NCBI RefSeq assembly: GCF_000968055.1
Contig: NC_022538.1
Location: 1,151,499 to 1,215,498, forward strand
DNA from: Alteracholeplasma palmae J233
GTDB taxonomy: Bacteria > Bacillota_I > Bacilli_A > Acholeplasmatales > Acholeplasmataceae
Direction: 5' to 3'
Length of the DNA: 64,000 bases
This document shows, piece by piece, positions 1-64,000 of this stretch. Under the pieces are notes generated by a model, which did not search any database, was not told the DNA's origin, and worked only from the letters and a program-made list of their open reading frames with translations. How positions within the stretch are numbered: position 1 is the first letter of the stretch; each line of letters opens with the position of its first letter. Position numbers and translations under genes: made by a program.

Positions 1-1175
1 TTATCATTTTGCTTATTATCTATTATATCATGAGTTTTAACATAAGTTTTTCCGTATGGATGATTTTCTATGCTAGTTAATTTATTTTTAATATGTTTTT
101 CAATATCTATTAATAGATTTTTTTCTTCATCAGAACAAAAACTAATTGCTAGACCTAATTCTCCTGCTCGTCCTGTTCTTCCGATTCTATGAATATATGT
201 TTCTGGTGTATCTGGCAAGTCGTAATTGATTACAAATGATAATTGTTTAATATCAAGACCTCTAGCAGCAATATCGGTTGCTACTAAGACCTGTGTCTTT
301 CTATTCTTGAAATTTAGAAGAGCTCTTTCTCTTGCTGCTTGAGATTTATTTCCGTGAATAGGTTCTGCTGTAATATTATTTTTTAATAATTCTTTTACAA
401 CTTTATTAGCACCATGTTTAGTTTTAGTAAAAACTAGTACTGAGTCCATGTTCAATTTCTTAATCAAATGGTTCAGTAATTCATTTTTATTATTTTTTGG
501 TACTAAATAGAGTTCTTGTTTGATTGCATCTAGGGTTTTTGTAACAGGTGTTACTGCAATTCTTTCTGGATTCTTTAAAATAGAATTAGCAAATTCTTCA
601 ATCTTTTTAGGCATTGTTGCTGAAAAAAGCATAGTTTGTCTCTTTTCTGGTACTTGCTTTAAAATCTTATAAATGTCTTTAATAAATCCCATATCAAGCA
701 TTTGATCTGCTTCATCTAAAACTAAATATTCAATGTTTCTTAAATCAATAATTTTTTGACTCATAAGATCTAATAGTCTTCCAGGCGTAGCAATCAAGAC
801 ATCAGTTCCTTTTTTAAGTGCATCTTCTTGTTTCTTTTGAGGAACACCACCATAGATAACATTTGTTCTTATTCTAATAAAGTAAGCATATTGAATAAAG
901 TTTTCATATATTTGATTGGCTAATTCTCTTGTTGGTGTCAAAATTAATGCTCTAATTACTTTTTTATCATTTATATTTTGATTTAACATTTGTAATATTG
1001 GAATTGCAAATGCTGCAGTTTTACCAGTTCCAGTTTGTGCGCTACCTAAAATATCTTTTTTATCTAATAAAATAGGAATTGCCTTTTGTTGTATTTCTGT
1101 AGGCGTTAAATATCCAGTTTTTTCAATTGCCTTTAGTATTGGTGTATCTAATTTTAATTCTGTAAATGTATTCAT
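1..1175 (-). CDS. DEAD-box RNA helicase (3' end cut by window edge)
   Basis: ATP-dependent RNA helicase of the DEAD-box family, acting in RNA unwinding, ribosome assembly or mRNA decay. About 391 codons are visible from the ATG at 1175; the reading frame is still open at base 1, so the C-terminus lies outside. Motifs run in order: Q motif region, Walker A AQTGTGKT, PTRELA, TPGRLLD, DEAD, SAT and HRIGRTGRAG, giving both RecA domains. The product resembles CshA/DeaD proteins. The Shine-Dalgarno is weak (AAAGAAATGAG). The leader contains a terminator-like hairpin (see 1202-1226). A second DEAD-box gene is at 25197. The family is certain; the exact paralogue is not. Confidence 0.93.
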   Translation of the reverse strand, partial: MNTFTELKLDTPILKAIEKTGYLTPTEIQQKAIPILLDKKDILGSAQTGTGKTAAFAIPILQMLNQNINDKKVIRALILTPTRELANQIYENFIQYAYFIRIRTNVIYGGVPQKKQEDALKKGTDVLIATPGRLLDLMSQKIIDLRNIEYLVLDEADQMLDMGFIKDIYKILKQVPEKRQTMLFSATMPKKIEEFANSILKNPERIAVTPVTKTLDAIKQELYLVPKNNKNELLNHLIKKLNMDSVLVFTKTKHGANKVVKELLKNNITAEPIHGNKSQAARERALLNFKNRKTQVLVATDIAARGLDIKQLSFVINYDLPDTPETYIHRIGRTGRAGELGLAISFCSDEEKNLLIDIEKHIKNKLTSIENHPYGKTYVKTHDIIDNKQND

Positions 1176-1201
1176 TTAATATCTCATTTCTTTATTTCAT
1201 T

Positions 1202-1226
1202 AAAAAAGGTGTTATATAAACACCTT
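1202..1226 (-). terminator. Hairpin with T-run upstream of the DEAD-box gene
   Basis: On the minus strand an 8-bp stem (AAGGTGTT / AACACCTT) with a short AT loop is followed by six T. It lies 68 bases beyond the stop of the C-S lyase gene and 26 bases before the helicase start. It can terminate the upstream gene. It also sits downstream of the extended -10 at 1250-1258, so it may act inside the helicase leader. Confidence 0.75.
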
Positions 1227-1249
1227 CTATTGTCTTTATGACCTAATAG

Positions 1250-1258
1250 AGTATACCA
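1250..1258 (-). promoter_or_regulatory. Extended -10 promoter for DEAD-box gene
   Basis: The minus strand reads TGGTATACT: a TG dinucleotide, one base, then TATACT. No good -35 hexamer was seen. Transcription would begin near 1243, before the hairpin at 1202-1226. Confidence 0.5.
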
Positions 1259-1293
1259 TACTTTTAATAAAATATAGAAAAGATAATATATAC

Positions 1294-2466
1294 TTATTCT
1301 TTAAATGCTATTAAAACTTCTTTTTCTAATCTATGAAGAACTTCCATAAGTGTTTTTTTATCACAAGCAATATTCATTCTTTGGTAATTATACCCTTCTT
1401 TTCCAAAAGATATTCCATCACTGAATTCTAGGTGACACTTAGTTTCTAAAAATACTTTAAGTGTCTCATGTTCTAATTTTAAGCCACTAAAATCTAACCA
1501 TACTAAATAAGTCCCTTCAAGCTTAGTTACTTTAACTTGTGGTAATTTTTCAGATATAAAACTGGTTAATATTTGGTAATTTTCTTCAATTAAACGAACA
1601 AAATTTTCTAACCATTTAGAGGCATTATTATATGCAAGTTCAACTGCTTTTAAACTTAGTATATTGCCCATATGAATGCCATTGTTTCCCATATTTTTAA
1701 CAAACTTTTCTCTTAATTCTTTGTCTTCAATGATAATATTTGCAACTTGTAACCCTCCCATATTAAATGCTTTACTAGGCGAAGTACAGATAATACTTTT
1801 TTTGTTTATTTTAGAAAAAACAGTGTGTTGATTATTATTTAATACTAAGTCATTATGTATTTCATCAGAAATAACAACAATATTATTTTCTATACATATT
1901 TGATTAATTCTTTGAAGTTCATCTAAGTTCCAAACTCTGCCAACTGGATTGTGGGGACTACATAAAATAAGCATTTTATTATTTTCTTTTTTAGCTTCAC
2001 TTTCAAACAATTCAAAATCTATTTCATAACTACCTTTTGTTTTTAATAAGGGAATAGAAACGAGAGCCCGTTTGCTGTCAGTAATTGCATAATTAAACCT
2101 TGGATATACTGGTGAAAAAATAATAACCCCATCATTTTCATGAGTATAGCTAGTTATTGCATTATAAAGAGCAAAAACTACACCTGGTGTAATTACAATT
2201 GACTCTTTTAGAATATCCCAGTCGTGTTTTTGTTTCATCCATTTAATCACACTTAGATAATAGTTAGGGCTTGGTTTGTTATAACCTAGTACTACATTTT
2301 TGATATAGTAAGAAAGTCCTTTTTCTATTTCAGGTGCAATTAAAAAATCAGCATCTGCTACAGATAAAAATATCTTTTCTTTCATTTCTTCTTTTGTTTG
2401 AATATTTCTTTCCCATTTATTACTACTTTGTTTACTTCTATCTTGATTTTTGAAATTATAGTTCAT
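1294..2466 (-). CDS. PatB/MalY-type PLP-dependent C-S lyase (aminotransferase class I/II)
   Basis: A 390-residue cytoplasmic fold-type I PLP enzyme. The MalY/PatB subgroup cleaves C-S bonds, as in cystathionine beta-lyase, and some members act as aminotransferases. Visible signatures: an N-terminal VADADF segment, the SPVYP and CSPHNPVGRVW motifs, SDEIHNDLV with the PLP-contacting Asp, and TSPSKAFNMGGLQ with the Schiff-base Lys. Length is normal. The start has a weak Shine-Dalgarno (TAGGAAA). IS copy 1 sits 31 bases upstream of the start, so the native promoter may have been displaced. The substrate cannot be told from sequence. Confidence 0.88.
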   Translation of the reverse strand: MNYNFKNQDRSKQSSNKWERNIQTKEEMKEKIFLSVADADFLIAPEIEKGLSYYIKNVVLGYNKPSPNYYLSVIKWMKQKHDWDILKESIVITPGVVFALYNAITSYTHENDGVIIFSPVYPRFNYAITDSKRALVSIPLLKTKGSYEIDFELFESEAKKENNKMLILCSPHNPVGRVWNLDELQRINQICIENNIVVISDEIHNDLVLNNNQHTVFSKINKKSIICTSPSKAFNMGGLQVANIIIEDKELREKFVKNMGNNGIHMGNILSLKAVELAYNNASKWLENFVRLIEENYQILTSFISEKLPQVKVTKLEGTYLVWLDFSGLKLEHETLKVFLETKCHLEFSDGISFGKEGYNYQRMNIACDKKTLMEVLHRLEKEVLIAFKE

Positions 2467-2497
2467 TATCTATTTTCCTACACTTTTTAAGAATAAA

Positions 2498-2521
2498 GGG
2501 ACTGTAACGAAATAAAAGTAA
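2498..2521 (+). repeat. IS copy 1 left terminal inverted repeat
   Basis: Starts GGGACTGTAACGAAAT and matches the inverted right end (4217-4240) at most positions across about 24 bases. The same sequence begins copies 2 (36719) and 3 (62350). Confidence 0.85.
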
Positions 2522-2534
2522 CAGTCTATAAAAC

Positions 2535-2569
2535 AAAAAAGCCGCTCTAGAATCCTAGGGCGGTTTTTT
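2535..2569. terminator. Bidirectional terminator inside IS left end
   Basis: A GC-rich stem of about 10 bp (2541-2550 with 2555-2564, two G-U pairs, loop AATC), extended by an A-tract on the left and a T-tract on the right. It can therefore stop transcription in both directions. It lies between the left inverted repeat and the transposase, where it would block read-in from outside. The same hairpin is in copies 2 and 3. Confidence 0.85.
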
Positions 2570-2577
2570 GGTATAAT
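2569..2577 (+). promoter_or_regulatory. Transposase extended -10 promoter, predicted leaderless start
   Basis: TTGGTATAAT directly follows the terminator T-tract. The last base of the hexamer is 2577, so transcription is expected at about 2584, which is the A of the transposase ATG. No Shine-Dalgarno lies between. Copies 2 (36793-36798) and 3 (62424-62429) are identical here. Confidence 0.65.
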
Positions 2578-2583
2578 TATAGT

Positions 2584-4083
2584 ATGCAAACACAACAAAA
2601 TATACAACATAATTTTAACCCAAAACAGTTAAAATTACCACTACAATTAGACATAAAAATTCCTTTTGATAGTGAAGTTCGTACATTTGATGAAGTATTT
2701 AGAAAATTGGAGATAAAAAAATACTTAAATAGCTCAAAAGACCCAAGAGGTCGTATGGGTTATAATCCGGTTCAAATGTTAAAACTGATCATGTTTTGTC
2801 AAATGGAAAAGATTCAATCCTTAAGAGATATGGCAAAAGCTGCTAAAAATGATATTAGAATCATGTGGCTTACAGATGAATTAATGCCAAGTCATCAAAC
2901 AATAAAAACCTTTATGGATAAATACTTAGTTAAAGGAATAGATGAAATCTTTTATGAACTAAGTAAGTACTTAATAAAAAAAGAATCTATTGATACAGAT
3001 AAATTATATATAGATGGTACTAAAATAGAATCGGTGGCTAATAAATATAGTTTTACATGGCGTGGTTCTATTGAAAAGTTTAGAGATAAGTTATATAAAA
3101 AAATAACCAAACAAATAGACATATTAAATCAAAGATATAAAGACTCAGATATCTTCTTTTCCATACATGAAATATATAATACGGATTATTTAAGTAGCAT
3201 CAAAGACTTTCTTCAAAAAGAGATTAATCGTGAGACACTTGAGTTTAAATATGGTAAAGGTCAAAGAAAAACTACTTTACAAAGAGATTATGAACATATC
3301 TTAGAATATTTAGCTAAACTTGTAGAGTATGAAAGACATTTAAAGATTATGGGTAATGATAGAAACTCATATGCTAAAACAGATATAGACGCGACTTTTA
3401 TGCATATGAAAGAAGATCATATGCGTAATAGTCAATTAAAACCAGGGTATAATATACAAATTGGTGTATCAAATGAATATATCCTACATCTAGATATCTA
3501 TAAAGAACGTAGTGATTATAAAACTTTGATTCCTTTTTTAGAAGGATTTAAGAAAAGTTATGACTTCTATCCAAAATATCCAGTAGCGGATGCTGGATAT
3601 GGTGGATTAACGAATTATCGTTATTTAAAACTAAACGATATGGAGCTTTATCAAAAATATGCAATGTATGCTAAAGATACGCATGACAAAAAAAGAATGA
3701 AAGATCCATATTTTCCATTTAACCTTACTAAATCAGGTAATGATTATTTAACACCTAATGGGGATACTTTAAAGTATCTGTATAGAAATAATCGAGGTAA
3801 TGATGTATATGAATTACCAAATGGTAAGCGTAAAGAGATTAATGATGAAAATCTTACATACCAAAAAGAGGTTATTAAAAATCTTACATCACCATTAGGA
3901 ATTGAATTAAGAGTTCAAAGGTCAATTCAAGTTGAGGGTGCCTTTGGAGTGATTAAAGAAGCATTTAAAGTAAGAAGATTTAGACGAAGATTAACTCATA
4001 ATGTTAAAATGGAGTTTTATTTAACAGCGATTGGGTATAATTTGAGAAAATATCATAATAAAAAGTATAGAATAACAGAATAG
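2584..4083 (+). CDS. IS1182-family-like transposase, copy 1
   Basis: A 499-residue DDE transposase that cuts and joins the IS ends. The N-terminal DUF772-like region (about 30-115, with GRMGYNPVQMLKLIMF) precedes an RNase H-like core. The candidate catalytic triad is D144 (LYIDGTKIES), D336 (PVADAGYGG) and E451 (QVEGAFGVIKEAF). The Arg-rich RRFRRR is typical of the C-terminal part. The ATG has no Shine-Dalgarno and coincides with the predicted transcription start. Compared with copies 2 and 3 it has K instead of R in the AAKND segment and a cluster of changes at about residues 178-220. The frame is intact, so the protein is probably active. Confidence 0.95.
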   Translation: MQTQQNIQHNFNPKQLKLPLQLDIKIPFDSEVRTFDEVFRKLEIKKYLNSSKDPRGRMGYNPVQMLKLIMFCQMEKIQSLRDMAKAAKNDIRIMWLTDELMPSHQTIKTFMDKYLVKGIDEIFYELSKYLIKKESIDTDKLYIDGTKIESVANKYSFTWRGSIEKFRDKLYKKITKQIDILNQRYKDSDIFFSIHEIYNTDYLSSIKDFLQKEINRETLEFKYGKGQRKTTLQRDYEHILEYLAKLVEYERHLKIMGNDRNSYAKTDIDATFMHMKEDHMRNSQLKPGYNIQIGVSNEYILHLDIYKERSDYKTLIPFLEGFKKSYDFYPKYPVADAGYGGLTNYRYLKLNDMELYQKYAMYAKDTHDKKRMKDPYFPFNLTKSGNDYLTPNGDTLKYLYRNNRGNDVYELPNGKRKEINDENLTYQKEVIKNLTSPLGIELRVQRSIQVEGAFGVIKEAFKVRRFRRRLTHNVKMEFYLTAIGYNLRKYHNKKYRITE

Positions 4084-4100
4084 ATATCTACAATAAACTT

Positions 4101-4126
4101 AAGATTTTAATAGAATCTTCTTTTTT
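4101..4126 (+). terminator. Transposase terminator, IS copy 1
   Basis: AAGATT / AATCTT hairpin followed by CTTTTTT, 17 bases after the transposase stop. Identical in copy 2. In copy 3 the T-run is interrupted. Confidence 0.8.
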
Positions 4127-4183
4127 GACGCCTAAAAGTAGATGTTTTTTGATTTTATCCACATAGTTCACGGTAGATATAAG

Positions 4184-4205
4184 AAAAAAAGAACTGTTAA
4201 GTTCT
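4184..4205 (-). terminator. Inward-facing terminator at IS right end
   Basis: Read on the minus strand, AGAACT - TAAC - AGTTCT is followed by six more T. It would stop transcripts entering the IS from the right, here from pepO, which has no terminator of its own between its stop and the IS edge. A second hairpin (GAAGTA / TACTTC, 4207-4224) lies between it and the end. Confidence 0.75.
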
Positions 4206-4249
4206 TGAAGTAGTGAATTACTTCATTTCTTTACAGCTCCATTGTTTAT

Positions 4250-6169
4250 TTACCAAACAGCAACTTGTTTATCAGGAGCAATATACATGCCGTCTGTTTC
4301 TTTTAGTTTATAATAATCAGCAAATGGTTTAAAATTCTTAAGTTGAACTAGCCCTCTTAAGTATGCTGGTGAATGCACATCGACATTAGCTAGTAATTCT
4401 AAATAAGATTTATTTGCTTTAAATCTCCAAATATGTGCCCATCCTGCAAAAAAGTCTGCTGGCACAAAATCTTTATGTTTAAGACCCGCTTCGTATGCAC
4501 AAGATAATCCAGCAGCATCCGCTATATTTTCAGTAACTGTTAGTTTACCATTACATTTAGCATCTGATCCTGGAACTTCTAATCCATCAAATAATTCAAT
4601 CATTGCTAAAGAGCGTTCATTAAATGCTTTGAAGTCTTCTTCTTTCCACCAATTATTAATATTCCCAAACTCATCAATTCTAGCACCATTTGTATCAAAG
4701 GCATGCGTAATTTCATGGGCAATTACAGCTCCAATGCCTCCGTAGTTAGCACCCTTTGTTTGATTATATGAGTAAAATGGTGGTTGTAGAATTCCTGCTG
4801 GAAAGACAATTTGATTGTTCATTGGTTGGTAGTAAGCATTCACAACATGAGCACCCATATGCCATAAATCTTTATCTACTTTTTTACCATATAAACTGAA
4901 CTCATGGCTCACTTGAACTTTAGAAAAAGCAAGCATATTGTCAACAAAACTCTTAGTTTCATCAAAGTTAAAATGATTAAATACAGGATTGATTCGATCA
5001 GGATAACCAATCATAGCTGTAATTTTAGATAGTTTAATTAATGCTTTTTCAATAGTTTCTTTTGATAACCATGTAATTTTAGCAAGTCTTTCTTTATAGA
5101 CTTGAATAAATTCTTGAACCATTGATTCTACTTCTTTTTTAGCTTTTTCACCAAAATATCTTTTACCAAAATAAGTACCAACTACATCACCAAATTCGTT
5201 TGATAGTTGATTATATGTAAATTTTTCAAAACTTTGAGCTTCTGCTTGGCCTGTTAATAAGAGCCCATATTCACTTGCCTTTAATCTTAGGCTATCAGTT
5301 CCAAATCCTGAAACTGCTAAACTATAGACTAATTTTACTGCTAACCATGATTTAATTAGTTCTAAATGATTATTTAATAATGCATCTAACCCTTCTACAA
5401 ATTTAGGATTTGTGACAATCACTTGTTCTACTTTATCACTAACAAAAGTTTTGACAATACTTGATAAGCTGATAAAATTTGTCTTACTATTTAACTTTTC
5501 TAAGGTATATGGATTATATGAATTAACATAATCTGATGCTTCTTCTGATGTTTTTGAAAGTGGAACAATCAATTCATCAAATTCTAGTGTTTGAGATAGA
5601 ATTGTTGAAGTATCTTTAAGGCCAACAATATTTAGTAATTCTGTTACTGTTTCTCTGTATTTAGCTAATAAGTTTTGTCCTGCTGCATAAGCTGGATTTT
5701 CTTTATCATAGTATCCTTTTTCAGGTAAAATAAGACTTGGAGAACCAAAATATAATGCATTGATTGAAGCATTTTTCATATCACTTTGGACACCAAAGGA
5801 AATAAGAGCTGGTAATCCTAGTCCTATAAGTTCAACTAGTATAGTTTGTAATTCTTCATAATTCTTAACTGATAAAACTTTATTAACAAGATTTTTAATA
5901 ACTGTATTTCCATCTTTATCACGTTGCTCTTTATCAGTAGCCTTTTTATATAATTTAATAAAGTTATCAAATAATTCATTATTATAAATTTTATGATCTA
6001 CACCTTTAATAGAAAACTCTTTTAAATCTGCCATAAGTTTTTTCTCATTGTCCATTAAAATTTGTACAAATGAACCATTTAATGGTTTGTCGCTTGGTAT
6101 TTCAGTTTTTTCTAACCATTCTCCATTTTGAAATTGGTAGAAATCATCTTCTAATCTTACTTTTTTCAT
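4250..6169 (-). CDS. pepO: M13-family metallopeptidase (PepO/neprilysin-like)
   Basis: A 639-residue zinc endopeptidase. The active site is HEITH with zinc ligands H485 and H489, and the third ligand is E547 in ENIADAAG. The C-terminus (YIAPDKQVAVW) has the usual M13 ending. No signal peptide or membrane segment is seen, so like the PepO of lactic acid bacteria it is probably cytoplasmic and degrades oligopeptides. The ATG has a good Shine-Dalgarno (GGGAG). A TATAAT lies at 6203-6208 upstream. The stop is only 9 bp from IS copy 1, which probably replaced the native terminator. Confidence 0.92.
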   Translation of the reverse strand: MKKVRLEDDFYQFQNGEWLEKTEIPSDKPLNGSFVQILMDNEKKLMADLKEFSIKGVDHKIYNNELFDNFIKLYKKATDKEQRDKDGNTVIKNLVNKVLSVKNYEELQTILVELIGLGLPALISFGVQSDMKNASINALYFGSPSLILPEKGYYDKENPAYAAGQNLLAKYRETVTELLNIVGLKDTSTILSQTLEFDELIVPLSKTSEEASDYVNSYNPYTLEKLNSKTNFISLSSIVKTFVSDKVEQVIVTNPKFVEGLDALLNNHLELIKSWLAVKLVYSLAVSGFGTDSLRLKASEYGLLLTGQAEAQSFEKFTYNQLSNEFGDVVGTYFGKRYFGEKAKKEVESMVQEFIQVYKERLAKITWLSKETIEKALIKLSKITAMIGYPDRINPVFNHFNFDETKSFVDNMLAFSKVQVSHEFSLYGKKVDKDLWHMGAHVVNAYYQPMNNQIVFPAGILQPPFYSYNQTKGANYGGIGAVIAHEITHAFDTNGARIDEFGNINNWWKEEDFKAFNERSLAMIELFDGLEVPGSDAKCNGKLTVTENIADAAGLSCAYEAGLKHKDFVPADFFAGWAHIWRFKANKSYLELLANVDVHSPAYLRGLVQLKNFKPFADYYKLKETDGMYIAPDKQVAVW

Positions 6170-6283
6170 TCAGCGTTCTCCCTTTTTTAAATAATTATAT
6201 TCATTATACACCAAAAAAGACTTTTCTTTCTTAAAATTCATTCATTTTGGTCTATGTTTCATACCGAAAACACTTACAAATAC

Positions 6284-6314
6284 AAAAAGTCACTCTATCA
6301 GATAGAATGACTTT
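6284..6314 (-). terminator. Terminator of cold-shock gene
   Basis: Long stem on the minus strand, AAAGTCATTCTATC paired with GATAGAGTGACTTT (one wobble pair), followed by a T-run. It lies 35-65 bases beyond the stop of the cold-shock gene. Confidence 0.85.
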
Positions 6315-6348
6315 CATTAGTTATTTTATTTGTTATTCTTAATGAGAA

Positions 6349-6552
6349 TTAAAGAGGGCGTACGTTGCTTGCTTGAGCGCCACGTTGTCCTTCAACAATA
6401 TCAAATGATACTGCTTGTCCTTCATTAAGTGTTTTATAACCGTCAATTTTAATTTCTGAGAAATGAACAAAAATCTCTTGATTAGAACCGTCTACTGTAA
6501 TAAAGCCAAAGCCTTTTTCAGCGTTAAAAAATTTCACTTTTCCTGAATTCAT
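6349..6552 (-). CDS. Cold-shock protein (CspA family)
   Basis: A 67-residue single-domain RNA/ssDNA chaperone of the CSD/OB fold. RNP1 is KGFGFI and RNP2 is IFVHF. The family keeps mRNA unstructured in the cold or at high growth rate. Full family length. The Shine-Dalgarno is very strong (AGAAGGAGGT), which suggests high expression. The gene is monocistronic between its own terminator and a leader of about 70 bases. Confidence 0.96.
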
Positions 6553-6630
6553 GAATAATACCTCCTTCTAAATAAGCACGAAACTAATAATAAAAGGAAT
6601 TATTATACGTTTAAACTCTTATTCGTTATT

Positions 6631-6636
6631 ATTATA
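6631..6636 (-). promoter_or_regulatory. -10 box upstream of csp
   Basis: Minus-strand TATAAT about 80 bases before the cold-shock start. A second TATAAT lies at 6602-6607. No convincing -35. The transcript from the upstream box would have a leader of about 70 nt. Confidence 0.4.
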
Positions 6637-6704
6637 TCACATATTATTAAAGTTGTATATTTATATTAACTATTTTATATGAAATTAATTTTTGAGGGTA
6701 AATT

Positions 6705-7463
6705 TTATAGTAAAAATAACGTAGAAGCACATGTTACAATTACTGAAGTTAGTAGATTTACCATGTCGTTATTAATATATTTGATTCCTGAAATCAATCG
6801 ATATTGACTTTTATTATCAAATACTTCTGTTATTTGATTAGTTTTTAAGTTCATATATTTTTCTTGAATCAGTATACCTAAAATACTATCAACAACACTA
6901 CCGACAAAACCACCTAACATAATAAATAGAATTGTTAGATACCAAGGAATAATAGAAAAACTATTCCAAGTCATTAGTAAGAAAGAAACTGCAATTAAAA
7001 GTCCACCTAAAAGACTAGCAACAGTGCCTAAAACACTAATACCGCCAGATTGTCCTTTATCAATTTTTTTAAAATTAATAATTGAAACGGTAGATCCCTT
7101 GCTGTACTTTCCAAGTTCTGATGCCCATGTATCGGCAGTTGATACAGCTATTGAAGTTGCACTAATTAATAAGAAAAACTCGTGATTAGAAATGTAGTAA
7201 GCAAGGCTAAAAATAAGGGCCATGCCAGAGTTAACAATGACTTGAATGCCATTTCTACCTCTACTCTTCACTTTATTCTTAGTAAAGATGCTGGATGTAA
7301 TAAAAAATAGCATTAACAAAGCAAAAATAACATATGTACCAAAACCATAAATCAATGTACCTACCACTGAGGCTGATAAAAATCCACTTACATTAAGGGC
7401 GTGCTTGTAGTAAGCTAAACCCGCTACAAGTACACTTAATAAAAATCCAATTAAAAAGTTCAT
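6705..7463 (-). CDS. DUF92 membrane protein, VTE6-like (candidate prenyl-phosphate kinase)
   Basis: A polytopic membrane protein of about 252 residues, with at least six hydrophobic segments and the DUF92 landmarks ADTWASELG and GGFVGSVVDSILG. The plant DUF92 member VTE6 is a phytyl-phosphate kinase; most bacterial members are uncharacterised. It is last in the marR-crtN-crtM operon, one base after the SEC59/VTE5-like gene. A role in making prenyl diphosphate for the Crt enzymes is inferred from this pairing. The ATG at 7463 is preferred over a GTG at 7472 because AGGTG is correctly spaced only for the ATG. Confidence 0.8.
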   Translation of the reverse strand: MNFLIGFLLSVLVAGLAYYKHALNVSGFLSASVVGTLIYGFGTYVIFALLMLFFITSSIFTKNKVKSRGRNGIQVIVNSGMALIFSLAYYISNHEFFLLISATSIAVSTADTWASELGKYSKGSTVSIINFKKIDKGQSGGISVLGTVASLLGGLLIAVSFLLMTWNSFSIIPWYLTILFIMLGGFVGSVVDSILGILIQEKYMNLKTNQITEVFDNKSQYRLISGIKYINNDMVNLLTSVIVTCASTLFLL

Positions 7464-7464
7464 A

Positions 7465-8121
7465 TTATACACCTATCAATACATACATCAATAGACTGAT
7501 TAATAACGGTAAAGTTAAATTATCAAGTCCTTTTGGTGTGAGTAATTCTATTAAAGTCGCCAATATTCCTACTAGACCTGCATAAAGTAAAATATATTGA
7601 ATTGAAATACTTGAGTAACCTACCATTAAAAGAGTGGATACTAAAAATGAAACTAAAAACATTGTAATACTTCCAACCCATGTCTTGTGATTAATAATTT
7701 GTTTTTTACCAAATTTTTTACCCAAAAGTGCGGCAAGACCATCACCATATCCTAAGACTAAAATACCAATACCACCTACTAATGGAGTTGTAAATGTCAT
7801 TGAGGCAATAACTAATAGAAGTAATGAGATTGGAAAATAAACTGTTCCTAAATTTCCTTTACCACTTCTTTCCATTGATTTAATCAAGTTAGTCTTATAT
7901 GAAACATAATTAAGTATGATAAAAATAATTGGTGCGGCAATCGCATAATAGATTTGGTCAAAAAAATAAAACATCAAGAACCACCAGTTAGAAACACCAA
8001 TATGAATCAGTTTCCTTGATGCCTCATCACCTAATACTTTCTTCTTTTTAAGTATCTCAGCTAAACCAATCACACAAAAAACAAGTACAAATGATAAAAT
8101 AAGTCCCCATATATTATTCAT
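7465..8121 (-). CDS. SEC59/VTE5/DGK1-type membrane kinase (candidate prenol kinase)
   Basis: A membrane protein of about 218 residues with six or seven hydrophobic helices. It belongs to the CTP-dependent lipid/polyprenol kinase family (dolichol kinase SEC59, phytol kinase VTE5, DAG kinase DGK1). Diagnostic pieces are RKLIHIG near residue 38, then GYGDGLAALLGKKFGKK and KTWVGSITMF. It would phosphorylate a membrane alcohol. With crtM upstream and the DUF92 gene downstream, a prenol such as farnesol or geranylgeraniol is the best guess; diacylglycerol is the alternative. The ATG at 8121 is preferred over 8127 on Shine-Dalgarno spacing (GGAGG, 9 against 3 bases). It overlaps crtM by 8 bases. Confidence 0.8.
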   Translation of the reverse strand: MNNIWGLILSFVLVFCVIGLAEILKKKKVLGDEASRKLIHIGVSNWWFLMFYFFDQIYYAIAAPIIFIILNYVSYKTNLIKSMERSGKGNLGTVYFPISLLLLVIASMTFTTPLVGGIGILVLGYGDGLAALLGKKFGKKQIINHKTWVGSITMFLVSFLVSTLLMVGYSSISIQYILLYAGLVGILATLIELLTPKGLDNLTLPLLISLLMYVLIGV

Positions 8122-8968
8122 GTGCATTTACCTCCTTAATCAGCGCTATTTTTCTTGGATTAGAAACATAACATTTTTGACTAAAAACATCATATTTTTC
8201 TTTTTTACAAACTGCAATAATTTCCCTATATATCACAAGGGCATAAGTTAGTATCAGTCTACTTTCATCATTGAAAGCATCAAAATTTTGATATGCCTTA
8301 TCATAATATGCATAAGCGATTGATGCAAGTTCATCAAACGTATTTTTAAACTGCTCATTAATTGTTTTATTTGCAAGCATTTCATGGGTTAAACCATGCT
8401 TTTTCATAAGTGTTTCTGGTAAATAAACTCTATTATTCAAAAAGTCTTCTCCAATGTCACGTAAGATATTAGTTAATTGCATCGCAATCCCTAAATCATA
8501 TGCGACTTGTTTAAGCTTTTTCATATCACCCTTTGGCTCTAAAATATAAACAAGCATTTCTCCAACACTAGAAGCTACTTTTTGACAGTAAACAAAAAGA
8601 TCTTCCATAGTTTCATATTTGGTTTCTTCTAGATCCATATATTGACCTAAAATCATATCATAAAAAGGCGCATAGTCAAATGTCTTAGGATAGTACTTTT
8701 CAGAAACATCTTTAAGTGCTCTAAAAATATAGTTAGTCATCTTTCCATCCTTGACAAAAGCATCTAACTCAGATTTTAATTGATCTAACTGAGTTTTTGA
8801 CTGCATTTTGTCAGCTAGGTCATCTGCATATCGACAAAACGCATATACCCCATAAACGGCATTACGTTTATTTTCATCTTGTAATTGACTAAATGCTTTA
8901 TAAAATGTCTTAGAATGCTTTTTAATTACTTCTTGACACTTAAGATAATCATTTTTTATTTGTATCAT
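8114..8968 (-). CDS. crtM: Squalene/phytoene synthase family (CrtM/CrtB)
   Basis: About 284 residues. The family joins two prenyl diphosphates head to head to make dehydrosqualene (C30) or phytoene (C40). Both Mg-binding Asp-rich motifs are present, YADDLAD near residue 50 and LRDIGEDFLNNRVYLP near 165. Length is normal and there is no membrane segment. Translation is probably from the ATG at 8968, 9 bases after AAAGG, rather than from 8977, which abuts it. It overlaps crtN by 20 bases. Whether the product is C30 or C40 cannot be decided by eye. Confidence 0.92.
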   Translation of the reverse strand: MIQIKNDYLKCQEVIKKHSKTFYKAFSQLQDENKRNAVYGVYAFCRYADDLADKMQSKTQLDQLKSELDAFVKDGKMTNYIFRALKDVSEKYYPKTFDYAPFYDMILGQYMDLEETKYETMEDLFVYCQKVASSVGEMLVYILEPKGDMKKLKQVAYDLGIAMQLTNILRDIGEDFLNNRVYLPETLMKKHGLTHEMLANKTINEQFKNTFDELASIAYAYYDKAYQNFDAFNDESRLILTYALVIYREIIAVCKKEKYDVFSQKCYVSNPRKIALIKEVNAHE

Positions 8969-10454
8969 GTGAATCATCCTTTAATATATCTGAAACTGCT
9001 AATTTTGCAGATGTTAATACAATTGGTACACCTGCTCCTGGATGGTTACTGCTACCAGCAAAATATAAACCTTTAACATATCTAGATTTTGTTTGTGGTC
9101 TAAAGTAATTACTTTGTAATAAAGTTGGTCTTAAACCGAAAGTTGCTCCTTGTGCTAAGTTGAATGTATCTTTAAAATCAAGTGGAGTAAATACTTTCTT
9201 AACTTTGATATGTTCTTTAACATCTTTAAATTCATCATAAGTAGTCATTAAATCAAGTATTTTATCTACATAAACTTGTGTTGCTTTATTATCCCAAGAT
9301 TGTTCGGTATGATGTAAGTTAGGAACTGGAACAAGAATATATAAAATATCTTTTCCTTCAGGAGCCATATCTTGATCAATTTGACTTGGGCTATATACAT
9401 AGAAAGATGGGTATGTAGGTTTTGTGTCTGTAAATAACTGTGTAATGTTTTTCTTAAAATCATCTGTAAAATAAATGTTATGTACAGAAACATCATATTT
9501 TTTATCCATACCAAGATATATCATTAAAGATGATGATGAATAGCTCATCTTATCAATCTTTTTAGGTGTATATTTTCCTTTATTTCTTTTTTCTTTAACA
9601 AGATTATTCATTGCATATGGGAAATCAGCATTAGATAAAACAATATCTGATAAATGATTTTCTCCATTCACACGAATACCATAAGCTTGTTTTTTATTAT
9701 CAATTAAAATTTCTTCTACTGATTGATTTAACTTGATTTTTCCACCAAGCTCTAAAAATCTTCTTTCCATGGCTTTAGCCATCGCATACATGCCGCCTTT
9801 AATGTAAAAAACGCCATATAAAAGTTCAATCATTGGAATAATTGTATAAATAGATGGTCCACTAAAAGGTGAAACTCCAATATATAAAGTTTGGAAAGCG
9901 AGTGCTTGTCTTAATTTTTCGTTTTTAACAAATGATCCAATTGAATCATATGCATTAGAAAAAGTTCTAAGTTTTAATGCTTGATAAAGTGTTGCTGGAT
10001 TATAAAAGTCTGTTTTCTTACGAAATGATTTTTCAATAAAGTGATTTTTAGCAATTACATATCTTTTATAAACATCTGCTAGATAAGCTAAATATCCTTG
10101 TGTATCTTTCTCACTAAATCTTTCATGTTCTTCTGTCATTGCGACTAAATCACTTGTTCCATTTAAAACACTTTTATCTGGGAAAACAAGTCGGAACATT
10201 GGGTCTAACCTTTCAAAACTTATATAGTCTTTTGGATCTACACCAGATGATCTAAACACATCTTCATAAATATCTTTCATCATAACAATTGTAGGTCCTA
10301 CATCAAATTTATACCCTTCTAGGTCAAATTGATACATTCTCCCACCAATTTTTTCATTCTTTTCAAAAATAGTTACATCGTAGCCTGCACTGGCGAGTCT
10401 AATACCTGCAGCAAGCCCAGCTGTACCTGCACCAATAATATTAACTTTCTTCAT
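8949..10454 (-). CDS. crtN: CrtN/CrtI-type carotenoid desaturase
   Basis: A 501-residue FAD-dependent desaturase that introduces conjugated double bonds into dehydrosqualene or phytoene. The N-terminal dinucleotide fold GAGTAGLAAG is followed by FEKN and the GGRMYQF segment. The C-terminal FAD motif is YFAGSSNHPGAGVPIVLTSA. Length fits CrtI/CrtN. It overlaps the marR gene by 14 bases upstream and crtM downstream, so coupled translation is likely. No further carotenoid-modifying genes are in the window. Confidence 0.93.
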   Translation of the reverse strand: MKKVNIIGAGTAGLAAGIRLASAGYDVTIFEKNEKIGGRMYQFDLEGYKFDVGPTIVMMKDIYEDVFRSSGVDPKDYISFERLDPMFRLVFPDKSVLNGTSDLVAMTEEHERFSEKDTQGYLAYLADVYKRYVIAKNHFIEKSFRKKTDFYNPATLYQALKLRTFSNAYDSIGSFVKNEKLRQALAFQTLYIGVSPFSGPSIYTIIPMIELLYGVFYIKGGMYAMAKAMERRFLELGGKIKLNQSVEEILIDNKKQAYGIRVNGENHLSDIVLSNADFPYAMNNLVKEKRNKGKYTPKKIDKMSYSSSSLMIYLGMDKKYDVSVHNIYFTDDFKKNITQLFTDTKPTYPSFYVYSPSQIDQDMAPEGKDILYILVPVPNLHHTEQSWDNKATQVYVDKILDLMTTYDEFKDVKEHIKVKKVFTPLDFKDTFNLAQGATFGLRPTLLQSNYFRPQTKSRYVKGLYFAGSSNHPGAGVPIVLTSAKLAVSDILKDDSHDTNKK

Positions 10455-10908
10455 GATTAACTCCTTTTTCTAATTCGTCTAGCATTAATACAACATCTAA
10501 TGAATTAATAAATCTTGAAATGGTTTTAAGTGAATGATCGTCAATGTCTTTAAGCGTTTCTTTTAATAATTTATAATGCCTTGTTCGTGTTGAAATAAGT
10601 AGGTCTATACCTGCTTGAGTTGTTTTTAAATAAATTGATTTATTATCATTTTGTTTATGCGTTTTAACCAATATTTTTTTTGATTCAAGTTTTGAAACAA
10701 GTCTAGTTAATTGAAAAATTGGTACGTGTAATTTTTCTGCTAATTCTCTCATCTTGTATTGTGGATAGTCAACAACTAGCTTGATTAAATAGAGTTCTTG
10801 CCAAGTGTATCCATACTTGTCAGTTTCAAATTTTTCAAAGCAATAAATGGTTTGGTGGAACTTATATAATAGTTTTTCTAATTCTTCTTCGCTTAAATAA
10901 AAGGACAT
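10441..10908 (-). CDS. MarR-family regulator, first gene of the carotenoid operon
   Basis: A winged-helix regulator of about 155 residues. Its pattern is helix-rich N-terminus, WQELYLIKLVVDYPQ, recognition region MRELAEKLHVPIFQLTRLVSKLESK, wing NDNKSIYLKTTQAG, and a C-terminal dimer helix. MarR proteins bind short palindromes and often repress their own operon; one lies at 10942-10956 in this promoter. I choose the ATG at 10908 because it has AGGG 8 bases upstream and lies after the predicted transcription start. The GTG at 10917 lies too close to that start to have a ribosome site. The ligand is unknown. Confidence 0.88.
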   Translation of the reverse strand: MSFYLSEEELEKLLYKFHQTIYCFEKFETDKYGYTWQELYLIKLVVDYPQYKMRELAEKLHVPIFQLTRLVSKLESKKILVKTHKQNDNKSIYLKTTQAGIDLLISTRTRHYKLLKETLKDIDDHSLKTISRFINSLDVVLMLDELEKGVNHEES

Positions 10909-10926
10909 TTTCATCACCCTACTTGC

Positions 10927-10955
10927 ATATTATCACCATTTGTTGCAGATTGCAA
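10927..10955 (-). promoter_or_regulatory. Promoter of the carotenoid operon
   Basis: Minus strand: -35 TTGCAA (10950-10955), 17-base spacer, -10 TAATAT (10927-10932) with TG one base upstream. Predicted start about 10920, leaving a leader of about 12 bases that contains AGGG. Confidence 0.65.
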
Positions 10956-10956
10956 C
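10942..10956. promoter_or_regulatory. Palindromic operator candidate for the MarR regulator
   Basis: Perfect inverted repeat GTTGCA - GAT - TGCAAC overlapping the -35 hexamer and the adjoining spacer. Its position would block RNA polymerase, and the adjacent MarR gene is the obvious candidate binder. Confidence 0.6.
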
Positions 10957-11066
10957 TAAAAAGCAGTAACAAAAAACTATTGGATTTTACTAAGCATATT
11001 TTATGCACATTTTTATCATTGCAAAGCCATTTATACTTTTTAGAATCCAGTAAAAAGATATCTATT

Positions 11067-11117
11067 TATAACAAAAAAAAGAGACTTTTTTAAAAATAAG
11101 CTCCATTTTTTGTTATA
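11067..11117. repeat. AT-rich inverted repeat downstream of small membrane gene
   Basis: Twelve-base perfect arms TATAACAAAAAA and TTTTTTGTTATA enclose 27 bases. It lies about 40 bases beyond the stop of the gene at 11156 and may act as a bidirectional terminator. The rest of 10957-11155 shows no gene. Confidence 0.5.
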
Positions 11118-11155
11118 AAAAATATGTTATAAAATAGTTTATGTCTATCACTATT

Positions 11156-11380
11156 TTATGTTTGATTCGCCTTTTTCAACTTAAATTTATAGATTAGAAG
11201 TAAGCCTGTATAGATAAGAAAAAATAATACTGCACCTATAATACAAGAAACTATACCGAACATTGATTTTCTAAACATAATTGCACCTGTAATAAACATT
11301 CCTATGACTATAGGAGTTACAATATATATTGCAATTATGTTTTGTCTATATAAATCTTTTTGGTTATATGGTCTACCCAT
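11156..11380 (-). CDS. Small two-helix membrane protein, unknown function
   Basis: 74 residues that I do not recognise. The charged N-terminus (MGRPYNQKDLYRQN) is followed by two hydrophobic segments at about 15-34 and 42-64, with a Lys-rich tail, consistent with a hairpin in the membrane. The ATG has AAGGGAG upstream at a slightly long spacing. It follows the frameshifted gene at 11420-11841 after 39 bases and may share its promoter. Confidence 0.6.
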   Translation of the reverse strand: MGRPYNQKDLYRQNIIAIYIVTPIVIGMFITGAIMFRKSMFGIVSCIIGAVLFFLIYTGLLLIYKFKLKKANQT

Positions 11381-11419
11381 AATATTTTATCTCCCTTAAT
11401 CTTCTGATAATTTTATAAA

Positions 11420-11841
11420 TCATTTACCAAGCAATCTATCAATATCTGTAGTTTTATATACTTTTTTACTTTTATAACTGGCTTTTGTAATATTAAATTT
11501 ATTCATAAATTCTGGATAGTTATCTTCAAATCCACCCCTTACAAATTGACCAGTACGTCTATCTACTAAATATCTTGGAGTTCTTTCTATCTCTTGGTAA
11601 CTATAATCATAGTTAATCTCTAAAAAAGCATTGTTATCATCAAAATATAGCACTGCTTCAATAAAATCTATATGAGATGCTCCTTCATCCAAAGATATCA
11701 AATGCTGCTTGATAAAATTTTCGTCTGATTCACCTATAGCAAAAATATTTTTGACAAGCAAACTACTAATTAGAACAAGAAAAATATTCCTAAAACTACT
11801 AGTCCTTTTATACGATTCTTATTATCTTTTTTAGTTTCCAT
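11420..11841 (-). pseudogene. Membrane-anchored protein of unknown function, split by a frameshift
   Basis: A 113-residue soluble reading frame ends at 11420 but opens only with TTG at 11761, with no ribosome site. Upstream, an ATG at 11841 with a good Shine-Dalgarno (AGGGGAG) encodes 23 residues, a Lys-rich start then GLVVLGIFFLF, and stops at 11770. Adding one T to the T5 run (plus-strand 11780-11784) joins both into one protein of about 141 residues. That protein would have a continuous N-terminal membrane anchor ending IFFLVLISSLLV. No family was recognised. It may be a real mutation, phase variation, programmed -1 slippage or a sequencing error. Confidence 0.6.
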
Positions 11842-11907
11842 TATAAACTCCCCTGTATATTTTTTATCTAAACTTTTCAATAAGGAAACACTTTGTTAAC
11901 TGTGATG

Positions 11908-11925
11908 AAAAAGATTAATCTTTTT
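11908..11925. promoter_or_regulatory. 18-bp perfect palindrome after the 11938 promoter
   Basis: AAAAAGATTAATCTTTTT, starting about 6 bases downstream of the predicted transcription start. It could be an operator or a small leader hairpin. Confidence 0.4.
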
Positions 11926-11937
11926 TCTTTTGTCTTC

Positions 11938-11966
11938 ATTTTATCATAACAAAAATTAATTGGCAA
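11938..11966 (-). promoter_or_regulatory. Promoter of the two small membrane-protein genes
   Basis: Minus strand TTGCCA (11961-11966), 17-base spacer, TAAAAT (11938-11943) with extended TG. Expected start about 11931, giving a leader of about 90 bases to the ATG at 11841. Confidence 0.6.
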
Positions 11967-12138
11967 ATGATTTTGTAACTATAGTTTTAACTATTAGGCT
12001 TCACTTGCAATCAATAAAATAGCGTATTTTTGTTAATCACCTATTATTATAATTACTAGGCATCTAGATAGTGGATACTAACAAGACTGAGTTTGACATA
12101 ATTAGAAAATGTATAAAATTATGTTTCTCCCTATCAAT
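11967..12138. other. Intergenic stretch without recognised gene
   Basis: Part of a 344-base gap (11842-12185). Apart from the promoter and palindrome on its left and the terminator on its right, I see no reading frame, RNA fold or repeat that I can name. Confidence 0.5.
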
Positions 12139-12172
12139 AAAAAACAGCCCCTATTTGAATATATGGGCTGTT
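12139..12172 (-). terminator. Terminator of RNA methyltransferase gene
   Basis: Minus-strand AACAGCCC / GGGCTGTT stem with a 14-base loop, followed by TTTTT, just after the stop at 12186. Confidence 0.85.
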
Positions 12173-12185
12173 ATACTTGAATAAT

Positions 12186-13523
12186 TTAGTTTTTGATATC
12201 TTTATTGGTCTCTTTTAATTCTAGAAGAGTAATAGATTCTACAAGACTTGTATAAGGAAACATATCAAGTGGCTTAATTTCTTTTAGTTCGTACGTTTGT
12301 AAAATTTTTTCTAAATCTTTTGCAAGAGTAGATGGATTACATGATCCATAAATAATTTTTTTAGGTTTCAATTGACTAAGTGCTAAAAAACTAGCTTCTG
12401 TTAATCCTGTTCTAGATGCATCAAAAAATACCACATCAATATTATCAGCAATCTCAGATAGCTTATTAATGTAATAAGCATTTGTCATATTTACATCTAT
12501 TGAATCATGCTCGTCTTTTATAATATAAATCTTTCTTACATTTTCATAGACATATTTACTAATAGGACTCACACCACTATAAGCATCTAAAACTATCATC
12601 TCTTTATTTAAGTTTGCCATACTTTTCATCTGTTGGTAAAACTTTTCGGCTTGAATAGTATTTAACTGAAAGAACTCATCAGTTTTAACTTCAAAATCAT
12701 GTCCATTCAAATTTTCTGTAATAGTTTCTTTACCATATATAAGTGTTTTAGAATCTGGGTTAAACCCTTGTTTCTGATAATCACTGTTATAAGCTTCATA
12801 AATACTGATAATCTCAGGGTGGATATCTATTAATTCATCAATTAATTTATTAGGTATATCAATTTTATTATTAATCACAAAAGTTACTTGAGCCTCATCT
12901 AATTTTTCTGAAACTCTAACAATTAGTGAGGTGATAAATCCTTCTTTTGTTTTAGGATCATATCCATTCACATCATATCTATCCATTAATTTAATTATTG
13001 TCTTTAAAATAATATTAACATTTTCATTTTGAATTAAACAATCATCAATTGGAATAAAAGTGCTTGAATTTCTAGCATACATTCCAAATCTATTTTTACC
13101 ATATAGTTTTCTAACTGGAAGAGCTGCTTTATTTCTATAATGTAGTGGATTTTCCATACCTATTGTACTTTGAATAACACTCTTATCATATTTCTTAATA
13201 TATCTATCTAGTGATTTAGTAACAATATCTTTCTTTTGATCAAGCATTGCTGAGTAGTCAAAGTGTTGTGTTTGACAACCACCACAATCTTCATAAACAA
13301 CACAAAAAGGATCAATTCTTTGATCACTTTCTTTAATTATTTTATATACTTTGGCTTGTGCTCTATTATCATAAACTTGAGTAATAATTGCCTCTACTTC
13401 TTCACCTGGTAAGGCATTTTCTATGAATATAGCTAATTTTTCATGATAAGCTATTCCTTCACCATTAATTCCCATACGTTTAATTTTTAAGTTTATTTTG
13501 TCATTTATCTTCACTGATTGCAT
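12186..13523 (-). CDS. TrmA/RlmD-family RNA uracil-5-methyltransferase homologue
   Basis: About 445 residues. The family makes 5-methyluridine in 23S rRNA or tRNA from SAM. An N-terminal TRAM-like domain is followed by Fe-S cysteine motif CGGC and the C-terminal catalytic YGSCNPSTLAKDL. Oddly, the SAM loop reads LDAYSGVSP instead of the usual DLYCGxGT form, and the DPPR motif is DASR, so activity may differ. The ATG at 13523 (GGTGA upstream) is chosen over 13538 because the predicted transcription start (about 13532) lies between them. Confidence 0.82.
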   Translation of the reverse strand: MQSVKINDKINLKIKRMGINGEGIAYHEKLAIFIENALPGEEVEAIITQVYDNRAQAKVYKIIKESDQRIDPFCVVYEDCGGCQTQHFDYSAMLDQKKDIVTKSLDRYIKKYDKSVIQSTIGMENPLHYRNKAALPVRKLYGKNRFGMYARNSSTFIPIDDCLIQNENVNIILKTIIKLMDRYDVNGYDPKTKEGFITSLIVRVSEKLDEAQVTFVINNKIDIPNKLIDELIDIHPEIISIYEAYNSDYQKQGFNPDSKTLIYGKETITENLNGHDFEVKTDEFFQLNTIQAEKFYQQMKSMANLNKEMIVLDAYSGVSPISKYVYENVRKIYIIKDEHDSIDVNMTNAYYINKLSEIADNIDVVFFDASRTGLTEASFLALSQLKPKKIIYGSCNPSTLAKDLEKILQTYELKEIKPLDMFPYTSLVESITLLELKETNKDIKN

Positions 13524-13538
13524 ATTATCACCATACAT

Positions 13539-13547
13539 ATTATACCA
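13539..13547 (-). promoter_or_regulatory. Extended -10 promoter of the methyltransferase gene
   Basis: Minus strand TTGGTATAAT. Expected start about 13532. The T-run of the ackA terminator immediately precedes it. Confidence 0.6.
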
Positions 13548-13552
13548 AAAAT

Positions 13553-13575
13553 AAAAAGGAATACTAAGTATTCCC
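13553..13575 (-). terminator. ackA terminator
   Basis: Perfect 7-bp stem GGAATAC / GTATTCC with a 3-base loop, followed by TTTTTATTTTT, 16 bases beyond the ackA stop. Confidence 0.85.
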
Positions 13576-13590
13576 CATTTATTTATTAAT

Positions 13591-14766
13591 TTATTTTTGT
13601 AATCTTAGAACGTCTCTAGCAATTGCTACTTCTTCGTTTGTAGGAATAACAAATACTTTTACTTTTGAACCTTTTTTAGAGATTTCATTTTCTCCTCTTA
13701 ATTGATTCAATTCAGGATCTAATTCAGTTCCTAAAACTTTTACTCTTTCAATAATATCATGACGAACATTTGCAGCATTTTCACCAATACCTGCAGTAAA
13801 GACGATTGCATCTAATCCACCAAGTAATACATAGTAGCTACCAATATAATCAGCAATACGTTTAGTTTGGATATCTAATGCTAATTTAGCTCTATGATTT
13901 CCTTTTTCAATTTCATTTGCGATATCTCTAGAGTCATGTGAAACTCCTGAAACGCCTAGGTAACCTGATTTTTTATTTAAATCATTTAAGATTTCAGAAA
14001 TACCTTTTCCAGTTTTTTCGCTAATTAAACCAAAAACAGCTGGATCAATATTTCCACTTCTTGTTCCCATTGGAATACCTTCAAGTGGTGTTAATCCCAT
14101 TGAAGTATCGATAGATTTTCCATTTTTAACTGCTGAAAGTGATGCTCCATTACCTAAATGACATACGATAATTTTAGCATCTTTTTTATTTAATAATTCA
14201 GCTGCTCTATCTGAAACAAATTTGTGAGATGTTCCATGTGCACCATATTTTCTTACTGCATAATCAGTATACCATTCATATGGTGTTGCATATAAGAAGT
14301 TTTCTTCAGGCATTGTTTGATGGAATGTTGTATCAAATACTGCAATTTGGAAAACATTAGGTAACGCTTCTTTAAATGCTCTAATTCCAACAACGTGAGC
14401 TGGATTATGTAATGGTGCTAAATCATTTAGACTTTCAATTTTTAAGATATTTTCTTCTGTTAATTCTGATGAATCTTTAAATAGTTCTCCACCTTGTACA
14501 ACACGGTGTCCAACTCCTTCAATTTCTTCTAATTTAGAAATAATATTATGTTTAATGAGTGCATCAAACAATAATTCTACTGCTACTTTGTGGTTTAAAA
14601 CTGGTAATTCTTGTTCAATTTTTTCTCCATTAAATTTAATTGAGAATGTTGCATTATCGTTTCCGATTCTTTCTACTATTCCTGAAGTAATTACTTTTTC
14701 TTCAGGCATTTCTAATAATTGGAACTTCAATGATGAACTTCCCGCATTTACTGCCATAATTTTCAT
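13591..14766 (-). CDS. ackA: Acetate kinase
   Basis: 391 residues. Makes ATP and acetate from acetyl phosphate in the cytoplasm, the energy-yielding step of mixed-acid fermentation. Signatures: N-terminal MAVNAGSSSLKFQ, HRVVQGG, FDTTFHQTMP, HGTSHKFVSDRA, HLGNGASL and TAGIGENA near the end. Full family length. The ATG has AAGGAG upstream. The gene stands alone between its promoter (14793-14821) and terminator; no phosphotransacetylase gene is in the window. An acetate-transporter homologue is at 57370. Confidence 0.97.
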   Translation of the reverse strand: MKIMAVNAGSSSLKFQLLEMPEEKVITSGIVERIGNDNATFSIKFNGEKIEQELPVLNHKVAVELLFDALIKHNIISKLEEIEGVGHRVVQGGELFKDSSELTEENILKIESLNDLAPLHNPAHVVGIRAFKEALPNVFQIAVFDTTFHQTMPEENFLYATPYEWYTDYAVRKYGAHGTSHKFVSDRAAELLNKKDAKIIVCHLGNGASLSAVKNGKSIDTSMGLTPLEGIPMGTRSGNIDPAVFGLISEKTGKGISEILNDLNKKSGYLGVSGVSHDSRDIANEIEKGNHRAKLALDIQTKRIADYIGSYYVLLGGLDAIVFTAGIGENAANVRHDIIERVKVLGTELDPELNQLRGENEISKKGSKVKVFVIPTNEEVAIARDVLRLQK

Positions 14767-14792
14767 AGTTATATCGCTCCTTCACCTTGTCT

Positions 14793-14821
14793 ATGATAAC
14801 CCATTGTATGACTTTTTTCAA
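14793..14821 (-). promoter_or_regulatory. ackA promoter
   Basis: Minus strand TTGAAA (14816-14821), 17-base spacer, TATCAT (14793-14798). Confidence 0.6.
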
Positions 14822-14848
14822 GTAAATTAGTCTAATTTTTCAATTCTA

Positions 14849-15526
14849 TTACAATAGATATAAATAAATTGCAAAAAATTGTAAGATTGTTCCTAATCCA
14901 ACAAATATATGCCATATAAAATGGAAATATTTTTTCTTTGGTTGTGCATAAAAATATACACCAATACTATATGCAATTCCACCGCCTAGAATTAGCCAAA
15001 AAGCTGGAATTGAAAAAGCATATAGTTTGCCTACAAAAATTAGTGAACTCCAACCTAACGCTAAATAAATAACAGTATGGACAGCATTTCCTTTATAAAT
15101 CCAAATTGCTTTTACTACTGTTCCTATTAAGATAAGTACCCATTGTATGATAAATAGCATTACTCCAGTTGATGGCATAAAATCTATTCCTAAAAAGTGA
15201 TCTGTTTTTAATGCTGGAAGTAAAAGTAATGCTGGAGCAAATGTTCCCCCTATTAAAAAATAGATACTAATATGATCAAATCTTTTAAAAACTCCCTTTG
15301 ATTTAGTAAATGATAATGCATGATAAAGTGTACTCATCAAATATAACATAATCATTCCAAATCCAAATACTAAACTAGCTGTTAATTCCCAGCCATCTGA
15401 TTGTTTAACTAGTAGTAGGATAGTTGCTACTAGGGCAAATACTGCCATAACGCAATGTGAAACTGCATTTGCTATTTCTTCTCCTATTGTTTGTGCTTTT
15501 GTTTCTTTTTTTGGCCATTTTGTCAT
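14849..15526 (-). CDS. trhA: Hemolysin III / PAQR-family membrane protein
   Basis: 225 residues with seven predicted membrane helices. Family landmarks: GEEIANAVSHCVMA near the start, STLYHAL in helix 2, FDHISIYFLIGGTFAP, and FHFIWHIFVGLGTILQF at the end. The conserved Ser and His residues are the proposed metal site of the PAQR/CREST superfamily. The bacterial TrhA proteins have been linked to membrane energetics and lipid homeostasis; the hemolysin name is historical. It follows trmL by 4 bases with a good Shine-Dalgarno (AAAGGAG), so it is probably the last gene of pncB-MATE-trmL-trhA. Confidence 0.88.
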   Translation of the reverse strand: MTKWPKKETKAQTIGEEIANAVSHCVMAVFALVATILLLVKQSDGWELTASLVFGFGMIMLYLMSTLYHALSFTKSKGVFKRFDHISIYFLIGGTFAPALLLLPALKTDHFLGIDFMPSTGVMLFIIQWVLILIGTVVKAIWIYKGNAVHTVIYLALGWSSLIFVGKLYAFSIPAFWLILGGGIAYSIGVYFYAQPKKKYFHFIWHIFVGLGTILQFFAIYLYLL

Positions 15527-15530
15527 CTTG

Positions 15531-16055
15531 TTATTCTCCTTTAAATTGATCTAGAAAATCTGTTCCTTTTAATGTATCAGGCTCATGGTCAATTAAACCA
15601 TTAAAATCAAATTGTCTTAAAACTTCAAATAATACAATTGCTACTGTATTAGAAAGGTTAAGTGATCTCACTTTATCTGTTGTAGGAATTCTTAAACAGT
15701 TTTCTAAATGATTCGCTAGTATTTTCTTATCAATACCTGTTGATTCTTTTCCGAATACTAAGTAAATATCTTTATTGGCTTCATTAAATTTTACATGATG
15801 ATAAGATTTTTTTCCATATCTTGTTAAAAAGTAAAAGTCACCTTTATTCTTTTTTATAAACTCATCCCAGTTTTTATATGTTTCATAATTAATATAGTCA
15901 TAGTAATCTACTGCGCTTCTTCTTAACTTAGTGTCATCTATTTTAAACCCTAATGGTTCTATTAAATGAAGTTTAACATTAGTTCCGACACATGTTCTCA
16001 TAATATTACCTGTATTTTGTGGAATTTCTGGTTCATATAAAACAATATTTATCAT
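15531..16055 (-). CDS. trmL: tRNA (cytidine/uridine-34-2'-O)-methyltransferase TrmL
   Basis: 174-residue SPOUT (SpoU/TrmD-fold) methyltransferase that 2'-O-methylates the wobble base of tRNA-Leu. N-terminal LYEPEIPQNTGNIMRTC, central YFLTRYGKKSYH and the knot segment VFGKESTGI, then IPTTDKVRSLNLSNTVAIVLFE, are characteristic. Length is typical of the single-domain TrmL/YibK. The start overlaps the MATE stop as ATGA. Confidence 0.92.
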   Translation of the reverse strand: MINIVLYEPEIPQNTGNIMRTCVGTNVKLHLIEPLGFKIDDTKLRRSAVDYYDYINYETYKNWDEFIKKNKGDFYFLTRYGKKSYHHVKFNEANKDIYLVFGKESTGIDKKILANHLENCLRIPTTDKVRSLNLSNTVAIVLFEVLRQFDFNGLIDHEPDTLKGTDFLDQFKGE

Positions 16056-17470
16056 GATGTCACACTTTCTTGTAAATTTACTGCAATATCTAATTTTATT
16101 TTTCTACGTAAATATTCTGCATATATTAAAACTAACATATTACTTAATATCATAGCATAAAATATCAATTGATATTCTAAATTAGGAAATACTCTTCTTA
16201 ATCCAAAATGAGCGATTAATACCATCGGTATTCTAAGACCCCATAATCTTGCACTTGCCATTTTAAGTGAATTCTTGCTTTGCCCACTACCATTAAAAAT
16301 TGACATGTAATTTTGAAATAGTGCCATTGCTGGTTGTGTCAATAATAGCCATAATGAATATTCCATAGCTATGTCTACCATTTGCTGATCACTATTAGAA
16401 ACAAGAGCATAGATAAAATATCTTCTTAAGGGGATAACTATTGAAATAGCACAAACACTAAAAACAAAAGCGATCATCCTTGATGTTTTATAAGATTTTA
16501 GTGCTCGTTCAGGTTGCTTATGTCCAATGTTAGTTCCTATATATACAGCAGCAACCGAACTTAATCCAGCAACTGGCGTTAATAATAAATTAGAAAGTCT
16601 ATTTCCTACAGCAAAGCTTGAACTGATAATATCTCCATAATAATGTAATATAAATGCTTGAATGAAAACAAAGCCTAATGAACTAATTGCTTGTCCTAAT
16701 GCAGCTGGTGCAGCAAATGGTAAAATAGCTTTTAAATTGTCTTTTGATAATGCCAATTGTTTAGCTTCAATTGTAATATTTTTTTTACTTTTAACTAAAT
16801 CATAAATCATTACTGGAACAAATATCATATTACCAATTACTGTTGCAATAGCATTCCCAGCTACTCCAAATCTAAATACTCCTGCTAATAACCATGTTAA
16901 TAGAATATTAATGAGTATCCCTAATATATTAATTGTTGCAGGTAAAATAGTTTTACCTTGTGCTTGTCTAATAGCTTGATAGACTAAAAATATTAAAATA
17001 GAAACATATTCTATACTTCTAATATTAAAATACTGGACTGCATAAGTATGTGTATCTCCTTTAGCACCAAGCCATGTTGTTAAAAAAGAGGATGTTGATA
17101 CAATAAGGAGTGTAAAGAAAATACCTATAATTACTGCAAGTGTGATAAATTTAGCTGCGTAATTTCTTGCCAAGTCTTTTCTATTAGCCCCTAAGTACTG
17201 GCTAACAATAGCCATTGTAGCAACCGCTAATCCGACACCAAAAGCTAAGAACACATTATATACTTGATCATGCAGATTCATAGCTGCCATTGCAGATCTC
17301 GCTTGTGCTGCCTCAAGTCCCATTCTAGAAACAAAGAAAGTATCTACTGATCCATTTAGCGACTTAATAAAATTGTTAAGGAAAATAGGAAACGCCATAA
17401 TAAGCATATTCACCCACATTTTAGGTGATGTTAATATTTTTTCTGTCGCTCCACTTTTTAGTTTCACCAT
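16052..17470 (-). CDS. MATE-family multidrug/sodium exporter
   Basis: 472 residues with twelve predicted helices in two repeats. N-terminal repeat: SPKMWVNMLIMAFPIFLNNFIKSL, DTFFVSRMG, QYLGAN. Second repeat: AAPAALGQAISSLGFVFIQ, VGNRLSNLLLTPVAGLSSVAAVYIGTNIG. MATE proteins export organic cations using a Na+ or H+ gradient. It lies 7 bases after pncB and overlaps trmL by 4. The stop is TGA, which shows TGA is not read as Trp here. The substrate is unknown. Confidence 0.92.
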   Translation of the reverse strand: MVKLKSGATEKILTSPKMWVNMLIMAFPIFLNNFIKSLNGSVDTFFVSRMGLEAAQARSAMAAMNLHDQVYNVFLAFGVGLAVATMAIVSQYLGANRKDLARNYAAKFITLAVIIGIFFTLLIVSTSSFLTTWLGAKGDTHTYAVQYFNIRSIEYVSILIFLVYQAIRQAQGKTILPATINILGILINILLTWLLAGVFRFGVAGNAIATVIGNMIFVPVMIYDLVKSKKNITIEAKQLALSKDNLKAILPFAAPAALGQAISSLGFVFIQAFILHYYGDIISSSFAVGNRLSNLLLTPVAGLSSVAAVYIGTNIGHKQPERALKSYKTSRMIAFVFSVCAISIVIPLRRYFIYALVSNSDQQMVDIAMEYSLWLLLTQPAMALFQNYMSIFNGSGQSKNSLKMASARLWGLRIPMVLIAHFGLRRVFPNLEYQLIFYAMILSNMLVLIYAEYLRRKIKLDIAVNLQESVTS

Positions 17471-17477
17471 TTAAAAT

Positions 17478-18920
17478 TTACTTCTTTCTATAATTTGCAG
17501 TAAGTGTTTCTTTTAATGTCCATAACTTTTGTGATAAATCGACATAGTATTGATGAGGTCTTTCTAATCTTAAGACTTCTTTCCATAATGTAGTCAATTC
17601 TTTTTTAGCATACACTCTAATATCATCTAGGCATGGAGTTTTATAAACTAATTTTCCTTCTTCAAAAATAGGAATAAGCATTTTTTTAACTGTATAATTA
17701 GATACTAATTTTTGTTTCCAAGGATAAGTTGGATCAAAAAGCAAATATGGTTCATTTTCATTTATCACTTCATCGTAAAGTGTTAAAACATCAGCAATCG
17801 CTTTTGAATCTTCATCATAAAAACGATAAACTTGTTTAAATCCTGGTGTGGTTGTTTTAGCTGCATTATTACTAATTTTAATTTTAGGAACGAATCCTAA
17901 ATCTTTTTTAATAGCTGCTAATTTATAAACACCACCAAAAACAGCTTCACTACGAGCTGTGATGAGTCTTTCACCCACTCCAAAACTATCAATTTTAGCT
18001 TCTTGTACAGTTACTAAATCTCTTATTAAATATTCATCAAGTGAATTTGAAACTGTTATTTTAGTTTCAGTTAGTCCATTTTCATCTAATACTTCTCTTA
18101 CTTTTTTTGTCAGATAAGCTAAGTCACCACTATCAATTCTAACCCCTTTTAAGTATTTGCCTTTAGGTTTTAAAATTTCATTATGAACTTTAATTGCATT
18201 AAGAATACCTGAATTTAATGTATCATATGTATCTATAAGCAACACTGTTTGATCTGGATAATTAAGCGCATATGACTTAAACGCTTCATATTCATCATCA
18301 AAACTTTGAATATAACTATGTGCCATTGTTCCCATTGCTGGTATTCTATATTTAAAATCAGCATATGTATTAGAAGTACCGTTTACACCACCAATGTAGG
18401 CAGCACGTGCCCCATATATTGAAGCATCATAGCCGTGAGCACGTCTGGCACCAAATTCCATTACTGTTCTTCCTTTAGCCTCTTTTACCATTCGGGTTGC
18501 TTTTGTAGCGATTAAACTTTGATGGTTAATTGTTAGTAAAATGACTGTTTCTATCAGTTGACATTCAATAATTGGTCCCTTCACAATCATAATGGGTTCA
18601 TTAGGAAAAATAGGTGTTCCTTCTTCCATTGAATATAGGTCCGCTGTAAATTTAAAGTTTTTTAAATATTGTAAAAACTTATCATCAAACATTTCTTTTG
18701 ATTTTAAATAATCTAATTCTTCTTTAGTAAAAGATAAATCTTTAATATATGATATGACTTGTTCTAAGCCTGCAAAAACAGCATATCCACCGCCATCTGG
18801 TACAGATCTGAAAAAGACATCAAATACTGCAATATCATTTTGTCTTCCATCTTTAAAATATCCGTTGCTCATTGTTAACTCGTAAAAATCAAGGAGTAAT
18901 GATAATTTTCTTTTTTCCAT
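17478..18920 (-). CDS. pncB: Nicotinate phosphoribosyltransferase
   Basis: About 480 residues. Converts nicotinate and PRPP to nicotinate mononucleotide, the entry of the NAD salvage pathway. Family segments seen: DFYELTMSNGYF, FRSVPDGGGYAVFAGLEQ, EFGARRAHGYDASIYGARAAYIGG, GTMAHSYIQSF, LIDTYDTLNSG, VRIDSGDL, FGVGERLITA. Start at 18920 because GAGG lies 7 bases upstream; the upstream ATG at 18935 has no such site. First gene of its operon; divergent from cls. Confidence 0.95.
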   Translation of the reverse strand: MEKRKLSLLLDFYELTMSNGYFKDGRQNDIAVFDVFFRSVPDGGGYAVFAGLEQVISYIKDLSFTKEELDYLKSKEMFDDKFLQYLKNFKFTADLYSMEEGTPIFPNEPIMIVKGPIIECQLIETVILLTINHQSLIATKATRMVKEAKGRTVMEFGARRAHGYDASIYGARAAYIGGVNGTSNTYADFKYRIPAMGTMAHSYIQSFDDEYEAFKSYALNYPDQTVLLIDTYDTLNSGILNAIKVHNEILKPKGKYLKGVRIDSGDLAYLTKKVREVLDENGLTETKITVSNSLDEYLIRDLVTVQEAKIDSFGVGERLITARSEAVFGGVYKLAAIKKDLGFVPKIKISNNAAKTTTPGFKQVYRFYDEDSKAIADVLTLYDEVINENEPYLLFDPTYPWKQKLVSNYTVKKMLIPIFEEGKLVYKTPCLDDIRVYAKKELTTLWKEVLRLERPHQYYVDLSQKLWTLKETLTANYRKK

Positions 18921-18958
18921 TTTTATACCTCGCATATTGTAATTTGCCTATCTAGTCT

Positions 18959-18967
18959 ATATTACCA
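18959..18967 (-). promoter_or_regulatory. pncB extended -10 promoter
   Basis: Minus strand TGGTAATAT, 39 bases before the pncB ATG. Lies back to back with the cls promoter. Confidence 0.45.
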
Positions 18968-18982
18968 CTTTTTTCCATTTTT

Positions 18983-18991
18983 TGGTATAAT
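18983..18991 (+). promoter_or_regulatory. cls extended -10 promoter
   Basis: TTTGGTATAAT with TATAAT at 18986-18991, 33 bases before the cls ATG. Same 11-mer as at the methyltransferase and transposase promoters. Confidence 0.55.
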
Positions 18992-19024
18992 TAAAGATAT
19001 ATTTACAACATCGGAGATGTGCCT

Positions 19025-20533
19025 ATGAAAAAATTAATCTCACTACTTTTAAATCGACTTACTCTTGTTTTACTGCTTATCTTAGCACAATTTATTGTCC
19101 TAGTTTGGCTCATTAACTTTTTTTCTAATTCTTGGCAAAACATTCAAATAGCTTTAATGGTCCTAAGTTTATTGATGGTGCTTTATATATTAACCAGAAA
19201 CGATAACCCTGAATTTAAACTTGCCTGGGTCATCCCTATTTTAGCATTTCCTATTTTTGGTGGTTTCTTTTATTTATTTTTTAGAGCACAAAATTTAAAT
19301 ATGAAAACACGTAATCACCTATATAATGTTGTAAAAGAAAGACAGTATATATTAAGCCAAAATATTGACTATGGACTTAAAGGAAATTATAAGAAAATTG
19401 AAACTTTTTTGGAATCTGATTTTTGGCCTTCATATAAACATACTAACTCTATTTTTCTTCCTTCAGGAGAATCAAAGCTTAAAGTTCTTCTAGAAGACTT
19501 AAAAAAAGCTGAGAAGTTTATCTTTATGGAATACTTTATTATTACAAAAAGTAAGATGTGGGATGAGATTTTAGAAGTTCTAATTGAAAAGCAAAAACAA
19601 GGTGTTGAAATTAGAATTATGTATGATGATTTTGGTAGTGCTACTAAACTGCCTTTAGGCTACTATAAAAAATTACGTGCTCTAGGTTTTAAAGTCATTT
19701 CTTTTAATACTTTAAAAGTACATTTGAATTTCGCGATGAATTATCGTGATCATAGAAAAATAGTTGTGATAGATAATAAAATCGGGTATACCGGTGGAAT
19801 TAATATAGGTGATGAATATACTAACAGCACTAAGACATTTGGTCACTGGCATGATGCAGCTATTAAAATTGAAGGTGATGCAGTTTGGACTCTGACAATT
19901 TTATTTTTAGAAAATTGGCGTTTTTCAACAAAAGAAAAAATCAGTTACGAAGACTACTATCTAGACTATAAAGTAGAAAAACCTAATGGTTTATATGTTC
20001 CTTTTGGGGATTTACCGCTAGATAAAAATCATATGGCAAAAGACATCTACTTAAGTTTAATTTCAGAAGCAAACGAAAGCATCTATATTTCAACCCCTTA
20101 CCTTATTTTAGATAATGAAATGGTAACTGCATTAAAGCTTGCCGCAAAATCTGGTATTGATGTCAATATTGTTATTCCAGGAATACCTGATAAGAAAATG
20201 GTCTATATGGTTTCAGAATCTTATGTTCCTGAATTATTACTAGCTGGTGTTAAAGTTTATAAGTATAAACCTGGATTTATTCATTCTAAAATTATTGTAG
20301 TTGATAGAAAAGTTGCCATGATTGGAACTTCTAATCTCGATTATAGAAGTTTATATCTTCACTTTGAAAACAATATCTTCTTATATGATGCTTCTTCTAT
20401 CATTGATATGGTCGATTATTTTATAGAAACGATTGCTGATTCAGTTTTAATTACCCCTCAAGAAATGAAAAAACGCAATATTTTCTATCGCGTTATCCAA
20501 ACAATCTTAAGAGCATTTTCACCCTTATTATAA
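19025..20533 (+). CDS. cls: Cardiolipin synthase
   Basis: About 502 residues. Joins two phosphatidylglycerols to cardiolipin at the membrane. Two N-terminal helices (about 8-30 and 40-60) are followed by two PLD domains with HKD motifs HRKIVVIDNKIGYTGGIN and HSKIIVVDRKVAMIGTSN. Start ATG at 19025 with GGAG 8 bases upstream, rather than the GTG at 19019. Its 3' end overlaps the convergent PTS-IIC-like gene by 6 bases. Confidence 0.94.
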   Translation: MKKLISLLLNRLTLVLLLILAQFIVLVWLINFFSNSWQNIQIALMVLSLLMVLYILTRNDNPEFKLAWVIPILAFPIFGGFFYLFFRAQNLNMKTRNHLYNVVKERQYILSQNIDYGLKGNYKKIETFLESDFWPSYKHTNSIFLPSGESKLKVLLEDLKKAEKFIFMEYFIITKSKMWDEILEVLIEKQKQGVEIRIMYDDFGSATKLPLGYYKKLRALGFKVISFNTLKVHLNFAMNYRDHRKIVVIDNKIGYTGGINIGDEYTNSTKTFGHWHDAAIKIEGDAVWTLTILFLENWRFSTKEKISYEDYYLDYKVEKPNGLYVPFGDLPLDKNHMAKDIYLSLISEANESIYISTPYLILDNEMVTALKLAAKSGIDVNIVIPGIPDKKMVYMVSESYVPELLLAGVKVYKYKPGFIHSKIIVVDRKVAMIGTSNLDYRSLYLHFENNIFLYDASSIIDMVDYFIETIADSVLITPQEMKKRNIFYRVIQTILRAFSPLL

Positions 20534-21592
20534 ATCTGTTTCTAAATTAAAATCACTTTCTAAATAAATCTTTCTTTTAATACATAAGTAATCTATAATG
20601 ATAATCAAAATAAGAGGAAACATAATTTGGGATACTACAAATAAGACAGACATTAAAGAATAGTTATTAACAGATAATGTTTGTAGTTGTCCTACTAATC
20701 CAGATGAGCCCATTCCAGCTCCTTGTGGTGTATTCTTAAATATCGAATTAGAAAAAATTAAATAATTAATAGGTCCTAAAATAAAGGAAATAAATAAAGT
20801 TGGAAGCCAGATAACTGGCTTTTTTACTATATTTTTAAACTGGAACATTGATGATGCAAGCCCTATAGATAAAATTGATCCTATATTGTTTTTTCTAGAC
20901 TGGTAAGCTAAACCAATCATTTGTGCAGTTGTTCCCACAACAGCAGCCCCCATCGCAATAAGCACCATCGTATTTCCTTCCATATAAGGTTTAGAAAAAA
21001 CAGCTATAGCAATTCCTGCACTTGAAACAAACGGAACTGTAATTAAAACGCCAAAGATTAAAGCAATTAATGCTGAAGTTGTATATGGTTCTATTAGTAA
21101 AGACTTTTCAATTACAAAATAAATAAGAGTCATTAATCTTTCTATAGGATATGAAACAATGTATGTATTTAAAACTGCTATTAAGATACCTACTAAAGGG
21201 ATTAAAAAAAGATCATATGCTTTTTCTTTTTTAAAGAGTTTTTCAATAACTATATAAGTTAATAACACAACTAGATAGACTGTTATCGGGTTATTCGATA
21301 AAGGAGCATTTATATCATAAAATCCCGGCTTAGAAAAATCAACAACAAAACTAGTTGAAATGCCTCCAGCTATTGATAATATAATGAATTTAAGTCCTTT
21401 AAGCTTTAAACTCATCGCCATGCTAATTCCTATACCTACACCAGTTAAAAGGCTTAATCGCGTATTTATTGATGTTGCAAGAACTTCAAAACCTATAAGT
21501 TCTCCTAACTGTTTAAGGATTGTTCCGGCAACTATGGTTGCGAATATTCCATATGTCATACCGTTTAATGTTGTTAGTATTGTTTTTTTCAT
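20528..21592 (-). CDS. PTS EIIC-like membrane protein (PTS_EIIC_2 type)
   Basis: 354 residues with about nine to ten membrane helices, Gly-rich loops (GVGIGISMAM) and the AGMGSSGLVGQL segment typical of the stand-alone PTS_EIIC_2 family. No EIIA or EIIB domain is fused or adjacent, so it may not be a classical sugar PTS; its function is unknown. Preceded by an extended -10 (21618-21626). It ends 6 bases inside cls, on the opposite strand, with no terminator between. Confidence 0.72.
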   Translation of the reverse strand: MKKTILTTLNGMTYGIFATIVAGTILKQLGELIGFEVLATSINTRLSLLTGVGIGISMAMSLKLKGLKFIILSIAGGISTSFVVDFSKPGFYDINAPLSNNPITVYLVVLLTYIVIEKLFKKEKAYDLFLIPLVGILIAVLNTYIVSYPIERLMTLIYFVIEKSLLIEPYTTSALIALIFGVLITVPFVSSAGIAIAVFSKPYMEGNTMVLIAMGAAVVGTTAQMIGLAYQSRKNNIGSILSIGLASSMFQFKNIVKKPVIWLPTLFISFILGPINYLIFSNSIFKNTPQGAGMGSSGLVGQLQTLSVNNYSLMSVLFVVSQIMFPLILIIIIDYLCIKRKIYLESDFNLETDL

Positions 21593-21617
21593 AGTTACCT
21601 CTCTTTCTTCTATATTA

Positions 21618-21626
21618 ATTATATCA
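21618..21626 (-). promoter_or_regulatory. Extended -10 promoter of the EIIC-like gene
   Basis: Minus strand TGATATAAT about 26 bases before the ATG, followed by GAGAGG as ribosome site. Confidence 0.5.
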
Positions 21627-21666
21627 AATATTTATATCTTATTATTTTAAAGAACTGTGATTAAAT

Positions 21667-21686
21667 AAAAAAGAGCTTACGCTCTT
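21667..21686 (-). terminator. tRNA-Leu terminator
   Basis: AAGAGC - GTAA - GCTCTT followed by T-run on the minus strand, about 20 bases after the tRNA 3' end. Confidence 0.85.
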
Positions 21687-21704
21687 AGTAATTTTTAAAA
21701 ATAA

Positions 21705-21787
21705 TGGTACCGACGGTCGGACTCGAACCGACAAGGTTTCCCGCCAGATTTTGAGTCTGGTGCGTATACCAATTTCGCCACGTCGGC
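21705..21787 (-). tRNA. tRNA-Leu (anticodon CAA)
   Basis: 83 bases including an encoded CCA. Acceptor GCCGACG pairs with CGTCGGT, the anticodon stem is CCAGA/TCTGG around loop CTCAAAA (CAA, reads UUG), the T arm contains GGTTCGAGTCC, and a long variable region marks a class II tRNA. Confidence 0.95.
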
Positions 21788-21790
21788 AAA

Positions 21791-21811
21791 TAAAAAGGCT
21801 TAATGCCTTTA
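21791..21811 (-). terminator. argS terminator
   Basis: AAAGGC - ATTAA - GCCTTT followed by TTATTT on the minus strand. Lies directly in front of the tRNA-Leu. Confidence 0.75.
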
Positions 21812-21812
21812 A

Positions 21813-21841
21813 ATTATAACATTGTATGAAACTTAATTCAA
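21813..21841 (-). promoter_or_regulatory. tRNA-Leu promoter
   Basis: Minus strand TTGAAT (21836-21841), 17-base spacer, TATAAT (21813-21818) with extended TG. The expected start (about 21806) falls inside the argS terminator, so the new transcript carries only its 3' arm. Confidence 0.7.
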
Positions 21842-21869
21842 TAGTTTTTTTAAGGATATATAAATATTA

Positions 21870-23540
21870 TTACATTTCTTTTAAGGCTTTCATACCTAAT
21901 AAACGTAATCCTTCTTCTATAATTGTTAAAACAGCATTTACTAATAATAAATTAGCTTGCTTAATACCTTCTTCTGGTACAATTACTCTTTGTTTAGCAT
22001 AGAATTGGTTAAATCCTTGGCATAATGAAAGCAGGTATCTAGAAATAACATTTGGGGCATTGTTTTGCATTGCTCTTTCAATTGTCAGAGGAAATTGCGC
22101 AACTAGCTTAAGTAATTCAAAATAGTGATCTTGATTATAAACACTTGAATCAATTTCAGCAGTATTTATTTCTTGATTTTTTAGAATTGAATGAATTCTA
22201 ACACCACTATATTGTAAATAGGGTCCAGTTTGCCCTTCAAACTTAAGCATATTAGCTAGGTTAAATTCCATGTCTAAATGTCTTTCATTCTTTAGGTCAT
22301 TAAAGATAACTGCTCCCACACCAACAGCATGTGCAACTTCATCTTTATTCTCCAATGAAGGGTTTTTTTCTGTAATAGCATTTTTAGCATCACTGATTGC
22401 TTGAGTCATAACATCAGATAACTTAGCAAATGCTCCTGAACGTGTAGATAATTTTTTACCATCAAGTAATACTAATCCAAAATTGACATGTGTAATATCA
22501 AAGTCATAACCCATTTTTTGAGCAACTTTACTTAACTGTTGGAAATGTAGTTTTTGTTCATTTCCTACAATATAAATTATTTTAGAAAAATGGTATGTAT
22601 GATATCTATATAACAGCGCAGCTATATCACGAGTCATATAAAGGGTTCCACCATCACTTCTTTTAATTAAAGCAGGTGGCATTGTTTCATCTAAATCAAC
22701 AATTAATGCACCATCTGATAATTTAACAAGGTTTTTATCTTCAAGTTCTTTAACTACTGCATCCATTTTATCATTGTAAAATGATTCTCCAGCATATGAA
22801 TCAAAGCTAACTCCTAATAAATCATACATTACAGTGAATTCTTTTAATGATTCATCTTTGAACCATCTCCATAATTCTAACATTTCCTCATTGCCTTGTT
22901 CTAGCATTAAAAAGGCATGTCTAGCTTCATCTTCTAATGTTTCATCATCTTTTGCTTTTTCATGGAATAAAACATAAAGTCTTTGTAACTCATTAATAGG
23001 ATTTTTAAGTACTTCTTCTTTACTTCCCCATTTTTTATAAGCAACAATCATCTTACCAAATTGAGTTCCCCAGTCGCCTAGATAGTTAATTCCTACTACC
23101 TTATATCCATTTTTTTGATAGATAAGTTTTAGTGAGTTACCAATCATTGTAGATCTAAGGTGTCCAACAGAGAAATTTTTAGCAATGTTAGGTGATGAAT
23201 AGTCCATCACTACAGTTTCGTTATTTGATTTTTTAGTTCCATATTCATTCTTAAGATTAAATATTTCTATTAAAAGATTTTTTGTTAAAACTTCTCTTTC
23301 TAAATTGATATTTAAAAAACCGTTTAAGAATGTCACTTCTGCAACTTCTGGAAGTTTTTCAATAATTGTTTTTAATTGTTCAAATATTTCTGGCATTTTT
23401 AGATTGAGCTCTTTAGCATAACCAAAAAGTGGTATAGCTAGGTCTGCAGTATCTTTTTTTGCATCTTGTAAAATAACTTCTTCAATTGAATAATTATTTT
23501 TGATTGCTTCCTTTATTTTATTTTTAACTTGTTCTATCAT
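21870..23540 (-). CDS. argS: Arginyl-tRNA synthetase
   Basis: About 556 residues, class I synthetase. HIGH motif as SVGHLRST after the VMDYSSPNIAKNF segment; KMSKS counterpart KLSTRSG; the C-terminal DALR anticodon-binding domain with LSLCQGFNQFYAKQRV. Start at the ATG 23540, with GGTGG upstream; the TTG twelve bases earlier is unlikely. No promoter is obvious in the 30 bases between the preceding terminator hairpin and the start, so some read-through may feed it. Confidence 0.95.
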   Translation of the reverse strand: MIEQVKNKIKEAIKNNYSIEEVILQDAKKDTADLAIPLFGYAKELNLKMPEIFEQLKTIIEKLPEVAEVTFLNGFLNINLEREVLTKNLLIEIFNLKNEYGTKKSNNETVVMDYSSPNIAKNFSVGHLRSTMIGNSLKLIYQKNGYKVVGINYLGDWGTQFGKMIVAYKKWGSKEEVLKNPINELQRLYVLFHEKAKDDETLEDEARHAFLMLEQGNEEMLELWRWFKDESLKEFTVMYDLLGVSFDSYAGESFYNDKMDAVVKELEDKNLVKLSDGALIVDLDETMPPALIKRSDGGTLYMTRDIAALLYRYHTYHFSKIIYIVGNEQKLHFQQLSKVAQKMGYDFDITHVNFGLVLLDGKKLSTRSGAFAKLSDVMTQAISDAKNAITEKNPSLENKDEVAHAVGVGAVIFNDLKNERHLDMEFNLANMLKFEGQTGPYLQYSGVRIHSILKNQEINTAEIDSSVYNQDHYFELLKLVAQFPLTIERAMQNNAPNVISRYLLSLCQGFNQFYAKQRVIVPEEGIKQANLLLVNAVLTIIEEGLRLLGMKALKEM

Positions 23541-23568
23541 ATTTACCACCAATTTCTTTTTTAATTAA

Positions 23569-23590
23569 ATAAAAAGCACCAAAGTGCTTT
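23569..23590 (-). terminator. Terminator between thioredoxin-like gene and argS
   Basis: AAAGCAC - TTTG - GTGCTTT with following T on the minus strand, at the very end of the gene at 23591. Confidence 0.75.
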
Positions 23591-24232
23591 CTATTTTTTA
23601 GATAATTCTAATACACTAACATAAAAGTTTTTAATATCTACTGCACTTAGTGCTGCTGTTGATGCAGGCAATTGTTTTAACACTTGTCCATTTTTAAACG
23701 CTACTAAAGTTGGAATAGTTATAGATGTTAGTTCATCTTCAATTTCAAATTTTTCAGATATTTTTTCAAAGACTGATTTAATATCTTTTTTATTTACTAC
23801 ATTTTCAACAACTGCTTCTGTATTAAAATGATATATTTGTTTTACTTTTTCACTCAACTCTTTATTTTCTGCATGCTTGTATAAATAATATTCAACATAT
23901 GCAAGTGATCCTACTGAGTTAGCATCGTTTTTGTTACCGAAAAATACGATTGTTACTTGGTCTTTTTTTATTTCGCTGTATAATCCATTTTCAATACCAA
24001 ACCATTTATCATTCAGATTATTCAAAGGTGTAATATGGTTTTCTTCTGTAAATTTATAATCATCAGCAATACTACTGTTTACTCCAGCATTTAGATAATC
24101 TTTTGTTAAAGTCGTTTTAGCACTTGGCTGTAAAACAACCATCAATGTTATTAAACCTACTAAAACTAAAATAATAGAAATAATTGTAACTGGACTAATC
24201 TTTGATTCAATATTTTTATATTTCTTGGCCAT
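23591..24232 (-). CDS. Membrane-anchored thioredoxin-fold-like protein lacking cysteine
   Basis: 213 residues: a Lys-rich N-terminus, one helix at about 15-35, then an extracytoplasmic domain. The segment TIPTLVAFKNGQV resembles the thioredoxin cis-Pro strand, and QVTIVFFGNKN resembles the strand before the active site, but there is no CxxC and no cysteine at all. It is therefore not a disulfide enzyme; a binding or chaperone role is possible. Good Shine-Dalgarno (AAAGGAG). Fold assignment is tentative. Confidence 0.6.
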   Translation of the reverse strand: MAKKYKNIESKISPVTIISIILVLVGLITLMVVLQPSAKTTLTKDYLNAGVNSSIADDYKFTEENHITPLNNLNDKWFGIENGLYSEIKKDQVTIVFFGNKNDANSVGSLAYVEYYLYKHAENKELSEKVKQIYHFNTEAVVENVVNKKDIKSVFEKISEKFEIEDELTSITIPTLVAFKNGQVLKQLPASTAALSAVDIKNFYVSVLELSKK

Positions 24233-24312
24233 ATGTAAATCTCCTTTTTTTATGCTATTTTATTATAGCATTTTTGAGGTTGTAAAGCAATATTGTTTTT
24301 GTTTCAAAACTA

Positions 24313-25200
24313 TTATCCTTTTGTGATGAGTTCTTTTAAGTTAGGATTAAACTTTTTTTCTCTAATCATTTCAATTTCTTCTTTATATGGGGCATGATCT
24401 TCAACGTATGGAGTTTCAAGAATTTTAGGAATATCCTTAAAATCTTCATCGTAAACAACTTCCATTAAAGCATCAAACCCTATATGACCAAAACCAATGT
24501 TTTCATGTCTATCTTTATGGCTATTGGTTTCATTTTTAGAATCGTTAATATGGAAAACTGAAATATATTGTTTTCCTACAATATCATCAAATTCTTTTAT
24601 AACATCTTTAAAGTTATTTTTAATATCATAACCAGCATCATGAGTATGACATGTATCAAAGCATACGCTAATTCTATTTTTATCTTCAATTAAATCAATA
24701 ATTGATTTTAATTCAGAAAAAGTTTTTCCAACTTCATTTCCTTTACCAGCCATAGTTTCTAAAGCAATTTTAACTTTTAATCCTTTAGTATTTGAAAAGA
24801 CTTGATTAATGCCTTCAGCAATCCATTTAATTGCTTGTTCTCTATCTTTTCCAACAGCACTTCCTGGATGTAAAACAATTTGGCTCACTTGCATTGCTGC
24901 TGTTCTTTTAACTTCTTCTGTTAAAAAGAAAATTCCAAATTCTCTTTTTTCTATATCTGGGTTTGCTAGATTAATAATATACGGAGCATGGACAACTACA
25001 TTTTTTACATCTAATCCTGATTCTTCCATTTTTTCTAACGCTTCATTAATTTTTAATCTACTAATATCTTTTCTAATGGTATTTTGAGGAGCTCCTGTAT
25101 AAATCATGAATGCAGTTGATTGATATTTCAAGGCTTCTAAAACTGACCCATAATACATATTATCTCCAGACATTGAAACATGACTACCAATTTTTATCAT
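24313..25200 (-). CDS. nfo: Endonuclease IV (AP endonuclease)
   Basis: 295 residues, zinc-dependent AP endonuclease of base-excision repair (TIM barrel). Signatures: IGSHVSMSG at the N-terminus, IVLHPGSAVG, ALETMAGKGNEVG, CFDTCHTHDAGYD, FHINDSKNE, DRHENIGFGHIG, ILETPY. Full length. Its ATG overlaps the TGA of the upstream helicase gene, so both are probably translated together; dinB is the first gene of this group. Confidence 0.95.
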   Translation of the reverse strand: MIKIGSHVSMSGDNMYYGSVLEALKYQSTAFMIYTGAPQNTIRKDISRLKINEALEKMEESGLDVKNVVVHAPYIINLANPDIEKREFGIFFLTEEVKRTAAMQVSQIVLHPGSAVGKDREQAIKWIAEGINQVFSNTKGLKVKIALETMAGKGNEVGKTFSELKSIIDLIEDKNRISVCFDTCHTHDAGYDIKNNFKDVIKEFDDIVGKQYISVFHINDSKNETNSHKDRHENIGFGHIGFDALMEVVYDEDFKDIPKILETPYVEDHAPYKEEIEMIREKKFNPNLKELITKG

Positions 25201-26429
25201 TGAAATCTACTCCTTTTAACTTTCTTAATCGCTTTTTTAACTTCAGCACGGTATTTCTTTTTATGGTTAGGTTTTACTTTATTACTCTTTTTAACTGCTT
25301 TAACAGCTGTAATGATTTCTTCATCTTTTTCTTTAACTTTAGGTAATTCAATAACAAATTCACCTTTAGTTAGCGATGCATTTTTAAAAGTAATACCCAT
25401 TTTTTTAATTTTATCTATTTTTCTTGATTCTTTTAAATCATATAAAACAATTACATCTCCGCTTTTACCCATTCTACCTGTTCTACCGCTTCTATGTTTA
25501 AAAAACTCTAAATGATATGGTAGATCATAGTGAATCACGTGCGATGCTGTAAAATCGATGCCTCTTGCTGCTAGATCACTTGCGACAACATATTGATATT
25601 TCAATTTATGAATATCTTCTATCATTTTCTTTCTAACTTTCATATTTAAATCTGAAGAAAAGTTAGCAACATTGACCTTATTTTCTTGTAATTCAGCGAA
25701 TATTTTTTGTTGATCTTCTTTTTTAGATACAAATATGAATGCCAAATATGGATTAATTGTTTGTGTTAATTGTCTTAAAGTTTCTAATTTATTATCTAAT
25801 TTTGTTTTTAGCAAATAATAAGAAATATCTAATGTATGTTGATTTGTTGTATCGATTACAATTGAGCTACCAAAATATTTTTTAATAAATGGTTCCATTG
25901 TTTCTGTAATCGTTGCAGAAAATAAAAGTATTTTTGGATTTAAATTTTCTATTACTGCATCAATTTTCACTAAAAAATCTTCGTCAAACATCATATCAGC
26001 TTCGTCTAAAACCAAATATTTTGCTTTATGAATTTTTAGTTTATTTTCCTTTGATACATAATCGTGAAGTTTTCCTGGTGTTGTAATCACAACTTGAGGT
26101 TGGTTATTATTTAACCAATCTAATTCTCGTTTTTTATCATTTCCACCATAATAAGCTTTGGAAATAATATCTTCATCAATTTCTTTTAACATCTTGTTAA
26201 CTTGTATAACTAATTCATTTGTAGGAACTAAAATGATAGCTTGAACTTCATTAAGATCTTTATTAATTTGACTTAGAATAGGAAGTAAGTAGGCATGTGT
26301 TTTACCTGTTCCGGTAGGTGCCAAACCTACAATATTTTTTTGTTCTTTAAAATTTTTAAATACCTCTTTTTGGATTGGAGATAATTCATCAAATTTTAGT
26401 AATTCTAGTTTTTCTTTTATATAGTCCAT
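25197..26429 (-). CDS. DEAD-box RNA helicase (CshB-like)
   Basis: About 410 residues. Motifs: APTGTGKTHAYLLPIL, PTNELVIQ, TTPGKLHDYV, DEAD, SAT, ASDLAARGIDF, HRSGRTGRMGKSG, and a Lys-rich C-terminal tail that may bind RNA. The TLS-like PTNEL and TGTGKT forms resemble CshB. The ATG at 26429 has AAAGGTGA upstream; a GTG nine bases earlier is less likely. The stop codon is TGA, inside ATGA with nfo. Lies between dinB and nfo in a putative operon. Confidence 0.92.
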   Translation of the reverse strand: MDYIKEKLELLKFDELSPIQKEVFKNFKEQKNIVGLAPTGTGKTHAYLLPILSQINKDLNEVQAIILVPTNELVIQVNKMLKEIDEDIISKAYYGGNDKKRELDWLNNNQPQVVITTPGKLHDYVSKENKLKIHKAKYLVLDEADMMFDEDFLVKIDAVIENLNPKILLFSATITETMEPFIKKYFGSSIVIDTTNQHTLDISYYLLKTKLDNKLETLRQLTQTINPYLAFIFVSKKEDQQKIFAELQENKVNVANFSSDLNMKVRKKMIEDIHKLKYQYVVASDLAARGIDFTASHVIHYDLPYHLEFFKHRSGRTGRMGKSGDVIVLYDLKESRKIDKIKKMGITFKNASLTKGEFVIELPKVKEKDEEIITAVKAVKKSNKVKPNHKKKYRAEVKKAIKKVKRSRFQ

Positions 26430-26451
26430 TTCTATCACCTTTCTTATTATA

Positions 26452-27630
26452 TCATTTAATTCCTTTTTTAATGCTATTAGCGGTCTTCTGGTTAATTTTT
26501 TTTATAACCTCATTGATTTTTTCTTCTTTTCCTGTTAATTTTTGATAATTGAATAAATCATATTCTGTTTTTAATTGCTCTTCTGTTAATAAGTTTTGTA
26601 TAAAGACACCTACTAGCCTTAAAGGTGTACCGTCATAGTATTCTTGAAGTAATGCTTCAACTTGGTTTTTTATAACGATTGCTTCATCCTGATAATCAAA
26701 AAAAGTATAACTACGATTAATCGTTTTAAATTGATCGCTTTTTAGTTTAATTCCAACAGTCTTATAGACCATTTTATATTTTTTTAATCTCAAGTAAACT
26801 CTTTCTGACAACTCCATTAAAAAAGGCAAAAGTGCTTCTTCTTGATCAATAGCATAGTTCAGTGTCGTTTCATGGCTAATTGACTGAGGTAACGCATACT
26901 TATTAGGATCAACAATATTGTTACTCTCTCCAATCATCTCATTAACGTTTGCCAAGTAATTCTTTTCGGACATAACAGTCAGAATCTTATCTTTATTTTC
27001 TTTAAGTAAGAAATCATTAATTGTAAAAATATTTTTTTCTTTAAGTAACTTAGCAGTCTTTTTTCCTATACCAAAACTATCATTAATATCTAAAGGCCAT
27101 ATTGTATCTTTCAATTCTCTTTTTCTTAAAATAGTAATTCCTAATGGTTTTTTCATATCAGATCCCATTTTAGCTAAATATAGCGTTGGGGCAATACCGA
27201 TTGAACATGGTAATTGATATTCATTTACTAATCTTGTCTGGATTTCTTTAGCGATTTCTAAAGGATGCTTAGTTTTAGCAAGTTCAGTCACATCTAAATA
27301 AGCTTCGTCAATGGATGCTTGTAGAATAAGTTCTGAATATTTTTTTAAAAAATTAATAAACTCTCTACTTTTTTCTCTATAAAAAGGAAAATCAGTCGGA
27401 ACTACCAGAAGTTTGGGAAATATATCTAAAGCTTCTTTCAAACTCATCCCTGCTCTAATACCGAGAGCTCTAGCTTTATATGATGCGGTAGATAAAACCC
27501 CTCTCCTAGAACTTGTTATACCACCAATTGCAAAGACTTTATTTTTTAAATAAGGCTCTTTTATCATAGCGCAAGTGGCGTAAAAAGCATTTAAATCTAT
27601 ATGAAAAATTATCTTAACTTCTCTTTTCAT
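26452..27630 (-). CDS. dinB: Y-family DNA polymerase IV
   Basis: 392 residues, translesion polymerase. Catalytic segments: IIFHIDLNAFYATC (first Asp), then ASIDEAYLDVTE (Asp-Glu pair), SIGIAPTLYLAKMGSDMKKP, and a helix-hairpin-helix region FGIGKKTAKLL. The C-terminal little-finger domain is present. Ribosome site AAAGGTGG. First in dinB-helicase-nfo, divergent from the small gene at 27705. Confidence 0.93.
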   Translation of the reverse strand: MKREVKIIFHIDLNAFYATCAMIKEPYLKNKVFAIGGITSSRRGVLSTASYKARALGIRAGMSLKEALDIFPKLLVVPTDFPFYREKSREFINFLKKYSELILQASIDEAYLDVTELAKTKHPLEIAKEIQTRLVNEYQLPCSIGIAPTLYLAKMGSDMKKPLGITILRKRELKDTIWPLDINDSFGIGKKTAKLLKEKNIFTINDFLLKENKDKILTVMSEKNYLANVNEMIGESNNIVDPNKYALPQSISHETTLNYAIDQEEALLPFLMELSERVYLRLKKYKMVYKTVGIKLKSDQFKTINRSYTFFDYQDEAIVIKNQVEALLQEYYDGTPLRLVGVFIQNLLTEEQLKTEYDLFNYQKLTGKEEKINEVIKKINQKTANSIKKGIK

Positions 27631-27664
27631 TATTTGCCACCTTTCATTATGTAAAATTTTATTG

Positions 27665-27670
27665 TATAAT
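27665..27670 (+). promoter_or_regulatory. -10 of small membrane-protein gene
   Basis: TATAAT 35 bases before the ATG at 27705, without a well-placed -35. Confidence 0.4.
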
Positions 27671-27704
27671 AATTAAAGATAAAGAATTAACTGAGGTGAA
27701 ATTT

Positions 27705-27881
27705 ATGGCTAAGTCTAAAAAACCAACTGTTTCCAAAAACAAAGAAAATCAAGTAGAAGAAAAAGTTTATAAAAGTCCAACTGAAACATGGTGGGGAAAA
27801 ACAATTATTTGGTTGCTCATCATAGGTACAATTGCTCTTATATTTGTATCAGCAATCATTGCGTTGATTAATGCAATTTAA
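27705..27881 (+). CDS. Small single-helix membrane protein, unknown function
   Basis: 58 residues: a Lys-rich cytoplasmic part of about 30 residues, the motif PTETWWGKTIIW, and one helix to near the C-terminus. The start at 27705 has GAGGTG 6 bases upstream; the GTG at 27696 is inside that site. Not recognised. Bounded by its own -10 and a shared terminator, so it is likely a real gene. Confidence 0.7.
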   Translation: MAKSKKPTVSKNKENQVEEKVYKSPTETWWGKTIIWLLIIGTIALIFVSAIIALINAI

Positions 27882-27883
27882 AT

Positions 27884-27906
27884 AAAAAGGCTAAAGGCCT
27901 TTTTTA
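27884..27906. terminator. Bidirectional terminator between convergent genes
   Basis: AAAAAGGC - TAAAG - GCCTTTTT serves the small gene on the plus strand and recN on the minus strand. It overlaps the last codon of recN. Confidence 0.8.
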
Positions 27907-29550
27907 TTTTTCTAAAAGACTTTTAGCCAAGGCGATTGCTTCTTTGGTTACTCTATCATCTGATAACATTAATGCGATTGCATGTACTCTTTGTTCACTG
28001 TCTAATTTATTAATTTTAGAAACCATTCTATCAATTACTTTTTCTTTTGCAATTAAATAGTGGTAATCAGCTTTAGCAGCCACTTGTGGTAAGTGAGTAA
28101 TAACTAATGTTTGTATATCTTTACTTAGTTCTTTCATCTTGCTGGCTACCTTAGAAGCTGTCTTTCCACTAATTCCGATATCTATCTCATCTAATACTAA
28201 AAGACTTAACTGATGTGTTTTAGCATAAATGCTTTTTAAAGCAAACATGAATCTAGCTTTTTCTCCGCCGCTTGCTACTTTAGATAATATTTTTACTGGT
28301 TCGCCTTCATTAAGAGAAATCATAAATTCAATTTTATCAATACCATTTTCAAGTAATTCAGGTTTTTCTTCTAAAGGTTCAAATTCAATTTTAAAAACTG
28401 ATTTTTCTAAATCCAAATCTTTGAGTTCTAAGAGAATATTTTTTTCTAATATAGTCGCTAACAACTTTCTTTTTTTTGACAATTCAATTGCTTTATTAAG
28501 CGCTTTATTATAGTTTGTTTCTACTTTTTCTAAGGCTTTTTTTACATAATTATCATAATCAGTAATTAAACTTAATTCATCTTTTATTTCTTCTAAATAA
28601 ACGATCAGTTCATTAATTGATTTTTGATATTTTGTTTCAATTTTTGCAAGTTCATAACTTCTTTCTTGAAGTTCATTAAACTCATTTTCATCAAAATCAA
28701 GAGAATCTAACTGTTTATATATTTCATTTTTAACTTCATCTAAAACATAATATTGGCTTAACAGGCTTTCAGATAAATCTTCGTATTTTTTATCAAAAGA
28801 GGCTACTTTGTGAAGTGCTTGATAACTATCATAAATAGCATCTAGTGAAAATCTATCGTTTTCTAGTTTTTCATATGATGTTTGTAAGGCTTGTTTTATT
28901 TTATCAAAATTAGATAATTTAGATAAAGCCTCATCGACTTCTTCTTTTTCATTTACTTTTAAACTGAGTTGTTCTAATTCTTTGACTTGATATGTTAAAA
29001 AATCTATTCTTTCAACTGATTCTTCTTTTTTAAGTTTGATTCCCTTATATTCTTTTAAAGCATTAGTATAACTTTCTTTTAAAAATATGTAGTCATTAAC
29101 TAAAGGATCAATAGTTGCATAATCCATTTGGTCTAAAAAATCTAAATATAATCCTTTATCCATGATATTAAATGTATCTGTTTGAGCGTGAATAAGTCCA
29201 ATTACTTTACTAATTTCTTTTAATTTAGCTAAAGTAATGGGTTCATTATTCAGCTTAATTTGGTGTTTTCCCTTACTATCGACTTCTCTAAAAATCTCTA
29301 TAAGTTCAGGTAATGAGAGTTTTTCTTGTTGATACTTTGTGAGTCTAAACTTAGCTTTGATCATTGCTTTATCTTTTTGATATCTAATTAAATCTTGATC
29401 GGCTCTTTTACCAAAAATCAAAGATAGTGATTCTAAAAGAATAGACTTTCCACTTCCTGTTTCACCAGTTAAGGCAGTAAGTCCGTTATAAAATTCTACT
29501 TCAATATCATCAATTAGAGCGAAATCCTTTACCTTAAGTGTTTCTAACAT
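27904..29550 (-). CDS. recN: DNA repair protein RecN
   Basis: 548 residues, SMC-like ATPase of double-strand-break repair. Walker A GETGSGKSILLESLSL near residue 30, two long coiled-coil arms, then the signature KVASGGEKARFMFALK and Walker B LLVLDEIDIGISG. Last gene of nusB-xseA-xseB-tlyA-recN; 9 bases after tlyA with GGAG as ribosome site. Confidence 0.95.
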   Translation of the reverse strand: MLETLKVKDFALIDDIEVEFYNGLTALTGETGSGKSILLESLSLIFGKRADQDLIRYQKDKAMIKAKFRLTKYQQEKLSLPELIEIFREVDSKGKHQIKLNNEPITLAKLKEISKVIGLIHAQTDTFNIMDKGLYLDFLDQMDYATIDPLVNDYIFLKESYTNALKEYKGIKLKKEESVERIDFLTYQVKELEQLSLKVNEKEEVDEALSKLSNFDKIKQALQTSYEKLENDRFSLDAIYDSYQALHKVASFDKKYEDLSESLLSQYYVLDEVKNEIYKQLDSLDFDENEFNELQERSYELAKIETKYQKSINELIVYLEEIKDELSLITDYDNYVKKALEKVETNYNKALNKAIELSKKRKLLATILEKNILLELKDLDLEKSVFKIEFEPLEEKPELLENGIDKIEFMISLNEGEPVKILSKVASGGEKARFMFALKSIYAKTHQLSLLVLDEIDIGISGKTASKVASKMKELSKDIQTLVITHLPQVAAKADYHYLIAKEKVIDRMVSKINKLDSEQRVHAIALMLSDDRVTKEAIALAKSLLEK

Positions 29551-29559
29551 ACATCTCTC

Positions 29560-30255
29560 CTACTTTTTTAAATAGATTAAAAATTCTTGATTACCATCTT
29601 TACCTTTAATAATTGAAGGCATAAAGCCATTAATTTCATAACCTAATACATTGACTTCGTTGACTATTTTTTCAATGACTTGTTTTTCAACCTTAATGTT
29701 TTTCAATATTCCTTTTTTTAACTCTTTAGGAGATACTTCAAACTGGGGTTTAATAAGTGCTATAAGTTCTTTATTGCTATTTGAAATATGTCTTAGTATT
29801 GGAATAATTGAAGTAAATGATACATCAATCGTCATGATATCGTGTTCTGGAATAGTAACATCTAATATATTTGTTTGTTCATTTAATATAATTTTAGAAT
29901 GATCACGCAAACTCTTATCTAGTTGTTCTGTTCCAACATCATAAGCATAAACTAGTTTAGCCTTATAATTTAAAGCACATTGTGTAAAGCCACCTGTTGA
30001 TGAACCTACATCAACAACCACTTTATCAGTAAAATCTATTTTAAACTCATTAATAGCATGTTCTAATTTTTCTCCAGCACGGCTGACATATTTTCTAGTT
30101 TTAAGTAATGTTATAACATCAGTTTCTTTTAATTCATATCCAGATTTAGTAACTTGTTTATCATTTACTAACACAAAGCCTTGTTTAATAAGATCTTGTC
30201 CTTCTGAACGGGTTGACACTAAATCATAGGCAACAAGATAATGATCTAATCTCAT
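29560..30255 (-). CDS. tlyA: TlyA-family rRNA 2'-O-methyltransferase / hemolysin A homologue
   Basis: 231 residues: an N-terminal S4 RNA-binding domain (RLDHYLVAYDLVSTRSEGQDLIK) and an FtsJ/RrmJ-type SAM domain with VVDVGSSTGGFTQCAL and SFTSIIPIL, IKPQFEVSP. TlyA methylates ribosomal RNA; the hemolysin label comes from older assays. Start codon shares one base with the xseB stop (TAATG). Gene order matches that in Firmicutes. Confidence 0.92.
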   Translation of the reverse strand: MRLDHYLVAYDLVSTRSEGQDLIKQGFVLVNDKQVTKSGYELKETDVITLLKTRKYVSRAGEKLEHAINEFKIDFTDKVVVDVGSSTGGFTQCALNYKAKLVYAYDVGTEQLDKSLRDHSKIILNEQTNILDVTIPEHDIMTIDVSFTSIIPILRHISNSNKELIALIKPQFEVSPKELKKGILKNIKVEKQVIEKIVNEVNVLGYEINGFMPSIIKGKDGNQEFLIYLKK

Positions 30256-30434
30256 TACTTAATTTCCTTTATCACTAACTCTTCTGCTTGTTTTATTTTT
30301 TCATAACATACTTTAGAAAGTTCTATACCTTCTTTATACTTTTTAATTGCATCGTCTAAAGAAATATCTTTATTTTCTAACTCTTTTACGACTGTTTCTA
30401 ATTGTTTAAGTTGCTCTTCAAAACTTTTGTTCAT
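30255..30434 (-). CDS. xseB: Exodeoxyribonuclease VII small subunit
   Basis: 59 residues, starting MNKSFEEQLKQLETVVKELE and containing the family segment SLDDAIKKYKEGIELSKVCYEKI. It forms the small helical subunit that stabilises XseA. It overlaps xseA by one base upstream and tlyA by one base downstream, both as TAATG. Easily missed for its size. Confidence 0.95.
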   Translation of the reverse strand: MNKSFEEQLKQLETVVKELENKDISLDDAIKKYKEGIELSKVCYEKIKQAEELVIKEIK

Positions 30435-31765
30435 TATTTTTCCCTCTTTTCTTTAACAATAGTCTTTACAAATCCATCTTTAAATTCTATGGTGAGTTCT
30501 TCTTTTATCTTAATATTTGAAACGCTTGTTACTACATTATCATTCATTTTAACTAAGGCAAAGCCTTTATTCATGAAAGTTAGCGGGTCTAGACCTTTTA
30601 ACTTTTCTAATTGAATAAGGTATGAAAGTGTCTTATCCTTGATTCGTTGTTGGTATTTTTCATTCAAGAAATTATCTAAATATTTAAGTTGTTCTTTATA
30701 CATCAAAATTTTTTCTTGAGGTGAAACTACTTTTTGCGTTAATGTATCTATTTTATGTTTATAAGTAGTAATAATACTTTCGTAATTTTTATTTAAGTAC
30801 ATCATTTGATGATTGAGTTCTTTATAAGAGTCCTCTATTTTTCTTTTGGGACTCAAATTACTAAGTCTTTCTTCTAAATAAAGAATAGTTTGTTTTAAAT
30901 AATCAAACTTAGCATTTATATGATAGTTTAATAATCTTTTATTTTCTTTTATTTTTTCTAGTAAATCATCTTTATTTGGAGTTGCAAGTTCAGCTGCGGC
31001 AGTCGGCGTTGGTGCTCTTAAATCTGAGACAAAGTCTGATAGCGTAAAGTCTGTTTCATGCCCGATTGCAGTAATGACAGGAATTTTAGAATTAAAAATC
31101 GCTTCAATGACTTCTTTTTCATTAAAAGCCCATAAATCCTCTATAGAACCTCCACCACGACCAACAATAAGAGTATCTACTAAGTTGTCTTGGTTTGCTT
31201 TATTAATCTGTTTAACAATACTTTCTTTTGCATACTCACCTTGAACCAATGCTGGATATAAATATATTTCTGTAAGTAAATATCTTCTTCTAACAGTATT
31301 TTTAATATCTTCTATAACAGCTCCTGTATTAGAAGTGATAACTCCTATTCTTTTAGGAAATTTAGGAATGGCTCTTTTATGTTCTTGATTGAAATATCCT
31401 TTAGCTTCTAATTCTTTTTTTAGTGCTTCATATTTCAAATAAAGATCACCAATACCGTCTAAACTCATTTCGTATACATTTAGGCTATAAGTTCCTCTTG
31501 GTGCATATAAATTAATTGTCGCTTGAATTAAAACATGGTCACCATCTTTTGGTTCAAAAAGAATTTTAGAGGCTAAATTAGCAAACATCATGGCTGATAT
31601 TTGTGCCTCTTCATCTTTTATTACAAAATAAAAGTGACCAGTATTATGTCTTTTAAAATTAGATATCTCACCTTTGATCAAAATTGTTTGAAGATGTTTA
31701 TCTGTTTCTAATTTAGTTTTAATATATTTAGTTAAAGCGGCAACCGTTAAATAACGTTGTTCCAT
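30434..31765 (-). CDS. xseA: Exodeoxyribonuclease VII large subunit
   Basis: 443 residues, processive single-strand exonuclease. N-terminal OB fold (ILIKGEISNFKRHNTGHFYF), catalytic domain with RIGVITSNTGAVIEDI, LIVGRGGGSIEDLWAFN, ITAIGHETDFTLSDFVSDLRAPTPTAAAE shown here only in part by its landmarks, and a long coiled-coil C-terminus that holds XseB. Ribosome site AGGTG. Follows nusB by 8 bases. Confidence 0.95.
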   Translation of the reverse strand: MEQRYLTVAALTKYIKTKLETDKHLQTILIKGEISNFKRHNTGHFYFVIKDEEAQISAMMFANLASKILFEPKDGDHVLIQATINLYAPRGTYSLNVYEMSLDGIGDLYLKYEALKKELEAKGYFNQEHKRAIPKFPKRIGVITSNTGAVIEDIKNTVRRRYLLTEIYLYPALVQGEYAKESIVKQINKANQDNLVDTLIVGRGGGSIEDLWAFNEKEVIEAIFNSKIPVITAIGHETDFTLSDFVSDLRAPTPTAAAELATPNKDDLLEKIKENKRLLNYHINAKFDYLKQTILYLEERLSNLSPKRKIEDSYKELNHQMMYLNKNYESIITTYKHKIDTLTQKVVSPQEKILMYKEQLKYLDNFLNEKYQQRIKDKTLSYLIQLEKLKGLDPLTFMNKGFALVKMNDNVVTSVSNIKIKEELTIEFKDGFVKTIVKEKREK

Positions 31766-31773
31766 CTTTTCAC

Positions 31774-32157
31774 CTACTTTATTGATTGATAAATTTGATC
31801 TAATACTTTATTCGTAAAACGATGTTGTTTAGCATCATCTAAGTTTGAAAATTCTTTTGTCAGTTCAATTGCTTCATTGATTACAATTGTATGAGCTAAT
31901 TCTTTTTTCAATAGTTCATAAGTTGCTAATCTAATGATTGCTTTGTCTACTTTGTTTAATCTATTTAAACTATAATCAAAAAGGTTCTTTTCAATAAGTA
32001 AGTCAACTTGTTCTAATTCTTTTATTACTTGGTTGAATAAATCTATACTTTCAGGTGAAAATAATTCATTTTTAAGTTCAAATTTACTTTCATAAAAATC
32101 ATATTGATATAATAATTCCATTACTTCTTCTCGAAGTTTTCTTCTAGCATCGTTCAT
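31774..32157 (-). CDS. nusB: Transcription antitermination factor NusB
   Basis: About 127 residues, all-helical, works with NusE/S10 on rRNA antitermination. Typical segments: RRKLREEVMELLYQYDF at the start, LDYSLNRLNKVDKAIIRLATYEL-like core, INEAIELTKEFSN, FTNKVLDQI at the end. I take the ATG at 32157 because GAGGTG is spaced correctly; the longer frame to 32226 adds 23 residues not seen in the family. First gene of the repair operon; an extended -10 is just upstream. Confidence 0.92.
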   Translation of the reverse strand: MNDARRKLREEVMELLYQYDFYESKFELKNELFSPESIDLFNQVIKELEQVDLLIEKNLFDYSLNRLNKVDKAIIRLATYELLKKELAHTIVINEAIELTKEFSNLDDAKQHRFTNKVLDQIYQSIK

Positions 32158-32174
32158 AAATAACACCTCATCTA

Positions 32175-32183
32175 ATTTTACCA
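32175..32183 (-). promoter_or_regulatory. nusB operon extended -10 promoter
   Basis: Minus strand TGGTAAAAT, about 18 bases before the nusB start. It lies inside the longer reading frame, which further supports the shorter NusB. Confidence 0.5.
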
Positions 32184-32230
32184 CATTTGTTTGTTTAACA
32201 AAAGAATCTTTTGTTTTATTTTTCATATTA

Positions 32231-32254
32231 AAAGGTGCTTAAGAAAGCACCTTT
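32231..32254 (-). terminator. Terminator after the first pot operon
   Basis: Ten-bp stem AAAGGTGCTT / AAGCACCTTT with a 4-base loop plus T on the minus strand, directly after the stop of the gene at 32257. Confidence 0.85.
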
Positions 32255-32256
32255 AT

Positions 32257-32505
32257 TTAAATAACAATTAATATGATTGCTAAGAGTATTTGAATAAATA
32301 CATACATCGGCAATACGATTAGATAATATACTTTGGGATATTTATTAGGGATGATAAATGTAAGTATCACTACCAGACTAAATACTGCTATATAGATATA
32401 AAGTATGACTGGGTTATACTCGATAATAATTGATACTAATGTAAGTATCGTTGCTAAGATAGCACTTGTTATATTTTTCTTTTTTAATTGGTCAAATGTA
32501 CGCAT
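32257..32505 (-). CDS. Small membrane protein at the end of pot operon 1, unknown function
   Basis: 82 residues with three hydrophobic stretches (about 12-29, 32-51 and 58-82) after a basic MRTFDQLKKKN start. Not recognised. It follows potD by 13 bases with no terminator between them, so it is probably cotranscribed with the transporter. Confidence 0.65.
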   Translation of the reverse strand: MRTFDQLKKKNITSAILATILTLVSIIIEYNPVILYIYIAVFSLVVILTFIIPNKYPKVYYLIVLPMYVFIQILLAIILIVI

Positions 32506-32518
32506 TTTTTTTGCCTCT

Positions 32519-33601
32519 CTATTTAGCTTTCACTTGGTTCCATGCTTCGTCAATTAATTTTTTAGCAGTTTCATTGTGGCGGTATATTTCATCATTTTCA
32601 TGGAATACAATTTGGTATGCATCTTTAAAGTCTGCGAATTCTCCGCCTTCTTCAGTTAATTCTGCAATAATATTAGTAAATGGTGATGTATATCCAATAA
32701 ATTCTGCATTTGCTTTAGCATTTTCATGTCTTGAAATAAAATTAATAAATTTATATGCAAATTCTTGATTAGCATTTTTAGGTATAACCATACCATCTAC
32801 CCAAATGTTAGTTCCTGTTGTTGGTACGTAATATCCTAATTGATCATTTTCTGACATTAAGTATACAGAATCTCCTGAATAAGCTACTGATATATCATAT
32901 GCCATTTGTTTAGGGTTAATCATTTGATCTAAGATTTGATCTGTTACAAATGATACATTATTACCATGATCATTTTTTAAATCAATTAACCAATTTTTAG
33001 CAGCATTGATTTCATCCGTTTGTTCACTATTCATAGATTTACCTGCATTTTTCAAAGCAACTAATAAACCTTCTCTTGAAGTATCATATAAAGATACTTT
33101 ATATTTAGTGTCTTTTAATATTTCCCAGTTTCTAGTTTCAAGTTCAGATTTTTCTACTTTATTTTTATTATATAACAATCCAACATTACCCCAGAAGTAA
33201 GGTACTGAGTATTCTAAGAAATCATAACCATTTGTTTCGTTTTTTAATCTTTCTAATAATGAGTTTAATCCACTAGCAAACTCAGTATCTTTATTAAATG
33301 CATCAATCTTAGTCCAGTCAATCTTAGCTAATAAATCCAATTGAATTAAATGTTCTGTTCCATATTCACTAGGAATAATCACATCATATTTATCTCCACC
33401 TTGAATTTTTGTAATTGCTAATTCATTTGAAGTGAACATAACTTGGTTTACTCTGATTCCTTCTTCTTTTTCAAAAGCTTTAACTAATTCTGGGTCAATA
33501 TATTCTCCCCAGTTGTAAAGAACCATTGTAGGTCTACTATCACAAGCAGCAAGCACTAATGAAGCTACTGCAGTTAATATAACTAATAATGTTTTTTTCA
33601 T
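32519..33601 (-). CDS. potD: Spermidine/putrescine-binding lipoprotein PotD
   Basis: 360 residues. A lipoprotein signal ends in LAAC with C20 as lipid site; the mature part begins with the family hallmark LYNWGEYIDP. It binds polyamine outside the membrane and delivers it to PotBC. The ATG overlaps the potC stop as ATGA, and AGGAG lies 12 bases upstream. The PotD-like half of the fusion at 39287 is its paralogue. Confidence 0.93.
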   Translation of the reverse strand: MKKTLLVILTAVASLVLAACDSRPTMVLYNWGEYIDPELVKAFEKEEGIRVNQVMFTSNELAITKIQGGDKYDVIIPSEYGTEHLIQLDLLAKIDWTKIDAFNKDTEFASGLNSLLERLKNETNGYDFLEYSVPYFWGNVGLLYNKNKVEKSELETRNWEILKDTKYKVSLYDTSREGLLVALKNAGKSMNSEQTDEINAAKNWLIDLKNDHGNNVSFVTDQILDQMINPKQMAYDISVAYSGDSVYLMSENDQLGYYVPTTGTNIWVDGMVIPKNANQEFAYKFINFISRHENAKANAEFIGYTSPFTNIIAELTEEGGEFADFKDAYQIVFHENDEIYRHNETAKKLIDEAWNQVKAK

Positions 33602-34392
33602 TCTTTTTCTATTCTCCTTTTGGATCTAATATAATCTATTGTTACTTTTATACCAATAACAAATATAATAATGGTTGAAAGAGCATTAACCGAAGGGTTA
33701 ATTGTTCCTCTTAAACTGTAAATATAAGCTGAGATGTTTTGGTAAGATTCCCCACCAACAAAGTATGAAATAATAAAATCATCAAATGACATTGCAAAGG
33801 CAATTGCTGCTCCTGCAATCATTGATCCTTTAAGTTGTGGTAAAACTACTTTAAACATTGTTTTTATTGGGGTTGCTCCTAAGTCATAGGCAGCATCTAT
33901 TAAATTATCATCTAAACTTCTTACTTTAGGATATACCGTGATTAAAACATATGGTACACTAAATGAGATGTGAGCTAAAAGCATTTTCCAGAAACCTGAT
34001 GTAATACCAATTGATCCAAATAAGACAAATAAGGATAATGCGGTAATAATTTCAGGGTTCACAATTGGAATATTATTAGCACTTAATGTGACATTTCTAA
34101 ATACTTTTTTACTCTTTGAAAGAGAGATTGCGGCCATTGTGCCAATAATGGTTGATATAAGTGTTGATAAAAATGCAATCTCTAAGGTTACCCATACAGC
34201 TGATTTAATGGTTGGGTCAGTAAATAGTTTTTCATACCACTGAAAACTGAAAAAATTCCAGTGTACTAAGGAAGCCGTTCTTCCTGTGCTACCATTAAAT
34301 GAAAATATGACTAATGAAATAATGGGAATATAAATCAATAATAAAATGATTGTAATATATATTTTAGGAAGTGTTTTTCTATTTCTAAGCAT
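33598..34392 (-). CDS. potC: Polyamine ABC transporter permease PotC
   Basis: About 264 residues with six helices. The EAA loop reads DAAYDLGATPIKTMFKVVLPQLKGS; SFDDFIISYFVGG follows, as in PotC. Start at ATG 34392 with AAGGAAGTG upstream, overlapping potB by 8 bases; the TTG at 34419 is much less likely. Ends in TGA inside ATGA with potD. Confidence 0.93.
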   Translation of the reverse strand: MLRNRKTLPKIYITIILLLIYIPIISLVIFSFNGSTGRTASLVHWNFFSFQWYEKLFTDPTIKSAVWVTLEIAFLSTLISTIIGTMAAISLSKSKKVFRNVTLSANNIPIVNPEIITALSLFVLFGSIGITSGFWKMLLAHISFSVPYVLITVYPKVRSLDDNLIDAAYDLGATPIKTMFKVVLPQLKGSMIAGAAIAFAMSFDDFIISYFVGGESYQNISAYIYSLRGTINPSVNALSTIIIFVIGIKVTIDYIRSKRRIEKE

Positions 34393-35236
34393 TTTTTTCA
34401 CTTCCTTTATATCGATCAATCTTCTTTAATCCTATCAACATCAAAATCATAATAACTGATAGTAAGATTGCTATTGCTGAAGCACTGTTAATTTTTCCAC
34501 TTAATAAGGCCTCATTTTCAATTAACTCACCTATCATAAGTTTGGTAGTAGGTCCTAAATATCTTGGGATAGCAATCGTTGTTGCTGCTGGTAATAAAAC
34601 CATTGTAAGTCCTGATGTAACCCCTGGTAGTGATAAAGGAATGACCACTTGTTTTAAAACCTGATATTTGTTTGCTCCTAAGTCTTCTGCTGCTTCAATT
34701 AAACTATGATCAATTTTAGATAAAACCGTATATATTGGTAAAAACATATATGGTAGGAAGATATAAACCATTCCTATGACACTTGCTAGATTTGTTTCAA
34801 GCAGTCTCACTCCAGTAAATGCATGAATCATGCTAAATATTTGCACTAATGCGTTTGTTCTTAAAATCATATTAATCCACATTGTCCCAGTAATTAATAA
34901 AACTAATAAGCCTTGACTGACTAGTTTAAATTTAGTTACAGCAAGTGCTAAAGGATAGGCAATCAAGAGTGTGATAATAGTCGCTAAAACCGCCAACCAT
35001 ATAGAGTTTATCATGACATTGATAAAATCTACTTTAGATAAAAATGATGCATAGTGGCTCAGTGTAAATCTACTGCTAAAAAGTCCTGATGCACTTTCTT
35101 GAACTGAGTAAAATACCATGACAATAACCGGTATTAATACTAATCCTATTAAGATAATGTAGTATGGTAGTCCAATTGCTTTTTCAAGGGTTAGTTTATC
35201 TTTTCTGTTAATTTTTATAATGCCTTGATTTGTCAT
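34385..35236 (-). CDS. potB: Polyamine ABC transporter permease PotB
   Basis: 283 residues, six membrane helices, EAA loop EAAEDLGANKYQVLKQVVIPLSLPG. Partner of PotC in the membrane channel. The ribosome site GGAGG lies inside the last codons of potA, with the ATG just after the potA stop, so the two are probably translationally coupled. Confidence 0.93.
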   Translation of the reverse strand: MTNQGIIKINRKDKLTLEKAIGLPYYIILIGLVLIPVIVMVFYSVQESASGLFSSRFTLSHYASFLSKVDFINVMINSIWLAVLATIITLLIAYPLALAVTKFKLVSQGLLVLLITGTMWINMILRTNALVQIFSMIHAFTGVRLLETNLASVIGMVYIFLPYMFLPIYTVLSKIDHSLIEAAEDLGANKYQVLKQVVIPLSLPGVTSGLTMVLLPAATTIAIPRYLGPTTKLMIGELIENEALLSGKINSASAIAILLSVIMILMLIGLKKIDRYKGSEKNA

Positions 35237-35237
35237 T

Positions 35238-36515
35238 TTACCATACCTCCATCACATGTATATCTTCAGGGTTAAAGTCTAAATCTACTTTGGTCCCCAG
35301 TTCTACATGATCCGTGGTATGTATTGTATAAATACGATTTTCAGTTTTTACATCTATTTCCCAATGAACACCTTTGAAGACAATAGAATCTACGATTCCA
35401 TTAATTTTACCTTGTCCAAATGTGACAATATCAATATCTTCTGGTCTAATAACAACATCAACTTCTTCATTTCTAGCAAAGCCTTTGTCTACACATACAT
35501 AGTCTTTGTTATCAAAATTGACTAAGTAGTCATCTTTCATAATTCCAGAGATAATATTTGATTCTCCTATAAATGAAGCAACAAATTTATTAGCAGGTTC
35601 ATTGTAAATATCTTCTGGAGTTCCAATTTGTTGAATTTCTCCATGGTTCATTACAACTACTTTATCACTCATAGTTAGAGCTTCTTCTTGGTCGTGTGTC
35701 ACAAATATAAAAGTAATTCCTGCGTTTCTTTGGATTTCTTTTAATTCATATTGCATTTCTTGTCTTAATTTTAAGTCAAGGGCTGCTAAAGGTTCATCAA
35801 GTAATAAAACTTTAGGTTCATTAATTAAAGCTCTTGCTATGGCAACACGTTGTTGTTGTCCACCAGATAATTTATGAATAAGTCTATTTTCATATCCTTC
35901 TAGACCTACCATTTTTAAGTACTTGTTCACTTTATTTTGAATTAATTGTTCAAAATCTTTTTTTGTTAGAAAAGTCTTTTTAAGATGTTCAATCTTTTGA
36001 GTTTTAGTTTGATTTAAAACTTCTATTTTTTTATTTAATTCATTCTTAAGTTCTAATTCCTTAGTATTTAAATTTGCTTTTTCTAAACCTAAAGATTTAA
36101 GTTCTAATTTTGCTTTACTAAAGTTATTTTTTAAAGTTTTCACTTCTTGTTGATATTCTTTTTGTAGTTGGGCAATCTCTATTTTTTGTTCATTATTTCT
36201 TTCTTTCACTCTAAGACCAAATGCTACATTTTCATAAACATCTAAATGAGGAAAAAGGGCATACCTTTGAAAGACTGTATTAGTAGGTCTTTTATGTGCT
36301 GGAAGATCTACAATGTCTTTCCCATCAAATAAAACACTCCCATTACTTGGGGACTCAAAACCACCAATAATTCTTAATGTTGTTGTTTTTCCACAACCAG
36401 ATGGTCCTAGAAAAGTTACAAACTCATTTTGCTCAATTTCTAAATCAATACCTCTTAATACGACCTGTCCGTTAAATTCTTTTGTTACATCTTTTAATTC
36501 AATTAGGGTAGCCAT
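35238..36515 (-). CDS. potA: Polyamine ABC transporter ATPase PotA with coiled-coil insertion
   Basis: 425 residues. Walker A GPSGCGKT (37-44), Q loop [10 protein letters not shown], signature LSGGQ (216-220), Walker B LLLDEP, then a TOBE-like C-terminal domain. Between the Q loop and the signature, residues about 105-192 are a Lys/Glu-rich heptad-like insertion absent from most PotA proteins. Powers uptake by PotBCD. First gene of the operon, behind a consensus promoter and three palindromes. Confidence 0.94.
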
Positions 36516-36534
36516 TTATTGTCTCCTTTCAGGT

Positions 36535-36613
36535 GTTTACTTTATATAAACAAAAAGTTTTTTTAATGTTCTTAGTTTAGTATAGTTAAACATTTTGTTA
36601 ATCTATTTTAAAC
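36535..36613. promoter_or_regulatory. Three repeated palindromes in the leader of pot operon 1
   Basis: Sites GTTTA-N7-TAAAC at 36535-36551 and 36575-36591, and GTTAA-N7-TAAAC at 36597-36613. All are 17 bp. Starts are 40 and 22 bp apart, between the predicted transcription start (about 36617) and the potA ATG. They could bind a dimeric repressor or fold as RNA hairpins. Confidence 0.6.
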
Positions 36614-36623
36614 TACACGATAT

Positions 36624-36651
36624 ATTATATAATAAAAAGTTTCTATGTCAA
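36624..36651 (-). promoter_or_regulatory. Consensus promoter of pot operon 1
   Basis: Minus strand TTGACA (36646-36651), 16-base spacer, TATAAT (36624-36629). Both hexamers are perfect. IS copy 2 begins 67 bases upstream and leaves it intact. Confidence 0.85.
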
Positions 36652-36718
36652 TAAAAATAATCTGCTTTTTAATATTTTCTTTTATATTATTTTTTTTATC
36701 ACTTTAAAAGCAAAAAAA

Positions 36719-38461
36719 GGGACTGTAACGAAATAAAAGTAACAGTCTATAAAACAAAAAAGCCGCTCTAGAATCCTAGGGCGGTTTTTTGGTATAATTA
36801 TAGTATGCAAACACAACAAAATATACAACATAATTTTAACCCAAAACAGTTAAAATTACCACTACAATTAGACATAAAAATTCCTTTTGATAGTGAAGTT
36901 CGTACATTTGATGAAGTATTTAGAAAATTGGAGATAAAAAAATACTTAAATAGCTCAAAAGACCCAAGAGGTCGTATGGGTTATAATCCGGTTCAAATGT
37001 TAAAACTGATCATGTTTTGTCAAATGGAAAAGATTCAATCTTTAAGAGATATGGCAAAAGCTGCTAGAAATGATATTAGAATCATGTGGCTTACAGATGA
37101 ATTAATGCCAAGTCATCAAACAATAAAAACCTTTATGGATAAATACTTAGTTAAAGGAATAGATGAAATCTTTTATGAACTAAGTAAGTACTTAATAAAA
37201 AAAGAATCTATTGATACAGATAAATTATATATAGATGGTACTAAAATAGAATCGGTGGCTAATAAATATAGTTTTACATGGCGTGGTTCTATTGAAAAGT
37301 TTAGAGATAAGTTATATAAAAAAATAACCAAACAGATAGAATCCTTAAATAAAAGATATGAAGACTCAGATATCTTCTTTCCAATACATGAAACATATAA
37401 CACTGATAATTTAAATAGCATCAAAGACTTTCTACTTAATGAGATAGATAGGGAATTAATAGAGTTTAAATATGGTAAAGGTCAAAGAAAAACTACTTTA
37501 CAAAGAGATTATGAACATATCTTAGAATATTTAGCTAAACTTGTAGAGTATGAAAGACATTTAAAGATTATGGGTAATGATAGAAACTCATATGCTAAAA
37601 CAGATATAGACGCGACTTTTATGCATATGAAAGAAGATCATATGCGTAATAGTCAATTAAAACCAGGGTATAATATACAAATTGGTGTATCAAATGAATA
37701 TATCCTACATCTAGATATCTATAAAGAACGTAGTGATTATAAAACTTTGATTCCTTTTTTAGAAGGATTTAAGAAAAGTTATGACTTCTATCCAAAATAT
37801 CCAGTAGCGGATGCTGGATATGGTGGATTAACGAATTATCGTTATTTAAAACTAAACGATATGGAGCTTTATCAAAAATATGCAATGTATGCTAAAGATA
37901 CGCATGACAAAAAAAGAATGAAAGATCCATATTTTCCATTTAACCTTACTAAATCAGGTAATGATTATTTAACACCTAATGGAGATACTTTAAAGTATCT
38001 GTATAGAAATAATCGAGGTAATGATGTATATGAATTACCAAATGGTAAGCGTAAAGAGATTAATGATGAAAATCTTACATACCAAAAAGAGGTTATTAAA
38101 AATCTTACATCACCATTAGGAATTGAATTAAGAGTTCAAAGGTCAATTCAAGTTGAGGGTGCCTTTGGAGTGATTAAAGAAGCATTTAAAGTAAGAAGAT
38201 TTAGACGAAGATTAACTCATAATGTTAAAATGGAGTTTTATTTAACAGCGATTGGGTATAATTTGAGAAAATATCATAATAAAAAGTATAGAATAACAGA
38301 ATAGATATCTACAATAAACTTAAGATTTTAATAGAATCTTCTTTTTTGACGCCTAAAAGTAGATGTTTTTTGATTTTATCCACATAGTTCACGGTAGATA
38401 TAAGAAAAAAAGAACTGTTAAGTTCTTGAAGTAGTGAATTACTTCATTTCTTTACAGCTCC
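36719..38461 (+). mobile_element. IS1182-like insertion sequence, copy 2 (complete)
   Basis: 1743 bp, same ends and internal sites as copy 1. It sits between the pot operon 1 promoter and the 3' end of the FNT-family gene, whose stop it faces at 27 bp. Flanks are A-rich on the left and T-rich on the right (AAAA / TTTC), without a clear duplication. Internal sites: terminator 36756-36790, -10 36793-36798, transposase terminator 38322-38347, inward-facing terminator near 38405-38426. Confidence 0.95.
36805..38304 (+). CDS. IS1182-family-like transposase, copy 2
   Basis: 499 residues, intact, with the same D144, D336, E451 triad as copy 1. The protein is identical to copy 3. It differs from copy 1 in the cluster at residues 178-220 and at the AARND position. 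Leaderless start as in copy 1. Confidence 0.95.
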   Translation: MQTQQNIQHNFNPKQLKLPLQLDIKIPFDSEVRTFDEVFRKLEIKKYLNSSKDPRGRMGYNPVQMLKLIMFCQMEKIQSLRDMAKAARNDIRIMWLTDELMPSHQTIKTFMDKYLVKGIDEIFYELSKYLIKKESIDTDKLYIDGTKIESVANKYSFTWRGSIEKFRDKLYKKITKQIESLNKRYEDSDIFFPIHETYNTDNLNSIKDFLLNEIDRELIEFKYGKGQRKTTLQRDYEHILEYLAKLVEYERHLKIMGNDRNSYAKTDIDATFMHMKEDHMRNSQLKPGYNIQIGVSNEYILHLDIYKERSDYKTLIPFLEGFKKSYDFYPKYPVADAGYGGLTNYRYLKLNDMELYQKYAMYAKDTHDKKRMKDPYFPFNLTKSGNDYLTPNGDTLKYLYRNNRGNDVYELPNGKRKEINDENLTYQKEVIKNLTSPLGIELRVQRSIQVEGAFGVIKEAFKVRRFRRRLTHNVKMEFYLTAIGYNLRKYHNKKYRITE

Positions 38462-38488
38462 TTTCTATTATTTATTTTTTAAATATAA

Positions 38489-39142
38489 CTAGTGAGTGAT
38501 GTGATTTTCTTCTATTTTTTCACTACGCTTTACTGTTTTTTCTAACCCATTAATAATTACTGAACCGAGGGCGTTACCTAACAACATGACAATAAAGTAT
38601 AAAAATGCTTTTATGTTCCATGTTCCTGATACCATAAAGTAAAACATATCAGCAATACTATGTTCAAACTTAGCAAGAATAAAGATTGCTACCGCCATAA
38701 CAACAATGATTACTTTTCCAAAATCATTTTTATTTTTATAGTAGCCATCAACACCAATGTACATTAGCATTCCACAACCAATAGCAAGCATAAATGTTTC
38801 TAATGGTTTATGATCTAGTTTATGTAAAACCGTTTGTTTAGCAATTTCTACTACATCAAGTAAGCCACCCAAGTTAACCATTAATGCAATTAACCCAGTG
38901 CCTATAAAGTTACCTATAATAATTATTAAGACATCTATTAAGTAATTAGGTTTACGATCTATAATATATCCTACTTTTCCTGTATAGAGATTCAGTTTAT
39001 TAGAACAAATAACTAATAGACCAAAACCAAATAGAAATGCCCCTACAGTTTTGTTATCTAAAGTAAGATAAATTGTTCCCGCAATTCCAATTAAAAGACC
39101 TGCTAAAATAGCTTTTGTTAATACAATAATATATCGATTCAT
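38489..39142 (-). CDS. Formate/nitrite transporter (FNT) family channel
   Basis: About 217 residues with six helices, the FNT signatures CSNKLNLYTGKVG and AKFEHSIADMFYF, and the NALGS segment near the end. The family conducts formate, nitrite, lactate or hydrosulfide. Start at ATG 39142 (AGAGGAT upstream), because the predicted -10 (39180-39185) overlaps the longer frame. No terminator of its own before IS copy 2. Substrate unknown; formate or lactate would suit a fermenter. Confidence 0.85.
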   Translation of the reverse strand: MNRYIIVLTKAILAGLLIGIAGTIYLTLDNKTVGAFLFGFGLLVICSNKLNLYTGKVGYIIDRKPNYLIDVLIIIIGNFIGTGLIALMVNLGGLLDVVEIAKQTVLHKLDHKPLETFMLAIGCGMLMYIGVDGYYKNKNDFGKVIIVVMAVAIFILAKFEHSIADMFYFMVSGTWNIKAFLYFIVMLLGNALGSVIINGLEKTVKRSEKIEENHITH

Positions 39143-39179
39143 TTTTAGTTTATATCCTCTTTCATGCATATTCCATATC

Positions 39180-39207
39180 ATTATATCGCTATTTTAGAAT
39201 AATACAA
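39180..39207 (-). promoter_or_regulatory. FNT gene promoter
   Basis: Minus strand TTGTAT (39202-39207), 16-base spacer, TATAAT (39180-39185). Confidence 0.55.
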
Positions 39208-39257
39208 GGAAGAATATAGTTTTTTCTAAAAAATCAAGTAAAAAGCATTTTAATCGT

Positions 39258-39288
39258 AAAAAAAATAACCAGGTTTACCCTAGTTATT
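39258..39288 (-). terminator. Terminator of pot operon 2
   Basis: Ten-bp stem AATAACTAGG / CCTGGTTATT with one wobble pair, 5-base loop and a T-run on the minus strand; it overlaps the stop of the fused gene. Confidence 0.8.
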
Positions 39289-41281
39289 AAGAAATTTTAA
39301 CTTTATTTACCATATTATTAATTTTATCCAGTTCTTCTTGCTTTAAATTTTTAAGTGGTGTCCCCTTAAATCTTACTGGACTATCACTTCCAAGAATTGG
39401 ATAATAAGTCTTATTAGCATATGCCCAATCAGTCAGCCATTCATCTTCTCCAACATAATTAGTAATCATTTCATATGATTTTAATAGCGGTGTTGCATAA
39501 CCTACAACAGAGGCATTTTCATATGCGTTTTCTGGATCTAAAAAGAAATTAATAAACTTATGTGCTAAATCAACATGTTTAGCTTTTTTAGGAATAACAA
39601 AAGCATCCATAAAAGCGATTGTTTGTTCTGGTATATGAATGTCGAAAGTTATTTCATCTAATTTACTACCATCATCTAATTTTAAGTATAGCATATCTAG
39701 AAAATCTCCAGTATAGACGAAAGCTAAATCTAAATTATTTGAAGCAATTCCTTTTTTAAGTGTATCTGTTCCCCACTCATTAATATTAGCTTTAATAAGT
39801 GTATTTTCAGCTTGTTTCAGTAATTCTTCTGAATATACATTAGGGTCTAAGTTTTGTGAGTACATCGCAGCTGCATATGCATTTCTAGAAACATTATACA
39901 TACCTAATCTGGTATTAGAAGGTCTCTTTGTTGGATCCATATATGCTTGCCAACCATACTCTTTTACTGCTTGTTCTAACCCTTCTTTTTTCTTATTATA
40001 CATAAGACCGAAAGTACCCCAAAAATAAGGAACATTATATCTTTCATTACCTTGAGTCATCTTAGATTGTATGCCTAAGACTCCTTCCATATAAGGGTTA
40101 TTGTCTTGATTGTAATTAGATAATTTGCTGTAGTCTATTTCTTGCAATAAATCTTTTTCCATCATCTTTTCAATCATATAATCAGATGGGACTACTAAAT
40201 CATATGCGGTAGTGCCACTTTTTATTTTTGAATAAAATAATTCATTTGAATCGGCAATACTAATTGAAACTTCTACACCAAATTCTTCTTCAAATTTAGC
40301 AACTAAATCATCATTAATATACTCACCCCAGTTTAATAACAATAACTTATTACTTTGACCACATGAAGCAAGTAAAATTGAACTTATTATAATCGTAAGT
40401 AAGAGATATATTTTTTTAGTGTTTAGCATTTTTCTTACCTCTTTTTTTAACATAAGTTGGTATCCTAGAACAAAGGCTAAAGTAACAAGTGTTAATAATG
40501 TTGAAAAGGCATAAACAGATGGTGTTAGACTCTTTCTTCCAATAGAACCATAAATCCAAATAGAAAGATTATCAAAACCATTTCCTGTAGTATAATAACT
40601 AATTACAAAATCATCAATACTCATTGTAAATGCAAGCAATGTTCCAGAAAATACCCCTGAAATAATAGCTGGTAAAACTACCTTGATTAAAGCTTTGTAA
40701 GGTTTTACCCCTAAATCTAATGCAGCATCCATTAAGTTAGGATCTGTTTCTTTTAATTTTGGTAAGACACTTAATATAACATATGGCAATGTAAAGAATA
40801 AATGAGCCATAATTAAAGTAACTGGACCAAAGATATAAGGAAAGATTGGTAAAAGTAAAGAAAAGATAATCATTAAAGAAATACCTGTAACAATATCAGC
40901 ATTTAAAACTGGAATATTATTAAATAACATAACTCTTTGACGTTTCTTTTTAGCAAGCGAATAGATACCAACTGCAATAAAGGTTCCTAGTATAGCCGCG
41001 AGAGCTGTTGAAACAAGACTCACAATTAAAGTATTTGTAATAGCGTTTCTTAAAGAACGATTACTAAACATTTCTAAATACCATTTAAATGTAAGTGATT
41101 TAAACGAATTCACATCACTACTTGAATTAAGTGATTGTAAGGCAATTAATAAAATAGATAAATACATAACAAATATGATTAATCCTAATAATATTTTACT
41201 AATAATTTTGTAAACCTTTTTAAGTTTTGAATAATCTTTATAACCATAGTCTGATAAAGCTGCTTTTGGGTACTTATTCAT
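39287..41281 (-). CDS. Fused polyamine permease and substrate-binding protein (PotC-PotD)
   Basis: 664 residues. Residues 1 to about 280 are a PotC permease: six helices, EAA loop DAALDLGVKPYKALIKVVLP, SIDDFVISYY. From M285 the chain is a full PotD lipoprotein: basic start, hydrophobic core, LASC lipobox (C307), then LLNWGEYIND. The internal ATG at 40429 has GAGGT 7 bases upstream, so a separate 380-residue lipoprotein could also be made. The start overlaps potB2 as ATGA. The lack of a stop between the two halves is what the sequence shows directly; which products exist is unknown. Confidence 0.93.
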   Translation of the reverse strand: MNKYPKAALSDYGYKDYSKLKKVYKIISKILLGLIIFVMYLSILLIALQSLNSSSDVNSFKSLTFKWYLEMFSNRSLRNAITNTLIVSLVSTALAAILGTFIAVGIYSLAKKKRQRVMLFNNIPVLNADIVTGISLMIIFSLLLPIFPYIFGPVTLIMAHLFFTLPYVILSVLPKLKETDPNLMDAALDLGVKPYKALIKVVLPAIISGVFSGTLLAFTMSIDDFVISYYTTGNGFDNLSIWIYGSIGRKSLTPSVYAFSTLLTLVTLAFVLGYQLMLKKEVRKMLNTKKIYLLLTIIISSILLASCGQSNKLLLLNWGEYINDDLVAKFEEEFGVEVSISIADSNELFYSKIKSGTTAYDLVVPSDYMIEKMMEKDLLQEIDYSKLSNYNQDNNPYMEGVLGIQSKMTQGNERYNVPYFWGTFGLMYNKKKEGLEQAVKEYGWQAYMDPTKRPSNTRLGMYNVSRNAYAAAMYSQNLDPNVYSEELLKQAENTLIKANINEWGTDTLKKGIASNNLDLAFVYTGDFLDMLYLKLDDGSKLDEITFDIHIPEQTIAFMDAFVIPKKAKHVDLAHKFINFFLDPENAYENASVVGYATPLLKSYEMITNYVGEDEWLTDWAYANKTYYPILGSDSPVRFKGTPLKNLKQEELDKINNMVNKVKIS
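40427..40443 (-). promoter_or_regulatory. Internal ribosome site and ATG for the PotD half
   Basis: Minus strand AGAGGTAAGAAAAATG, in frame within the fusion (translated there as KEVRKM). Spacing of 7 bases is ideal, and a complete lipoprotein signal follows. Confidence 0.6.
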
Positions 41282-42111
41282 AGTAACATTTCTCCTTCTT
41301 TATCCACTTTATTAACAACAAATAAAGCAATTAATATCATGAAGATAATGACAACTGATAGTAAACTACCAAATCCATAGTTCATATTTTTAAAAGCTTG
41401 TTCAATTAAATTTCCTATAAAAAGTACATTGCCTTTACCTAGTATTTCTGGTACTGCAAATCCTGATAATGCTGGTAGGAAAACTAAAATAGCACCTGTG
41501 ATAACACCTTTTAAAGAAAGAGGAAAAACCACTTTGAAAAAAGTTTTACTTTCTGTAAGTCCTAAATCTAATGAAGCTTCTTCTAAACTGTAATCTATTT
41601 TTTCTAATGCTGTATAAACTGGTAAAATTACAAACGGTAAGTAAGTAAAAACCAATCCTATAATAACAGCTAAAGGTGTTCCTTTTATACCAATACCAAT
41701 ATTGATGTTAATTCTTGAAAGTAAGTCTGTTACCATATTATTATGTTCCATTAAGTTGCCTAAACTTTCTGTTCTTAATAGAAGGTTAGACCACATCGGT
41801 AAGATAAAAATAGTTAATATCAATAGTTTATTTTTAAACTTAGACTTAAAGAGTTGATAAGCAACAAAATAGCCTAAAACTAATGAAATAAGCGTTGCTA
41901 TTCCTGCATATAAAAAGCTATTTCTTATCGCAACTAAAGTAGTTGAATCAAATAACAATTCAAAGGCATTCATTGAAACTTTAGCCTCATCAAAACTTAA
42001 TCCTTCTGATTGGATAAAACTTAGAATAATCATAACCCCTATTGGTAAGATAGCCAAAAGGTATAACCATACAATATATGGTGTGGATAATTTCTTAAAA
42101 GACTTATTCAT
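41278..42111 (-). CDS. potB: Polyamine ABC transporter permease PotB, operon 2
   Basis: About 277 residues, six helices, EAA loop EASLDLGLTESKTFFKVVFPLSLKG. Partner of the fused PotC half. Start at ATG 42111, with AAGGT 8 bases upstream; the ATG at 42117 is too close to it. It overlaps potA2 by 8 bases and the fused gene by 4. Confidence 0.9.
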   Translation of the reverse strand: MNKSFKKLSTPYIVWLYLLAILPIGVMIILSFIQSEGLSFDEAKVSMNAFELLFDSTTLVAIRNSFLYAGIATLISLVLGYFVAYQLFKSKFKNKLLILTIFILPMWSNLLLRTESLGNLMEHNNMVTDLLSRININIGIGIKGTPLAVIIGLVFTYLPFVILPVYTALEKIDYSLEEASLDLGLTESKTFFKVVFPLSLKGVITGAILVFLPALSGFAVPEILGKGNVLFIGNLIEQAFKNMNYGFGSLLSVVIIFMILIALFVVNKVDKEGEMLL

Positions 42112-43213
42112 ATTCATTAACCTTCATAATATGAATTTCATATGGATCCACTTTTAATCCAATATCTTCTCCAACAACATAGTTTTCATAAGTATTAACT
42201 TTTAAACTTGTTCCTTTTATATCGACTAACAATTCATTATGAACACCTTTAAATAAACTGCTTGTTACTTTTCCTATTAATTTTGCTTTATCTAAATCTA
42301 CTACATCAAAATCTTCAGGTCTAATCACAACATCTACTTTTTCATTTTTCTTAAAAGTATATCCCATACATTCAAAATCAACGCCCATAAATGACACTAA
42401 ATCCTTTTTTAAGTATACAGCTGGAATAATATTGGATTCCCCAATAAAAGTTGCTACATATCTATTTACTGGCTCATTATAGATTGCTTTAGGAGTTCCT
42501 AATTGAACAATGATTCCTTTATCCATAACGGCAATTCTATCACTCATTGTCATTGCTTCTTCTTGATCATGTGTAACAAAGATAAAAGTAATACCTAATT
42601 GTCTTTGCATTTCCTTTAATTCATATTGCATCTTTTGTCTTAACTTTAAGTCAAGTGCTGCTAAAGGTTCATCTAATAATAGAATTTTAGGTTTATTAAC
42701 AATAGCACGGGCCAACGCAACTCTTTGTTGTTGCCCTCCACTCATTTGAGTAATTCTTCTATTTTCGTATCCTTTTAAGTTAACTAAAGATAATGCTTCT
42801 AATGCAGATGCTTTAATAAGTTCATTGATTTTCTTTTTTACTTCTTTTTTATTTTCATTTTCTAAATGATAAAAATTAATCAAATATTCCCAGCTACGGT
42901 TTTTAAGTCCAAAGGCTACATTATCAATTACATTCAAATGTGGGAATAATGCATATTTTTGAAATACTGTATTAATTGGTCTTGCATATGGAGGTAGATC
43001 ACTAAAATCTTTACCTTCAATAATAATCTCTCCCTGATTGGCTTTTTCAAATCCGCCTATCATTCTTAGTGTTGTTGTTTTACCGCACCCAGACGGTCCT
43101 AAAAGAGTTAAAAACTCGTTTTCAAATACTTGTAAGTTTAGACTGTTAACAATGACTTCATCGTCAAACTGTTTAGTTACATTCAAAAGTTCAATAATGA
43201 CTTTATCGCCCAC
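42104..43213 (-). CDS. potA: Polyamine ABC transporter ATPase PotA, operon 2
   Basis: About 369 residues if started at GTG 43213, where GGAGG lies 8 bases upstream. The predicted promoter (43250-43277) rules out the first ATG of the longer frame at 43291; ATG 43228 is an alternative. Walker [24 protein letters not shown] signature, LLLDEP, and a TOBE-like C-terminus. It has only a short insertion (WEYLINFYHLENENKKEV) where PotA of operon 1 has about 88 residues. Confidence 0.92.
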   Translation of the reverse strand: MGDKVIIELLNVTKQFDDEVIVNSLNLQVFENEFLTLLGPSGCGKTTTLRMIGGFEKANQGEIIIEGKDFSDLPPYARPINTVFQKYALFPHLNVIDNVAFGLKNRSWEYLINFYHLENENKKEVKKKINELIKASALEALSLVNLKGYENRRITQMSGGQQQRVALARAIVNKPKILLLDEPLAALDLKLRQKMQYELKEMQRQLGITFIFVTHDQEEAMTMSDRIAVMDKGIIVQLGTPKAIYNEPVNRYVATFIGESNIIPAVYLKKDLVSFMGVDFECMGYTFKKNEKVDVVIRPEDFDVVDLDKAKLIGKVTSSLFKGVHNELLVDIKGTSLKVNTYENYVVGEDIGLKVDPYEIHIMKVNEYE

Positions 43214-43249
43214 TAATGGATCCTCCATATTATTTATTTTCACGAGATA

Positions 43250-43277
43250 ATTATAAGGCATTTTAAAAATAATGCAA
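43250..43277 (-). promoter_or_regulatory. Promoter of pot operon 2
   Basis: Minus strand TTGCAT (43272-43277), 16-base spacer, TATAAT (43250-43255). None of the palindromes of pot operon 1 is found here. Confidence 0.65.
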
Positions 43278-43291
43278 TCCTTTTTTATCAC

Positions 43292-43318
43292 AAAAAAATA
43301 AAGAGCCTAACAAGGCTC
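43292..43318 (-). terminator. degV terminator
   Basis: GAGCCT - TGTT - AGGCTC followed by TTTATTTTTTT on the minus strand. Confidence 0.85.
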
Positions 43319-43324
43319 CCAATT

Positions 43325-44173
43325 TCATTTTTCTAGTATACTTATTGCTATTCCTAAAGCTTCTTTTCCTGTATGAATTGCTAATGCTGGGGTTACGTAT
43401 TGAACATCAATTTCAGTAGCATTTGGAAGTTCTTTTTTCATTACTTCTAAAATCTTAGAAATATCTTCATTTGTCTGACTATTGAGTAATGTTACTTCGT
43501 ATTTTTTGCATGTTCCAACAAAGTCTTTTGCAAGTCCAATCATACCAGTAATTGCGTGTTTATAACCACGTGTTTTTTTAACAGTGTAATAAACACCCTT
43601 ATCATTACAACTAATAACTGGTTTAATATTAAGCATAGAAGCGATCGTTGCTGAAACTAGTCCTATTCTTCCACCTTTTTTAAGGTTTTCAAGACTTCCA
43701 ACAGTGAAAAATACTTTTTGATTTTCTAAGTTATCATTAACAGTTTTGACAATCTCATCAAAACTCTTTCCTGCTTTGGCAAGTCTACCAGCTAAAATAG
43801 CGCTATAACCACTACCTAAACTAATATTTTTAGTATCTATGACTTCTATTTTTAAATCATCATATAGTGAAGTCATTTGTTGGATAATATTCATTGTACC
43901 ACTTAAACCTTTTGAAATAGGTATAGCAATTACATGGGTATATCCAAGTGCTTTTATTTCATCTAATTGATCAATAATATCATTAGGCGAAGGAAGTGAT
44001 GTTGTTACTTTAGTTTCTTCTAGTTTAACTAATACCTCATCTAAGGTAATATCTTTTTTATCAGTATATTCTTTTCCATCAATAATAATTCTAAGTGGTA
44101 AGACAAAAATAGGCAAATCTAATTTTTCTAAATTGATATCTGAACCTGAGTCAGATAAAATAGCAATTTTCAT
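43325..44173 (-). CDS. DegV-family fatty-acid-binding protein (FakB-like)
   Basis: 282 residues. N-terminal ILSDSGSDINLEKL, LPLRIIIDGKEYTD, TSLPSPNDI, IPISKGLSGTMNI, and C-terminal GKEALGIAISIL match DegV/FakB proteins, which bind one fatty acid and in several Firmicutes present it to the kinase FakA. No FakA gene is in the window. It overlaps the DUF1836 gene by 4 bases and shares its promoter. Confidence 0.88.
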   Translation of the reverse strand: MKIAILSDSGSDINLEKLDLPIFVLPLRIIIDGKEYTDKKDITLDEVLVKLEETKVTTSLPSPNDIIDQLDEIKALGYTHVIAIPISKGLSGTMNIIQQMTSLYDDLKIEVIDTKNISLGSGYSAILAGRLAKAGKSFDEIVKTVNDNLENQKVFFTVGSLENLKKGGRIGLVSATIASMLNIKPVISCNDKGVYYTVKKTRGYKHAITGMIGLAKDFVGTCKKYEVTLLNSQTNEDISKILEVMKKELPNATEIDVQYVTPALAIHTGKEALGIAISILEK

Positions 44174-44727
44174 TCTTTGTTCTCCTTTGTAATATTGTGT
44201 ATTTCTTTTAATAGGTATTCTGACATCATTTTTGAGGCAAAAGCTAAAGTAGCGGTTTTCATTGGGAGTAAGTTATAATCAATTGGTTGAATAAAATATG
44301 CTTCATCAGGTGTTTTTTCTAATTGTTCAGTCATAACTTTTAAAGCATTTTCTAAAAAATCAATGAATAAATTGTATGCTTTTATTTTACCAAATGTAAG
44401 TTTCATGTGTTGTATACCTCTACTTACAGAAGATAAAGTTGCTACTTGCTTTAGAATAGTAATTGTTATTATAAATGCTATGTGGTCTTTTTGGTATCTT
44501 TTTTTTACTGGTGCCGGCATAAGTTTATTTTTAACATAATTATTAATCATAGAATCAGTTAAGACTTGCTTAGAATTGCTTGATACCGGCTCTATAAACA
44601 CTGCACTAATATTATCATTTACGTATTCTAATACTTGATCAAGATATAAAGAGAGTTCTGGTAAATCTTCCCATCTAGGAAGTCTAATTTCTTTTACACT
44701 CATGGCCCAGTCTTTTATTTCAGTCAA
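44170..44727 (-). CDS. DUF1836-family protein (probable DNA-binding)
   Basis: About 185 residues. The motif LTDSMINNYVKNKLMPAPVKKRYQKDHIAF is characteristic of DUF1836 (shown here by its core only: MINNYVKN and PVKKRYQK) and looks like a MerR-type helix-turn-helix. I place the start at TTG 44727, with GAGGTG 6 bases upstream; the GTG at 44736 is inside that site and ATG 44703 has none. First gene of an operon with degV. A 7-7-7 palindrome overlaps its promoter, so autoregulation is possible. Confidence 0.72.
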   Translation of the reverse strand: MTEIKDWAMSVKEIRLPRWEDLPELSLYLDQVLEYVNDNISAVFIEPVSSNSKQVLTDSMINNYVKNKLMPAPVKKRYQKDHIAFIITITILKQVATLSSVSRGIQHMKLTFGKIKAYNLFIDFLENALKVMTEQLEKTPDEAYFIQPIDYNLLPMKTATLAFASKMMSEYLLKEIHNITKENKE

Positions 44728-44739
44728 TATAATCACCTC

Positions 44740-44760
44740 ATCTAGTTTTCAATACTAGAT
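44740..44760. promoter_or_regulatory. Palindromic operator candidate at the DUF1836-degV promoter
   Basis: ATCTAGT-N7-ACTAGAT, perfect arms, overlapping the -10 hexamer and the expected transcription start. Confidence 0.6.
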
Positions 44761-44784
44761 TATCACATTTTATAGATTTGTCAA
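44757..44784 (-). promoter_or_regulatory. DUF1836-degV promoter
   Basis: Minus strand TTGACA (44779-44784), 16-base spacer, TAATCT (44757-44762) with extended TG. Confidence 0.7.
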
Positions 44785-44833
44785 TTATTTTTATTTATTT
44801 TAGGCCTAAAAATAGCGATAATCTTCATTTTTA

Positions 44834-44880
44834 TAAAAAAAGACTATTTACTAAAATTGAGTAAATAATCTTTATTTTTT
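44834..44880 (-). terminator. Terminator of the YumC-type reductase gene
   Basis: Long stem AAGATTATTTACT / AGTAAATAGTCTT with one mismatch, T-run on both sides. Confidence 0.8.
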
Positions 44881-44881
44881 A

Positions 44882-45853
44882 TTATTCTGTAATAATTGAT
44901 GAAGAATGTTGTGTATTCGTTGTTCTTTCAGGATGTAGGTACTCACTGATAACCCCAATAGCGGTTGCTGCTTCACCCATACCAGTAACAATCATTTTAG
45001 CTTTTCCTTCATAAAAAACACCGTTACCAGCTGCATAAATTCCTTCAAGATTAGTTTCCATTTTACTATTAACATAAATTAAACCTTTTATACCTTCAAT
45101 GCCCCAATCTTCTAACTTAGATTTAGAGCCTAAAAGTCCGTAATTTACTAAAATAGTATGTGCCGGCATTATTAATAATTCTTTAGTCTTTACATCTTCT
45201 AATTCAATACCTGTAACTTTTTTATCACCTAATACTCTTTTAACTACATAAGGAGTATGTGTTTTTCCATTCAATTTAAGATATTGATCCAATGTATCTT
45301 GATGAGCTCTAAATGCATCTCTTCTATGTACTAAATGTACATTTTCAGTGATACTCTTTAATTCAAGTGCCCAATCCACTGCAGAATCTCCACCACCTAA
45401 AACAACTATTTCTTTATCCTTATGATCTTCTAAGTTATCAATATGGTAAATAACACCTTCTAAATGGCTGTTTTCTACATCTAGAGGCATTGGTGTAAAA
45501 CTACCACCGCCGTGAGCAATCAAAATAGTTTTTGTCTGAAATACTTGTTGATTAGTTGTTACTTCGTAATAATCATTTACTCGTTTAACTTCTAATGCTT
45601 CTTGATTTAAATATACAGGTACTTCTTTTTCAAATCTTTTATATTGTTTGATACATTCTTTAACATAATCTTCAGCTTTTATTTTATAAAAGCCAGGTGC
45701 ATCATATATTGGTTTATCTTTATATAAATTAATAGGTTGTCCACCCATATAAGGTAATGATTCAATAACAGCTGCATCTAACTTTCTTAGTCCTGCTAAA
45801 AAGGCAGCATATAATCCAGTTGGTCCAGCACCTATAATAAGTAATTCTAACAT
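44882..45853 (-). CDS. Ferredoxin/flavodoxin-NADP+ reductase, type 2 (YumC-like)
   Basis: About 323 residues. FAD site IIGAGPTGLYAAFLAGLR and NADP site VVLGGGDSAVDWALEL, the latter followed by VHRRDAFRAHQ. It has the thioredoxin-reductase fold but no CxxC between the two sites, which is typical of the YumC group that passes electrons between NADPH and ferredoxin or flavodoxin. Start at ATG 45853 with AGGAGACG upstream. Single gene. Confidence 0.88.
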   Translation of the reverse strand: MLELLIIGAGPTGLYAAFLAGLRKLDAAVIESLPYMGGQPINLYKDKPIYDAPGFYKIKAEDYVKECIKQYKRFEKEVPVYLNQEALEVKRVNDYYEVTTNQQVFQTKTILIAHGGGSFTPMPLDVENSHLEGVIYHIDNLEDHKDKEIVVLGGGDSAVDWALELKSITENVHLVHRRDAFRAHQDTLDQYLKLNGKTHTPYVVKRVLGDKKVTGIELEDVKTKELLIMPAHTILVNYGLLGSKSKLEDWGIEGIKGLIYVNSKMETNLEGIYAAGNGVFYEGKAKMIVTGMGEAATAIGVISEYLHPERTTNTQHSSSIITE

Positions 45854-45882
45854 TTTTTCACGTCTCCTTGTATGCCTTAATA

Positions 45883-45891
45883 AGTATAGCA
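45883..45891 (-). promoter_or_regulatory. YumC-type gene extended -10 promoter
   Basis: Minus strand TGCTATACT, 30 bases before the ATG. Confidence 0.5.
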
Positions 45892-45936
45892 TATTAGAAA
45901 GTTTTTTTTATTATCTATGCTTTAAAATTATATTTT

Positions 45937-46467
45937 TTATAAATAAGCAATTTCTTCAGGAATTTTACGATATAAAACGTATGCTAATATAATCTTAATA
46001 AAATCTACTACCATGTAAGGTGTAAAGTATAAAAGGGCATCCATATAAGACATCTTCGTATAGATTGAAAAATAGATTGTAGAAAGTGGATAGACTAAGA
46101 CAATACTTACAAGGGTTGCTACTAATATATCATAGAAAATATTTTTAGTTTTAGATTTTAAGAGTGCAATTAAAAAAGCAACCACTGGAAATAAATATAA
46201 AAATCCAGCAGTAGGTCCTACAAAAGGAGCTATTCCTCCTACTTTATTACTAAATATAGGTAGACCAATTAATCCTAAAACAAGGTATGTTATAACACAT
46301 AAAAATGCATCTGTTGGCTTAAGTAAAAAACCAATTAAAACAATCACAGCTGTCTGTAATGTAAATGCAATTCCTACAACCGGCACTTGAAAAGGAGGCA
46401 ATAAGTAGGCACTAACAGATAACAAAGCCGTTAAAAGTGCAACTTTTGAGAGTCTATACAATGTCAT
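45937..46467 (-). CDS. bioY: Biotin transporter BioY
   Basis: 176 residues with six helices, the S-component of an ECF-type biotin importer. Family pattern: ALLTALLSVSAYL, then VGIAFTLQTAVIVLIG, TYLVLGLIGLPIFS, GPTAGFLYLFPVVAF. It overlaps birA by 14 bases and is the last gene of the FASII operon, so biotin uptake is tied to the biotin-dependent carboxylase. No ECF A/T genes are nearby; BioY may act alone or with shared subunits. Confidence 0.92.
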   Translation of the reverse strand: MTLYRLSKVALLTALLSVSAYLLPPFQVPVVGIAFTLQTAVIVLIGFLLKPTDAFLCVITYLVLGLIGLPIFSNKVGGIAPFVGPTAGFLYLFPVVAFLIALLKSKTKNIFYDILVATLVSIVLVYPLSTIYFSIYTKMSYMDALLYFTPYMVVDFIKIILAYVLYRKIPEEIAYL

Positions 46468-46999
46468 ATTGAGTTATTAACTCCTTTATTATTTTTTTAA
46501 ATATTGAATTAATCTGATATTGTAAATTTGTTAAAAGTCTAAAAGAGGTTGCCTTGGTTTCAATAAAATCAACTTGGTTTATATTTAAGCCAATTCCGAT
46601 AATCATATATGTAAAAGCATTTTTTTCAACAAGTGTTTCAATTAAAATGCCACATAATTTCTTATTTTCTACATAAATATCATTAGGTTCTTTAAATCTA
46701 GCTATAATATCAAACTGCTTGATTGTTTCTAGTAAACTTCTTGTAATCCAGTTTTTAATTTTTTCCATTTTATCTAATGTGACTTTTTTTAAAAGAAGAG
46801 AAAACGTTAAGTTTTCTCCTATTTTAGATTCCCATTTCCTATCAAATTGACCCTTTCCTTTTGTTTGAAAATTAGCTTTAACAATCGTAAAACTAACTTC
46901 TTTTAGGTAATTTCTTTTTAAATAGTCATTTGTAGAATCTATCTCATTAAATTCTTTTATTCTAAGCTTAATTGATTGCAAAAGATATCGTTGCCTCAC
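46454..46999 (-). CDS. birA: Biotin-protein ligase (single-domain BirA)
   Basis: At most 181 residues; attaches biotin to AccB. Catalytic pieces: FNEIDSTNDYL, TKGKGQFDRKW (biotin loop), KEPNDIYVENKKLCGILIE and IGIGLNIN. There is no N-terminal helix-turn-helix, so it is an enzyme only and not a repressor. The start is uncertain: GTG 46999 is the limit, while TTG 46981 gives a more usual N-terminus. It overlaps the 3' end of fabZ. Confidence 0.88.
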   Translation of the reverse strand: MRQRYLLQSIKLRIKEFNEIDSTNDYLKRNYLKEVSFTIVKANFQTKGKGQFDRKWESKIGENLTFSLLLKKVTLDKMEKIKNWITRSLLETIKQFDIIARFKEPNDIYVENKKLCGILIETLVEKNAFTYMIIGIGLNINQVDFIETKATSFRLLTNLQYQINSIFKKIIKELITQYDIV

Positions 47000-47390
47000 A
47001 TACTAAATTTTCTCCAACGTAAGCCTTAGCAGCACCAACCCCAAAACTTCCTCTTAATTTAATTAATTCACATTCTAGCCTTAATTCATCACCAGGTAGT
47101 ACGCTTTTTCTAAATTTAGCTTCTTTAATTCCAGCAAAAAAAGCAATTTTTCCCTTATACTCTTCTTTAGATAATAAGATTACTGCACCTACCTGAGCAA
47201 GCGATTCAATAATTAAAACACCTGGCATAACTGGAAGTTCAGGGAAATGACCTTTAAAATAAAATTCATCTTTAGTAAGCCTTTTAATGCCAACAGCTCT
47301 TGTTCCTTCTAATTCTATAATTTCATCTATTAATAAAAATGGATCTCTATGTGGTATTATTTTCTTTATTTCTTCTTGATTTAAAGTCAT
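46968..47390 (-). CDS. fabZ: 3-hydroxyacyl-ACP dehydratase FabZ
   Basis: About 140 residues, hot-dog fold. IIPHRDPFLLIDEI, then the catalytic GHFPELPVMPGVLIIESLAQ with His and Glu. Removes water in each elongation cycle. Start at ATG 47390 (GGGAGG 7 bases upstream), sharing one base with the fabF stop (TAATG). Confidence 0.95.
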   Translation of the reverse strand: MTLNQEEIKKIIPHRDPFLLIDEIIELEGTRAVGIKRLTKDEFYFKGHFPELPVMPGVLIIESLAQVGAVILLSKEEYKGKIAFFAGIKEAKFRKSVLPGDELRLECELIKLRGSFGVGAAKAYVGENLVCEATISFAIN

Positions 47391-48637
47391 TAGTTTTCCT
47401 CCCATTTTTTAAAAATTAAAACTGCATTGTGTCCACCAAACCCAAGATTTGTATTCATTGCATATTTAATATCTTTTTTTACACTTTGGTTAGGGGTGTA
47501 GTTTAGATCACACTCTAAAGCTTTAACTTTATAGTTGATTGTTGGTGGAATTATCCCTTGTTCTAAACTTTTTAGACATACAATTGACTCAACTGCTCCG
47601 GTTGCCCCTAGCATATGACCTGTCATAGATTTAGTAGAGCTTATATTAACATTGTATGCATGTTCTTTTAAAGCTTGTTTAAAGCCTTGTGTTTCAAGTT
47701 TATCATTTAGATATGTTGAGGTTCCATGAGCATTAATATATCCAATTTCTTCTTTTTTAATACCTGCATCTAAAATAGCAAACTCAATTGCCTTTGTAAT
47801 ACCAGATGCTGTTTCATCTGGTGCAGTCATATGAAAAGCATCAGACGTTGTGCCATAACCAACAACTTCACCATAAATTTTAGCATTTCTTTTTAAGGCA
47901 TGTTCATAGGATTCTAATATTACAATACCTGAACCTTCTCCCATGATAAATCCGCTACGTTCTTCATCAAATGGGATAGAAGCTCTATTCACATCTTCTG
48001 ATGTACCAAGGGCTCTTAAAGATAGAAAGCCTCCAATCCCAACTTCATTAATAGAAGCTTCGGCTCCACCTGCTAAAGCAAGATCTAAATAACCATGTTG
48101 AATACTTCTAAATGCTTCACCGATTGCATTCGTAGAAGCACTACATGCAGTAATAATTGGCAAACTTGGTCCTTTAAGTCCTAATTTAATAGATATCATT
48201 CCAGCTGTCATGTTAGCAATCGAATTAGGTATAAAGAAAGGTGATAATCTTGTAGGATCATTTTTTTCAGTTACTTTTTTAATTTCATCTGAAATTGTTG
48301 TTAGACCACCAATACCACTACTTACATAAGTCCCAAAGCGATATGGATCGTAATCATTTTCTGTTAGACCTGCATTTTTATAAGCTTGAACTGCCGCAAT
48401 CGTTCCTAATAACATAACCCTATCAGCTCTTTTGATTTCTCTTTTGTCAAAGTAATCTTCTAAGTTAAAATTTTTAAGTTCTCCTGCAAGTTTAGCTTTA
48501 AATTTAGTCGTGTCAAAAGACTTAATAAAATCAATTCCATTAACACCATTGACTAAGTTAGTAAATGTTTCTTCTACATTATGCCCTACAGGGGTTAAAG
48601 CACCCATTCCTGTAATAACTACTCTTTTTCTTTCCAT
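47390..48637 (-). CDS. fabF: 3-oxoacyl-ACP synthase II (FabF)
   Basis: 415 residues, thiolase fold, condensing enzyme of chain elongation. Catalytic Cys C165 in TACSASTNA; the two His lie in NAHGTSTYLND and TKSMTGHMLGATGA. N-terminal RVVITGMGALTPVG. Full length. Follows fabG by 8 bases. Confidence 0.96.
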   Translation of the reverse strand: MERKRVVITGMGALTPVGHNVEETFTNLVNGVNGIDFIKSFDTTKFKAKLAGELKNFNLEDYFDKREIKRADRVMLLGTIAAVQAYKNAGLTENDYDPYRFGTYVSSGIGGLTTISDEIKKVTEKNDPTRLSPFFIPNSIANMTAGMISIKLGLKGPSLPIITACSASTNAIGEAFRSIQHGYLDLALAGGAEASINEVGIGGFLSLRALGTSEDVNRASIPFDEERSGFIMGEGSGIVILESYEHALKRNAKIYGEVVGYGTTSDAFHMTAPDETASGITKAIEFAILDAGIKKEEIGYINAHGTSTYLNDKLETQGFKQALKEHAYNVNISSTKSMTGHMLGATGAVESIVCLKSLEQGIIPPTINYKVKALECDLNYTPNQSVKKDIKYAMNTNLGFGGHNAVLIFKKWEEN

Positions 48638-48645
48638 TCTTTCAC

Positions 48646-49386
48646 CTACATCGCTAATCCGCCATCAATGCTGATGACTTGTCCTGTAATATATGAAGCA
48701 TCTGGACTAGCTAAAAAGGCTACTGCATTAGCAATATCTTCAGCATGTCCTAATTTTTTCAAAGGGATTTGTTCTAATACGTTATTAATAATTGTCTCAG
48801 GTAGTTTGTCTGTCATTTGAGTTTGGATAAATCCTGGAGCAACCGCATTAACTGTAACACTTCTTGATGCTAATTCTCTTGCCAAAGTTTTTGTAATTCC
48901 TATGACACCAGCTTTTGCCGCACTGTAGTTAGATTGTCCTGCATTACCCATAATGCCTGTTACAGAAGAAATATTGATAATTCTTCCATATCCTGATTTT
49001 AGTAAAACCTTTGATACATGTCTACAAACATTCCAAACACCTTTTAAGTTAGTTGAGATAACTCTATCAAATTGTTCTTCTTGCATACGTAGTATTAATG
49101 CATCATCTGTGATTCCAGCATTATTGACTACAATATTTAGATTTCCTAGTTTTGTAACAACCTCTTTTACCATTTGTTCTACTTCTTGATATTTACTTAC
49201 ATCTGCTTTTATTGCTATCACTCTAACATTAAATGCTTCTAGTTCTTTAACTACGGATGCTGCTTGTTCATCGCCTACATAATAGTTAAGTGCTATATCA
49301 TAACCAGATATTGCTAATTTGTGGGCAATAGCTTTTCCAATTCCAGTTGTACCACCTGTTATTAACGCAACTTTTTTATCACTCAT
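48646..49386 (-). CDS. fabG: 3-oxoacyl-ACP reductase FabG
   Basis: 246 residues, short-chain dehydrogenase. NADPH site TGGTTGIGKAIAHKLA, NNAGIT, catalytic Ser in INISSVTG and the YSAAK Tyr-Lys pair. C-terminal ITGQVISIDGGLAM is typical of FabG. Confidence 0.96.
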   Translation of the reverse strand: MSDKKVALITGGTTGIGKAIAHKLAISGYDIALNYYVGDEQAASVVKELEAFNVRVIAIKADVSKYQEVEQMVKEVVTKLGNLNIVVNNAGITDDALILRMQEEQFDRVISTNLKGVWNVCRHVSKVLLKSGYGRIINISSVTGIMGNAGQSNYSAAKAGVIGITKTLARELASRSVTVNAVAPGFIQTQMTDKLPETIINNVLEQIPLKKLGHAEDIANAVAFLASPDASYITGQVISIDGGLAM

Positions 49387-49390
49387 TTTA

Positions 49391-50293
49391 TCATCCTCTC
49401 AAATTTATAAAATCTTCGATTTTTTCTATATTGTTAACCATCACTTCTGGATAATTTTTCTTTATTAATTGACTTAAAACTGTTCCAGGTCCCATTTCAA
49501 TGAAATGTGTGTATCCATCTTTAATCATTTGTTCTATGCTTTGATAAAAATATACTGGACTTTGAATTTGTTCTTCTAATCTTTCAAGTAATTCATTTTG
49601 ATTTAAAGGCATAGCAGTTGTATTAAGATAGACACTTTTTGTCGTAGTTATTTGCGGTATTCTGCTTAAATATTCTTTCAACTCTTTACCTGCTTGTTTC
49701 ATAAGTGGAGAATGGAAAGCACCTGATACATTAAGTGTAATGACTCTTTTCGCTCCTGCTTCTTTTAACTTTTGTGAGGCTAATTCAATTGCATCATAAG
49801 TTCCACTAATCACTATTTGGTTTTTTGAATTATAATTTGCAATTACTAATACTTCATTTAATTGTTCTGATATGGAATCACAAATATTTTTAATAATAGT
49901 TTCATCCAAATTGATGACAGCTGCCATTTTTCCTTTATTTCCTACTGAAGCTTTTTGCATAAGTTCTGATCTTTTTTTAACAATTTTTAAAATAGTTTCA
50001 AAATCATAAATACCTGATGCATATAAAGCAACATATTCACCTAAACTAAATCCTAAAAAAGCATCAGCATCTATATATGCTTTACATTTATCATAAATTG
50101 CAATACTCACTAAGGCAATCATTGGTTGTGTGTAATAGGTATCATTGAGTTCATTATTTTTATTTTCTAGAATCTCTAAAACATCATATCCTAAAACCTT
50201 ATTAGCTATTTCTACCATATGAGATGTTAAAAATTCTTTTCCCATATTAGTAAATTGACTTCCTTGACCAGAAAAAACAATAGCCTTTTTCAT
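49391..50293 (-). CDS. fabD: Malonyl-CoA:ACP transacylase FabD
   Basis: 300 residues. N-terminal VFSGQGSQFTNMGKEF, catalytic Ser in FLGFSLGEYVAL, GAFHSPLM with the catalytic His, and GPGTVLSQLIKK at the end. Loads malonyl groups onto AcpP. Overlaps fabK by 4 bases (ATGA). Confidence 0.95.
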   Translation of the reverse strand: MKKAIVFSGQGSQFTNMGKEFLTSHMVEIANKVLGYDVLEILENKNNELNDTYYTQPMIALVSIAIYDKCKAYIDADAFLGFSLGEYVALYASGIYDFETILKIVKKRSELMQKASVGNKGKMAAVINLDETIIKNICDSISEQLNEVLVIANYNSKNQIVISGTYDAIELASQKLKEAGAKRVITLNVSGAFHSPLMKQAGKELKEYLSRIPQITTTKSVYLNTTAMPLNQNELLERLEEQIQSPVYFYQSIEQMIKDGYTHFIEMGPGTVLSQLIKKNYPEVMVNNIEKIEDFINLRG

Positions 50294-51222
50294 AGTACTT
50301 GAAGTTCCTTTTGGTATTTATTAACACCTTCAAATAATTCTTCTAATACTTGTTTAACTGGTTTAATTTCTTTTACTAATCCTGAAATTTGTCCAGCCAT
50401 AAATGAACCATTATCAACATCGCCTTCAAAAACTGCCTTTCTTAAAGACCCTAAGGTTTTAGTTTCAAGTTCTTCTAAGCTAGCCCCTTCGTGAGTCATC
50501 TTTAAGTATTCTACGGCCATTTTATTTTTTAATACTCTAACAGGCGCTCCTGTGTTTCTTCCTGTAACAACTGTTTCAGTATCTCTTGCGGCTACTACTT
50601 TTAGTTTATAGTTTAAATGTACTGGGCATTCTTCTGTTGCAAGTAAAACTGTTCCTAATTGAACACCTTTAGCTCCTAGTGCAAAAGCAGCCAATACGCC
50701 TCTTTTATCTGCAATACCACCAGCAGCTATCACTGGTATAGTAACTGCATCAGCTACTTGTGGAATTAAAGCCATCGTCGTTAATTCTCCAATGTGTCCG
50801 CCTGCTTCAGTTCCTTCTGCAACAACTGCATCAGCACCAGCTCTTTGCATTCTAACTGCAAGGGCTACTGATGGAACAACTGGAATTACTATCATTCCTG
50901 CATTTTTCCATGCTTCCATATAAATACCTGGACTACCTGCACCTGTTGTAATAATTTTAACGCCTTCTTCAATTACCATTTGAGCAATATCTTTAGCATG
51001 TGGACTCATGAGCATGATATTTACTCCAAAAGGTTTTGATGTTAATTGTTTACATTTTCTAATTTCTTCTCTTACCCAATTAACATCATTTCCTCCTGAA
51101 CCTATTAAACCTAGTCCACCTGCATTAGAAACAGCTGAAGCCAATTGTGCAGTAGCAATATTTGCCATTCCACCTTGAATAACTGGATATTTAATATTAA
51201 GTAATTCTGCTATATTTTTCAT
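50290..51222 (-). CDS. fabK: Enoyl-ACP reductase II (FabK)
   Basis: 310 residues, FMN-dependent TIM barrel of the nitronate-monooxygenase/FabK family. Begins with LLNIKYPVIQGGMANIATAQ; contains GGLGLIGSGG, ADAVVAEGTEAGGHIG and VIAAGGIADKRG. Catalyses the last step of each cycle, replacing FabI, which is absent here. Its place within the fab cluster favours FabK over nitronate monooxygenase. Confidence 0.95.
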   Translation of the reverse strand: MKNIAELLNIKYPVIQGGMANIATAQLASAVSNAGGLGLIGSGGNDVNWVREEIRKCKQLTSKPFGVNIMLMSPHAKDIAQMVIEEGVKIITTGAGSPGIYMEAWKNAGMIVIPVVPSVALAVRMQRAGADAVVAEGTEAGGHIGELTTMALIPQVADAVTIPVIAAGGIADKRGVLAAFALGAKGVQLGTVLLATEECPVHLNYKLKVVAARDTETVVTGRNTGAPVRVLKNKMAVEYLKMTHEGASLEELETKTLGSLRKAVFEGDVDNGSFMAGQISGLVKEIKPVKQVLEELFEGVNKYQKELQVL

Positions 51223-51232
51223 TTAATTTCTC

Positions 51233-52162
51233 CTAAATATCAATAATTGCTGATCCCCATGTAAACCCTCCACCAAAGCCAACTAATAAGACTTTCTTAC
51301 TAGTTTTTTGAGTATCCTTGTATTCTGAAAGTGCAATGGGTATGCTTGCTGCTGAAGTGTTTCCATATTTATCAATATTGATAAAAACTTTATCTATATC
51401 AATTTTCATGATTTTTACTACATGATCAATGATTCTTTTATTTGCTTGATGGAAAATAATACCATCAATATCATCTATTTCTAGTTTAGCATATTCTAAT
51501 ACTTTATTAATAGCAACAGGTATCATTTGAACTGCAAATTGATATACTTTTTTTCCGTCCATTTTTAGATAACGAGAAGCATATAAGATATCTTCTGTAT
51601 CACCTTTTGAGTCACTATAGAAATATACTTCATTTTTAGGTTCATTTGTTCCTTCTATAATCATAGCACCTGCGCCATCACCAAATAAAATACATGTGTT
51701 TCTATCAGTATAATCAATAATTTGACTCATCTTTTCACTACCTATGACAAGTGCTGTTTTAAATTTACCGGTTACTAATAAGTTACTAGCTATTTCTAAA
51801 GCATAAACAAATCCAGTACATGCAGCATTAATATCAAACGCCATGATTTGTTTATCATTTAATCCAAGTCTTGCTTGAACCAAATTCGCAATAGATGGGT
51901 TTCTATTATCATTGCTCATGGTAGCAACTACAATTAAATCTATTTTTTCTTTATCATAATTAGATTTAGTTATAGCATCTAATGCTGCTTTATATGCTAA
52001 ATCTATATTTTTTTCTGTCTTAGCAATTCTTCGTTCGATTATTCCTGTTCTAGTTTGAATCCATTCATCTGATGTTTCTACTATTTGTTCTAAATCTTTA
52101 TTTGTTAGTATATCTTCTGGGACATACTTTCCTGTTGATACTACCTTGATTCTAGGATTCAT
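51233..52162 (-). CDS. fabH: 3-oxoacyl-ACP synthase III (FabH)
   Basis: 309 residues, first condensation of acyl-CoA with malonyl-ACP. Catalytic Cys in DINAACTGFVYAL; His in FHQANKRIID; Asn in KYGNTSAASIP; C-terminal GFGGGFTWGS. N-terminal GKYVPEDILTN and TGIIERR. Overlaps accA by 4 bases. Confidence 0.95.
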   Translation of the reverse strand: MNPRIKVVSTGKYVPEDILTNKDLEQIVETSDEWIQTRTGIIERRIAKTEKNIDLAYKAALDAITKSNYDKEKIDLIVVATMSNDNRNPSIANLVQARLGLNDKQIMAFDINAACTGFVYALEIASNLLVTGKFKTALVIGSEKMSQIIDYTDRNTCILFGDGAGAMIIEGTNEPKNEVYFYSDSKGDTEDILYASRYLKMDGKKVYQFAVQMIPVAINKVLEYAKLEIDDIDGIIFHQANKRIIDHVVKIMKIDIDKVFINIDKYGNTSAASIPIALSEYKDTQKTSKKVLLVGFGGGFTWGSAIIDI

Positions 52163-52983
52163 ATATCCTCCTTTGGTTCCTGGCTATTAGTAAAAACACC
52201 AATATTTCTAAATTTATTATATCTATTTGTAAGTAATTCTTCTGTATTTTTTTTAACTAATTCTTTTAATGTCTTTGTTAAATATTTTTTAAAGGCTTCA
52301 ATACCTTCATCAGGATTAACTGATAGAGGAACCTTTTCTTTAATAATCTCATCAACAATTTTCATTTCTTTTAAATCTAATGCTGTCAGTTTCATTAACT
52401 CTGCTGCCTCTTTTGCTCTTTGACTATCCTTAAATAAAATAGCTGCAAACCCTTCTGGAGATAAGATAGAGTAAATACTATTTTCAAACATAGCAAGAGA
52501 ATCTGAAACACCAATAGCTAATGCCCCACCTGATCCTGCTTCTCCTAAAACCACACTAATAATTGGTGTTTTAAGTGTAATCATCTCTTTTAGATTATTA
52601 GCAATCGCATGAGCTTGTCCTCGCTCTTCAGCCTTAATTCCAGGATAAGCTCCTGGAGTATCAATAATTGTAATAATGGGTCTACCAAATTTTTCTGCTT
52701 GTTTCATTAATCTAAGTGCTTTATGATAACCCTCTGGATGAGGCATTCCAAAATTTCTCATAATTTTCTCTTTAGTTGTTACACCTTTTTCTTGGGCAAT
52801 AATTGTGACTGGAGTATTTCCAAAAAAAGCTAGGCCACCAATAATAGATTGATCATCACCAATATATCTGTCTCCGTGAAGTTCAATAAAATCTGTGAAG
52901 ACTCTTTCTATTAGAGTTTTTGAGGTAATTCTTTTACTATCTCTCGCTAATAAAACTTTTTCCCATGCTGTATGATTATTCAT
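52159..52983 (-). CDS. accA: Acetyl-CoA carboxylase carboxyltransferase alpha subunit
   Basis: 274 residues, crotonase fold. Characteristic: AWEKVLLARDSKRI, FTDFIELHGDR, MPHPEGYHKALRLMKQAEKFGRP (only its landmarks), IDTPGAYPGIKAEERGQ, GEAGSGGALAIG, ILSPEGFAAILFKD. Together with AccD transfers the carboxyl group from biotin to acetyl-CoA. Shorter than the E. coli protein at the N-terminus, as in Gram-positives. Confidence 0.95.
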   Translation of the reverse strand: MNNHTAWEKVLLARDSKRITSKTLIERVFTDFIELHGDRYIGDDQSIIGGLAFFGNTPVTIIAQEKGVTTKEKIMRNFGMPHPEGYHKALRLMKQAEKFGRPIITIIDTPGAYPGIKAEERGQAHAIANNLKEMITLKTPIISVVLGEAGSGGALAIGVSDSLAMFENSIYSILSPEGFAAILFKDSQRAKEAAELMKLTALDLKEMKIVDEIIKEKVPLSVNPDEGIEAFKKYLTKTLKELVKKNTEELLTNRYNKFRNIGVFTNSQEPKEDI

Positions 52984-53845
52984 ATATACCTCTTTGATGC
53001 AGTGTTAAAAGTTGTGTTAAAACACTTTTCATATCTTTTCTATGAACAATTAAATCTACTTGTCCTTTTTCTAACTGAAAATTTTCTGTTTGAAACCCTT
53101 CAGGTAAATCTTCTCCAATTGTTTGTTTAATGACACGAGGTCCTGCAAAACCTATAAGGGCTGTTTTCTCTGCAATATTAATATCTCCTAATGCTGCAAA
53201 GCTGGCTGCTACGCCTCCTGTTGTAGGATTAGTCATTACACTAATATAGAGTTGATTTAATCTACTTAATGCTGCTGAAGTTTTCGCCATTTGCATTAAT
53301 GAAAGAATACCTTCTTGCATTCTTGCTCCTCCTGAAGCACTAAAAATAATAAGAGGCAGTTTATCTTGTTCTGACAATTCTATTAAGCGGGTTAATTTTT
53401 CTCCCACCACACTACCCATACTTCCCATCATAAATTGACTATCTAATATAGCAATATAGACCGGAATTTTATTTATTTTTGCTGATGCACAAATAAGGGC
53501 TTCATCTAATCCAGAAAATTTTTGTGCAGTACTTAATTTATCTTCATATCCAGGCATTAAAAGCGGGTTACTTGCTTCAATGTTTTTAAAAAGATGAGTT
53601 ATTGAATCCTCATCAACAATCATCTGTAATCTTTTTTTTGCCCCTATTCTAAAATGGTGCCCACAATATGGGCACACATGTAAGTTTAGTTCTAATTCTT
53701 TGTTATATAAAGCACTCATACATGCTTCACATTGACTGAAAATATGATCAGGGATATCTATAGGTTTGTACTTAAACTCCCTTTTTCTAACAATTTTTTT
53801 AAATTCTAGTACTTTTTGTTTACGTTCATTTAATAAACTCTTCAT
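52976..53845 (-). CDS. accD: Acetyl-CoA carboxylase carboxyltransferase beta subunit
   Basis: 289 residues. A zinc ribbon with two CxxC pairs (CEAC and CPYC) precedes the crotonase-like domain with FSASGGARMQEGILSLMQMA and TGGVAASFA, GFAGPRVI. Forms the transferase with AccA. Overlaps accC by 20 bases and accA by 8; ribosome site GGAGG. Confidence 0.95.
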   Translation of the reverse strand: MKSLLNERKQKVLEFKKIVRKREFKYKPIDIPDHIFSQCEACMSALYNKELELNLHVCPYCGHHFRIGAKKRLQMIVDEDSITHLFKNIEASNPLLMPGYEDKLSTAQKFSGLDEALICASAKINKIPVYIAILDSQFMMGSMGSVVGEKLTRLIELSEQDKLPLIIFSASGGARMQEGILSLMQMAKTSAALSRLNQLYISVMTNPTTGGVAASFAALGDINIAEKTALIGFAGPRVIKQTIGEDLPEGFQTENFQLEKGQVDLIVHRKDMKSVLTQLLTLHQRGIYE

Positions 53846-55208
53846 GATATTCCTCCATCATTACTGAATGAAATCTAGCAATAAATCCAGTATCATATGA
53901 GCCTTTAATAAACTCCGGATGATGCATAATCATATATTGATATTCAATGTTAGTATCTATACCCTCAATAACAAATTGTTCTAATGCTACTCGCATTTTT
54001 CTAATTGCTTCTTTTCTAGTCTTACCAAAGACAATGAGTTTAGATAACATAGAGTCATAAAACGGTAAAACATCATAATCAGGATAGATAAAACCATCTA
54101 TTCTAACTCCTAATCCTCCTGGTAATAGAATTCTTTTAATTCTACCTGGAGTTGGCATGAAGTTTTTAAATGGATTTTCTGCATTAATACGACATTCTAT
54201 TGCATGCCCTAATATAGTTAAATCCTTTTGTTTTAGAGTTATTTTTTTATCATAGGCAATTTTTATTTGCTCTTTAATCAAATCTACTCCTGTAATCATT
54301 TCTGTCACAGGATGTTCTACTTGAATTCTAGTATTCATTTCAATAAAGTAGAATTTACCCTCTTTATCAACTAAAAATTCTACTGTTCCAGCATTTGTAT
54401 ATCCAACTGTTTTAGCTAATTTCACAGCTGCTTGACCCATTTTTTTTCTCAAACTATCATTGATGAAACTTGAAGGAGCTTCTTCAATCATTTTTTGATT
54501 TCTTCTTTGCATTGAGCAATCTCTTTCAAAAAGATGAATCGTGTTGCCATGATGATCTGCTAAAATTTGTATTTCTATATGTCTAGGATTTGAAATGAAC
54601 TTTTCTATATAAAGTTGATTATCGCCAAAGTTTGCCATAGCTTCAAGTTGAGTTTTTTCAAATACTGATAAAAAATCTTGATCAGAATAAACAATACTTA
54701 TTCCTTTACCTCCACCACCACTACTTGCCTTAATCATCACTGGATATCCAATTTTTTTAGCAATTTTAAGTCCCTCTTTAGCATTTTCAATAATTCCTTC
54801 ACTACCTTCTACGACTGGTATTGAAGCACTAATTGCGATTTTTCTTGCAGTTGCTTTATCACCAAGTTTTTCAATAACTGAAGCTTTAGGTCCAATAAAT
54901 CTAATTTGGCACTCTTCAACCATTGAAACGAATTTAGGATTTTCTGATAAAAATCCATATCCTGGGTGAATTGCATTACATCCAGTAGCAATCGCAGCAC
55001 TTAATACTCTACTCATATTAAGATAACTGTCTTTACTTAAATTGCCACCAATACAAACTGCTTCATCTGCAAGCTTAACATGTAAACTATTTTCATCTGC
55101 TTTAGAATAAATTGCTACTGTTAGAATACCTAGTTCTTTACAAGCTCTTATAATTCTTACTGCTATTTCACCACGATTAGCTATTAATATTTTATTTTGT
55201 GTTTTCAT
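53826..55208 (-). CDS. accC: Biotin carboxylase
   Basis: 460 residues, ATP-grasp enzyme that carboxylates the biotin on AccB. N-terminal ILIANRGEIAVRIIRACKEL, HPGYGFLSEN, ATP-binding SSGGGGKG, EMNTRIQVEHPVTE, and the C-terminal ECRINAE segment. Standard length. Overlaps accB by 17 bases. Confidence 0.96.
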   Translation of the reverse strand: MKTQNKILIANRGEIAVRIIRACKELGILTVAIYSKADENSLHVKLADEAVCIGGNLSKDSYLNMSRVLSAAIATGCNAIHPGYGFLSENPKFVSMVEECQIRFIGPKASVIEKLGDKATARKIAISASIPVVEGSEGIIENAKEGLKIAKKIGYPVMIKASSGGGGKGISIVYSDQDFLSVFEKTQLEAMANFGDNQLYIEKFISNPRHIEIQILADHHGNTIHLFERDCSMQRRNQKMIEEAPSSFINDSLRKKMGQAAVKLAKTVGYTNAGTVEFLVDKEGKFYFIEMNTRIQVEHPVTEMITGVDLIKEQIKIAYDKKITLKQKDLTILGHAIECRINAENPFKNFMPTPGRIKRILLPGGLGVRIDGFIYPDYDVLPFYDSMLSKLIVFGKTRKEAIRKMRVALEQFVIEGIDTNIEYQYMIMHHPEFIKGSYDTGFIARFHSVMMEEYHEEFIK

Positions 55209-55638
55209 TTTCTACAACTGTAAATAAAACGTCATCAAATCCCACAACATTCTTATTTTCTAAACAAACAGAATCAATAACTCCGTCATATGGGCTTGTA
55301 ATTTCATTCATAATTTTCATAGCTTCAATAATGCAAACAACATCACCTTTTTTCACTTTAGAACCTTTAGTTACAAATGGTTCGCTAGTAGGGCTTGATG
55401 ATTCATAATATGTTCCAACAAGTGGTGATTTGATTTCTTTTTTAGGTAAATTAATCGTTGGCTCAATCAATGTTTGATCACTATTTTTTTGTTCTATTAT
55501 ATGATTTGTGATTGTTTTTGGTTCTTCGATGTTATTCTTTGAAAGTTTTAATTTAAAAGAATCCATTTCTAACTCTAAAGACCTCAAAGTTGAACTCTCA
55601 AAATCTTTTATAATACTTTGAATTTCTTTTAGTTTCAT
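55192..55638 (-). CDS. accB: Biotin carboxyl carrier protein
   Basis: 148 residues. Flexible N-terminal half rich in Thr/Pro/Lys, then the biotinyl domain with EAMKIMNEI, where the Lys is the biotin site, preceded by SPLVGTYYESSSPTSEPFV. Substrate of the birA product at the end of the same operon. Confidence 0.95.
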   Translation of the reverse strand: MKLKEIQSIIKDFESSTLRSLELEMDSFKLKLSKNNIEEPKTITNHIIEQKNSDQTLIEPTINLPKKEIKSPLVGTYYESSSPTSEPFVTKGSKVKKGDVVCIIEAMKIMNEITSPYDGVIDSVCLENKNVVGFDDVLFTVVENENTK

Positions 55639-55652
55639 ATATATTTTATTCC

Positions 55653-55877
55653 TTATTTATTTGCTTCAACAAAATTTAGGATATCTTCAATTGTTTTTAG
55701 GCTTGCTGCTTGTTCGTCTGTTACTTCAATATTAAATTCTTCTTCTAATTTCATTACTAATTCTACTACATCTAGACTATCAACATTTAGATCTTCTTGC
55801 AATCTAGTTTCCTTTGTAAGTGTTTTTGAATCTAAATTTAATTCGTCTGCTACTAATTCTATAATTTGGTTTAACAT
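55653..55877 (-). CDS. acpP: Acyl carrier protein
   Basis: 74 residues. Phosphopantetheine site DSL in VDSLDVVELVMKLEEEF; acidic throughout. Carries growing acyl chains through all the Fab steps. First gene of the FASII operon, with AAGGA as ribosome site. No AcpS gene is in the window. Confidence 0.96.
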   Translation of the reverse strand: MLNQIIELVADELNLDSKTLTKETRLQEDLNVDSLDVVELVMKLEEEFNIEVTDEQAASLKTIEDILNFVEANK

Positions 55878-55923
55878 ATTATGTCCTTCTTTCTTTTCTC
55901 TTGATAATACTTTGAATTATAAA

Positions 55924-55942
55924 TGTTTTGATATTCAAAACA
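55924..55942. promoter_or_regulatory. FabT-like palindrome at the FASII transcription start
   Basis: TGTTTTGA-TAT-TCAAAACA, perfect 8-base arms. It covers about +1 to +19 of the predicted transcript and resembles the TTTGATnnTCAAA sites of the MarR-type regulator FabT. No fabT gene is next to the operon. Confidence 0.65.
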
Positions 55943-55949
55943 TATTAAT

Positions 55950-55977
55950 ATTGTATCACGTTTCTACTACTTGTCAA
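55950..55977 (-). promoter_or_regulatory. FASII operon promoter
   Basis: Minus strand TTGACA (55972-55977), 16-base spacer, TACAAT (55950-55955) with extended TG. Predicted start about 55943. Confidence 0.85.
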
Positions 55978-55997
55978 GAATAAGTCGTTTTAGAGTA

Positions 55998-56027
55998 AAA
56001 AAAATACCAGCTTTAAACTGATATTTT
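55998..56027 (-). terminator. Terminator of the GlsB-like gene
   Basis: AATATCAG / CTGGTATT with one wobble pair and a T8 run on the minus strand. Confidence 0.8.
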
Positions 56028-56035
56028 TAATTTAT

Positions 56036-56299
56036 TTATCTTCTTTTTGTAACGAATCTTCCAACAACAATAACAATAATCGATCCTACTACTGATAATA
56101 AAATACCCCATAGTGATAATGCATTTGCATCTCCTACTGGAATTAATTTACCAATAATACCTCCGACTAGAGAACCTAGGATACCGATAATAATATTTCT
56201 AATAAGTCCATCTTTTTTATTTCCTGTTAAGATTGCAGCAACATAACCAATAAGTGCCCCAATCGCTAAGAAAATAAGTAAATTCCATAACCATTCCAT
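56036..56299 (-). CDS. GlsB/YeaQ/YmgE-family membrane protein
   Basis: 87 residues with three hydrophobic helices and the glycine-rich pattern IGALIGYVAAILTG, IGILGSLVGGIIG, SVVGSIIVIVVGRFV. This transglycosylase-associated family is linked to stress in other bacteria, but the function is not known. Single gene with its own terminator. Confidence 0.85.
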   Translation of the reverse strand: MEWLWNLLIFLAIGALIGYVAAILTGNKKDGLIRNIIIGILGSLVGGIIGKLIPVGDANALSLWGILLSVVGSIIVIVVGRFVTKRR

Positions 56300-56350
56300 A
56301 AATGTAAATCTCCTTTTTTCTTTTATTATATCACTTAGTTAGATGAATTT

Positions 56351-57229
56351 TCACTTATTTGCTTTACTTGGATTCACATGAACCATGCAATGAATAACAT
56401 CAGGAAATGTGCTTTCAACTGTTTTATGGACCTTTTCTGCAATTAAATGTGCTTCTTGTAAACTTAAAGTTGCATCAACTGCTACTTCAACATCAACATA
56501 TAATTTATTAACATGCATTCTACTCTTATAATCATCTATGTTAAGAACTCCTATGACTTCTGAAATTACTTTTTTTATTGCAGTATTAACTTCATCATCT
56601 GGTGCTTGATCTACTAAATATGAAATAGCTTCTTTTATAATACCGTAAGCTGTTCTTACTATAAATAAGCCTATAATCAAAGATGCAATAGCATCAAAGT
56701 AAATGAAACCATACTGAGTTAAGATAATTCCCAGTAAACTTGTTGTAGTAGCCAGAACATCTATTAGATGATTATATTTTTCTGCCTTTAAACTAGGTTG
56801 TTTATACTTTTTATAGGCAAATCCATTAATATAAAATAAAGTGACTTTTATTATAATAGAAATAACGGCAATATAAATTGTAATTTGATCAGGTTTTAAA
56901 ACCGTATTCACATTTACTAATTCAATAATATTTTGAACACCTGTATAAAAAATAAAAATAGCTGTCAAAATTAAAATAATACCTAATAACAAACTAGCTA
57001 TACCCTCATATTTTTCATGTCCATAAGGGTGATCATGGTCAGCCTTTTTATAAGATATCCTAATAGTGATAAGCAATACTAAACTAATCAATATATCTGT
57101 TAAAGAATTATAACCATCACTAACAAGTGATACGCTGTTTCCTAAATATCCAAAAACTATTTTTAAAACGGTTAAGACTGTATTTAAAATTAGCCCAAGA
57201 TATAATAAATTTCTTAATTTTTTTGACAT
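56351..57229 (-). CDS. Cation diffusion facilitator (CDF) transporter
   Basis: About 292 residues: six helices followed by a C-terminal cytoplasmic domain. The two metal-site stretches are LVSDGYNSLTDIL (helix 2) and YNHLIDVLATT (helix 5), with HDHPYGHEKYE between helices 2 and 3. These proteins export divalent metals such as Zn, Mn or Fe against protons. The D/N residues in place of HxxxD at some positions make the metal uncertain. Start at ATG 57229 with AAGGAAGTG upstream; the ATG at 57283 lies before the transcription start. Confidence 0.9.
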   Translation of the reverse strand: MSKKLRNLLYLGLILNTVLTVLKIVFGYLGNSVSLVSDGYNSLTDILISLVLLITIRISYKKADHDHPYGHEKYEGIASLLLGIILILTAIFIFYTGVQNIIELVNVNTVLKPDQITIYIAVISIIIKVTLFYINGFAYKKYKQPSLKAEKYNHLIDVLATTTSLLGIILTQYGFIYFDAIASLIIGLFIVRTAYGIIKEAISYLVDQAPDDEVNTAIKKVISEVIGVLNIDDYKSRMHVNKLYVDVEVAVDATLSLQEAHLIAEKVHKTVESTFPDVIHCMVHVNPSKANK

Positions 57230-57254
57230 AACTTCACTTCCTTTAATGGGGTCT

Positions 57255-57283
57255 ATTATATGTTTAATCAACGGCTTTGTCAA
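57255..57283 (-). promoter_or_regulatory. CDF gene promoter
   Basis: Minus strand TTGACA (57278-57283), 17-base spacer, TATAAT (57255-57260): both hexamers perfect. This decides the shorter start of the CDF gene. Confidence 0.85.
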
Positions 57284-57341
57284 GGCAATATCACTTGTAA
57301 AATATTAAGGAAAACCTTAAATAAATCTTTACTTTGGCATT

Positions 57342-57371
57342 AAAAAAAGTGTTAGGCAACCCAACACTTTT
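57342..57371 (-). terminator. Terminator of acetate-transporter gene
   Basis: AAAGTGTT / AACACTTT stem with an 8-base loop and a T7 run on the minus strand. Confidence 0.85.
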
Positions 57372-57921
57372 ATAAAGGTAAAACGGTCTTATTAAATTCT
57401 TGATTAATGATTTGTGCTCCTGCATTATACATAGCCGCTAAGCCACAAAATATGCCTATAAATCCAGAGATAATTGTAATTACTTTAACGTTAGTAAAAT
57501 CACCAAGTGATAGTCCTAAGAACAATACCATAAGACTTCCAAATACTATTTGAGAAGTTCTATTATGTTTTAATGTTCCTATAAACATAACTAATGTGAA
57601 TAAAGCCCAAAGTAATAAATAAAAGCCCATTGAGACCTTGTCTACTTCAAAACCTTGTTTATTAAATATCCAAATAATAACAAGCGATAGCCAAAAGAAT
57701 CCATAGGCAGTAAAAGCAGTTGCCCCAAATGTGTTCTTTTCTTTGAATTCCATAATACCTGCTATAATTTGTGCTAAACCACCTAATGTTATACCCATTG
57801 CGACAATTACCATTGATAATTGCATAATGCCACTATTATGTAAGTTTAGTAAAACTGTTGTCATTCCAAATCCCATCAGCCCAAGCGGTGCTGGATTACT
57901 AACTTTTTGTGTTGTTGACAT
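57370..57921 (-). CDS. Acetate/succinate transporter family (AceTr/YaaH)
   Basis: 183 residues with six helices and the family signature NPAPLGLMGFGMTTVLLN at the N-terminus. Family members (SatP/YaaH, GPR1/FUN34) move acetate with protons. In a fermenter with acetate kinase (13591) it may release acetate. Ribosome site AAGGAG. A -10 TATAAT lies at 57953-57958. Confidence 0.88.
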   Translation of the reverse strand: MSTTQKVSNPAPLGLMGFGMTTVLLNLHNSGIMQLSMVIVAMGITLGGLAQIIAGIMEFKEKNTFGATAFTAYGFFWLSLVIIWIFNKQGFEVDKVSMGFYLLLWALFTLVMFIGTLKHNRTSQIVFGSLMVLFLGLSLGDFTNVKVITIISGFIGIFCGLAAMYNAGAQIINQEFNKTVLPL

Positions 57922-57984
57922 TTGATCACTCCTTAAAAATTCACACGATATCTATTATATATGATATTTTTAAAAAGTCTATCC

Positions 57985-59169
57985 TTATTTAGTGTAATTA
58001 GTAAAATAGTTTTGAATAAAGATAACAGGCGTTCCTTTATCGCCACTTCCGCTCATTAAATCACATAAAGATCCTATTAAATCAACGTATTTTCTTGGTG
58101 TAGTTCCAAGGGATTCATCTTTTCCAACTAGACTATTATCTTTATTTAATATTTCATTTTTAATTGCTTCTTCTAACTCTTTACCCTTTAAGTTTTCAAA
58201 CTTACTATCTGATAAAAATTTAAGTTTAATTTCATTAGGACTGCCTTCAAGTCCACTTGTGTATGAAGGTGATACAACAGGATCTGCTAATTCCCAAATT
58301 CCGCCTGATGGATCTTTAAAGGCTCCATCTCCATAAATCATAACTTCAACTGTTTTTTCAGTTAACTCAAAGATCTTTTTTTGAATATCAAAAACTAAAT
58401 TAGTATGATTTGGAAATAATTTAACTTTGTCTTTAGTTGCCATATTTGAACCTAATAAACCGTATTTTTCATTATAACCGCTGCCATTAACTGGTTGTGT
58501 TAAAATATCATCTAAACCATATACTGTTAAACTTTGATTTTCTTTTAAAGTGTTTTTAATTCTTTGTCTACTATGAATACTTGAAACTAAAACATCTGTA
58601 GTATAATCTAAAATATCTTCTGGATTATTACTAAAAACAAAGTTGACTTGAGTATTTTCTTCTAAACATATATTTCTATAATACTCTACCATGTTAACTC
58701 CTGTAAAAAGATGTTTGAAATCTGAAAAATGGTTTTTATATTCTTCTTCAGTAATTTTATCGCTATATGGATTAATGTTTAAACTTTTAAGTTTAGCCTC
58801 GTCTAATATTGCATTTCCAACTTCATCGGTTGGATAACTCAATAAAATAGTTATTTTTTTGCTAGCTTTTGCAAAGGCCTTTAACAGAATTGAGAATCTA
58901 TTTCTAGATAAAATTGGAAAAACGATTCCTAAATGTCCTGTTTTAAACTTAGACTTAATATCTGATGAAATTGCATCGATTGTTGCGTAGTTTCCCATAC
59001 TAATACCAACAACTGCTTCAGTAATTGCAATAATATCCTTATCTTGAATTTCGAAACCATCTTCTTTTGATGCCTTTAAAATTGAATCAATTACGATTTG
59101 TTCTAAATTATCGTTTGTCTTAATAATAGGTGTTCTAATACCTCTTGCGATAGTACCAACTGTTTTCAT
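57985..59169 (-). CDS. CofE/F420-0:glutamate ligase-like protein
   Basis: 394 residues. The N-terminal half has the CofE pattern: IARGIRTPIIK, then DKDIIAITEAVVGISMGNYATID. Residues around 260-330 (YGDGAFKDPSGGIWELADPVVSP) look like a substrate site. CofE adds glutamate to coenzyme F420, but no F420 genes are here and mollicutes are not known to make it. It may ligate an amino acid to another acceptor. The family assignment is moderate and the function open. Ribosome site GTGGAGG. Confidence 0.6.
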   Translation of the reverse strand: MKTVGTIARGIRTPIIKTNDNLEQIVIDSILKASKEDGFEIQDKDIIAITEAVVGISMGNYATIDAISSDIKSKFKTGHLGIVFPILSRNRFSILLKAFAKASKKITILLSYPTDEVGNAILDEAKLKSLNINPYSDKITEEEYKNHFSDFKHLFTGVNMVEYYRNICLEENTQVNFVFSNNPEDILDYTTDVLVSSIHSRQRIKNTLKENQSLTVYGLDDILTQPVNGSGYNEKYGLLGSNMATKDKVKLFPNHTNLVFDIQKKIFELTEKTVEVMIYGDGAFKDPSGGIWELADPVVSPSYTSGLEGSPNEIKLKFLSDSKFENLKGKELEEAIKNEILNKDNSLVGKDESLGTTPRKYVDLIGSLCDLMSGSGDKGTPVIFIQNYFTNYTK

Positions 59170-59198
59170 ATGTAGCCTCCACTTTATTTTACTCTCGT

Positions 59199-59207
59199 AT
59201 TATAACA
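59199..59207 (-). promoter_or_regulatory. Extended -10 promoter of the CofE-like gene
   Basis: Minus strand TGTTATAAT, 30 bases before the ATG. Divergent from the two-component promoter. Confidence 0.5.
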
Positions 59208-59223
59208 TAAAATAAGGCTCATT

Positions 59224-59246
59224 TTAATCTTAATTAAACCTTAATT
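59224..59246 (+). promoter_or_regulatory. Direct repeats upstream of response-regulator gene
   Basis: CTTAATT at 59229 and 59240, spaced 11 bp, plus a TTAAT at 59224. They lie about 40-60 bases upstream of the -10 at 59283. This is the usual layout of OmpR/PhoB-type regulator sites. Confidence 0.45.
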
Positions 59247-59279
59247 GTTACTACTACTTTAATTGTTTATCTTCTCTAA

Positions 59280-59288
59280 TGGTATAAT
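59280..59288 (+). promoter_or_regulatory. Two-component operon extended -10 promoter
   Basis: TGGTATAAT, 20 bases before the ATG at 59309; GAGGTG follows as ribosome site. Confidence 0.6.
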
Positions 59289-59308
59289 ATAATTAAAGAG
59301 GTGTTCTT

Positions 59309-59986
59309 ATGAATATTTTATTAATCGAAGATGAGAAAAAACTAGCTTTAGCATTAGTTGAAGCCCTTAGCAAACATAACTATATTGTTGATATGGCTTT
59401 TAATGGAAAAGCTGGTCTTGAAGAAGCTTTATCAATTCAATATGATTTAATTATTTTGGATATGATGTTACCAGAATTAGATGGTATAGATGTCCTAAAA
59501 AGTTTACGTGAAAACAATAATAATACCCCTGTTTTAGTATTGACAGCTAAATCTACTGTTTCAGATAAAGTGATTGGTTTAAATGCTGGGGCTGATGATT
59601 ATCTTACAAAACCTTTTTCTTTCCAGGAACTTTTAGCAAGAATTAAAGTTTTATTAAGAAGACCACAAACTATTGTATCAAATATATATGATTTTAATGG
59701 CCTATCTCTTAACTCTGATACTTGTATTTTAAGTTATCAAAACGAATCTGTTTTATTGCCTGCTAAAGAATTTCATTTAATGTCCTTATTCTTCAAAAAC
59801 ATAGACACCTATTTAAGTAAAGATGAAATATTAAATAGAATATGGGGGTATGATACTGAAGTTGGTTATAATACCATTGAAGTCTATATATCCTTTTTAA
59901 GAAAAAAAATGAGCGCTTTAAATGCACCCATAACCATAAAAGCCTTTAGAAATATTGGCTATAAGTTGGAGCTTACAAATGTTTAA
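59309..59986 (+). CDS. OmpR/PhoB-family response regulator
   Basis: 225 residues. Receiver domain with acidic pair EDE (residues 7-9), phosphate-accepting Asp in LIILDMMLPELDG (about D52), LTAKS and K in YLTKPFSF. The C-terminal winged helix includes NTIEVYISFLRKK and FRNIGYKL. Regulated by the histidine kinase encoded next, with which it overlaps by 8 bases. Confidence 0.95.
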   Translation: MNILLIEDEKKLALALVEALSKHNYIVDMAFNGKAGLEEALSIQYDLIILDMMLPELDGIDVLKSLRENNNNTPVLVLTAKSTVSDKVIGLNAGADDYLTKPFSFQELLARIKVLLRRPQTIVSNIYDFNGLSLNSDTCILSYQNESVLLPAKEFHLMSLFFKNIDTYLSKDEILNRIWGYDTEVGYNTIEVYISFLRKKMSALNAPITIKAFRNIGYKLELTNV

Positions 59987-61130
59987 TAAAATTAGATTTC
60001 ATTTTCTTTTAATTAGTTTAGGTATTTTATGTTTTGTTTTTCTTGGTTTAACTACTGTTGTTTATGTAACAAGTCGAGAAAAAGAGGCTAATGATCGCAC
60101 CTTGATACTTGAACAAATCATCAAAAACCCAGATGATACTAATCTTTCAAAAAGTTTTTATGTGGAAACAATAAATAATAATATTATTTTAACAAAATAC
60201 GATTCTACCTTTTTCAAAATAGAGTCTTTAGAAATAATTACTAAAACTATTTTAAACAACAAAGAAAAAAAAGGTTCTATCGGGAATATCTATTATTTAG
60301 TTAAAGAGTTACCAAATGAATTCTATATAATATCTGCAGTTGATCGTTCTTTTGAAATTGCTAACTTGAGATATCATTTAGTTAACTTAGTGATTATGGA
60401 AGTACTGATTATAGCGCTTTTAGGTACATTTCTATGGTTAGCATCTAAATGGATAGTAAGTCCTCTAGAAACTAGTTTTAAGAGGCAAAAACAATTCATT
60501 TCAGATGCTTCGCATGAACTTAAAACTCCTTTAACAATTATTTCTGCAAGTGCTGAAGTTTTGCGTAATGATTATAAAGATAATACTTGGATTGATTCTA
60601 TAGAAGATCAAATCCAAAGATTAAACGACCTTATCAATCAGTTAATATCTTTATCCATATTAGATGAAAGAACCAATGCAGAACAAATTGAATCTATCAA
60701 TCTATCTAACTTTATTAACCTTAATTTACTCCCTTATGAATCATTAGCTTATGAAAAGAATAAACTTTTTATTTTGGATATTGCTCCTGATGTTATGATT
60801 AAAGGAAATAAAGTTCTTCTAAAACAACTGATTGGAATTTTTATAGATAATGCTTTTAAGTACAGTGATGATAATGGTAGGATTGAGGTAAGTCTTAATA
60901 ATAAAAAACGACCTGAGTTAAAATTTTACAACACTGGATGTGAAATTACTCCTGAGAAAAAAGAGGCTATTTTTGATCGTTTCTATAGAGCTGATGAGTC
61001 TAGAAATTCTTATAAAAAAGGATTTGGATTAGGCTTATCAATTGCTAAAAAAATATGTGATCAATATAATTATCAGTTAAATTTAGAAGCTAAGTACCAT
61101 GAATTTACAAGTTTCGTTATTACTTTTTAA
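59979..61130 (+). CDS. Sensor histidine kinase
   Basis: About 383 residues. N-terminal helix (about 8-30), an extracytoplasmic loop of about 100 residues, second helix (about 138-160), then the dimerisation domain with SDASHELKTPLTII (His site), N box IDNAFKYSDDNG, and G boxes in GFGLGLSIAKKI. The extracellular part matches nothing I can name, so the signal is unknown. Start at ATG 59979, GGAG 7 bases upstream. Confidence 0.93.
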   Translation: MFNKIRFHFLLISLGILCFVFLGLTTVVYVTSREKEANDRTLILEQIIKNPDDTNLSKSFYVETINNNIILTKYDSTFFKIESLEIITKTILNNKEKKGSIGNIYYLVKELPNEFYIISAVDRSFEIANLRYHLVNLVIMEVLIIALLGTFLWLASKWIVSPLETSFKRQKQFISDASHELKTPLTIISASAEVLRNDYKDNTWIDSIEDQIQRLNDLINQLISLSILDERTNAEQIESINLSNFINLNLLPYESLAYEKNKLFILDIAPDVMIKGNKVLLKQLIGIFIDNAFKYSDDNGRIEVSLNNKKRPELKFYNTGCEITPEKKEAIFDRFYRADESRNSYKKGFGLGLSIAKKICDQYNYQLNLEAKYHEFTSFVITF

Positions 61131-61170
61131 AAAAAGACATAATTCCTTATAAAAGAGATTATGTCTTTTT
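61131..61170. terminator. Bidirectional terminator between kinase and glycosyltransferase
   Basis: Thirteen-bp arms AAAAAGACATAAT / ATTATGTCTTTTT around 14 bases serve both converging genes. Confidence 0.85.
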
Positions 61171-62235
61171 TTACTTAATTTTTCTATTCTGCTTACTTCT
61201 TTTAAATTTATTATCTTTATACTCTTGGTATACTTCTTGATATAAGTCAACCCATAGTTTCTTTATATTTTCTCTAGAATAGTAAGTCTTAATCTTATTA
61301 GAGTAATTTTTTGCGATTTCATAATCTTCTGTTTTTTCAGATAATTTACTTAATAATTCGATAAATTTCTCATTACTATCGCCTTGATAGTACTTAAATA
61401 ATATATCTTCATATAAATCTAAGTTTCTTAATAAAAGTGGTGTATTAGTACTGCAGGCTTCTAAGATTGCCATAGGGAATAATTCATTATATGATGGTAC
61501 AAATAAAATATCTGCCATATTATAAATCCCATTCATTTCACTTCTTGGAATAATATCTGTGAATTTAACATTACTTGGAGCATCATCTATAGCTTTCTTA
61601 AATTCTTTGTAGCCATCTGTAATAGCACCAAATGAAAAGCCTCCAACCCAAATAAATTTTAAATGAGGCATTGCTTTAGCAATTTCTAAAAAATCCATTA
61701 CACCTTTTCTGGTTTGGACTTGTCCTACTCCTAGCACAACAAAATCATCTTGTGTGTAATTATATTTACTTCTTATTCCTAATTTTTCTTCACTTGCCAT
61801 CTCATAAAAATTCTTTTCTGAAACAAAATTTGGAATATATTTAATTCTTAATGGGTCTACGCCAAACTCAATTAATTTCTTTGAAAAAATTGGATTGACT
61901 AAGACTAAGTAATCAGATTTTTTATATATTTTTAAAAAATATTGATAAAAGAGTTTCATTAAAAACTTTGGAAGTTTAATAGATCCATCAAAAGTTTCTG
62001 GTAAAAAATGAACATGTGTAATGACAGGCTTACTTGAATACTTAGCAGCAAAGTAATTTCTCGGGTTAACTGTATGTGCGTGAAATAAGTCGTATTTTCC
62101 TTTATTTACGCTAACACTAAATTCTTCTTTACATAATTCATCAATTAAACTTATTTGTTCTAAAGTCGCAGATAAAACACCTTGTCCTTCAATTTTTTCC
62201 CCTACGAAAGACATTCTTATTCTAAAATTTTCCAT
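61171..62235 (-). CDS. GT4-family glycosyltransferase, probable glycolipid synthase
   Basis: 354 residues, GT-B fold. N-terminal GQGVLSATLEQISL, FHAHTVNP, HVHFLPETFDGSIKLPKF; C-terminal sugar-nucleotide site with VGVGQVQTRKG, and the EX7E segment in PSYNELFPMAILEACSTNTP. A basic C-terminal tail (KFKRSKQNRK) may hold it to an anionic membrane. The pattern recalls Acholeplasma diglucosyl-diacylglycerol synthase, but acceptor and linkage are inferred. A palindrome sits in its promoter. Confidence 0.75.
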   Translation of the reverse strand: MENFRIRMSFVGEKIEGQGVLSATLEQISLIDELCKEEFSVSVNKGKYDLFHAHTVNPRNYFAAKYSSKPVITHVHFLPETFDGSIKLPKFLMKLFYQYFLKIYKKSDYLVLVNPIFSKKLIEFGVDPLRIKYIPNFVSEKNFYEMASEEKLGIRSKYNYTQDDFVVLGVGQVQTRKGVMDFLEIAKAMPHLKFIWVGGFSFGAITDGYKEFKKAIDDAPSNVKFTDIIPRSEMNGIYNMADILFVPSYNELFPMAILEACSTNTPLLLRNLDLYEDILFKYYQGDSNEKFIELLSKLSEKTEDYEIAKNYSNKIKTYYSRENIKKLWVDLYQEVYQEYKDNKFKRSKQNRKIK

Positions 62236-62281
62236 ATTGTTAATCTCACCTTTTCATAAATACAAATAAAACAGCACTCTT

Positions 62282-62310
62282 ATTATATACGAAATCAGTA
62301 TATTTGTCTA
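62282..62310 (-). promoter_or_regulatory. Glycosyltransferase promoter with palindrome in the spacer
   Basis: Minus strand TAGACA (62305-62310), 17-base spacer, TATAAT (62282-62287). The spacer holds ATATAC-N7-GTATAT (62285-62303), a perfect inverted repeat that could be an operator. Confidence 0.6.
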
Positions 62311-62349
62311 TCTTTAGATTTTAATACACTGACTCTTAATTATAAAAAA

Positions 62350-64000
62350 GGGACTGTAACGAAATAAAAGTAACAGTCTATAAAACAAAAAAGCCGCTCT
62401 AGAATCCTAGGGCGGTTTTTTGGTATAATTATAGTATGCAAACACAACAAAATATACAACATAATTTTAACCCAAAACAGTTAAAATTACCACTACAATT
62501 AGACATAAAAATTCCTTTTGATAGTGAAGTTCGTACATTTGATGAAGTATTTAGAAAATTGGAGATAAAAAAATACTTAAATAGCTCAAAAGACCCAAGA
62601 GGTCGTATGGGTTATAATCCGGTTCAAATGTTAAAACTGATCATGTTTTGTCAAATGGAAAAGATTCAATCTTTAAGAGATATGGCAAAAGCTGCTAGAA
62701 ATGATATTAGAATCATGTGGCTTACAGATGAATTAATGCCAAGTCATCAAACAATAAAAACCTTTATGGATAAATACTTAGTTAAAGGAATAGATGAAAT
62801 CTTTTATGAACTAAGTAAGTACTTAATAAAAAAAGAATCTATTGATACAGATAAATTATATATAGATGGTACTAAAATAGAATCGGTGGCTAATAAATAT
62901 AGTTTTACATGGCGTGGTTCTATTGAAAAGTTTAGAGATAAGTTATATAAAAAAATAACCAAACAGATAGAATCCTTAAATAAAAGATATGAAGACTCAG
63001 ATATCTTCTTTCCAATACATGAAACATATAACACTGATAATTTAAATAGCATCAAAGACTTTCTACTTAATGAGATAGATAGGGAATTAATAGAGTTTAA
63101 ATATGGTAAAGGTCAAAGAAAAACTACTTTACAAAGAGATTATGAACATATCTTAGAATATTTAGCTAAACTTGTAGAGTATGAAAGACATTTAAAGATT
63201 ATGGGTAATGATAGAAACTCATATGCTAAAACAGATATAGACGCGACTTTTATGCATATGAAAGAAGATCATATGCGTAATAGTCAATTAAAACCAGGGT
63301 ATAATATACAAATTGGTGTATCAAATGAATATATCCTACATCTAGATATCTATAAAGAACGTAGTGATTATAAAACTTTGATTCCTTTTTTAGAAGGATT
63401 TAAGAAAAGTTATGACTTCTATCCAAAATATCCAGTAGCGGATGCTGGATATGGTGGATTAACGAATTATCGTTATTTAAAACTAAACGATATGGAGCTT
63501 TATCAAAAATATGCAATGTATGCTAAAGATACGCATGACAAAAAAAGAATGAAAGATCCATATTTTCCATTTAACCTTACTAAATCAGGTAATGATTATT
63601 TAACACCTAATGGAGATACTTTAAAGTATCTCTATAGAAATAATCGAGGTAATGATGTATATGAATTACCAAATGGTAAGCGTAAAGAGATTAATGATGA
63701 AAATCTTACATATCAAAAAGAGGTGATTAAAAATCTAACATCACCATTAGGGATTGAATTAAGAGTTCAAAGGTCAATTCAAGTTGAAGGTGCTTTTGGA
63801 GTGATTAAAGAAGCATTTAAAGTAAGAAGATTTAGACGAAGATTAACTCATAATGTTAAAATGGAGTTTTATTTAACAGCTATTGGATATAATTTAAGAA
63901 AATATCATAATAAAAAGTATAGAATAACAGAATAGATATCCACAATAAACTTAAGATTTTAATAGAATCTTCTTTTATCATGCTTAAAAATAGATGTTTT
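62350..64000 (+). mobile_element. IS1182-like insertion sequence, copy 3 (cut by window end)
   Basis: Same left end, terminator (62387-62421) and -10 (62424-62429) as copies 1 and 2. The right end lies outside, expected near 64092. From 63632 onward the sequence differs from copies 1 and 2 at many third codon positions and beyond the stop. Confidence 0.93.
62436..63935 (+). CDS. IS1182-family-like transposase, copy 3
   Basis: 499 residues, intact, and the same protein as copy 2. The nucleotide changes in its last 300 bases are all synonymous, indicating that the donor of this stretch was under selection for function. Leaderless start as in copy 1. Confidence 0.95.
   Translation: MQTQQNIQHNFNPKQLKLPLQLDIKIPFDSEVRTFDEVFRKLEIKKYLNSSKDPRGRMGYNPVQMLKLIMFCQMEKIQSLRDMAKAARNDIRIMWLTDELMPSHQTIKTFMDKYLVKGIDEIFYELSKYLIKKESIDTDKLYIDGTKIESVANKYSFTWRGSIEKFRDKLYKKITKQIESLNKRYEDSDIFFPIHETYNTDNLNSIKDFLLNEIDRELIEFKYGKGQRKTTLQRDYEHILEYLAKLVEYERHLKIMGNDRNSYAKTDIDATFMHMKEDHMRNSQLKPGYNIQIGVSNEYILHLDIYKERSDYKTLIPFLEGFKKSYDFYPKYPVADAGYGGLTNYRYLKLNDMELYQKYAMYAKDTHDKKRMKDPYFPFNLTKSGNDYLTPNGDTLKYLYRNNRGNDVYELPNGKRKEINDENLTYQKEVIKNLTSPLGIELRVQRSIQVEGAFGVIKEAFKVRRFRRRLTHNVKMEFYLTAIGYNLRKYHNKKYRITE

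Follow-up and report, generated by a model that had tools for sequence, protein, structure and literature searches.

The first of two polyamine uptake (pot) operons in Alteracholeplasma palmae J233 carries three short palindromes in its leader, which raises the question of what these sequences are and which factor reads them. The window analyzed here is the 64,000-bp stretch at positions 1,151,499 to 1,215,498 of NC_022538.1, and positions are given in its numbering unless another label is used. The operon lies on the minus strand and begins with potA, encoding the ATPase (35238–36515, ATG at 36515), followed on the same strand by genes named from their sequence as a potB-like permease (34385–35236), a potC-like permease (33598–34419) and a potD-like polyamine-binding lipoprotein (32519–33601). 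The leader itself reads as a -35 hexamer TTGACA (36646–36651, minus strand), which is conserved in relatives, a 16-bp spacer, a -10 hexamer TATAAT (36624–36629, minus strand), which is invariant across 24 aligned leaders, and an AGGAG ribosome-binding site (36523–36527, minus strand). All three palindromes fall between the -10 box and the ribosome-binding site, and take the form of a 17-bp dyad, GTTTA-N7-TAAAC, on the minus strand. Box 1 (GTTTAAAATAGATTAAC; top strand GTTAATCTATTTTAAAC; 36597–36613), the first after the -10 box at a gap of 10 bp, departs from this form by a single change, and its imperfect half is likewise found in nearly all relatives. Box 2 (GTTTAACTATACTAAAC; top strand GTTTAGTATAGTTAAAC; 36575–36591) is perfect and lies one step of 22 bp away (gap 5 bp), and the equally perfect box 3 (GTTTATATAAAGTAAAC; top strand GTTTACTTTATATAAAC; 36535–36551), which adjoins the ribosome-binding site, follows after a further step of 40 bp (gap 23 bp). 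Since a 6-nt spacing is reported to be the commonest in Mollicutes promoters (PMC5138195), transcription is predicted to start at about 36617, and box 1 would then span about +5 to +21. The first-pass annotation, made from this DNA alone, had correctly described the three dyads, their number of changes and their steps, as well as the consensus promoter 5' of them. Its further remark that the second pot operon lacks them also stands, with zero sites at one mismatch or fewer in 43101–44900, so that these operator-like dyads are confined to the first operon and the two transporters differ in that respect.

PotA homologues were located in 87 of the 101 genomes searched. In the 24 leaders of family f1, which include that of this genome, the alignment runs from the -10 box through box 3 with few gaps, the outer pentamers being near-invariant and the 7-bp centers and 5-bp linker variable. 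Of 61 related genomes, 33 contain a strict composite of boxes 1 and 2 (GTTTA-N7-YDAAC-N5-GTNTA-N7-TAAAC) exactly once, at the pot locus, and the reversed control pattern occurs in none (0); two genomes missed by the strict pattern (G012 and G044) do have both boxes, departing from it at one further position, and wider sampling added five more families of the class, with a looser form of the composite. The step between boxes 1 and 2 is always 22 bp in relatives. The step between boxes 2 and 3, usually about 41 bp, amounts to 40–42 bp in f1, 51 bp in G069 and 61–63 bp in f24, in L144 and in some of the f5 leaders. Values of 48, 65 and 75 bp also occur, so that the near-whole-turn spacing noted at first largely holds but is not without departures. 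Among nine lineages, collapsed by hand, the helical phasing of boxes 2 and 3 gives a Rayleigh p of 0.06 at 10.5 bp, and of 0.033 after a search of periods from 10 to 11 (best fit 11.0). Shifts of roughly one turn between boxes 2 and 3 are thus suggestive and statistically modest.

The genes behind the composite are strikingly uniform in function. A blind scan of the genomes of 84,980 species (GTDB) with the 39-bp composite of boxes 1 and 2 returned 50 matches, 46 of which stand immediately before potA, before speDE, or before an XRE-cupin gene that has potA behind it wherever the stretch is long enough to show this. One of the 46 (L116) comes from a truncated stretch whose sequence is that of the potA leader of A. 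granularum (L030/L067). The remaining four (L117, L123, L133, and L154) are archaeal or from the Cytophagales, and the scan of species genomes yielded 0 matches in Staphylococcus. The composite precedes speD-speE in Clostridium paraputrificum, speD followed by speE or by an Orn/Lys/Arg decarboxylase-like gene in the f12 genomes, and potD in G124. The preponderance of pot, spe and regulator genes among the blind matches indicates that the composite marks a polyamine regulon, and its targets, genes of polyamine uptake or metabolism, are those of XRE-cupin polyamine regulators. Hence, what had been described as a feature of the first pot operon is real, but the element recurs from the Acholeplasmatales to the Clostridia and is tied to a regulator gene that can be located. 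A wider regulon in this genome was set aside, because a scan for the composite at up to three mismatches recovers well just the potA locus, the one other match (152710, three mismatches) being a poor one with broken half-sites; a single target is therefore likely.

In some relatives, the regulator gene lies beside its presumed target. In G075, the composite is followed by a gene for a 177-aa XRE-cupin protein and then by potA, and the same order is seen at ten other f2/f3 loci (L077–L086), several of them with degenerate boxes, as well as in f22 and many Clostridia. At the search threshold, the genome of A. palmae encodes one full-length homologue of this protein (51% identity; G000:C1:256180–256719, outside the window), with an architecture of N-terminal XRE helix-turn-helix and C-terminal cupin (HTH_3, 56.7 bits; Cupin_2, 66.3 bits; both above gathering). 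Its best NCBIfam match is PuuR (NF007408), aligned over the full length at 72.7 bits, and since this score is below the equivalog cut-off of 211 bits we call the protein PuuR-like rather than PuuR. The recognition-helix segment of the helix-turn-helix (EL.KG..SQ.E) is nearly invariant across orthologues linked to potA and those located elsewhere, as expected if both read the same operator.

In this genome, the regulator gene does not adjoin its target, as it does in f2, f3, f22 and the Clostridia. It lies instead within a pgk-XRE/cupin-HPr-tpiA operon (L106:1485–4261; G000:C1 about 254984–257760), and a position between pgk and tpiA is shared by all 20 sampled loci of f1, f5 and G069 (this genome and 19 others), an HPr-like gene following the regulator in every one of them except L088. 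Being unlinked to potA in the Acholeplasmataceae, the regulator must act in trans there, and autoregulation in A. palmae was discarded on finding zero boxes in the 6 kb around its gene. The 20 proteins encoded between pgk and tpiA form one group (support 99/97), which is consistent with one relocation event. It may tentatively be proposed, as a possibility that we hold with limited confidence, that the repressor gene moved once from the pot operon to the pgk-tpiA operon, beside the HPr-like protein, in an ancestor of the Acholeplasmataceae and near relatives, that the operators remained in front of potA and acquired a third, phased box, and that polyamine uptake would thereby have been tied to glycolytic or PTS status.

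Loss of the two partners also appears to coincide. Neither the XRE-cupin regulator nor, in the regions upstream of potA, the boxes were found in the phytoplasmas (g8) and genus g6, and the PotA of g6 is still 80–82% identical over the N-terminal region compared. The strict composite occurs in 32 of 53 genomes with the regulator versus 1 of 8 without it (Fisher p = 0.019, with kinship ignored). In the lone exception, G084, boxes are present and the regulator was not found in a draft that is 83% complete.

The three dyads are thus probably DNA operators through which a trans-encoded XRE-cupin regulator of the PuuR/PotR type represses potABCD, a prediction that we consider likely from sequence comparison. 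In the proposed mechanism, XRE-cupin dimers would occupy each of the three dyads. Boxes 1 and 2, about two helical turns apart, would form an invariant core over the initially transcribed region, where bound regulator would block initiation or promoter escape, leading to repression of potABCD; box 3, about four turns beyond box 2 and beside the ribosome-binding site, may add cooperativity or a roadblock. The presence of the same operator before pot uptake genes and before the synthesis genes speD and speE makes a homeostatic logic likely, with repression while polyamines are plentiful. Binding, the sign of regulation and a polyamine effector are what we infer from these patterns, and the pairing of regulator and boxes in this genome rests on orthology and co-occurrence, given that the regulator gene is unlinked to potA.

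Several other readings of the dyads have to be weighed against this one. Taken singly, they could be the chance palindromes of AT-rich DNA, since the dyad with one mismatch allowed occurs 11 times in the window versus 8.5 times in shuffles, with no clear excess, and the comparison with shuffled sequence that the first-pass annotation had put forward as its own refutation looks negative if confined to the lone dyad. The cluster, however, is far beyond chance: at least two perfect sites arise with a frequency of 5e-6 among 200,000 Markov-simulated 136-bp leaders, and at least two perfect sites with a third at one mismatch or fewer in 0 of the 200,000. Its absence from simulation and its retention at the same locus across genera and families and into the Clostridia lead us to reject a chance origin, the probability of which is negligible. 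The possibility that the dyads act as RNA, as hairpins of the potA 5' UTR that control translation or transcription in riboswitch-like or protein-bound fashion, draws on the location of every box 3' of the inferred start site, on box 3 abutting the ribosome-binding site, and on the potential of the left half of box 1 to pair with the right half of box 2 in this leader. Among 40 sequences, however, no compensatory changes were seen in ten possible pairs, a count that is weak by itself given that the pattern used to select the sequences already fixes most of these positions, and one pair of box 1 is unpaired in 27 of the 40, the invariant pairs being uninformative either way. Furthermore, folding of the leaders gives no clear advantage over shuffled sequence (z of -1.4, 0.04 and -1.0), no Rfam family matches the potA leader at gathering score, and at 16 loci of the Clostridia the asymmetric composite is inverted with respect to the direction of transcription. 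The hairpin alternative, which had initially been left open, is therefore disfavored and strikes us as very improbable; the lack of compensatory changes, the inverted composite in the Clostridia and the shifts of box 3, mostly by about whole turns, favor DNA operators, and a double-stranded operator read by a dimeric helix-turn-helix protein appears to fit best.

If the dyads are DNA operators, they could still be read by another helix-turn-helix protein common to these genomes. In A. palmae, a long distance separates the XRE-cupin gene from potA and no boxes surround that gene, and in the surroundings fetched for the f12 speD, f23, f24 and f7 composites no XRE-cupin gene was seen. Against this stand the linkage of composite, XRE-cupin gene and potA in several independent families and in the Clostridia, the joint absence of boxes and regulator in g6 and the phytoplasmas, and the match between the polyamine theme of the targets and proteins of the PuuR/PauR type, and we regard a different reader as unlikely. 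A more serious, if still doubtful, alternative keeps both operators and XRE-cupin regulator and changes the sign, the protein being an activator or a repressor relieved by polyamines in the manner of PuuR and PauR. PotR of S. aureus is called an activator in one paper (PMC9871828), PuuR leaves DNA upon sensing putrescine (PMC7901475), and potABCD of S. agalactiae is induced by polyamines (PMC8744998). Nonetheless, the boxes lie 3' of the -10 box, a position where binding normally represses, and the targets raise polyamine levels, so that induction by polyamines would amount to positive feedback.

Several known systems can be compared with the proposed repression of potABCD by an XRE-cupin protein. 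The XRE-cupin proteins of Pseudomonas (P. aeruginosa) are repressors that act on palindromes at core promoters (PMC7901475), and palindromic sites at the core promoter are what the potA leader presents. PauR, PsdR and the other Pseudomonas repressors bind such palindromes as dimers, as proposed here, most of them act on one or two targets, and PauR governs polyamine genes; they differ in that their target genes are others and that all bind beside their own gene, unlike the regulator of this genome (PMC7901475). Such adjacency is usual in Pseudomonas without being a hallmark by which this kind of regulator is defined. PuuR of E. coli (NF007408) shares the helix-turn-helix and cupin architecture and the polyamine theme, but governs putrescine catabolism (PMC7901475) rather than uptake and synthesis genes, and repression by PuuR and PauR is relieved by polyamines (PMC7901475). 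As cited in PMC8744998 and PMC9871828, PotR of S. aureus (potRABCD; Yao and Lu, 2014, PMID 24610336) is likewise an XRE-family regulator tied to a potABCD uptake operon, in the potR-potA order of the linked relatives; the likeness is one of description, and potR adjoins potA, whereas the regulator is unlinked in A. palmae. A conserved element in pot leaders is also known from the ABC-leader RNA of potABCD in Haemophilus somnus and Pasteurella multocida, but this is an attenuator with a terminator (PMC2965389), and the potA leader described here shows neither terminator hairpin nor covariation.

The dyads represent a new operator motif for an already known kind of regulator, the XRE-cupin polyamine regulators. 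In the open literature, we found neither a GTTTA-N7-TAAAC tandem operator or a PotR operator nor an account of the regulator in a pgk-tpiA operon, and a prior description of either is possible. Few regulators with known sites are available in wall-less bacteria, and the motif provides a testable operator, together with a specific candidate trans regulator, for polyamine homeostasis in them. From the Acholeplasmatales to the Clostridia, pot and spe genes seem to be united by this motif in one polyamine regulon, of which no account was found either. The loci compared here also show a regulator gene that has apparently settled for good among glycolytic genes.

Some further observations concern the surroundings of the leader. 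Perfect GTTTA-N7-TAAAC sites number six in the genome, and the four outside the potA leader, all inside or edging coding sequence, were set aside as operators on account of this position. A fourth perfect site in the window (31954–31970), inside a 150-aa nusB-like ORF (31774–32226), is probably due to chance. The PotA protein of the first operon carries at residues ~105–180 a charged, coiled-coil-like insertion within the ATPase domain, a region that is missing or much longer in relatives (open frames of ~360 to 577 aa), and the second pot operon contains a single 664-aa ORF (39287–41281) that looks like a fusion of a PotC-like permease with a PotD-like lipoprotein. Lastly, a 499-aa transposase-like ORF (36805–38304) lies upstream of the potA promoter, and an identical 17-mer, GTTTAAATATGGTAAAG, occurs inside it and at two other sites of the window (about 3243, 37464 and 63095), which suggests that the window may hold three copies of one insertion sequence.

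Follow-up and report, generated by a model that had tools for sequence, protein, structure and literature searches.

What controls the synthesis of membrane fatty acids in bacteria that live without a cell wall? The A. laidlawii group is a model of membrane lipid control. In Alteracholeplasma palmae, the question is raised by a palindrome in front of the fatty-acid synthesis (FASII) operon. This operon lies within the 64-kb stretch of DNA that was analyzed here—the window, to which all coordinates without a prefix refer.

The FASII operon, its promoter, and the palindrome

Thirteen co-directional genes on the minus strand, with a largest gap of 14 nt, make up the operon, just as the preliminary description had it with eleven core genes plus birA and bioY. 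It begins with acpP (acyl carrier protein, 55653-55877) and continues with accB (biotin carboxyl carrier protein, 55192-55638), accC (biotin carboxylase, 53826-55208), accD (52976-53845), accA (52159-52983), fabH (51233-52162), fabK (enoyl-ACP reductase, 50290-51222), fabD (49391-50293), fabG (48646-49386), fabF (47390-48637), fabZ (46968-47405), and birA (biotin–protein ligase, 46454-46999, an ORF from a GTG whose true start may lie further in), and it ends with bioY (biotin transporter, 45937-46467). The names stem from translations—for acpP, accB, and bioY—and from translations plus synteny for the others, with accC, like fakA and plsX further below, used as, or found by, searches; fabV, fabT, degV, the transporters, and the Pr6Pr-type proteins were assigned via family libraries.

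On the minus strand in front of acpP, the promoter consensus scan finds a -35 box TTGACA (55972-55977) and, after a 16-bp spacer, an extended -10 box TGA-TACAAT (55950-55955). This promoter matches the consensus at 11 of 12 positions and is the top-scoring promoter-like site within 45700-56040. Upstream of it, folding detects a terminator-like hairpin with a T run on the minus strand (56000-56028, z -3.9), which the consensus scan had missed. It closes the upstream gene, and, hence, FASII transcription probably begins anew at this promoter. Other promoter-like matches within the operon are about as frequent as expected by chance (55 found, 53 expected) and speak neither for nor against internal starts; the 84-nt gap after bioY contains a further promoter-like sequence. 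By sequence, all 13 genes, birA and bioY among them, appear to depend on a single promoter, with internal starts being possible.

The published promoter map of A. laidlawii—an organism of the same family—gives a distance between the -10 box and the start of usually 5-7 nt, most commonly 6 nt (PMC5138195). Applied here, this spacing predicts a start at 55944-55942, and the palindrome therefore begins at +1 to +3; with the commonest spacing of 6 nt, transcription would start at the A at 55943, which puts the palindrome at +2 to +20. The palindrome itself, TGTTTTGATATTCAAAACA at 55924-55942, is an inverted repeat whose two 8-bp arms match perfectly and are separated by 3 bp, TGTTTTGA-TAT-TCAAAACA, and reads TGTTTTGAATATCAAAACA on the minus strand (55942-55924). 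Its place at the FASII start is thereby confirmed, within at most 1-2 nt of the predicted +1. From its sequence and its conservation in the family, we annotate it as a putative FabT-type operator with no strand assigned. The 13-bp core TTTGA-N3-TCAAA occupies 55927-55939, and TGTTTTGANNNTCAAAACA occurs without mismatch as a single copy in the 1,554,229-base genome.

As an unnamed inverted repeat, the palindrome stands at about chance level: the window holds six perfect 8-bp inverted repeats with a 3-bp gap, compared with 4.0 in shuffles (sd 2.1), and some 8-bp inverted repeat with a gap of 0-8 arises in 8% of the shuffles of the 158-bp intergenic region. The bare palindrome was therefore dropped as evidence of significance, and the convincing support is comparative. 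The specific pattern TTTGA-N3-TCAAA appears in 0.14% of the shuffles of the same intergenic region. A loose genome search allowing up to three mismatches was of no use (47 places, 32 for the reversed control). The preliminary description had called the site FabT-like, and this is borne out: the site matches the FabT probe ANTTTGATTATCAAATT of S. pyogenes (PMC10138225), and its core also precedes the organism's own fabT homologue.

Two other features of the window may be recorded here. A transposase-like ORF at 62436-63935 shares its first residues identically with one at L055:1818-3011 and is an insertion element present in more than one genome copy. A 664-aa ORF at 39287-41281 resembles, by eye, a fusion between a PotC-type permease and a polyamine-binding part of PotD type.

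The gene of the putative FabT-type repressor and its degV partner

The preliminary description had proposed to look in the genome for a FabT-like MarR gene and for further copies of the palindrome; such a gene and a further copy of the palindrome's core were found. The genome has four PF12802 matches above cut-off, and for one of them, a MarR-type protein (G000:C1:1455946-1456401), FabT is the top-scoring NCBIfam model, with 116.8 bits compared with 41.8 for the next. As this score misses the cut-off of the curated FabT equivalog NF050133 (200 bits), we name the protein FabT-type. Its best PDB sequence is FabT of S. pneumoniae (6JBX, E 6.2e-25; next 1.3e-8), and the same entry is the top PDB fold match when the A. 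laidlawii orthologue, which is 67% identical to the A. palmae protein, is modeled (pLDDT 92.4). The protein very probably works like FabT.

The fabT homologue lies away from the FASII operon, directly behind a DegV/FakB gene. The latter scores 277.1 bits with the DegV model TIGR00762 (cut-off 99.7) and 229.8 bits with the FakB1 equivalog NF038249 (cut-off 350), and its start is probably the TTG at L002:2639. The sequence TTTGATATTCAAA ends 21 nt before this start and is the looked-for further copy—a 13-bp core identical to the FASII core in the window. In the whole genome, there are 15 exact cores, of which 12 fall inside genes, and the other three share the identical sequence: those before FASII and degV-fabT, and one before a Pr6Pr-type membrane protein (G000:C1:838183-838195). 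The degV-fabT core is counted here as noncoding; the mechanical ORF call puts it inside an over-extended degV frame. The Pr6Pr-type protein is matched in 67 of 88 genomes, and among the 20 loci taken, the core lies just upstream only in A. palmae itself (L261 and L278 have a core elsewhere, not just upstream); hence, this third copy (L053) is probably due to chance or species-specific. Apart from it, the genome of A. palmae bears no further noncoding exact core.

The genes of the Fak–PlsX route are present as well—fakA with 659.5 bits, plsX with 341.8 bits, and eight degV-type loci—and therefore, judged by homology and gene content, exogenous fatty acids could become acyl-phosphate and acyl-ACP, the latter being the co-repressor of characterized FabT proteins (PMC9083066, PMC13046290).

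Some observations on these searches stand on their own. In a 590-aa ORF (G000:C1:766309-768036; L148, L152), a FakA/YloV match is followed by a DegV match, and the frame looks like a fused fatty-acid kinase and binding protein. The DegV-type match at G000:C1:1350096-1350928 (L150) is interrupted by a stop codon and is possibly a decayed gene. The same 19-bp string occurs three times exactly 318 bp apart (G000:C1:653708, 654026, and 654344), a spacing that suggests a 318-bp tandem repeat.

Conservation and arrangement of the putative operator

Across the 88 genomes of the family, a FabT homologue (E <= 1e-30) is found in 47 and accC in 48. Counted by hand, both genes occur in 43 genomes, fabT only in four, accC only in five, and neither in 36, the last group including all 29 reduced genomes of genus g11, which inflate the co-occurrence. 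For the closest relative in the comparison (G009, same genus, about 90% complete), accC is present without a strong FabT match, and its upstream DNA is cut off.

For the comparison, 400 bases upstream of the first gene were scanned at 48 accC loci and at 48 fabT loci, the latter from 47 genomes. The exact core precedes FASII at 41 of 42 usable loci—or 40 of 42 in a stricter count, as the core of L065 sits in a terminator-like hairpin—and it precedes degV-fabT at 42 of 47, with the reversed control pattern found at none of either. The loci without an exact core are L124 (FASII) and L102, L104, L105, L106, and L107 (degV-fabT); L063, L071, L081, L118, L126, and L127 (FASII) and L108 (fabT) were unusable due to contig ends or an absent neighbor. 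Among 20 inverted repeats of the same composition, no other is found in more than one region, and TTTGA-N3-TCAAA is also the commonest inverted repeat when these are found without prior choice. Fifteen longer FASII regions largely keep the gene order, with the core at the operon front in 14 (including the genome of L065; the fifteenth begins at a contig end), and L132 and L133 each carry one extra upstream core.

The pattern extends further. A scan of named genomes yields 80 fabT loci, in Acholeplasma, Haploplasma, Paracholeplasma, Peloplasma, and as far away as Izemoplasma-type bacteria; degV lies directly before fabT in 79 of these, and the exact core precedes the pair at 72 of 78 usable loci. 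In 28 further genomes, accC was found in 25, and all 23 loci with upstream DNA bear the core upstream (L235 and L236 among them are from Haploplasma and Paracholeplasma).

What else might belong to the regulon was assessed in three more genomes, which together contain 52 exact cores—48 of them read in context and the other four being known FASII or fabT sites. The noncoding cores of G005, which we take to be A. laidlawii PG-8A, precede FASII, fabV, and an OFA-type transporter; two others, at degV-fabT and at an Mrr-like gene, lie close to the start of over-extended frames and were scored as internal to them. The A. laidlawii FASII operon is devoid of fabK, and FabV, an alternative enoyl-ACP reductase, is recognized with 503.4 bits (cut-off 403) and is 98% identical between G005 and A. 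laidlawii QMP (G006). By this assignment, the enoyl-ACP reductase step of A. laidlawii is located outside the operon and under the same putative operator. The exact core precedes fabV in six of 30 genomes, five of them in genus g2 (loci L328-L333; e.g., L286:252-1472), and in seven more, a copy with one mismatch lies near the promoter; the idea that fabV is a target throughout is thus not upheld. An OFA-family MFS transporter has the exact core in front in two genera (L291:311-1486 in G023 and L292:219-1406 in G005). Its closest NCBIfam model is an L-lactate MFS transporter, with a score below cut-off, and it is a possible further FabT-type target.

The preliminary description had the entire operon depend on one site. 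The 13-gene operon stands, but the single site is better replaced by a tandem: 16 bp downstream of the first core lies a degenerate second copy, TTTATAATTCAAA (55911-55923, minus strand), which agrees at 8 of 10 core positions. Only 0.2% of the 13-mers in the window come as close. With up to two mismatches, such a copy follows at 23 of 41 FASII and 24 of 42 fabT sites, and when offsets from -60 to +60 were compared in the relatives, +16 gave the closest resemblance to the core. A tandem operator is more likely than a single site.

The position of the operator relative to the promoter varies. In most relatives within the family, 9-16 nt separate the -10 box from the beginning of the core; by rough patterns, it lies only downstream of the -10 box at 29 of 42 loci and on both sides at 11, and two loci fit neither pattern. 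Eight family loci show two sites 53-55 bp apart that flank the promoter. At 21 of the 23 mostly Izemoplasma-type loci, a core is followed within 2-8 bases by a -35-like TTGAC/T. The operator is thus found before the -35 box in Izemoplasma-type bacteria, on both sides in Acholeplasma, and downstream in A. palmae, and the conserved feature is an operator at the operon promoter rather than its exact place. The earlier wording "exactly at +1" hence holds in A. palmae to within 1-2 nt, but not as a conserved feature, as the core of relatives mostly lies elsewhere.

Ten loci (L237, L238, L244-L246, L248-L250, L254, and L255) in several Izemoplasma-type genomes carry a second core in the acpP–accB interval, frequently just behind a T run, which looks like a separately controlled start for accB. 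In genus g2, cre-like sequences (TGTAAACGTTTGCA and similar) lie beside the upstream operator at L066, L067, L069, and L084, hinting at joint carbon-catabolite control there; near the FASII promoter of A. palmae itself, no good cre site was found.

Probable FabT-type control and the competing explanations

Taking all this together, we give a probability of roughly 0.88 to the reading that FASII is controlled by a FabT-type MarR repressor with the palindrome as its operator and acyl-ACP as co-repressor. Binding, repression, the acyl-ACP ligand, and the action of the second copy are what we infer in the following sequence of events. Exogenous fatty acids would be taken up and phosphorylated by FakA together with a DegV/FakB protein, and PlsX would convert the acyl-phosphate to acyl-ACP. 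This would bind to the FabT dimer and raise its affinity. Sitting at about +2 to +20 and aided by the second copy 16 bp on, FabT would then block RNA polymerase at the promoter. Without fatty acids, FabT would release its site, and acpP to bioY would be transcribed. Because the degV-fabT pair carries the same operator, the repressor would also cap its own supply.

The conserved gene pair suggests a competing view, in which the site is likewise the operator of the FabT homologue and the ligand is something other than acyl-ACP: DegV/FakB with a bound fatty acid or acyl-phosphate would serve as the signal carrier or partner. The constancy of degV directly before fabT (79 of 80 named loci) speaks for this, as does the fact that seven other DegV-type loci exist in the genome, yet one stays with fabT. 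However, the FabT proteins characterized in the literature take acyl-ACP as their signal (PMC9083066, PMC13046290), sharing an operon does not require that the products touch each other, and for FakB4 of S. pyogenes, fatty-acid binding rather than sensing is what the study proposes (PMC10138225); we therefore regard acyl-ACP-independent signaling through DegV as improbable. A broader scheme, for which we see a somewhat better yet still low chance, treats FabT and DegV as an uncoupled module of Acholeplasmatales and Izemoplasma-type bacteria. Here, DegV might take a direct part in sensing by handing the fatty acid or itself to FabT, and FabT dimers would bind tandem sites 16 bp apart. In evolution, the operator would have moved from before the -35 box, via a pair of sites that bracket the promoter at a distance of 54 bp, to the start site as in the window.

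That a different regulator—another MarR-type protein or an unrecognized factor—binds the palindrome is very improbable. The genome does hold three further PF12802 matches above cut-off, one of them ArsR-type by NCBIfam, but the three neighborhoods examined (L001, L003, and L004) show no link to lipids, and the core is common to the promoter of the FabT homologue and tracks that gene across genomes. The repeat could also work at the RNA level, by attenuation or by stabilizing the mRNA through a hairpin at its 5' end, where one of -6.3 kcal/mol is indeed predicted. Yet no T run follows this hairpin, the sequence and not just the pairing is conserved, and at 21 of the 23 mostly Izemoplasma-type loci, the core precedes the -35-like box and would hence not be transcribed from that promoter; we rejected this reading and give it hardly any weight. 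Pure chance is just as implausible: 8-bp inverted repeats as such are no commoner in the window than chance allows, but the core before 41 of 42 FASII and 42 of 47 degV-fabT loci, with none for the reversed controls, is not what a functionless palindrome would give.

The closest known systems are FabT of the Lactobacillales and FakB4 of S. pyogenes. In the Lactobacillales S. pneumoniae, S. pyogenes, E. faecalis, and L. lactis, FabT is likewise of MarR type, has the operator TTTGA-N3-TCAAA, targets FASII, and has its operator before its own gene, and the Fak–PlsX route to acyl-ACP is encoded; a DegV/FakB gene under the same operator is shared with S. pyogenes (PMC10138225). There, fakB4, a DegV gene, is a FabT target, whose FabT-type site ATTTTGATTATCAAA lies between the transcription and translation starts (PMC10138225), whereas here degV lies directly before fabT within a common control region. 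For the Lactobacillales, fabT is described as the first gene of the fab operon and as "perfectly coupled" (PMC13046290); in A. palmae, it is found behind degV and elsewhere in the genome, a difference of gene layout and not of biochemistry. Also in contrast to the Lactobacillales, the operator has a degenerate tandem copy 16 bp on, the protein scores below the NCBIfam FabT cut-off, and one promoter appears to serve the entire operon including birA and bioY.

The literature searched contained no paper pairing FabT with Acholeplasma or Tenericutes. The main text of the A. laidlawii promoter and regulon map, as distinct from its supplementary tables, which may list the motif under a locus tag, mentions neither FabT nor MarR nor fatty acid (PMC5138195).

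By analogy, these wall-less bacteria appear to switch off the synthesis of their membrane fat much as streptococci do. The finding supplies a named repressor, an operator, and a small testable regulon for the control of FASII in mollicutes. If confirmed, it would extend control of the FabT type to bacteria outside the Lactobacillales and to a gene layout that is uncoupled, which might offer a natural contrast to the "perfect coupling" described for streptococci and enterococci (PMC13046290). The pairing of degV and fabT might, in addition, give a handle on the roles of DegV proteins.
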